Virus record (IMG/VR): IMGVR_UViG_3300045922_000558
Location: 1 to 20,263 of that record
Reading direction: 5' to 3' (one strand)
Length of the DNA: 20,263 nucleotides
From: a virus
Notes under the pieces: model-generated
Databases searched by the model: none
Told to the model about the DNA's origin: nothing
The model's input: only the letters and a program-made list of their open reading frames with translations
Made by a program: the position numbers and the translations under genes
Part shown: in pieces, positions 1 to 20,263 of the stretch
Layout of the letters: each line of letters begins with the position of its first letter
Numbering within the stretch: the first letter of the stretch is position 1

Positions 1-411
1 AGTCCAATAGTTTTTTTCGGATGAAATATTGGAAATATACTCTAGGATATCTTTTTGCAATGATAATGCTAGATGTAATCTTGCCAATGGATATATAATA
101 TCTCTTTTCCCTAATTTGATTGAAAATTCAACGTGCTTAAATACTTCATTTAATTCATTCGGACTTCGATCAATGTTTGAGAATAAATAAATTTCAGTGT
201 AAAATTGAAAGATTGATCCTTGATATGCAATTATAGATTTGATTTTTTGATTCAAAAATTTTTCATATTCACAAATATAGTCATTTGCTTTTGTAACGTG
301 CTCACAATAAATTGATTTGCCATTGGCACAACCAATATAAATTTTGTTTGCATTTTTAAAACTTGAGTTTTTACGAGGCTTAGAATATCTTTTTAAAGTT
401 ATCCTTTTCAT
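1..411 (-). CDS. Unknown protein, 3' end cut by window edge
   Basis: An open frame on the minus strand runs from an ATG at 411-409 to the window edge without a stop, giving at least 137 residues. It begins MKRITLKRYSKPRKNSS, with a basic N-terminus, and continues with mixed alpha/beta-looking sequence containing two cysteines (IGCANG, IYCEHV). I recognise no family. It lies downstream of the interrupted repressor in the same direction, separated by about 180 bp, so it could belong to a lysogeny module or be a host or cargo gene. It is probably real because the frame is long, has AT-rich but ordinary codons, and no better frame covers the interval. Function is not assigned. Confidence 0.6.
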   Translation of the reverse strand, partial: MKRITLKRYSKPRKNSSFKNANKIYIGCANGKSIYCEHVTKANDYICEYEKFLNQKIKSIIAYQGSIFQFYTEIYLFSNIDRSPNELNEVFKHVEFSIKLGKRDIIYPLARLHLALSLQKDILEYISNISSEKNYWT

Positions 412-448
412 AATCAATTGAATTTTAAATAAAATATGAATTTGTAAG

Positions 449-465
449 TATTTGATAATCAAATA
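449..465. promoter_or_regulatory. Perfect 8-bp palindrome upstream of the leftmost gene
   Basis: TATTTGAT and ATCAAATA form perfect arms around one central A, 38 bp upstream of the start of the leftmost minus-strand gene. The size and position suit a dimeric repressor site or a promoter-overlapping operator. The AT-rich context makes chance occurrence possible. Confidence 0.3.
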
Positions 466-590
466 TTGAACGGATTTAAAATGCCTATAATTTACATTAT
501 GAAATTATTAAATACTTGATTTACTATAAGTTATATAATAGGAGTGTGGCTTGGCATTTTTATTAAACTAATACCTAAAAAATTAAGTAA

Positions 591-959
591 TTAGTTTTTA
601 TTTTCTTCTAGCATTTTTATCAGTTTTGTTTTAAGTTCGTCCTTTTCTTGCAGACATTCTACATAACGATTCTGCAAGATCCTGTACTGCTCTTCTACAG
701 TCTTACTGCGCTCATATAATGCCTTAGGTTCTCCTACTTCATTAACTTCTTCGCCGTTTTCATTGTATCCTTTGTAAAATGAAAATATATTGAACTTCAA
801 TATTTTGTTCACTTTTTCGGCCCTCTCAAAATCTATTGACTTACTTTTTTCCATAGCTTAAACTGCTGGTGAAGATATACCCAATAAAGACGCAAATTCA
901 GATTGCGATATACCAAGCATTAATCTTCTTTTTTTAATTATTTCCCCTGCCTTTTGCAT
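591..959 (-). pseudogene. XRE/Cro-CI family phage repressor interrupted by in-frame TAA
   Basis: Read from the ATG at 959-957, this gene would encode about 122 residues of a CI/Cro-like regulator. The start MQKAGEIIKKRRLMLGISQS and the following EFASLLGISSPAV are a typical XRE helix-turn-helix. Codon 34 is TAA (860-858), inside the recognition-helix region. After it the same frame continues with AMEKSKSIDFERAEKVN, exactly the sequence expected next in an XRE domain, then a polar, coiled-coil-like C-terminus to the stop at 591. A single base change (for example TCA to TAA) would explain it. An ATG lies one codon after the stop (854-852), so translation could restart there and yield an 87-residue C-terminal piece lacking most of the HTH. 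The gene diverges from the early operon, the usual place for a lysogeny repressor. It may be inactive, split by reinitiation, or a sequence error. Confidence 0.7.
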
Positions 960-1022
960 AGTGATTAATTTACAGTTCAAATTTCTAACATTTTATTTAT
1001 TTGATTATTAATTACATATAGC

Positions 1023-1048
1023 AATTACTTATTAAAAAATAAGTAATT
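1023..1048. promoter_or_regulatory. Palindromic operator candidate in the divergent control region
   Basis: AATTACTTATT (1023-1033) and AATAAGTAATT (1038-1048) are perfect 11-bp inverted arms with a 4-bp spacer. They lie between the minus-strand repressor (start 959) and the plus-strand early operon (start 1109), where a CI/Cro-type dimer would act. Half-site-like AAGTAATT strings also occur near 585, 7063 and 7085, the last two upstream of the gene at 7124. Confidence 0.5.
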
Positions 1049-1074
1049 TGATTTCATTATATTAAATAATTATT

Positions 1075-1082
1075 TAAGTTTG
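1075..1082 (+). promoter_or_regulatory. Possible -7 element of the early promoter
   Basis: TAAGTTTG matches the Bacteroidota -7 consensus TAnnTTTG and ends 26 bp before the ATG at 1109. At the correct distance upstream (1052-1055) the sequence is TTTC rather than TTTG, so the -33 match is imperfect. Confidence 0.35.
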
Positions 1083-1108
1083 TTTCAAGTTTTATTTAAG
1101 TCTTAATT

Positions 1109-1486
1109 ATGAACACTACAAATTTGAAGCCAAAAATGAACGCTATTCGTTATAAATACGAAAGCATACCAATCAATTCTAGTAAGATTAATGATTTGAT
1201 TGTGAAAGTTATAAACCAAAGAAGCTTATTGATTAAACAAGGTAAAGGAAACATCTCAACCAAGGTTGTAAAATCATTAGGTATTTTAATCGAAAGAATT
1301 CAACAAAACCAAAATCGTAATGAATATCAACAAGCGAGGTTTCTTCTAAGAAACTGGAATTATATAGTTGATATCCTTCCAGGACAAAGCTCCAAATGTC
1401 ACTTGGCTATAATTATAGAATTGGATAGCTGCTTAAAACACGCTCAACAAATAATAAAAACTAATACCATTCAAAAGTATGTATGA
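1109..1486 (+). CDS. Unknown early phage protein (125 aa)
   Basis: This is the first gene of the rightward early operon. It encodes a 125-residue, basic, probably helical protein starting MNTTNLKPKMNAIRYKYESI, with a glutamine/asparagine-rich middle (RIQQNQNRNEYQQ). I recognise no family and see no membrane segment. Its position directly after the divergent control region is that of Cro-like, excision or replication-accessory genes, but no HTH signature is evident, so no function is claimed. Its stop overlaps the start of a small ORF (ATG at 1479), suggesting translational coupling. Confidence 0.65.
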   Translation: MNTTNLKPKMNAIRYKYESIPINSSKINDLIVKVINQRSLLIKQGKGNISTKVVKSLGILIERIQQNQNRNEYQQARFLLRNWNYIVDILPGQSSKCHLAIIIELDSCLKHAQQIIKTNTIQKYV

Positions 1487-1607
1487 TTGGAACCATATTC
1501 TCAATGCTCATAGATACAGAGAGCAGAGAGAAGCGAAAAGCATTAGAAGATATAAAATTTTAGGATTAATCATTTTAAGTATAATAGTATGCACACAGTT
1601 GAAATAA
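1479..1607 (+). CDS. Small single-pass membrane peptide (42 aa)
   Basis: This short frame is not covered by any other gene over most of its length. It begins MYDWNHILNAHRYREQREAK, has a basic stretch (RRYK), then a hydrophobic segment ILGLIILSIIVC at about residues 27-38, and ends TQLK. It overlaps the end of the upstream gene by 8 nt and the start of the next gene (ATG 1589) by 19 nt, filling a gap of about 100 bp in an otherwise gapless operon. The topology predicts a basic cytoplasmic N-terminus and one transmembrane helix. Such peptides can be holin-like or host-modulating, but nothing specific shows that here. Confidence 0.5.
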   Translation: MYDWNHILNAHRYREQREAKSIRRYKILGLIILSIIVCTQLK

Positions 1608-2128
1608 CTCTCAAAATTGACACACAAAAAGCCGTTAACATCCTTACCAATTTAGGATACAAAATAAAAATTGACTCAATGGAAATGGAGGATAGAGCTC
1701 CTATAAATGAACTTCTTGCATACAAAGGTGAATTGGAGAAAAACCATATTGCCAATAGAATAGACAATGTTCTCTCTAATCTACTTAGCGATGCAATATT
1801 GAATTTACTTGTTAAGAAAAAAATTCAAAACGAAGTTGAATTTTACATAGAAGCAAGTTTTCAAGCTTTGGGAATTCAAAAAGAAAAGTTTTATTCCGGT
1901 TATAGAGGTGGTGTATATCCTGATGCAAGATGTATTCTTACATTCTTACTAGATGCATTAGATCCCAAACTGAGCCCAGCAGAAATATGCAACGCACTTT
2001 CAATAGATAGAAGCGGGTACTACTATCACGAAAAACGCTTTAAGGACCTAATTGATACCGATAAGGTATTTAAAATGAGATTCGAAAAAGTGGTAAAATA
2101 CATCGAAGACATCAAAGGCGAAAACTAA
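1589..2128 (+). CDS. DnaA domain IV-like putative origin-binding protein
   Basis: This 179-residue protein has two parts. The N-terminal ~90 residues (MHTVEITLKIDTQKAVNIL...) are unrecognised. The C-terminal part, about residues 104-170, resembles the DNA-binding domain IV of DnaA. It has YRGGVYPDARCILTFLL where DnaA has its basic loop and first helix, then LSPAEICNALSIDRSGYYYH in place of the DnaA signature helix-turn-helix (gRdHsTV-like), then a helical tail. No ATPase motifs are present, so it would be a DNA-binding protein only. Within the replication operon, upstream of the large ATPase gene and about 5 kb from the iteron-rich region, it is a good candidate to recognise the phage origin. 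The assignment rests on motif resemblance read by eye. Confidence 0.55.
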   Translation: MHTVEITLKIDTQKAVNILTNLGYKIKIDSMEMEDRAPINELLAYKGELEKNHIANRIDNVLSNLLSDAILNLLVKKKIQNEVEFYIEASFQALGIQKEKFYSGYRGGVYPDARCILTFLLDALDPKLSPAEICNALSIDRSGYYYHEKRFKDLIDTDKVFKMRFEKVVKYIEDIKGEN

Positions 2129-2141
2129 AATCACATAACCT

Positions 2142-2438
2142 ATGAAACACAGATTTTTATCAGTTATTACTGATTCCTATTTGCAGGACAAAAACAAGCT
2201 GCAAAAGGATGTAAGAACACTCATACAGCAATGCGAAAGAGTAATATACGAAGGAGAACAGGATGTAAGCAAGTTTGTAGAAAACTTGAAAGTATCAGTT
2301 GCTAAGCTGAACGAAAAGCACAAAAGATGCAAAGCTGTAGAAGTTAGGTTCTCTGGATTTAGATCTGACAACAGCGACCCATACCTAAGAGTTGCAAATA
2401 TGACAATCAAATTTTATAAATCTAAAATGAAGTTTTGA
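2142..2438 (+). CDS. Unknown small helical protein (98 aa)
   Basis: This 98-residue early protein (MKHRFLSVITDSYLQDKNKL...) has a long charged helical middle (LIQQCERVIYEGEQDVSKFV) and a basic C-terminus ending KSKMKF. I recognise no domain. It starts 13 bp after the preceding gene and its stop overlaps the next gene's start by 4 nt (ATGA arrangement at 2435-2438), so it is clearly an operon member. Its composition would suit a nucleic-acid-associated accessory protein, which is inference only. Confidence 0.6.
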   Translation: MKHRFLSVITDSYLQDKNKLQKDVRTLIQQCERVIYEGEQDVSKFVENLKVSVAKLNEKHKRCKAVEVRFSGFRSDNSDPYLRVANMTIKFYKSKMKF

Positions 2439-2710
2439 GTATGATAAGCAAAAGACATATATGGACAGAAGAAGAAATTTCTTACTTGAAAGAAAACTTT
2501 AGTCACAACCTTACTTCTGATATTGCAAAAGCATTGAATATGACTGAATCACAAGTAAGTCACAAAGCTTTTAGATTGAATATACAGAAAGACAAAAAAT
2601 TCAAAAGAAAAGTATCAGCAGAATTGATTATAAAAAATGGCTTTAATACTAGATTTAAAAAAGGTCAAAATTCATTCAATAAAGGGAAGAAATTCAATGC
2701 AGGCGGCTGA
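2435..2710 (+). CDS. SANT/Myb-like HTH protein, probable truncated phage HNH endonuclease
   Basis: The first ~45 residues (RHIWTEEEISYLKENF ... TSDIAKALNMTESQVSHKAF) form the HTH domain common in Bacteroidota phage proteins of the 'WT-x-EE' type. A linker carries TRFKKGQNSFNKGKK, the FKKGxxxxNKGKK motif that usually precedes a C-terminal HNH nuclease domain. The protein stops at residue 91, immediately after this motif (KFNAGG), so the nuclease part is missing. The end coincides with what looks like a fragment of another gene (2697-2765), suggesting a deletion that joined two genes. What remains may still bind DNA. Family knowledge supports the HTH-HNH relation, and the truncation is inferred from length. 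Confidence 0.55.
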   Translation: MSMISKRHIWTEEEISYLKENFSHNLTSDIAKALNMTESQVSHKAFRLNIQKDKKFKRKVSAELIIKNGFNTRFKKGQNSFNKGKKFNAGG

Positions 2711-2765
2711 CTCTTGGGCTGAAAATCCGTGGGTATGGGTAATAGATTTTGAAGTAATTTCTTAA
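2697..2765 (+). pseudogene. Possible C-terminal remnant of an ASCH-type phage protein
   Basis: A 22-codon frame from ATG 2697 ends in the sequence SWAENPWVWVIDFEVIS. A WADNPWVWVxEF-like ending is, from memory, the usual C-terminus of ASCH-domain proteins in Bacteroidota phages and mobile elements. No ASCH domain precedes it here. It overlaps the truncated HTH gene in another frame. The simplest reading is a deletion removing the end of the HTH/HNH gene and the start of a neighbouring ASCH gene. The peptide is short, so confidence is limited. Confidence 0.3.
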
Positions 2766-2779
2766 AGCAAAAACTAACT

Positions 2780-3069
2780 ATGAAAACAGGAGAGCACATA
2801 CACTATGTCTATTACACTAATTGCAATGGGATAAAAGGATTCTTTTTTTTATTAAAAGAATAAAAAAAGTAGGAAGTTTTATATTGACTGACAATGTTTA
2901 TATCGAGGAATTAAATAGAAAAGAAGCAAAAGAAGTTATTCAAAAGATGAACCTTAAAAGACTTACCTCAGATGAATTCGGAGGATATTATGGACCTATT
3001 AAAGTTGCCTATTCAACAGAAGTACACAATAAGATTAAAAAACATAACGATTTAGCATACAATATATGA
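2780..3069 (+). CDS. Unknown early protein with -1 frameshift at a T8 run
   Basis: Translation from ATG 2780 gives MKTGEHIHYVYYTNCNGIKG followed by FFFLLKE and a TAA at 2861-2863. The -1 frame, open from about 2821 to 3069, continues as a convincing coding sequence (KKVGSFILTDNVYIEELNRK ... KHNDLAYNI). The two frames meet at a run of eight T (2843-2850). The string T TTT TTA at 2845-2851 lies in the correct phase for a classical -1 slippery heptamer. The joined product would be about 96 residues. No function is recognised. Either a one-base indel (mutation or sequencing error in a homopolymer) or programmed frameshifting explains the arrangement. I see no obvious downstream pseudoknot. The stop overlaps the next gene's ATG at 3066, as expected for a real operon member. 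Confidence 0.5.
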
Positions 3070-3395
3070 ACAAACTAGAATTTATAGAAGATATGAAATC
3101 CGAGGCAATGAAGTTGGAAGGAATTAAAGATCCTTACTTCTTGATTCACGGCGGTGCCGATGCCATCCGCATCAAAGATGCCATTATTTACACACTCAAA
3201 ACCGTGAGCGATGAATTTTCTCTTGAAGATTTTGCTTTGTCGCTCAATATGACTGCTGCCAATGCATCACTTAGATACAGCATAGGAGCAAAGAAAATTG
3301 GAGAAGAAAAACACTTCTTCTTCAATCGCCTGGTGAACCACTTGACAGATTTTGCAAACACAAAATTTCACTCTTATGTTCAATCTAAAGCTTAG
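3066..3395 (+). CDS. Unknown early protein (109 aa)
   Basis: This 109-residue, mostly helical protein (MNKLEFIEDMKSEAMKLEGI ... VQSKA) contains FSLEDFALSLNMTAANASLR, which could be a winged-helix or HTH-like segment, but not clearly enough to assign. The local DNA is slightly richer in GC than its neighbours. It overlaps the previous gene by 4 nt and the next by about 20 nt, within the replication operon. Function is unknown. Confidence 0.6.
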   Translation: MNKLEFIEDMKSEAMKLEGIKDPYFLIHGGADAIRIKDAIIYTLKTVSDEFSLEDFALSLNMTAANASLRYSIGAKKIGEEKHFFFNRLVNHLTDFANTKFHSYVQSKA

Positions 3396-3783
3396 CAAAG
3401 AGTTCATACAAAACTCCATAGTGTACGAAGCCAAAAGAAAAGCTTCCAATCCAAGTTTTTTACAAAAATTGGTTGATGAACTCAACAAAATGTATCAGTA
3501 CATCGCTGGACTTGAGAAAGAAAATGAAGCTCACGAAATGGATATCTACAAGCTGTGCTTACAAGTAAAAGCGATGGAAGCTAGATTACAGAAGTATGAG
3601 TATATGATGGATATATACGATGTAAACTATTGTATGCTGAGCGAAATGCAACTGAAGGACCTAGAATATTTTGCAAAAAAAGGATTGAAGCTGGAAAGGA
3701 AAAGGAAACTGATAAGCAAGATGCCCCAAGAAGCAGGACGCGAATTTAATCTCAAACTTTTAACCGCTATTTCACAATGCTAA
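3376..3783 (+). CDS. Coiled-coil early protein of unknown function
   Basis: The frame is open from a TTG at 3352, but the ATG at 3376 (MFNLKLSKEFIQNS) is the likelier start and gives 135 residues. The middle, from about residue 35 to 75, is a heptad-like coiled coil (LEKENEAHEMDIYKLCLQVK). The C-terminus is basic (LKLERKRKLISK). Its stop codon is nested in the start of the following large ATPase gene (ATGCTAA at 3777-3783), a strong sign of coupled translation. The protein may be a partner or loader for that ATPase, inferred from coupling only. Confidence 0.6.
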   Translation: MFNLKLSKEFIQNSIVYEAKRKASNPSFLQKLVDELNKMYQYIAGLEKENEAHEMDIYKLCLQVKAMEARLQKYEYMMDIYDVNYCMLSEMQLKDLEYFAKKGLKLERKRKLISKMPQEAGREFNLKLLTAISQC

Positions 3784-6455
3784 ACATAAATATAAAAGAA
3801 ATTGCAGGAAATTCACAGCAAGAAAATCCTGATACAGCTCCCTTTCAATGGGTGTGCAATGATCAATCCATATATAAGGTTAAACCTCGCTTTGTTCAAC
3901 TTCAATTTGGCGAAAATGCTGTAGAGAGTAAATACAATGTAGTTCCCGAAGATGCCGACCCTATCACCGTCAAAGAAATGTTTGGCGATGAAGTAGTAGT
4001 GGATCACGTTCCGTTCAATAAATTTCACATTGTAGAAAGATTCCTTCTGCATAACATTCCGGTAAGAGTAGGAGAGAAAAAAGAACAAGCAATCAATTGG
4101 CTCATTGACAACTACTTTAAAGCAGAGATTGAAGATAAACCAACAATGCTCGACAAACTTTCGCACTTAGTAGCACACGAAAGAAGCCCAATCAAAAGAG
4201 AGGAGTTTATAAATGTGCTAAGCAAAGCTGGAGGTTTTACAAAAAAAGTAATCAGACAGCAAATTGAAGAACACCAAAGCTACATAGACAATGTAGGAGG
4301 TAAAAACAGTTCAATTCCCGATAACGTTAATTCAGAAGAATTTCACAAATTCGGATTTTATGAAGATACCAGGGAAGAAGAATTTGGAATACACTTTGAT
4401 GGCGAAAGACATTTACACTGTACCAATTTCTTAATTGAACCACTATTTCACGTCTTTTCACAAGAGGACAACAAAAGATTGGTAAAAATCAGAAACCAAT
4501 GGGAAGAAAAAGTGATTGAAATGGCAAGCTCAGATATGATATCACTGGATAGATTTATGGGAACAATATACGAAAAAGGTAATTTCCTGTTTTTTGGAAG
4601 CAAAATTCATCTTCTCAAAATTCTCAACAAAATAGGTTATGAATTTCCAAAGTGCTACGAACTAAAAACATTGGGTTGGCAGCCCGAAGGCTTTTTTGCA
4701 TATTACAATAGCATATACAATGGTAAGCTTGAGAACTACAATGAGTACGGAATTGTGGAGCACAAATCTAAAAAATACTACAGCCCATCCATCAGCAAGA
4801 TTACTGAAGAACTGAGAGACGGAGAAAATCCGTATGAGAATGACAGATATCTCCAGTACACTCCGGCACCAGTAGAATGGGAGCACTGGATGAAACTATT
4901 CACTCAAGTGTATGGAAACCAAAAAGGAATGTTAGGCATCGGCTTTATTTTTATGAGCCTATTCAAAGACATTGTTTTCAAGCTTGAAAATACCTTTCCA
5001 TTCTTGTATGCTTATGGACAAGTGCAAAGTGGTAAGAGTAGCTATGGAGACAGCATCAGCAATTGTTTCTTCAATGATATGAAACCGTTCAACCTTAACC
5101 AAGGTACTGATTTCGCATTCTTCAATAGATTGGGAAGATTCAGAAACTGCCCGGTTGTTCTCAATGAGTTTGACGAAGAAATGATAAACCCGACTTGGTT
5201 CCGAGCCATCAAAGGTGCATATGACGGACAAGGCCGCGAGAGAGGAAGAGGCGGGAAAGGCAACAAAACCGAAACTCAAGCCATCAATTGTAGCATCTTA
5301 TTGCTTGGACAATATTTGTCCACCAAAGACGATGGTTCAGTACTAAGCCGAAGCATCATTGTAGAGTTCCAACAAACAGCCAACAGAAGCGACAAGCAGA
5401 CAGAACTTCACGCCAAACTTAAACAACTAGAGAAAGAAGGATTGGGTGGAATCATTACTGAAGTAATGAAATATAGAGACATAGTAGATAAGAAGTACCA
5501 ATCAGAATTTGGAGAAAACCTTAAGACTTTGAAAATGGCTCTAAATGCTGAAAGCTTAGGTTTCAAAGAACGTATCATCAGAAACTACTGCGCATTGTTT
5601 ACAATCGTAAAAATCTTGTACGATGAAATGAGGTTTCCATTTATGATTGTAGATATGGAAAAGTTTATCATTCACGAAGTGGCAAGGCTTAGCCAATTGC
5701 TCGACGAATCCAACGCATTGGCAGACTTTTGGAACACATTGGTCTATATGGTGGATAATAAGCAACTAGAAGAAGGTTTCCACTACAAAATTGAATGTTT
5801 ACAAGAAATTAAAATAAATGTAGGAAGAGACAAATCTGAACGCAAACAATTTGCCAAGCCTAAGAAATTGCTATTCCTAAGATTAAATTCAATTCATAAA
5901 CTATATGCAGAAGCTCACAGACGACAAACCGGAAAAAATGGACTGAACCAAAAAACCATTGAAATGTACATCAACTCCGAGAAAGCATTCATAGGTAACA
6001 ATCCATCAAGCCAATTTAAAAGCCGCGATAATAGAGTAAGCAACACCAGCTCCTTTGTATTCGACTACGATAAACTTGCCATTGATATGGAAAGAGAAGT
6101 ACAAGAAGAAAAAGAAATTACAACTTTGGAAAAACAGATTGTGACCAATGCTGTAGTGAAGTCTTACAACAATGGAAAACCGATTTTGATAATATCATTG
6201 GTGCAAATGGTAGAAGAAATCAAAAGCGGAATTACCATACAAAAAGAGCTATGGACCCGATGCGAAAGCTCAGAAATAGAAAGAGTATCAGAATTTAAAA
6301 CTGGCACCAGGGTGAATGCAACCGGAGAACTCATAATAAAGAACAATCCTGATGGAGCACAGTGGAGAACCTTAGCAGCAACTAAAATTGAGATTGTAGA
6401 TATCGTAGAAAATGTTGATGAAATAAACAACCTACAAGATGAGCTCCCATTCTGA
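3777..6455 (+). CDS. Phage replication P-loop ATPase (helicase/primase-like)
   Basis: At 892 residues this is the largest protein in the window. A P-loop ATPase core lies in the middle: Walker A GQVQSGKS at residues 414-421, a Walker B-like VVLNEFDEE at 460-468 after a hydrophobic strand, and then SILLLGQYLS near 504 and an arginine-containing SRSIIVEF near 525, which suit sensor and arginine-finger positions. This layout matches the superfamily 3/DUF927-like replication helicases of phages and plasmids. The ~400-residue N-terminal region has no toprim or archaeo-eukaryotic primase motif that I can see, so primase activity is not shown. The C-terminal ~200 residues (KQIVTNAVVKSYNNGKP ... TRVNATGELI) may be an OB-like accessory region. 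It lies just upstream of the iteron-rich putative origin and is translationally coupled to the coiled-coil protein. The likely role is unwinding phage DNA. Confidence 0.65.
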   Translation: MLNINIKEIAGNSQQENPDTAPFQWVCNDQSIYKVKPRFVQLQFGENAVESKYNVVPEDADPITVKEMFGDEVVVDHVPFNKFHIVERFLLHNIPVRVGEKKEQAINWLIDNYFKAEIEDKPTMLDKLSHLVAHERSPIKREEFINVLSKAGGFTKKVIRQQIEEHQSYIDNVGGKNSSIPDNVNSEEFHKFGFYEDTREEEFGIHFDGERHLHCTNFLIEPLFHVFSQEDNKRLVKIRNQWEEKVIEMASSDMISLDRFMGTIYEKGNFLFFGSKIHLLKILNKIGYEFPKCYELKTLGWQPEGFFAYYNSIYNGKLENYNEYGIVEHKSKKYYSPSISKITEELRDGENPYENDRYLQYTPAPVEWEHWMKLFTQVYGNQKGMLGIGFIFMSLFKDIVFKLENTFPFLYAYGQVQSGKSSYGDSISNCFFNDMKPFNLNQGTDFAFFNRLGRFRNCPVVLNEFDEEMINPTWFRAIKGAYDGQGRERGRGGKGNKTETQAINCSILLLGQYLSTKDDGSVLSRSIIVEFQQTANRSDKQTELHAKLKQLEKEGLGGIITEVMKYRDIVDKKYQSEFGENLKTLKMALNAESLGFKERIIRNYCALFTIVKILYDEMRFPFMIVDMEKFIIHEVARLSQLLDESNALADFWNTLVYMVDNKQLEEGFHYKIECLQEIKINVGRDKSERKQFAKPKKLLFLRLNSIHKLYAEAHRRQTGKNGLNQKTIEMYINSEKAFIGNNPSSQFKSRDNRVSNTSSFVFDYDKLAIDMEREVQEEKEITTLEKQIVTNAVVKSYNNGKPILIISLVQMVEEIKSGITIQKELWTRCESSEIERVSEFKTGTRVNATGELIIKNNPDGAQWRTLAATKIEIVDIVENVDEINNLQDELPF

Positions 6456-6645
6456 GATCGAGAATAAGATTTACATATTGCTTTATGGTGTAGAAAGAAA
6501 TAAAGAATATCCAATCAAGCCGCATCAATTGCCAATACTGGAAGAACTTGCCAATAATTGGCAACCAGTATTTAAGCACTACAATTGTCAACTCAAGATA
6601 AGTATTGACAAAAGCAAAATGATGATTCAAGAACCAGTATTATAA
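6439..6645 (+). CDS. Unknown small protein ending the early operon (68 aa)
   Basis: This 68-residue protein (MSSHSEIENKIYILLYGVER ... IQEPVL) begins 17 nt before the stop of the large ATPase gene and ends 24 nt before a strong hairpin terminator, so it is the last gene of the early operon. No family is recognised and no membrane segment is present. Confidence 0.55.
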   Translation: MSSHSEIENKIYILLYGVERNKEYPIKPHQLPILEELANNWQPVFKHYNCQLKISIDKSKMMIQEPVL

Positions 6646-6669
6646 AACCCGTTCCTTTACCGTTCCGTT

Positions 6670-6712
6670 GGGCTGTATCTGTTGTGTATCAATAGTTACA
6701 GCCCTTTTTATT
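6670..6712 (+). terminator. Rho-independent terminator of the early operon
   Basis: GGGCTGTA (6670-6677) pairs with TACAGCCC (6697-6704). After one T/T mismatch the stem continues as CTGTTG (6679-6684) with CAATAG (6690-6695, one G-T pair), closing a 5-nt loop. TTTTTATTTATT follows directly. Confidence 0.85.
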
Positions 6713-6893
6713 TATTCTCAACGGAACACTTTGGAGAGAAAAACACATTTTTCTGCAAAACTCTGTACCCTGATACAACACTGAGGACAAAAAAACGGAG
6801 TTATTAACAACGAAAATACTTATAAATTAAAAAAATAAGTTTTTCGTGCGTTTTTTCTTTTTTGTTTCAAAAACGTGAAAAAGTGTTCCTACT

Positions 6894-7011
6894 GTTCCGT
6901 TGTTCCGTTTGAGTAGTTATTTATTTGATTATCAATATATATTACTCTATAAATCCCAACGGAACACAACGGAACGCACGGAACACAACGGAACGCTCGG
7001 AACAACGGAAC
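6894..7011. repeat. CGGAAC iteron clusters in inverted orientation
   Basis: Two reverse iterons (6894 and 6902) face six forward iterons (6960-7011) across AT-rich DNA. The outermost pairs form a perfect 14-bp inverted repeat, GTTCCGTTGTTCCG against its complement. The near-helical spacing indicates binding of a multimeric protein on one face of the DNA. Confidence 0.8.
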
Positions 7012-7095
7012 GCAAAATCCCATCTCCGTAACCGAAAAAACACGTTTTTTTTTGAGATATTAAATAATTACTTTACATTATATTAAGTAATTTAT

Positions 7096-7103
7096 TAATT
7101 TTG
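7096..7103 (+). promoter_or_regulatory. Possible -7 promoter element before the gene at 7124
   Basis: TAATTTTG fits TAnnTTTG, 20 bp upstream of the ATG at 7124. There is no good TTTG at the -33 position, so activation by a phage regulator would be needed if this is the promoter. The upstream DNA shares 14-16 bp strings with the early control region. Confidence 0.3.
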
Positions 7104-7123
7104 AGGAAGTAAAGCATAATTTT

Positions 7124-7612
7124 ATGGCAAAATCATACTTCAATATTGATGTACCAGTATCAGATGATGTACATTTTTTCCTTAAACGCAATTACCAAAC
7201 CCAAGAAAGGTTTCAAGACTCAGTATTTTCCAACAAAATTGTGGATCTACTGAGCGAAAAAGGCTCTTACAATACCTGCGGCAATCCTACAGTTTATGAA
7301 AATAAGATTACAGTTCCAATACCTCAATACATTGATAGATACTACAGGACTACATTAACCAATGATAAGGCTTTGCGATTTAACGAATTCGTGATAAATT
7401 ACATCAAGGAATTTATAAGACTGTATGTTATGGCTAATAGCGGAAAATGTCAAATAAAGCAATCCATTAAAGAAGCATTGACAATGCTAAACATAAATGA
7501 CGAAAATCATTTTTCTATGGATCGTATGGTCAAGGACATTTACAGATTCAGAAAAAGACACAATTTAACATACATTGTGAGGATTATTGTCCTTTCAATT
7601 TTAATACTATAA
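7124..7612 (+). CDS. Unknown phage protein, possible late-region regulator
   Basis: This 162-residue protein begins MAKSYFNIDVPVSDDVHFFL. It has a helical C-terminal half (IKEALTMLNINDENHFSMDR ... YRFRKRHNL) that could be a DNA-binding fold, and a short hydrophobic tail (IVRIIVLSILIL). I recognise no family. It is the first gene after the putative origin and the first of the structural block, a usual place for a late activator, but that is positional inference. The hydrophobic tail may be a membrane anchor or the result of a late frameshift. The next gene starts 3 bp after its stop. Confidence 0.55.
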   Translation: MAKSYFNIDVPVSDDVHFFLKRNYQTQERFQDSVFSNKIVDLLSEKGSYNTCGNPTVYENKITVPIPQYIDRYYRTTLTNDKALRFNEFVINYIKEFIRLYVMANSGKCQIKQSIKEALTMLNINDENHFSMDRMVKDIYRFRKRHNLTYIVRIIVLSILIL

Positions 7613-7615
7613 AAA

Positions 7616-9253
7616 ATGAATTTCCCGAAGCTGCATAACTATAATATTGGGTCCATCAAAACTTTTGTTTTTGTTGATGAACAAGGGATAGATCAATGGC
7701 CTGATGTAATTTTAAACACAATGCAATCTTTACCCACGCTAAAAAGTGGATATGTATGGAACCAAGGCTACAGCACACAAGACAGCAAAGGATTAGTAGA
7801 GCGCACAGGTAGAGATAATAAAGGAGTATTGCATACGCATATAATCAGTGGAGTATATCCTCGCATCAATAGCATTGTGACTTCTATTTTCACCAAAATG
7901 CTCAATAAGCGCTACATTGTAGTGGTAGAGGATAACAATGGAGAATCTAGAATATTAGGCAGACCAGGCAACGGATTGAAATTTACATTTGAGGACTCAA
8001 CTCAAGAAAATGCTTCGGGACGAAACAGTTATTCATTTACATTCTCAGGCAATAGTCGCTTCACAGCTCCACATATTTCAGAAATACCAGTAATTCAAAA
8101 CAATTGCGCACCAGCCACATACCAAGTAATTGATCAAAACGAAAACATCTTAGCTTCGGGAACTATACCGAGTGGTGCAGATATGCCAATTCCGGTAACA
8201 GTACCACCAAACTTAGACCAATACACCTGCCAGCAATTAAAAGACGGATTAACTCCTCCGCAGAAGATATGTATAAGAAATAAAGCATATTATACACAGC
8301 CTTTAGATGTTGGCGGTTTTGATTTGATTTTACCTAATATGGGAGTAGGACAAGCTACCTATTCTTCTAATAGATTGGCTTGTGTATATGAACCAACATC
8401 TGAGAGATACTTTATTATGGCAAGAGAAGCGGCATCTAATATCCGAGTTTTTTCAAAATCTTGGAATTTTATTGCAACAATTAATATGCCGACTGGTAAT
8501 AATATGGATTTAAAGGTAGCCAATGGCTTTGTTTGGCGTACGTCTAATAATACTGTAAGTAACCTTACAAAAATTAACCCTAATAACTTAACCATAACCG
8601 AATTTACAAAGCCTGAAAGAGCGGGCAGTATGATTGAGATTGGGGGGAATTTGGTAATTACACCAGCTAATGTAAGTGGACAAATTGACAGAAAGTTATA
8701 TCTATTTAATACTACAACGAATGTATTTACCCAGTTAAATTCAAACGATAGTGTTAGTACCTACATATCAGAAATGGGATATGATGGCGTTAATATCATA
8801 GCATATCAAGGAACGGCTTTAAGTGTGATTTCATTTTACTCTATTTCCGCAAATGCTAATGTTGCTAATATTAACTTTGGAACTGATATTAATATTATAT
8901 CAGCGAATTACGTTCTAAATCAATGGTATATAATTTGCCAAAATCGAATTTTCATAGTCAATCCAACTACTTACGCTATCACTAAGACTATAAGATTTGT
9001 CTTTACCTCTAACACTCAACTAACAAGCAGAAGTTTAGTTTATCAAAATCGTTATATTGTAATAAGCAGCGGTAACAGTATTAGCTACAATATAATTTTT
9101 GATTGTCAAACGGAAAGATTTTTTAATATCTATTTTCAAGCTGTTCCATTCCTTAATGATTTAGGGCAATTATCATTTTTCGGAATAAATAGTAATTTAG
9201 AATTTCCTTCACAACCCTTTGGTGTTTTCGTAATAAATAACTATCAATTATGA
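7616..9253 (+). CDS. Putative phage receptor-binding / tail-tip protein with beta-propeller
   Basis: This 545-residue protein has two apparent parts. The N-terminal ~160 residues are beta-rich. The segment RILGRPGNGLKFTFEDST and, a few residues on, SGRNSYSFTFSGNSRFTAP resemble a domain found in tail-associated proteins of Bacteroidota prophages. From about residue 225 to the end the sequence is a series of beta-strand repeats (RVFSKSWNFIATINM, KLYLFNTTTNVFTQL, RIFIVNPTTYAITKTI) typical of YVTN/kelch-like propellers, rich in N, S and T. This architecture suggests a virion anchor plus a host-recognition module. The gene is followed, with overlaps, by a small protein and an M15 peptidase. No tail structural genes are next to it, which is odd for a tail protein. 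The function is inferred. Confidence 0.55.
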   Translation: MNFPKLHNYNIGSIKTFVFVDEQGIDQWPDVILNTMQSLPTLKSGYVWNQGYSTQDSKGLVERTGRDNKGVLHTHIISGVYPRINSIVTSIFTKMLNKRYIVVVEDNNGESRILGRPGNGLKFTFEDSTQENASGRNSYSFTFSGNSRFTAPHISEIPVIQNNCAPATYQVIDQNENILASGTIPSGADMPIPVTVPPNLDQYTCQQLKDGLTPPQKICIRNKAYYTQPLDVGGFDLILPNMGVGQATYSSNRLACVYEPTSERYFIMAREAASNIRVFSKSWNFIATINMPTGNNMDLKVANGFVWRTSNNTVSNLTKINPNNLTITEFTKPERAGSMIEIGGNLVITPANVSGQIDRKLYLFNTTTNVFTQLNSNDSVSTYISEMGYDGVNIIAYQGTALSVISFYSISANANVANINFGTDINIISANYVLNQWYIICQNRIFIVNPTTYAITKTIRFVFTSNTQLTSRSLVYQNRYIVISSGNSISYNIIFDCQTERFFNIYFQAVPFLNDLGQLSFFGINSNLEFPSQPFGVFVINNYQL

Positions 9254-9426
9254 ATATGACGTTTAATTTAGAAAAAGGCGAGATTATATCTTGGGGCATC
9301 GCAGTAATTAACCCTAATCAACAAGGGGTTGGTTTTGTAAAAAATGTGATTTTGCCCGAAGATTTTAATGGAGTGAATTATTTGTACATCAATAATAATT
9401 TTGTGAAAAATGAGCCAGAAATATAA
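9250..9426 (+). CDS. Unknown small protein (58 aa) overlapping both neighbours
   Basis: A 58-residue frame begins at ATG 9250, overlapping the propeller gene's stop by 4 nt, and ends at 9426, inside the start of the M15 peptidase gene (ATG 9410). The product (MNMTFNLEKGEIISWGIAVI ... KNEPEI) looks like an ordinary globular beta-rich small protein. It fills a gap of about 150 bp in an otherwise tightly packed operon. It may be a chaperone or tail-fibre-associated protein. No family is recognised. Confidence 0.6.
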   Translation: MNMTFNLEKGEIISWGIAVINPNQQGVGFVKNVILPEDFNGVNYLYINNNFVKNEPEI

Positions 9427-9910
9427 CCCAAATGAGAAAGTCGCTACCAACTTTATTATGAGAGAGTTCGTAGAGTGGGCTATCTTAGCCGCACACCCAC
9501 AAGGCAGGGCGGAGAATATAAAAGTTTTTGAATCAAATCCACAAATAAGGCTTAACATCTTAGCGATTGGCAAAGTCGCTCAATCTGTTAGAGACTTCGT
9601 CAATACTAACTTTCCGCAATATGGCGGAATCTTAAGTGTTCGCATTACTTCGGGATTTCGTTGCCGTTGGTGGGAGACGTTACGCAGAAGAAGTGGCACA
9701 TCACAGCACGTACTGGGATGGGCTATTGATATTACCGTTTTCTTAGCTAATAGCAAAGTGCCACTAACCATAGCTCAGCACACCGAAATTATGAAGGCAA
9801 TTTTAGAGGAATACAAAAATCACAATGGAGGACTAGCGTATAAAATTGAAAATGGAGCTTACCATTTCATCCATTTCGATTTAGGAAGTAAACGGCGTTG
9901 GACTTACTAA
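9410..9910 (+). CDS. Peptidase M15 family cell-wall hydrolase (endolysin candidate)
   Basis: This 166-residue protein carries the zinc D-Ala-D-Ala/L-Ala-D-Glu peptidase signature. ITSGFRC occurs at residues 79-85, then SQHVLGWAID with metal-binding His100 and Asp107, and a C-terminal FIHFD with His155 in place of the usual WxHxD metal ligand. The length suits a single-domain M15A peptidase. No signal peptide is present, so as an endolysin it would need a holin, which I do not see in the window. It would cleave peptide cross-links in peptidoglycan, at lysis or during DNA entry. It overlaps the small gene upstream and precedes the head genes. Confidence 0.85.
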   Translation: MSQKYNPNEKVATNFIMREFVEWAILAAHPQGRAENIKVFESNPQIRLNILAIGKVAQSVRDFVNTNFPQYGGILSVRITSGFRCRWWETLRRRSGTSQHVLGWAIDITVFLANSKVPLTIAQHTEIMKAILEEYKNHNGGLAYKIENGAYHFIHFDLGSKRRWTY

Positions 9911-9974
9911 AAAGTCTTGTCCTTTGCCACCTATTAATAAATCTCAAAATTTGTAAGGCAAATAAGCAGAATCA

Positions 9975-10922
9975 ATGAAAAGAGCATTATTCACAGACGA
10001 AACAGTTAATAGATACGGCTTCCGAGTTCTTACTTCGGGTGGCCGCCTTGATGGTTTCAAGAAAAATCCTGTAATGCTATTCAATCACGATCGCTACAGC
10101 AGAGACTATGCCGGACCTATTGGTAAGTGGACGGATTTGAAAGTAGAAGAAAACGCTATCTCTGGTGCTCCTGAATTCGACCTTGAGGACGATTTCGCTA
10201 AGAAAATAGCCAATAAGTGGCAAAAAGGTTTTCTCAATGCTACTTCAATTGGTTTCACTGTGCTTAAGATTAGCACCGATGAAAAGGATATGCTACCAGG
10301 GCAGCGTTATGGAACTATAACAGAGTGGGAACTTAAAGAAGTTTCCATTGTAGATATTCCTGCCAACAAAAATGCATTAAAGCTTTACGACAAAGAAGGC
10401 AACGAAATAAAGCTAGATGACGAGACTGAGTTGATGAAGCTCGGTTTTGTGCCACAAAAAAAGGATAATCAAAAACCAAATACAATGAAAATCATTCTGA
10501 AAAAAGCTCAAGAAGCTGCTTTGGCTTTTTTCGGTACTTCTGTTCCCGATGGAAAAGATAGTATTGAAAAAGAGCTTTCTGAGCAAGAGGTTGAAAACTT
10601 TAATGCTAAGCTCCGAGAGTTTAAAGAAAATGAGCAAAAGTTGGCTGACTTGAACACTAAGTTGCAGATTGCTCAGACTAAGCTCAGTGATACTGAGGCT
10701 AAGTTGGGTACTGCCAACACTTCGTTGTCTCAGAAAGACACCAAAATACAGCAGCTTAAGGACAAAGTTGCAAGTCTTGAAAAGAAAACTGTTCCACCAT
10801 CAGGAGCTGAAGGCGGTGCCGGAGGTAATGAGGACGGAAAAGAACTTTCTTGGATGGAAGATCCAAAACAAAAAAACCTATCGTTTAACCAACAAGCCCT
10901 CGAGTTGCTCGGAGGTATTTAA
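9975..10922 (+). CDS. HK97-type prohead protease fused to coiled-coil scaffold
   Basis: Residues 1-150 match the HK97/U35 prohead protease pattern. His38 lies in LFNHDR, Ser91 in NATSIGF, and an acidic-rich ELKEVSIVDIPANK (119-132) corresponds to the family's conserved 'EVSlVd.PAn' strand. Residues about 200-272 form a long K/Q/E-rich coiled coil (LREFKENEQKLADLNTKLQI), and the end is a glycine-rich linker plus a short conserved tail (LSWMEDPKQK). The combination suggests a self-cleaving protease-scaffold that directs capsid assembly and is then removed. It lies immediately upstream of the major capsid gene (15 bp gap), as usual. The start ATG 9975 is the first one that preserves the protease N-terminus. 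Confidence 0.8.
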   Translation: MKRALFTDETVNRYGFRVLTSGGRLDGFKKNPVMLFNHDRYSRDYAGPIGKWTDLKVEENAISGAPEFDLEDDFAKKIANKWQKGFLNATSIGFTVLKISTDEKDMLPGQRYGTITEWELKEVSIVDIPANKNALKLYDKEGNEIKLDDETELMKLGFVPQKKDNQKPNTMKIILKKAQEAALAFFGTSVPDGKDSIEKELSEQEVENFNAKLREFKENEQKLADLNTKLQIAQTKLSDTEAKLGTANTSLSQKDTKIQQLKDKVASLEKKTVPPSGAEGGAGGNEDGKELSWMEDPKQKNLSFNQQALELLGGI

Positions 10923-10937
10923 TCACTTAATTGTAAA

Positions 10938-12122
10938 ATGAAAACTTCATTCAAAATCCTTAGTCTTGCCTTATTCCTTTTTATGGGATTTGTAGGCGTA
11001 AATTATGCCACCGATAGCACACCTGTAGCCACAGTGTTTGTGATTGGATTGGGTGCTGCTTCCTTAATCGCTAAACCTAGCGGTGCTTTCTTTGCTACTG
11101 GTATAGATGTAGATGATCTTAAAGAGGCTTTTGGAGCTTATTATATTAACGCTGGACAGAATATGAAGCGTTTGATGAATAAGATTCGAGAAACAACTGT
11201 TTTACAAAGTTATGCTAAGCCGATTATTACAACCGATACAACATTTAGGGCAGGCAATACTACTATGACAGAGGTTATTCAGGCTTTTCAGAAAACTTGG
11301 ACAGCAAAGGGTAAACAAACTATTCGTCCGGTTGAAAATAAGTTGTACAATATAAAAGCAGATATAGAATTATATCCTGATGAAATTGTGGCATCTTGGG
11401 CTGGTTTCCTTGATTCAATTGATGAGAATGACAGAAGTAAATGGCCTTTAATTCGTTATATGCTCGAAATGGATGTTGCTCCACAAATTCAAGAGGACTT
11501 GGAAATGAAAGCTCATTATAACGGTGAGTATGAAGAACCTGTTGATGGCGAGCCTGGAGCTGCGCAAAAATCTATGAACGGAGTTCGTAAGATTGTTCAG
11601 CTAGGTTTGGATAATGAAAAACAACCTATTTCTCCTTTGGCATTGGGAGCTATCACCAATTCTAATATCTTCGATAAGGTAGAAGAAACGATGGATATCA
11701 TCCCTAAAGTATTAACAAGAAAACCCGGTGGTTTATTGTTTATGAGCGAAAACAACCGTTTAGCTTACTTGAGAAAGCGTCGTGACCTTTATGGTGACAA
11801 TGTGGACTATAAGGCTGATAAAAATCATCCTGACTACTTTACTAATGTTGAGATTGTAGGCATCCCCGGTATTGAAAATGAACAAGATATCATTTTTGTT
11901 CACAGAAATAACTTCTTGCACATTAAGAGAGGTACTCTTCAGTACAATAAGCCGCCAAAGATTGAGACATTAAAGCGTCAAGTGTTCTTGATGACTGACT
12001 GGTGGGAAGGTTTCGGTTTCCATTACAACGAAATGGTGTTTGCTCAGTTAGGAACTGAAACATCAGGTTCGGGTAGTGCTTCAGGTGGTGGTTCTGGTTC
12101 AGGTTCTGCATCAGGAAGCTAA
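10938..12122 (+). CDS. HK97-fold major capsid protein with hydrophobic N-terminus and Gly-Ser tail
   Basis: This 394-residue protein follows the protease-scaffold. From about residue 55 it has the character of Bacteroidota phage capsid proteins: a helical N-arm (VDDLKEAFGAYYINAGQNMK), a beta-rich core, and a C-terminal segment TLKRQVFLMTDWWEGFGFHY before FAQLG. The first 50 residues are unusual. There is a basic MKTSFK, a hydrophobic stretch LSLALFLFMGFVGVNYA resembling a signal peptide, and a second one, VATVFVIGLGAASLIA. These may be a pro-sequence removed by the prohead protease, or they may anchor prohead assembly to the membrane. The last 19 residues are only Gly, Ser and Ala, a flexible exposed tail. 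A strong terminator follows. Confidence 0.75.
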   Translation: MKTSFKILSLALFLFMGFVGVNYATDSTPVATVFVIGLGAASLIAKPSGAFFATGIDVDDLKEAFGAYYINAGQNMKRLMNKIRETTVLQSYAKPIITTDTTFRAGNTTMTEVIQAFQKTWTAKGKQTIRPVENKLYNIKADIELYPDEIVASWAGFLDSIDENDRSKWPLIRYMLEMDVAPQIQEDLEMKAHYNGEYEEPVDGEPGAAQKSMNGVRKIVQLGLDNEKQPISPLALGAITNSNIFDKVEETMDIIPKVLTRKPGGLLFMSENNRLAYLRKRRDLYGDNVDYKADKNHPDYFTNVEIVGIPGIENEQDIIFVHRNNFLHIKRGTLQYNKPPKIETLKRQVFLMTDWWEGFGFHYNEMVFAQLGTETSGSGSASGGGSGSGSASGS

Positions 12123-12135
12123 AAATAAAAACATA

Positions 12136-12162
12136 GGGCAGGGGGTTCGCTCCCTGCTTTTT
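12136..12162 (+). terminator. Rho-independent terminator after the capsid gene
   Basis: GCAGGG (12138-12143) pairs with CCCTGC (12152-12157), extended inward by a G-T and a G-C pair that close a TTCG tetraloop. TTTTT follows. It lies 16 bp after the capsid stop and would reduce transcription of the next gene relative to the capsid gene. Confidence 0.85.
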
Positions 12163-12189
12163 CAATAAACCTTTTAAAAAATTAGCGCT

Positions 12190-12723
12190 ATGCTTAAGGA
12201 CATCAAAAAAACAAGTTTCAAAAATATGGGTGGAATCCCATCCAAAGTCTATTTTGCTGACAAAGAAGATATTGCGGTTTTCCCAACTCTTCCTTCAAAC
12301 CCTGCTGACTTAGACGAAATTGCAGTTCTTACAGGTGACTTCCAGATGAAGCCAGGAAAGAAATTTCACGAGCTTTACGTTACAGTTGATACCTCAGGAC
12401 TTGCTAATGAAGATCAAGGGGAAGTGGACGGAATGTCATTCAAGCCTGTTCTTAACATCTTTCACCCTGGATTGGGTAAAGAAATTCAAGGTTTTGTGTC
12501 TTACACCAATAACCGAGATATGGTATTCGTTGCTCCTGATGCAGAAGGAGTATTAAGAGTGGTAGGTTCTGATTTGTACCCTGCACGCAAGCAAGCGGGT
12601 GACGGTGCCAACACAGGACAAGCAGCAGCAGATAGAAAGGGAGTGAATCTTCAATTCTTCTCTTATGGCAATACGCCTGCGCCTATCTACGAAGGAACTA
12701 TTCCTTTGACTCCTGCGGTTTAA
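12190..12723 (+). CDS. Phage structural protein (head decoration or tail tube candidate)
   Basis: This 177-residue protein begins MLKDIKKTSFKNMGGIPSKV and is predicted to be beta-rich. VLTGDFQMKPGKKFHELYVT, DQGEVDGMSFKPVLNIFHPG and the terminal AADRKG ... TPAPIYEG resemble a family of virion proteins encoded after the capsid gene in Bacteroidota prophages, which I recall without a firm functional name. Both a head decoration protein and a tail tube protein are possible. Directly after its TAA (12721-12723) the same frame reads GSGSGS and then a second TAA (12742-12744), echoing the Gly-Ser tail of the capsid protein. A stop-codon mutation or read-through extension is therefore possible. Confidence 0.6.
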   Translation: MLKDIKKTSFKNMGGIPSKVYFADKEDIAVFPTLPSNPADLDEIAVLTGDFQMKPGKKFHELYVTVDTSGLANEDQGEVDGMSFKPVLNIFHPGLGKEIQGFVSYTNNRDMVFVAPDAEGVLRVVGSDLYPARKQAGDGANTGQAAADRKGVNLQFFSYGNTPAPIYEGTIPLTPAV

Positions 12724-12747
12724 GGTTCAGGTTCAGGTTCTTAATCT

Positions 12748-13059
12748 TTGTGTAAGGTGAGTTGTTTATTCATAGTTAGTGGTATCAAGCCCGGGAAGGT
12801 AATCTTCTCGGGTTTTGGTATTGTTGATTTTTCAAAAAAACTTTGCCCGGTTTTTCTTCATAATCTTCCAAAAGTTTACCACCAATATTCCGACCTCGGG
12901 AAAAAGGTTTTTATTACTAAGGACCTTACACGCAATGAAATCATTGCTTTAATCAAAAAAGCGCAACACATTGATTTTGTGAAATATTTAGCTTCTCTTT
13001 CTTCCCTTAAATCTGTTCAAACTGCCGCCAATTTAAAGCTACAAAAACTCAATGGTTGA
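12748..13059 (+). CDS. Unknown small phage protein, uncertain start
   Basis: The frame is open from a TTG at 12748, but the first ~25 codons span a stable hairpin (12787-12815) and translate into unlikely sequence. Convincing coding begins around 12840 with VYHQYSDLGKKVFITKDLTR followed by EIIALIKKAQ. An ATT at 12820 (IVDFSKK) could be the true start. The product is about 80-100 residues, helical and basic at the end (KLQKLNG). It overlaps the next gene by 8 nt and lies in the same frame as the structural protein upstream, separated by two TAA codons. No family is recognised. A tail-assembly-chaperone role is conceivable from position after a possible tube protein, with no sequence support. 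Confidence 0.45.
   Translation: MCKVSCLFIVSGIKPGKVIFSGFGIVDFSKKLCPVFLHNLPKVYHQYSDLGKKVFITKDLTRNEIIALIKKAQHIDFVKYLASLSSLKSVQTAANLKLQKLNG
12787..12816 (+). terminator. Stable hairpin with short T-run, terminator or attenuator
   Basis: A 12-bp stem (AAGCCCGGGAAG against CTTCTCGGGTTT, with two G-T pairs) closes a 5-nt GTAAT loop and ends in TTTT. It lies about 40 nt past the second stop of the 177-aa structural gene and most likely terminates or attenuates that transcript. Confidence 0.6.
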
Positions 13060-13816
13060 TGTTGTATATTTCTATAAGGCGCAATATGCTAGATGGAACG
13101 AGTTACTGTACTCGCTTCGTGCATTAACTACCAACCTTAAAGGCTATAGAAATATATACTTTTGTGCTGATCTTCCTGCATTCAAAACACAAAACATAAT
13201 TAAAATTCCTTTTTCCTACAATGTAGGAAAAACAGATTATCCAAGCTGTCATAACACTAATCGAAAGATATATATGATTAGTAATATGGATGAATTAACT
13301 GATGATGTTATTCTTATGAATGACGATATTTATATTAACAAAGAAACACACGTTGATAATTATATATTAACTCCTTTTCTTGAGAAGGTTAACGTAAATG
13401 AGTCATCAATGAGAAGTTCTAGGAAATATATTCAACTCTTATATAAAACTTTTACTTATCTTAAATCCATTGGTATTGATAAACCTTACAATTTTGAGAC
13501 TCACACACCAATGAGGTTTAATAGAATTCTTATGAAAAATCTGATTGATGAACATGATTTAATTAATGATCCTAAGATTAGATGGACTATGTATTACAAC
13601 TTACTTCAATTTTATCATAGTCCTATTACTCCAGAATACAAAGCTTGCTTTTATGGACATTTCTCCAACGTTTCATTCGGCAATATGCCTTATGATCAGT
13701 TAAAAAAAATATGCGACAATGCTCAGCACATCAATCACGATGATGCCGGACTTACAGGAGAACTTAAAAGATACTTAAGAGAAAAATACAGCGAGAAGTG
13801 TCCGCTTGAATTGTAG
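13052..13816 (+). CDS. Stealth-like sugar-phosphate transferase / glycosyltransferase
   Basis: This 254-residue protein shows the pattern of Stealth/capsular polysaccharide phosphotransferase proteins. It has an N-terminal strand (VDVVYFY), RWNELLYSLRALTTNLKGYR at residues 14-33 matching the family's 'ELrYSLRSl...v..I', and VILMNDDIYI at 86-95, whose NDD is the DxD-like metal/nucleotide site. ETHTPMRFNR at 149-158 corresponds to the conserved 'H.P..' motif of the third region. Known members transfer hexose-1-phosphate in polysaccharide synthesis. Here the gene sits between head genes and the packaging operon and is coupled to the preceding small gene, so it may glycosylate a virion or host surface component. 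That substrate is inference. Confidence 0.65.
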   Translation: MVDVVYFYKAQYARWNELLYSLRALTTNLKGYRNIYFCADLPAFKTQNIIKIPFSYNVGKTDYPSCHNTNRKIYMISNMDELTDDVILMNDDIYINKETHVDNYILTPFLEKVNVNESSMRSSRKYIQLLYKTFTYLKSIGIDKPYNFETHTPMRFNRILMKNLIDEHDLINDPKIRWTMYYNLLQFYHSPITPEYKACFYGHFSNVSFGNMPYDQLKKICDNAQHINHDDAGLTGELKRYLREKYSEKCPLEL

Positions 13817-13819
13817 TCC

Positions 13820-13850
13820 TTTGTTGGAAATTTCCCATTTCATACTTTTG
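13820..13850 (+). promoter_or_regulatory. Bacteroidota-type promoter for the packaging operon
   Basis: TTTG (13820-13823), a 19-nt spacer and TACTTTTG (13843-13850) match the Bacteroidota housekeeping sigma consensus TTTG-N19-TAnnTTTG exactly. Transcription would start near 13857, about 25 nt before the ATG at 13882. Confidence 0.75.
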
Positions 13851-13881
13851 AGTATTAATTTATAAACTAAATTTATATTTT

Positions 13882-14508
13882 ATGGAAAATGCTATTTCTC
13901 AATGGATAAAAAACGGTAAAGACTTGCGAAAAGGTTGTGATTTGTTGTTGCAACTTAATCCACGTATGTATAGATTGGTGAAAATTATCATCCAACGCAA
14001 TGATCTTGCTTCGCTCGAATATGAGTTGAGTAAGTTCGCTCAAACTAAAGCTTTGCAGAGTTTTAATAAATATGTTAGTAAAATAGCTTCTCAAGCTAAT
14101 AAGGTTTCCAAAGAAGCTGTAATATCCGGGCAACAGGCCAATAAGTTGAGAATGATTCAAAAGCTTTCCAACCAAAAAGCGGTACTTCATACCAAGTTGG
14201 CAGAAATCAAAGGCAATACCCCCAAAGAGAAAACTGAGCGCTCTAAGATTATGGCAGAAATGGACTTGATTTCTGAAAACTTAGATGTGTTGACAGGAAA
14301 AAAAGAAGCGCCGAAAGAAGAAGTACCATTGGAAGAGCAGCCTAAAGATGAATTGGTAAGAGAACAGGCGAGACTTCGCTCCAAAATCAGCAAAAAAAAA
14401 ACTAAGATTAAGAAAACTACCGATGAAGCCGAAAAAGCCAAAGTAGAAGCCGAACTCCAAGAGCTTCAAGATTCATTAAGTAAAGTTACTTTGTTGCTTG
14501 CAAACTAA
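13882..14508 (+). CDS. Lysine-rich coiled-coil phage protein of unknown function
   Basis: This 208-residue protein (MENAISQWIKNGKDLRKGCD...) is almost wholly helical. The N-terminal half is compact (LLLQLNPRMYRLVKIIIQRN), followed by two coiled-coil stretches separated by a Pro/Glu-rich linker (APKEEVPLEEQPKDE) at about residues 143-157, then a very basic helix (SKISKKKTKIKKTTDEAEKA). I recognise no family. As first gene of the packaging operon behind its own promoter it might be a head-assembly or scaffold-like factor or bind DNA, but this is positional inference. The next gene begins 10 bp after its stop. Confidence 0.6.
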   Translation: MENAISQWIKNGKDLRKGCDLLLQLNPRMYRLVKIIIQRNDLASLEYELSKFAQTKALQSFNKYVSKIASQANKVSKEAVISGQQANKLRMIQKLSNQKAVLHTKLAEIKGNTPKEKTERSKIMAEMDLISENLDVLTGKKEAPKEEVPLEEQPKDELVREQARLRSKISKKKTKIKKTTDEAEKAKVEAELQELQDSLSKVTLLLAN

Positions 14509-14518
14509 AATAGCATTG

Positions 14519-15088
14519 ATGTTATTTTCCGTTGGTGATATCAATGTAAAACAAGATACTGAGACACAACAGCCTTTGGCCGTTAAGACTCAGGGAAATA
14601 TTTCTTTGAAAGGGAAACCGAAAGAAGCTTTAAAAAAGCACCTTTCGGTTATAAAACAAGGGGATATCGTCAACTTTGTAACATCAGGACGGTGGAGTAT
14701 GCACGATTTGTTGTTTCACCTACTTTCTTTTACCGGTCCTGCCAATGTTGATATATCTACCTGGAGCATTTCTGAACTGGTGGTTCGTCAAGTTTTGGAT
14801 TTCCAAAGAAATGGACAAATTTTGTCTTGTCGATTTCTTTTGGACAAAAAAGTCAAAGTGAGAAACCCGGCACCATTGCAGTTGATTACTCAAAACTTTC
14901 CTCATCAACTCATAGAGATTCACGCCAAAGTTTTATTGATTCAAAATTATGATTGGAAAATTACAGTGATTGGTAGTGCCAATATGAACCAAAATAGGAG
15001 AGTAGAAGCAGGAGTGATTTTCACGCAAAAAGAGATTTACGATTTCAATTCTGATTGGTATGGAAAATATTTTGCAGCAAATAACTGA
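14519..15088 (+). CDS. Phospholipase D-like (single HKD motif) phage protein
   Basis: The ATG at 14519 is preferred over an upstream TTG (14498), giving 189 residues. The C-terminal third has one HKD-type motif: IHAKVLLI (His135, Lys137) followed by VIGSANMNQNRRVEAG (GSAN at 152-155, Glu at 163). This is the signature of the phospholipase D superfamily, which includes Nuc-type nucleases, toxins and restriction enzymes. A two-strand core precedes it (DIVNFVTSGRWSMHDLLFHL). A single motif implies that two chains must dimerise to make an active site. Because it lies in the packaging operon it could be a DNA-processing nuclease rather than a lipase. It overlaps the following gene by 29 nt. Confidence 0.75.
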   Translation: MLFSVGDINVKQDTETQQPLAVKTQGNISLKGKPKEALKKHLSVIKQGDIVNFVTSGRWSMHDLLFHLLSFTGPANVDISTWSISELVVRQVLDFQRNGQILSCRFLLDKKVKVRNPAPLQLITQNFPHQLIEIHAKVLLIQNYDWKITVIGSANMNQNRRVEAGVIFTQKEIYDFNSDWYGKYFAANN

Positions 15089-15323
15089 TTTGGCATTTTT
15101 GGGGTTTTCTGTGAAAGATATTGCAATAATCATTGAAGATGATCAATTCGTTAATAAAGTTTCTGATGTAGATTCTCCTGAATCTAAAGCTTACAATAAA
15201 GGGAAATTGCTCAATTTAGCAGAATTCAGAAAATCGGTGTGGGAAACTGCCAAAGCCGGATCTTCGCCTGCTCAGACTCTTTGGGCTAAAATTATTCAAA
15301 ACAGAGATATTGATAACGTATGA
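15060..15323 (+). CDS. Small HTH-like protein, possible terminase small-subunit component
   Basis: This 87-residue protein has an N-terminal HTH-like helix pair (LAFLGFSVKDIAIIIEDD) and a C-terminal AYNKGKLLNLAEFRKSVWET followed by GSSPAQTLWAKII. That ending recurs in small DNA-binding proteins encoded just before phage terminases, including several small-terminase families. It overlaps the PLD-like gene upstream and the following gene by 4 nt (ATGA). It could be the small terminase or a partner of the next protein. The assignment rests on the motif and position. Confidence 0.55.
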   Translation: MENILQQITDLAFLGFSVKDIAIIIEDDQFVNKVSDVDSPESKAYNKGKLLNLAEFRKSVWETAKAGSSPAQTLWAKIIQNRDIDNV

Positions 15324-15892
15324 GTGTGTATGATTTAAGCCTTGTGGCTATAGAAAGTTGGATTCAAAATCCTGATACCATTGTTTTGTCAGACAAGGAA
15401 AAAGAAATATTGGATAGATGGGATGTTGCTGATAATCTCTTAAGGACCACAGCCACAGAAGCAGTGGTGGTGGAAAAATTGTGCTACAAATTCAAGTACA
15501 GCTCTTCTCAAGCTCGCAAGGATATCAAGGATGCAAAGTATTTTTTTGGTAGCCAAAGGAAAATTGAAAAAAACTATGAAAGACATTGGGCTATAGAACG
15601 CATCAAAGATGCTATTCTAAAAGCTGAATTAGATCGAGATTATAAATCTTTGGCTCATTTGTTTCGTGAGTTTAGAGCCTACACAGGTATCGACAAGGAC
15701 GATGCCAAAACGCCAAAACCATATCAAGCCACACAGCACAATTATTACATTACTTACAATGTAGATGGAGTGGAAAAGAAAATTGATGTAGAGCACTTCC
15801 ATAACTTGCCCGAGGATGACAAAATAAAAGTGATTCAAAATATTGAAACCAAGCTTTCCGATGAACAGGCGTTGAACATTTTAAAGTCTTAG
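15320..15892 (+). CDS. Putative terminase small subunit
   Basis: This 190-residue protein directly precedes the large terminase (ATG 15894, 1 bp after the stop). The middle, about residues 45-85, looks like a small-terminase HTH: VVVEKLCYKFKYSSSQARKD followed by IKDAKYFFG. A helical segment (HWAIERIKDAILKAELDRDY) and a C-terminal acidic tail, possibly for large-subunit contact, follow. No clearly conserved family signature was found by eye. Position and HTH content support small-terminase function, shared or in competition with the 87-residue protein upstream. Confidence 0.6.
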   Translation: MSVYDLSLVAIESWIQNPDTIVLSDKEKEILDRWDVADNLLRTTATEAVVVEKLCYKFKYSSSQARKDIKDAKYFFGSQRKIEKNYERHWAIERIKDAILKAELDRDYKSLAHLFREFRAYTGIDKDDAKTPKPYQATQHNYYITYNVDGVEKKIDVEHFHNLPEDDKIKVIQNIETKLSDEQALNILKS

Positions 15893-15893
15893 T

Positions 15894-17540
15894 ATGAATA
15901 ACCTTCCGCTTGTTTTCAATCCTATTCAATATAAATGCTCTCTTTACAATGCCAATAAGCAAGTGGACATTTGGGGCAGAGGTACAGGTAAGTCCAATAA
16001 TTTAGCTGTAAAAATTAAGATGCTGCTACACAAACTCCCCAAGAGTAAAGTTCTTTTGGTGGGGAGTTCTTACGCGATGATTCTTGAAAATACTGTCATT
16101 CCTTTGCTAAGTTCTCTCCATCGTCTAGGATATGAAGAAGATGTTCACTACTTTATCAATAAGTTTCCTGCACAAGAACTCGATTGGCCTAAGGCTTATG
16201 AAGCTCCCAAAAAACCCGATTGGGCTATTTTCTTCAATACAGGTATGGTGATAAAGTTAGGATCATTAGACCGTCCCAAAACTATGAGAGGGCAAAACGT
16301 AGATTTCATTATGAATGATGAAGGATTATTGACATCTAAAACTATTTGGGACAATGTAATTATGCCAACCAACAGAGCCAATAGGCTCACGTTCAAAGAT
16401 GAAGTCCTTCACAGAGGTTTTCACATTGCTTCATCAATGCCCTGGGATAAGTCGGGTAAATGGTTGCTTGAATTTGGAAACTATTATTTAGATGAATTTG
16501 GTATTCCTATTTTTCAAATTTGGAATAGAATCGTAAAGATGCAACTCCAATTATTCGAAATAGATAATCACAAGGACTTTGCCCATCAGTGGAACTTAAT
16601 CGAAGATCAAAAGAAACTCATTACTCCTAGAGTTTCTAAAAAAGGAATGCTCTTTACCCTTGCCAATGGCTTTGACAACATTGCTAACCTTGGGTTTTCT
16701 TACCTCAAAAATCAGAAAGATACGCTTCTCAGCCTTGCTTTTCTCATTGAGGTTATGAATTATATCTATGATACCATTGATGGATGCTTCTATAATCTTG
16801 AAGAGCACCACGTCGATTATGATACTTATGATTACGATTACATCGACAATGGATCTGTTTTTGTTTCCAAAACAAAAATGCATTCACGTTGGCAGAAAGA
16901 TATCAATCCCAATGAGCCTATATATATGTCTGTGGATTGGGGTAGTAAGGTTAACTGTTTTGTGTTCTCACAAGAAGATAAAGACATTAAAGGCAATATC
17001 ACAGAGCGTATCATTAACACATATCACTTTAAGCCACCTAAGATGATTGACGATGTTGTTAATCATATTGATTCTTACTTTGGTATGCACAATAAAAAGA
17101 TTTTTAGGTTTGTTCCTGATAAGTTTGGCAATAATACCTTGTCAAGTGGTAGAGATACATACAATGATGAATTCATTAAGAAAGTGACTAAGCTCGGCTG
17201 GAAGGTTGAAAAAATCCATTACCCTTATCAGGAGGCTCCGTACTTGCTTAAGTACTATCTGATTAATAATTGCTTTGCTGAGAAATCAACTAAGTTTCCA
17301 AAGATTAGGTTAAATGGTAACACTTGTAAAGATTTGTTGATGAGTATGAGAAATACACAAGTGAAAGAAGATTCTGAAGGCAATTTTATTAAGGATAAGT
17401 CCGATGAGCGTAAGACTGATTTAGTATTTCCGCAAGAGCACGCACAACATTACGGAGACGCATTCGATAAGTTAATATGGGGTAAGTATCATAAGTTGTC
17501 TAATAAGTCCGTTACATACGGTATCCCTTCAATACATTAG
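15894..17540 (+). CDS. terL: Phage terminase large subunit
   Basis: This 548-residue protein is the DNA-packaging motor and nuclease. Walker A GRGTGKS is at residues 28-34, and Walker B VDFIMNDEG at 136-144 includes the catalytic-type Asp-Glu. The C-terminal RNase H-like nuclease has Asp348 in MSVDWGSK, a central FVPDKFGNN stretch near residue 405, and Asp522 in HYGDAFD. All key residues are present and the length is normal, so it appears intact. It is the last phage gene recognised before the non-coding boundary. A portal gene, normally the next gene, does not follow. Confidence 0.9.
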   Translation: MNNLPLVFNPIQYKCSLYNANKQVDIWGRGTGKSNNLAVKIKMLLHKLPKSKVLLVGSSYAMILENTVIPLLSSLHRLGYEEDVHYFINKFPAQELDWPKAYEAPKKPDWAIFFNTGMVIKLGSLDRPKTMRGQNVDFIMNDEGLLTSKTIWDNVIMPTNRANRLTFKDEVLHRGFHIASSMPWDKSGKWLLEFGNYYLDEFGIPIFQIWNRIVKMQLQLFEIDNHKDFAHQWNLIEDQKKLITPRVSKKGMLFTLANGFDNIANLGFSYLKNQKDTLLSLAFLIEVMNYIYDTIDGCFYNLEEHHVDYDTYDYDYIDNGSVFVSKTKMHSRWQKDINPNEPIYMSVDWGSKVNCFVFSQEDKDIKGNITERIINTYHFKPPKMIDDVVNHIDSYFGMHNKKIFRFVPDKFGNNTLSSGRDTYNDEFIKKVTKLGWKVEKIHYPYQEAPYLLKYYLINNCFAEKSTKFPKIRLNGNTCKDLLMSMRNTQVKEDSEGNFIKDKSDERKTDLVFPQEHAQHYGDAFDKLIWGKYHKLSNKSVTYGIPSIH

Positions 17541-17990
17541 GGCAGCAGCACAATGCTCATTCTCGCTACCGCTTCATTCACATAGAGCTGCCGGTCTATC
17601 CGCAGTACAAGGTACTTGCTCCTATCCCTTTTGCATTTTAATACACCAATTATAAGGCTTGCGCCACATAATTGGTTTAAGCACCATCCCATTCATTACG
17701 CTTGATGACTTTGTGTGATGCCATTGCTTTAGCCTGTGCACTATCACACAAAGAACATCTTCACTATGCTTGGGATGTTGCCGTATAAGGACACCCCAAA
17801 ACTTTGGGGTGATGCTTATAAGGACGGGTGTCGGGCGGTGGGCGGTGGTGGTGTGGTGATCGTTTTTCATATTTCTACGGATTTTCGGGAGAAATTTCCA
17901 AACGCGATAGGGCGCTGCGTGTCTCTACTTCGTGTGTGAACTACTTTTTATCATTCAAAAAGTAGGCAAAAACTTGATACAGCGATTTTT
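17541..17990. other. Non-coding, hairpin-rich boundary region after the terminase gene
   Basis: No convincing gene lies here. The DNA is visibly richer in GC than the phage genes and carries a run of inverted repeats: GGCAGC/GCTGCC (17541/17587), ACCAATTAT/ATAATTGGT (17645/17668), GCACCATCCCA with one mismatch to TGGGATGTTGC (17681/17771) enclosing CTTTGTGTGAT/ATCACACAAAG (17709/17743), CACCCCAAA/TTTGGGGTG (17792/17803) and CTACTTTTT/AAAAAGTAG (17941/17957). The last pair resembles a repeat I recall from Bacteroidota chromosomes. The stretch may be the prophage/host junction, a structured RNA, or both. No tRNA is recognisable. Confidence 0.5.
17681..17781. repeat. Long imperfect inverted repeat (nested stem)
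   Basis: An outer 11-bp arm (one mismatch) at 17681-17691/17771-17781 encloses GATG/CATC (17704/17756) and a perfect 11-bp arm CTTTGTGTGAT/ATCACACAAAG (17709-17719/17743-17753). This gives about 25 pairs in a folded strand of about 100 nt with internal loops. Confidence 0.7.
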
Positions 17991-18074
17991 AACACTTAAT
18001 TAATTATGTGAAATATTGCTTATATGCAATATTTTTTGTACTTTAATAACTGTAAATCAATTAATTAAGTGTTA
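17990..18074. repeat. 16-bp perfect inverted repeat with nested hairpin
   Basis: TAACACTTAATTAATT (17990-18005) is repeated inverted at 18059-18074. Inside lies a second perfect pair, AAATATTGC (18011-18019) with GCAATATTT (18026-18034). The inner element has the size of a repressor operator. The right outer arm ends on the first base of an ATG (18074). It could be an operator, an attachment or recombination site, or the end of a miniature element. Confidence 0.65.
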
Positions 18075-18148
18075 TGACAACAAGAAAATTAAAAATCGGG
18101 GAGTTGATCGTGCCAAGTCGGTCGAGAGCGTTGGCAAAAATATTTTAA
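18074..18148 (+). CDS. Possible leader peptide or gene remnant (24 aa)
   Basis: ATG 18074 opens a 24-codon frame, MTTRKLKIGELIVPSRSRAL followed by AKIF, ending at TAA 18146-18148. It begins exactly at the end of the 16-bp inverted repeat. The composition is protein-like rather than random, and it could be the 5' remnant of a truncated gene. No family is recognised. Confidence 0.3.
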   Translation: MTTRKLKIGELIVPSRSRALAKIF

Positions 18149-18165
18149 AAAAATGTCTTCAAAAG

Positions 18166-18196
18166 TTTGTAGATATAAAATATCTTCTTATATTTG
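18166..18196 (+). promoter_or_regulatory. Bacteroidota-type promoter for the accessory genes
   Basis: TTTG (18166-18169), a 19-nt spacer and TATATTTG (18189-18196) match TTTG-N19-TAnnTTTG exactly. The expected start is near 18203, about 33 nt before the ATG at 18236. Confidence 0.75.
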
Positions 18197-18235
18197 TAGA
18201 GAATTATTAATAACAACAATTTAAAACGAAACAAG

Positions 18236-18478
18236 ATGAAAAGATTTGAAGCATTTTACAAAAACGAAGAAAGCAACGGACACTTATTGAATTCAAATGG
18301 TGAGCTGTACGCAACCGAAGTAAGATTTGATATAATCGCTAGAGACGAACAGCGAGCTTTAGAGTTGATTGACCAAGAAGGAGAAGATTCAAGCGAATTT
18401 TACCTTGAAGAAACTTCTGGCGTTAAAGACCAAATGGGGCGTTACTTCCCTGAATCAATTAAAGATGCTAGAATATAA
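18236..18478 (+). CDS. Unknown small acidic protein (80 aa)
   Basis: This 80-residue acidic protein (MKRFEAFYKNEESNGHLLNS ... ESIKDARI) has a likely beta-alpha-beta pattern: VRFDIIARDEQRALELIDQE then SSEFYLEETSGV. I recognise no family. It follows a canonical promoter and its stop abuts the XRE gene's start (TAATG at 18476-18480), so the two form an operon. It might be an antitoxin- or regulator-associated protein, but only the pairing suggests that. Confidence 0.6.
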   Translation: MKRFEAFYKNEESNGHLLNSNGELYATEVRFDIIARDEQRALELIDQEGEDSSEFYLEETSGVKDQMGRYFPESIKDARI

Positions 18479-18696
18479 TGACTAAAAAAGAAATTGGAAA
18501 GCAAATCGAAGCCCTACGCAAAAAGTGTGGGGTTTCAACTTACGAACTGGAAAAAAAAGAAATACATCCTTCTTTACCTTCAACTATTGAAAAAGGTAGA
18601 AAAGGCTACTCAATAGATAGTTTGATTAAATATCTAAATGCTATTGACGAAGATATTTTTTTGACCTTGGGGAAAAAAGAAAAGAAAAAGAATTAG
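18478..18696 (+). CDS. Small XRE-type helix-turn-helix protein
   Basis: This 72-residue protein has an XRE-like HTH over its first ~55 residues: IGKQIEALRKKCGVSTYELE for helices 1-2, and HPSLPSTIEKGRKGYSIDSL in the recognition-helix and 'E.Gk...' region. The C-terminus is very basic (GKKEKKKN). It is coupled to the preceding small acidic gene by a 1-nt overlap. It may repress its own promoter (18166-18196), possibly through the palindromes at 17990-18074. A relation to toxin-antitoxin regulators is possible, but no toxin is visible. Confidence 0.7.
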   Translation: MTKKEIGKQIEALRKKCGVSTYELEKKEIHPSLPSTIEKGRKGYSIDSLIKYLNAIDEDIFLTLGKKEKKKN

Positions 18697-18910
18697 ATGC
18701 ACAGGCTATCGGATTAGCACTTCGGCAGCACTTGCACACCGGCATCTGCTTTGCGAAGTGGCGGTTTTGGAACACCACAGCTTCAATATAGCACTACCGT
18801 TAATTAGGATTACAAGGGTTCAAATTAGCACTTCACCCGCCATTTTGCAAAGCAAGTGTTAGCGGTTCGGGCTTCTCCGCTTTTAGAAGTTCAACTTTAA
18901 TAATAAGAAA
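18697..18910. repeat. Intergenic spacer A with inverted and cassette-boundary-like repeats
   Basis: This 214-bp non-coding spacer holds TGCTTTGCGAAGTGGCGG near 18747 and a diverged inverted copy, CCGCCATTTTGCAAAGCA, ending at 18854. TAGCACTT (18826) pairs with AAGTGTTA (18854), and ATTAGCACTT occurs twice directly. Its end (TTAGCGGTTCGGGCTTC ... TTAGAAGTTCAACTTTAA) aligns by eye with the two spacers further right. Confidence 0.6.
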
Positions 18911-19150
18911 ATGTCAAACGAAAATTACACAACCTACGGGGAAGAATGGAAAAAGGAAATGTCAAAACTTCCAAAAGCAGTATTGATTGATATTGCATCA
19001 AAAATTGGTCAAGAAAAAGAAAGGCTCGAAGAACTTGCTGATTTACGCCTTGCTTGTCGAAATTACTTAATGGGTGTTCCTGCCGATGAAGTAACTGTTG
19101 AAGACGCTCTTGAAAGTCTTGGTTATGGTCGCAACGGATTAGGTTCATAG
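18911..19150 (+). CDS. Unknown small protein (79 aa)
   Basis: This 79-residue protein (MSNENYTTYGEEWKKEMSKL ... YGRNGLGS) is helical, with a middle LIDIASKIGQEKERLEELAD and a C-terminal GVPADEVTVEDALESLGYGR that could be a small HTH-like motif. I do not recognise it. It stands alone between two repeat-bearing spacers, the arrangement of a single-gene cassette. Confidence 0.55.
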   Translation: MSNENYTTYGEEWKKEMSKLPKAVLIDIASKIGQEKERLEELADLRLACRNYLMGVPADEVTVEDALESLGYGRNGLGS

Positions 19151-19216
19151 CCTGACCGCTAACGGTTTGCAGCCTTGCGAAGGCGGGGTTTTTAACCACT
19201 AAATTTAATTTAAAAG
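19151..19216. repeat. Intergenic spacer B, cassette-boundary-like repeat
   Basis: The spacer contains CTAACGGTTTGCAG, the core GCCTTGCGAAGGC (19172-19184, a 5-bp stem around GCG), then GGGG, AACCACTAAATTTAATTTAA and the next ATG. It aligns with spacer C (19787-19845) over nearly its full length. Confidence 0.6.
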
Positions 19217-19786
19217 ATGAATAATAATATTACCACAGAACTATCAACCGAAGACGTGATCCCCCGCTTTTGCAAGGGTGCTGTTATGCCTTCGTTGCAT
19301 TCAGGTAAGCACATTTTGGACTGCTGTTGTGGCAGTAGAATGTTTTGGTTTGATAAAAATAACCCAGCTGTTTTATTTGCTGATATTAGGGAATTGGAAA
19401 CCGAATTGTGCGATGGAAAAAAATTAAAAGTAAAACCTGATTTGATTGCAGATTTTAGAAAAATGCCATTTGAAGACAACACTTTTAAAATGGTTGTGTT
19501 TGACCCTCCACATTTACACAAGCTCGGGCAAGACACTTGGTTAGCTCAAAAGTATGGTGTATTACTCCCAAGTTGGGAACACGACATTAAGGAAGGATTT
19601 GAGGAAGCAATGAGGGTGTTACAACCATTCGGAACATTAATTTTCAAATGGAATGAGGTTCAGATAACAACAAGTAAGATATTGAAAATTATAGGAGTAC
19701 AACCGCTATTCGGTCATCCCAGCGGAAAACACGGTAGAACAAAATGGATCGCATTTATGAAAGGGGTGTCTTGCAATGGGGTATAA
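19217..19786 (+). CDS. SAM-dependent methyltransferase with DPPH motif
   Basis: This 189-residue protein has a class I methyltransferase fold. KHILDCCCGSRMF (residues 31-43) is the SAM-binding motif I region, LFADIRE (53-59) is the acidic strand after it, and VVFDPPHL (93-100) is motif IV. DPPH resembles the (D/N)PPY motif of N6-adenine and N4-cytosine DNA methyltransferases and occurs in a family of phage and mobile-element methyltransferases. No target-recognition domain is visible, so the target could be DNA or another nucleic acid. Its stop codon (TAA, 19784-19786) is part of the repeat that begins spacer C. No restriction gene is adjacent. Confidence 0.75.
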   Translation: MNNNITTELSTEDVIPRFCKGAVMPSLHSGKHILDCCCGSRMFWFDKNNPAVLFADIRELETELCDGKKLKVKPDLIADFRKMPFEDNTFKMVVFDPPHLHKLGQDTWLAQKYGVLLPSWEHDIKEGFEEAMRVLQPFGTLIFKWNEVQITTSKILKIIGVQPLFGHPSGKHGRTKWIAFMKGVSCNGV

Positions 19787-19845
19787 CGATTCGGGGCTTT
19801 GCGAAGGCAAGGGATTAGAACCAATAAACTTTAAATTAAGAACGA
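19787..19845. repeat. Intergenic spacer C, cassette-boundary-like repeat
   Basis: CGATTCGGG is followed by the core GCTTTGCGAAGGC (19796-19808), then AAGGGATTAGAACCA and TAAACTTTAAATTAA up to the next ATG. The order and most of the bases match spacer B and the end of spacer A. Confidence 0.6.
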
Positions 19846-20263
19846 ATGATTGATAGAAATACAAATGCTCAAATAACCGATGAAGCCCTTGCTTTTGCAA
19901 AACCGATGTTAGCAGAAGTGCCTTTGGTAGTTTCGTTTTCGGGTGGTAGAACTTCAGCTTTTATGGCGAGAGCATTGCAATTAACATATGAAGGTAAAAG
20001 AGATTTGATTTTCGTATTCGCTAATACTGGAAAAGAAAGAATTGAAACACTTGACTTTATTAATGAGTGTGAAATTCGTTGGAATTTGAATTGTGTTTGG
20101 TTGGAATATGATTTAGTTGACGATAAAAGCACTTTCAAAATTGTAGATTATAATACAGCCTCAAGAAATGGCGAACCGTTTGAAAAAATGATCGCTAAAT
20201 TTGGAATACCAAACAAAGCCTTTCCGCATTGCACAAGAGAATTAAAACAGCAAACAATCACAA
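19846..20263 (+). CDS. PAPS reductase-like PP-loop protein, 3' end cut by window edge
   Basis: The frame from ATG 19846 runs off the window end, giving at least 139 residues. VVSFSGGRTSAFM (28-40) is the PP-loop of the adenine nucleotide alpha-hydrolase superfamily. FANTGKE (58-64) and FPHCTRELK (about 125-133) match phosphoadenosine phosphosulfate reductase-like proteins common in phages and mobile elements. Family members reduce PAPS, or activate substrates for sulfur or base modification (DndC, for example). Which applies is not shown. It follows the methyltransferase behind another copy of the repeated spacer. Confidence 0.75.
   Translation, partial: MIDRNTNAQITDEALAFAKPMLAEVPLVVSFSGGRTSAFMARALQLTYEGKRDLIFVFANTGKERIETLDFINECEIRWNLNCVWLEYDLVDDKSTFKIVDYNTASRNGEPFEKMIAKFGIPNKAFPHCTRELKQQTIT

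Follow-up and report, generated by a model that had tools for sequence, protein, structure and literature searches.

An integron-like cassette array in a phage record and its probable link to non-IntI tyrosine recombinases of Bacteroidota and their phages

The window under study, the whole of a linear IMG/VR virus record 20,263 bases long, closes with a run of genes and hairpin sites that is very likely part of a phage-borne, integron-like cassette array, moved by a non-IntI tyrosine recombinase of Bacteroidota and their phages. The record is probably a fragment of a larger genome, and among the phage proteins it encodes are a primase, a head protease or major head protein, and an endolysin. 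As proposed here, a cassette would consist of one hairpin site and the gene after that site, and a single strand of the site would fold to an asymmetric hairpin with outer AAC/GTT, a stem of about 19 bp, and a loop of about 75 nt. A non-IntI tyrosine recombinase of the Bacteroidota/phage group would then excise and insert the cassettes, with exchange at TAA|CG (CG|TTA in the attC convention), and newcomers would be taken in at a short attI-like site next to the recombinase gene. Phage cassette genes point towards the recombinase, and many have their start codon inside the site; the methyltransferase and PP-loop cargo probably serves escape from host restriction. The best reading of the array system as a whole is that of an integron variant new to description, carried by chromosomes and phages.

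Three hairpin sites in the window

Three related elements, each an imperfect palindrome of about 125 nt, lie within the final 1.5 kb of the window. With R1, a covariance model trained on 60 relatives, among them sites B and C of the window but not site A, site A (18738–18861, + strand) scored 93.7 bits, site B (19161–19286, +) 94.6 bits, and site C (19785–19911, +) 110.7 bits, with E-values of 4e-20 to 4e-24, covariance-model E-values being rough. Nothing in the rest of the window scored above 23 bits, and the matches of 22–23 bits were sites A–C on the opposite strand. The initial annotation had described three spacers with a common order of elements (TAACGgtt, GCTTTGCGAAGGC, a G-run, and ATG), and we found this order in all three. 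These spacers are indeed the 5′ halves of the repeat, though the repeat is longer than was supposed and runs on to CCCgcTTTTGCAAAGCnnnTGTTA; the 3′ half of sites B and C lies within the downstream coding sequence, and the next gene starts in the loop.

Site A, an attC-like hairpin, has a degenerate 5′ triplet (ACC for AAC) and no gene start inside, and copies more than 90% identical to it precede unrelated genes in loci L034, L035, L042, and L043. Here, we also noticed that a leader of about 30–50 nt past the outer box (GCGGTTCGGGCTTCTCCGCTTTTAGAAG) is common to this site type in L033, L034, L035, L036, L041, L042, L043, and the window, with different genes downstream. Cassette 1 has its R′ box, GTTAGCGGT, at 18858–18866 (+) and carries an ORF of 79 aa (18911–19150, +), the product of which gave no Pfam or PHROG match; its R″ box, ACCGCTAAC (19155–19163, +), is the perfect reverse complement of the R′ box. 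The cassette 2 gene, for a DNA methyltransferase of 189 aa (19217–19786, +; phrog_954, E 1.5e-76; Methyltransf_11), begins inside site B, which holds its start codon and first 23 codons. The end of this cassette, GGTATAAC with the crossover region TAA|CG (19780–19790, +), partially matches its own start (GTTATGCC at 19283), at four of the seven scored positions after GTT. That a stop codon forms part of the repeat, as had been remarked, holds for this gene, the methyltransferase TAA being the TAA of TAACG in site C. Site C in turn holds the start codon and N-terminal leader of the cassette 3 gene (19846–20263, +), which is PAPS-reductase/PP-loop-like (PF01507, E 5.6e-5; phrog_424, E 6e-21) and is cut by the contig end. 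Further upstream, at 17990–18074, a perfect 16-nt inverted repeat (TAACACTTAATTAATT...AATTAATTAAGTGTTA, 53 nt apart) precedes an ORF of 80 aa; it has TAAC/GTTA ends without the asymmetry of sites A–C.

The site plan reads 5′ AAC-G-spacer-GCTTTGCGAAG-gc-GGG, then about 75 nt, then CCC-gc-TTTTGCAAAGC-T-GTTA 3′. Compensatory change in the stem is strong, with 96% of stem cells paired and 13 pairs altered on both sides in the alignment of 60 copies, as against 40–56% pairing in slid alignments, and with 0 of 500 shuffles equally good. Single-sequence folding of the three window sites gave no significant z against shuffles (−1.9, −1.5, and +0.7), and as these values are unremarkable, the evidence for the site structure is the covariation. 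Because three non-Watson–Crick pairs are fixed in the stem (two G.T and one C.A), the two strands of the site are not equivalent; moreover, the spacers are asymmetric (about 5 nt versus 1 nt). The site direction used throughout this analysis is the bottom strand in the attC convention, and of 410 distinct sites, 295 fold better on this strand, the one shown. Like attC, the sites are imperfect palindromes with AAC/GTT ends and strand asymmetry, but they miss the R-box consensus (RYYYAAC/GTTRRRY), for the window boxes GTTAGCG and GTTATGC and most other boxes compared depart from RRRY. The box match extends about 10–14 nt, often with one mismatch at a fixed position. The earlier statement that the ends are unlike attC is thus right about the GTTRRRY consensus and wrong about the outer AAC...GTT triplets, which are present save for the ACC of site A. 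A nucleotide search with site A found no match among phage records and one weak match, from Flavobacterium, among plasmids.

Distribution, cassette ends and gene polarity

A search of relatives for the spacer had been advised, and our pattern scans found the element in dozens of viral contigs and, on the bacterial side, in over 120 genome stretches, so the resemblance of the spacers is no chance effect. Among the matches listed, 113 of 120 genome loci come from records named Bacteroidota. R1 matched all 24 seed genomes, with 3 to at least 146 copies each, the upper figure being that of the complete chromosome of SSA2 (CP058707), where the copies extend over about 0.5 Mb and those listed are on one strand (G015 C1, 3475215–3982497). 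In an even draw of Bacteroidota, scored at no more than 17 candidate sites per genome, 80 of 198 genomes were positive (one or more copies at E <= 1e-8), and four of these were seeds of the model; none of 60 genomes in a Chloroflexota control draw was positive, the seed MAG excepted. The cassette system is, then, common in the chromosomes of Bacteroidota and in their phages. A few sites also occur in MAGs labelled Chloroflexota (G034), Pseudomonadota, Chlorobiota, or Ignavibacteriota (L094, L066, and L091), and these may reflect contamination or true transfer.

An integron cassette begins with bases complementary to those at its own end, since its site is intact in the circle and becomes divided in the array. 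Such complementarity of start and own end was found here too when the seven bases after GTT were scored against the reverse complement of each unit's own end. Among the units from chromosomal arrays and the window, 59 of 65 matched at six or more of the seven bases (5.5% among mismatched pairs), and among phage units 52 of 80 did so (3.4% of cross pairs). Overall, the rule held for 106 of 181 distinct units, where 1,000 permutations gave a mean of 6.6 and a maximum of 16, and the two flanks of any one site mostly differ from each other. About 40% of units have no end match, some of them likely owing to missed intermediate sites.

Unit boundaries are visible where a unit recurs. In SSA2, a 669-bp unit and its upstream site are present twice (99% and 98% identical), with identity running from the AACG of its own site to the AACG of the next, and with outer flanks and next sites that are unrelated or just generally alike. 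Similarly, a 2,527-bp unit is near-identical in a Flavobacteriales MAG and a Cytophagaceae MAG that have unrelated flanks, a case that MAG binning errors could affect, unlike the 669-bp one. The AACG edge corresponds to CG|TTA in the attC convention, which is the canonical integron crossover position. To judge from these recurring stretches, gene-plus-site units move as units. With matching unit ends and units that recur among unrelated neighbours, the proposal of an integron-like yet different shuffling system in Bacteroidota is supported.

The longest ORF of chromosomal units runs against the site direction used here in 90 of 101 cases, which is the classical attC arrangement, whereas in phage units it runs with the site direction (26 of 27). 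Of 119 distinct phage sites, 25 contain an ORF start from which the reading frame continues for at least 60 codons past the site. Since these 25 ORFs cross the stem in three different frames (14, 10, and 1 cases), the shared constraint is on the DNA, not the peptide. The leader encoded by site C is close to MIDRNTNVQITDEALAFAKPML, and variants of this leader head five different proteins, each in a context of its own; sites 89–94% identical to site C occur in L003, L022, L028, and L158, where the leader is joined to four other proteins, and in this family DNA identity stops just past the outer box. By sequence inspection, phage cassettes of this type carry many DNA methyltransferases (with DPPYG or SPPY motifs), PP-loop enzymes, and HNH-like proteins.

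The array recombinase and the attI-like motif

No recombinase is encoded in the window, where the contig stops inside cassette 3, so the tie of the window array to a recombinase rests on its relatives, and the window phage itself may have or use such an enzyme. As the initial annotation had envisaged, related arrays do carry a tyrosine recombinase, of non-IntI type and adjoining an attI-like motif. These recombinases, of 270 to 600 aa, are located at one end of the arrays. A motif search found one in 16 of 20 chromosomal regions, at the same end relative to the sites, and in one region (L188) a single weak site of 39.6 bits is also on the far side. With an alignment of the 16 chromosomal recombinases as query, 80 phage loci were found; 37 distinct phage recombinase loci hold sites, and all 129 matches are upstream and co-directional, with none behind. 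Read in the attC convention, the arrays have the recombinase at their 5′ end, as in integrons. Because the pairing was found by seeking both, the linkage of recombinase and array, though not the side, is partly selected.

The defining feature of IntI is an additional domain (PMC9668308), and a group of ‘integron-like’ recombinases is said to conserve this insertion not fully (PMC8138268). Against the IntI model TIGR02249, the array recombinases scored 178–219 bits (cut-off 265), and their spacing from K..DR to H.LRH is 53–59 residues versus 100 in IntI. In 42 of 43 element-bearing genomes no protein was above the IntI cut-off, the exception being one Chloroflexota MAG. On bit scores, motif spacing, and this count, IntI was rejected as the local enzyme, and no IntI-type integrase with the additional domain was found at the arrays. 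Judged from sequence, the array recombinase is without the IntI-specific insertion and is not an IntI. Five of six tested array recombinases scored highest on the Xer model NF040815. In our tree, IntI, XerC, and XerD each form a single clade, with an uncertain deep branching order; of the 19 phage array recombinases used, 18 group in one clade, and those near chromosomal arrays are spread over several, so the array enzymes need not be a single co-evolved family. A structure model of a phage recombinase (pLDDT 84.6) gave integron integrase 2a3v and XerA as best fold matches, which does not separate the two.

Some array recombinases have N-terminal additions. That of a Runella array (L186, 8616–9728, −) forms an in-frame fusion with an SSB domain (PF00436, E 1.5e-30) and has a shortened SAM-like domain, and the SSB fusion could be functional. 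Recombinases of 526–592 aa (L194, 3376–5124, −; L216, 739–2319, +; L199, 2549–4327, +) have one to three N-terminal repeats, the profile of which gave the HARP domain of SMARCAL1 as best PDB match (E 0.006) and matched HARP weakly in Pfam. As clues to single-strand use, the SSB and HARP-like domains are suggestive only.

Provided that the end rule holds for the terminal cassette, its end should show where cassettes enter. Of 35 phage arrays tested, 13 have this end 51 or 52 bp upstream of the start codon of the recombinase, and a conserved motif follows (consensus TACTATATGTANAAA, 17 junctions aligned). In chromosomal arrays, a AATATACGAA-like sequence follows the terminal end within about 310 bp of the recombinase, though this motif, based on ten sequences that were picked once they had been inspected, is less certain than that of the phages. 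The motif forms no hairpin, and an attI is expected to be without one. Computationally, therefore, a candidate attI adjoins the recombinase gene where the first cassette begins.

Known systems, rival explanations and significance

The likeness to integrons with IntI, attI, and attC, such as the Vibrio superintegron and class 1, extends from the hairpin sites with outer AAC...GTT triplets to the gene-plus-site cassettes with complementary ends, the same crossover position, the attI-like site beside a tyrosine recombinase, the long arrays, and the shuffled cargo. In contrast, the recombinase here is without the IntI insertion and outside the IntI clade, and some have SSB or HARP-like N-terminal domains; the stem core is strongly conserved in sequence; the outer boxes are longer and misfit GTTRRRY; and the phage cassettes are reversed in polarity, with the start codon in the site. 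While the array recombinases are simple Xer-like proteins (as XerC/XerD and archaeal XerA), they branch apart from the XerC and XerD of the same genomes and adjoin cassette arrays. In integron surveys and other literature (preprints and most subscription journals being outside the scope), we found no account that brings the arrays, sites, and recombinases together in one system.

Clusters of attC without an integrase have been described in phages, including the Bacteroidota phage P12002L of Polaribacter, for which one of two attC predictions was recombined into attI1 by IntI1 (Qi et al., 2023; PMC9892861). The P12002L CALIN resembles the present arrays in its Bacteroidota phage setting, methyltransferase cassettes, AAC-spacer-stem...stem-GTT plan, and gene polarity. 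Eight sites of this plan scored above threshold in P12002L (0.3 in shuffled sequence), and units gp35, gp53, and gp54 follow the matching-end rule; R1 found no match there, and the stem sequences differ. With the same site plan and several units obeying the end rule, P12002L is probably a relative of the present system, unlike it as published in that a candidate recombinase is assigned here and none there. Some stretches of this phage (NC_028924, our L308; 32491–32694, 39515–39709, and 31117–31313) are hairpin-ended and enclose a whole small ORF in the loop.

The P12002L recombination by IntI1, the only published case for sites of this kind, together with the report of integrons in Bacteroidota (PMC9024848), lends some credit to an ordinary CALIN, in which normal attC cassettes would be moved by IntI in trans and the nearby tyrosine recombinases would be unrelated. 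We consider this improbable, as nearly all element-bearing genomes (the 42 of 43 above) are without a match above the IntI cut-off; instead, a recombinase lies beside the array, on a fixed side and at a set distance from a conserved motif. Moreover, IntegronFinder 2.0 lists for Bacteroidetes proper, where there were earlier In0 elements only, one complete integron, in Salinibacter (PMC9024848).

Passive shuffling, with dispersed palindromes among which genes are moved by homologous recombination and no dedicated recombinase, would fit sites that are often alike enough for homology and in some cases have different genes. Yet recurrent units end at AACG even though their far-end sites are just 53–62% alike in most pairs, and neither the own-end match nor the attI-like motif is expected from homologous recombination, which makes this account very improbable. 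To explain the repeat as a transcription terminator, RNA element, or MITE between genes is scarcely credible: such an element could well be an intergenic hairpin co-transcribed with genes, as in the phage arrays, but an Rfam search of the sites matched no family, no T-run follows the hairpin in the window, each flank pairs with the far end of its gene unit and not across the hairpin, and phages and chromosomes have contrary gene polarity with respect to the hairpin. The two findings that the initial annotation had named as telling against a cassette array, a general terminator and a conserved gene order, did not materialise, since the sites behave unlike the former and the gene partners show no sign of the latter.

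Integrons are regarded as rare in Bacteroidota. Returning to the integron-like array, we lean towards a broader reading, in which it belongs to a second integron class that has recombinase groups, attI-like sites, and attC-like sites of its own, present in roughly 40% of Bacteroidota species and in their phages, and missed as tools require IntI; in phages, the site would double as a translation start region, so that one leader peptide stands on unrelated proteins. If true, this would give a large phylum and its phages a means of gene capture on a par with the Vibrio superintegron, operated by an enzyme that lacks the domain by which integron integrases are thought to be defined, and the role of the IntI additional domain and the origin of integrons would become directly testable. 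It also suggests a route by which phages may gather methyltransferases and similar genes.
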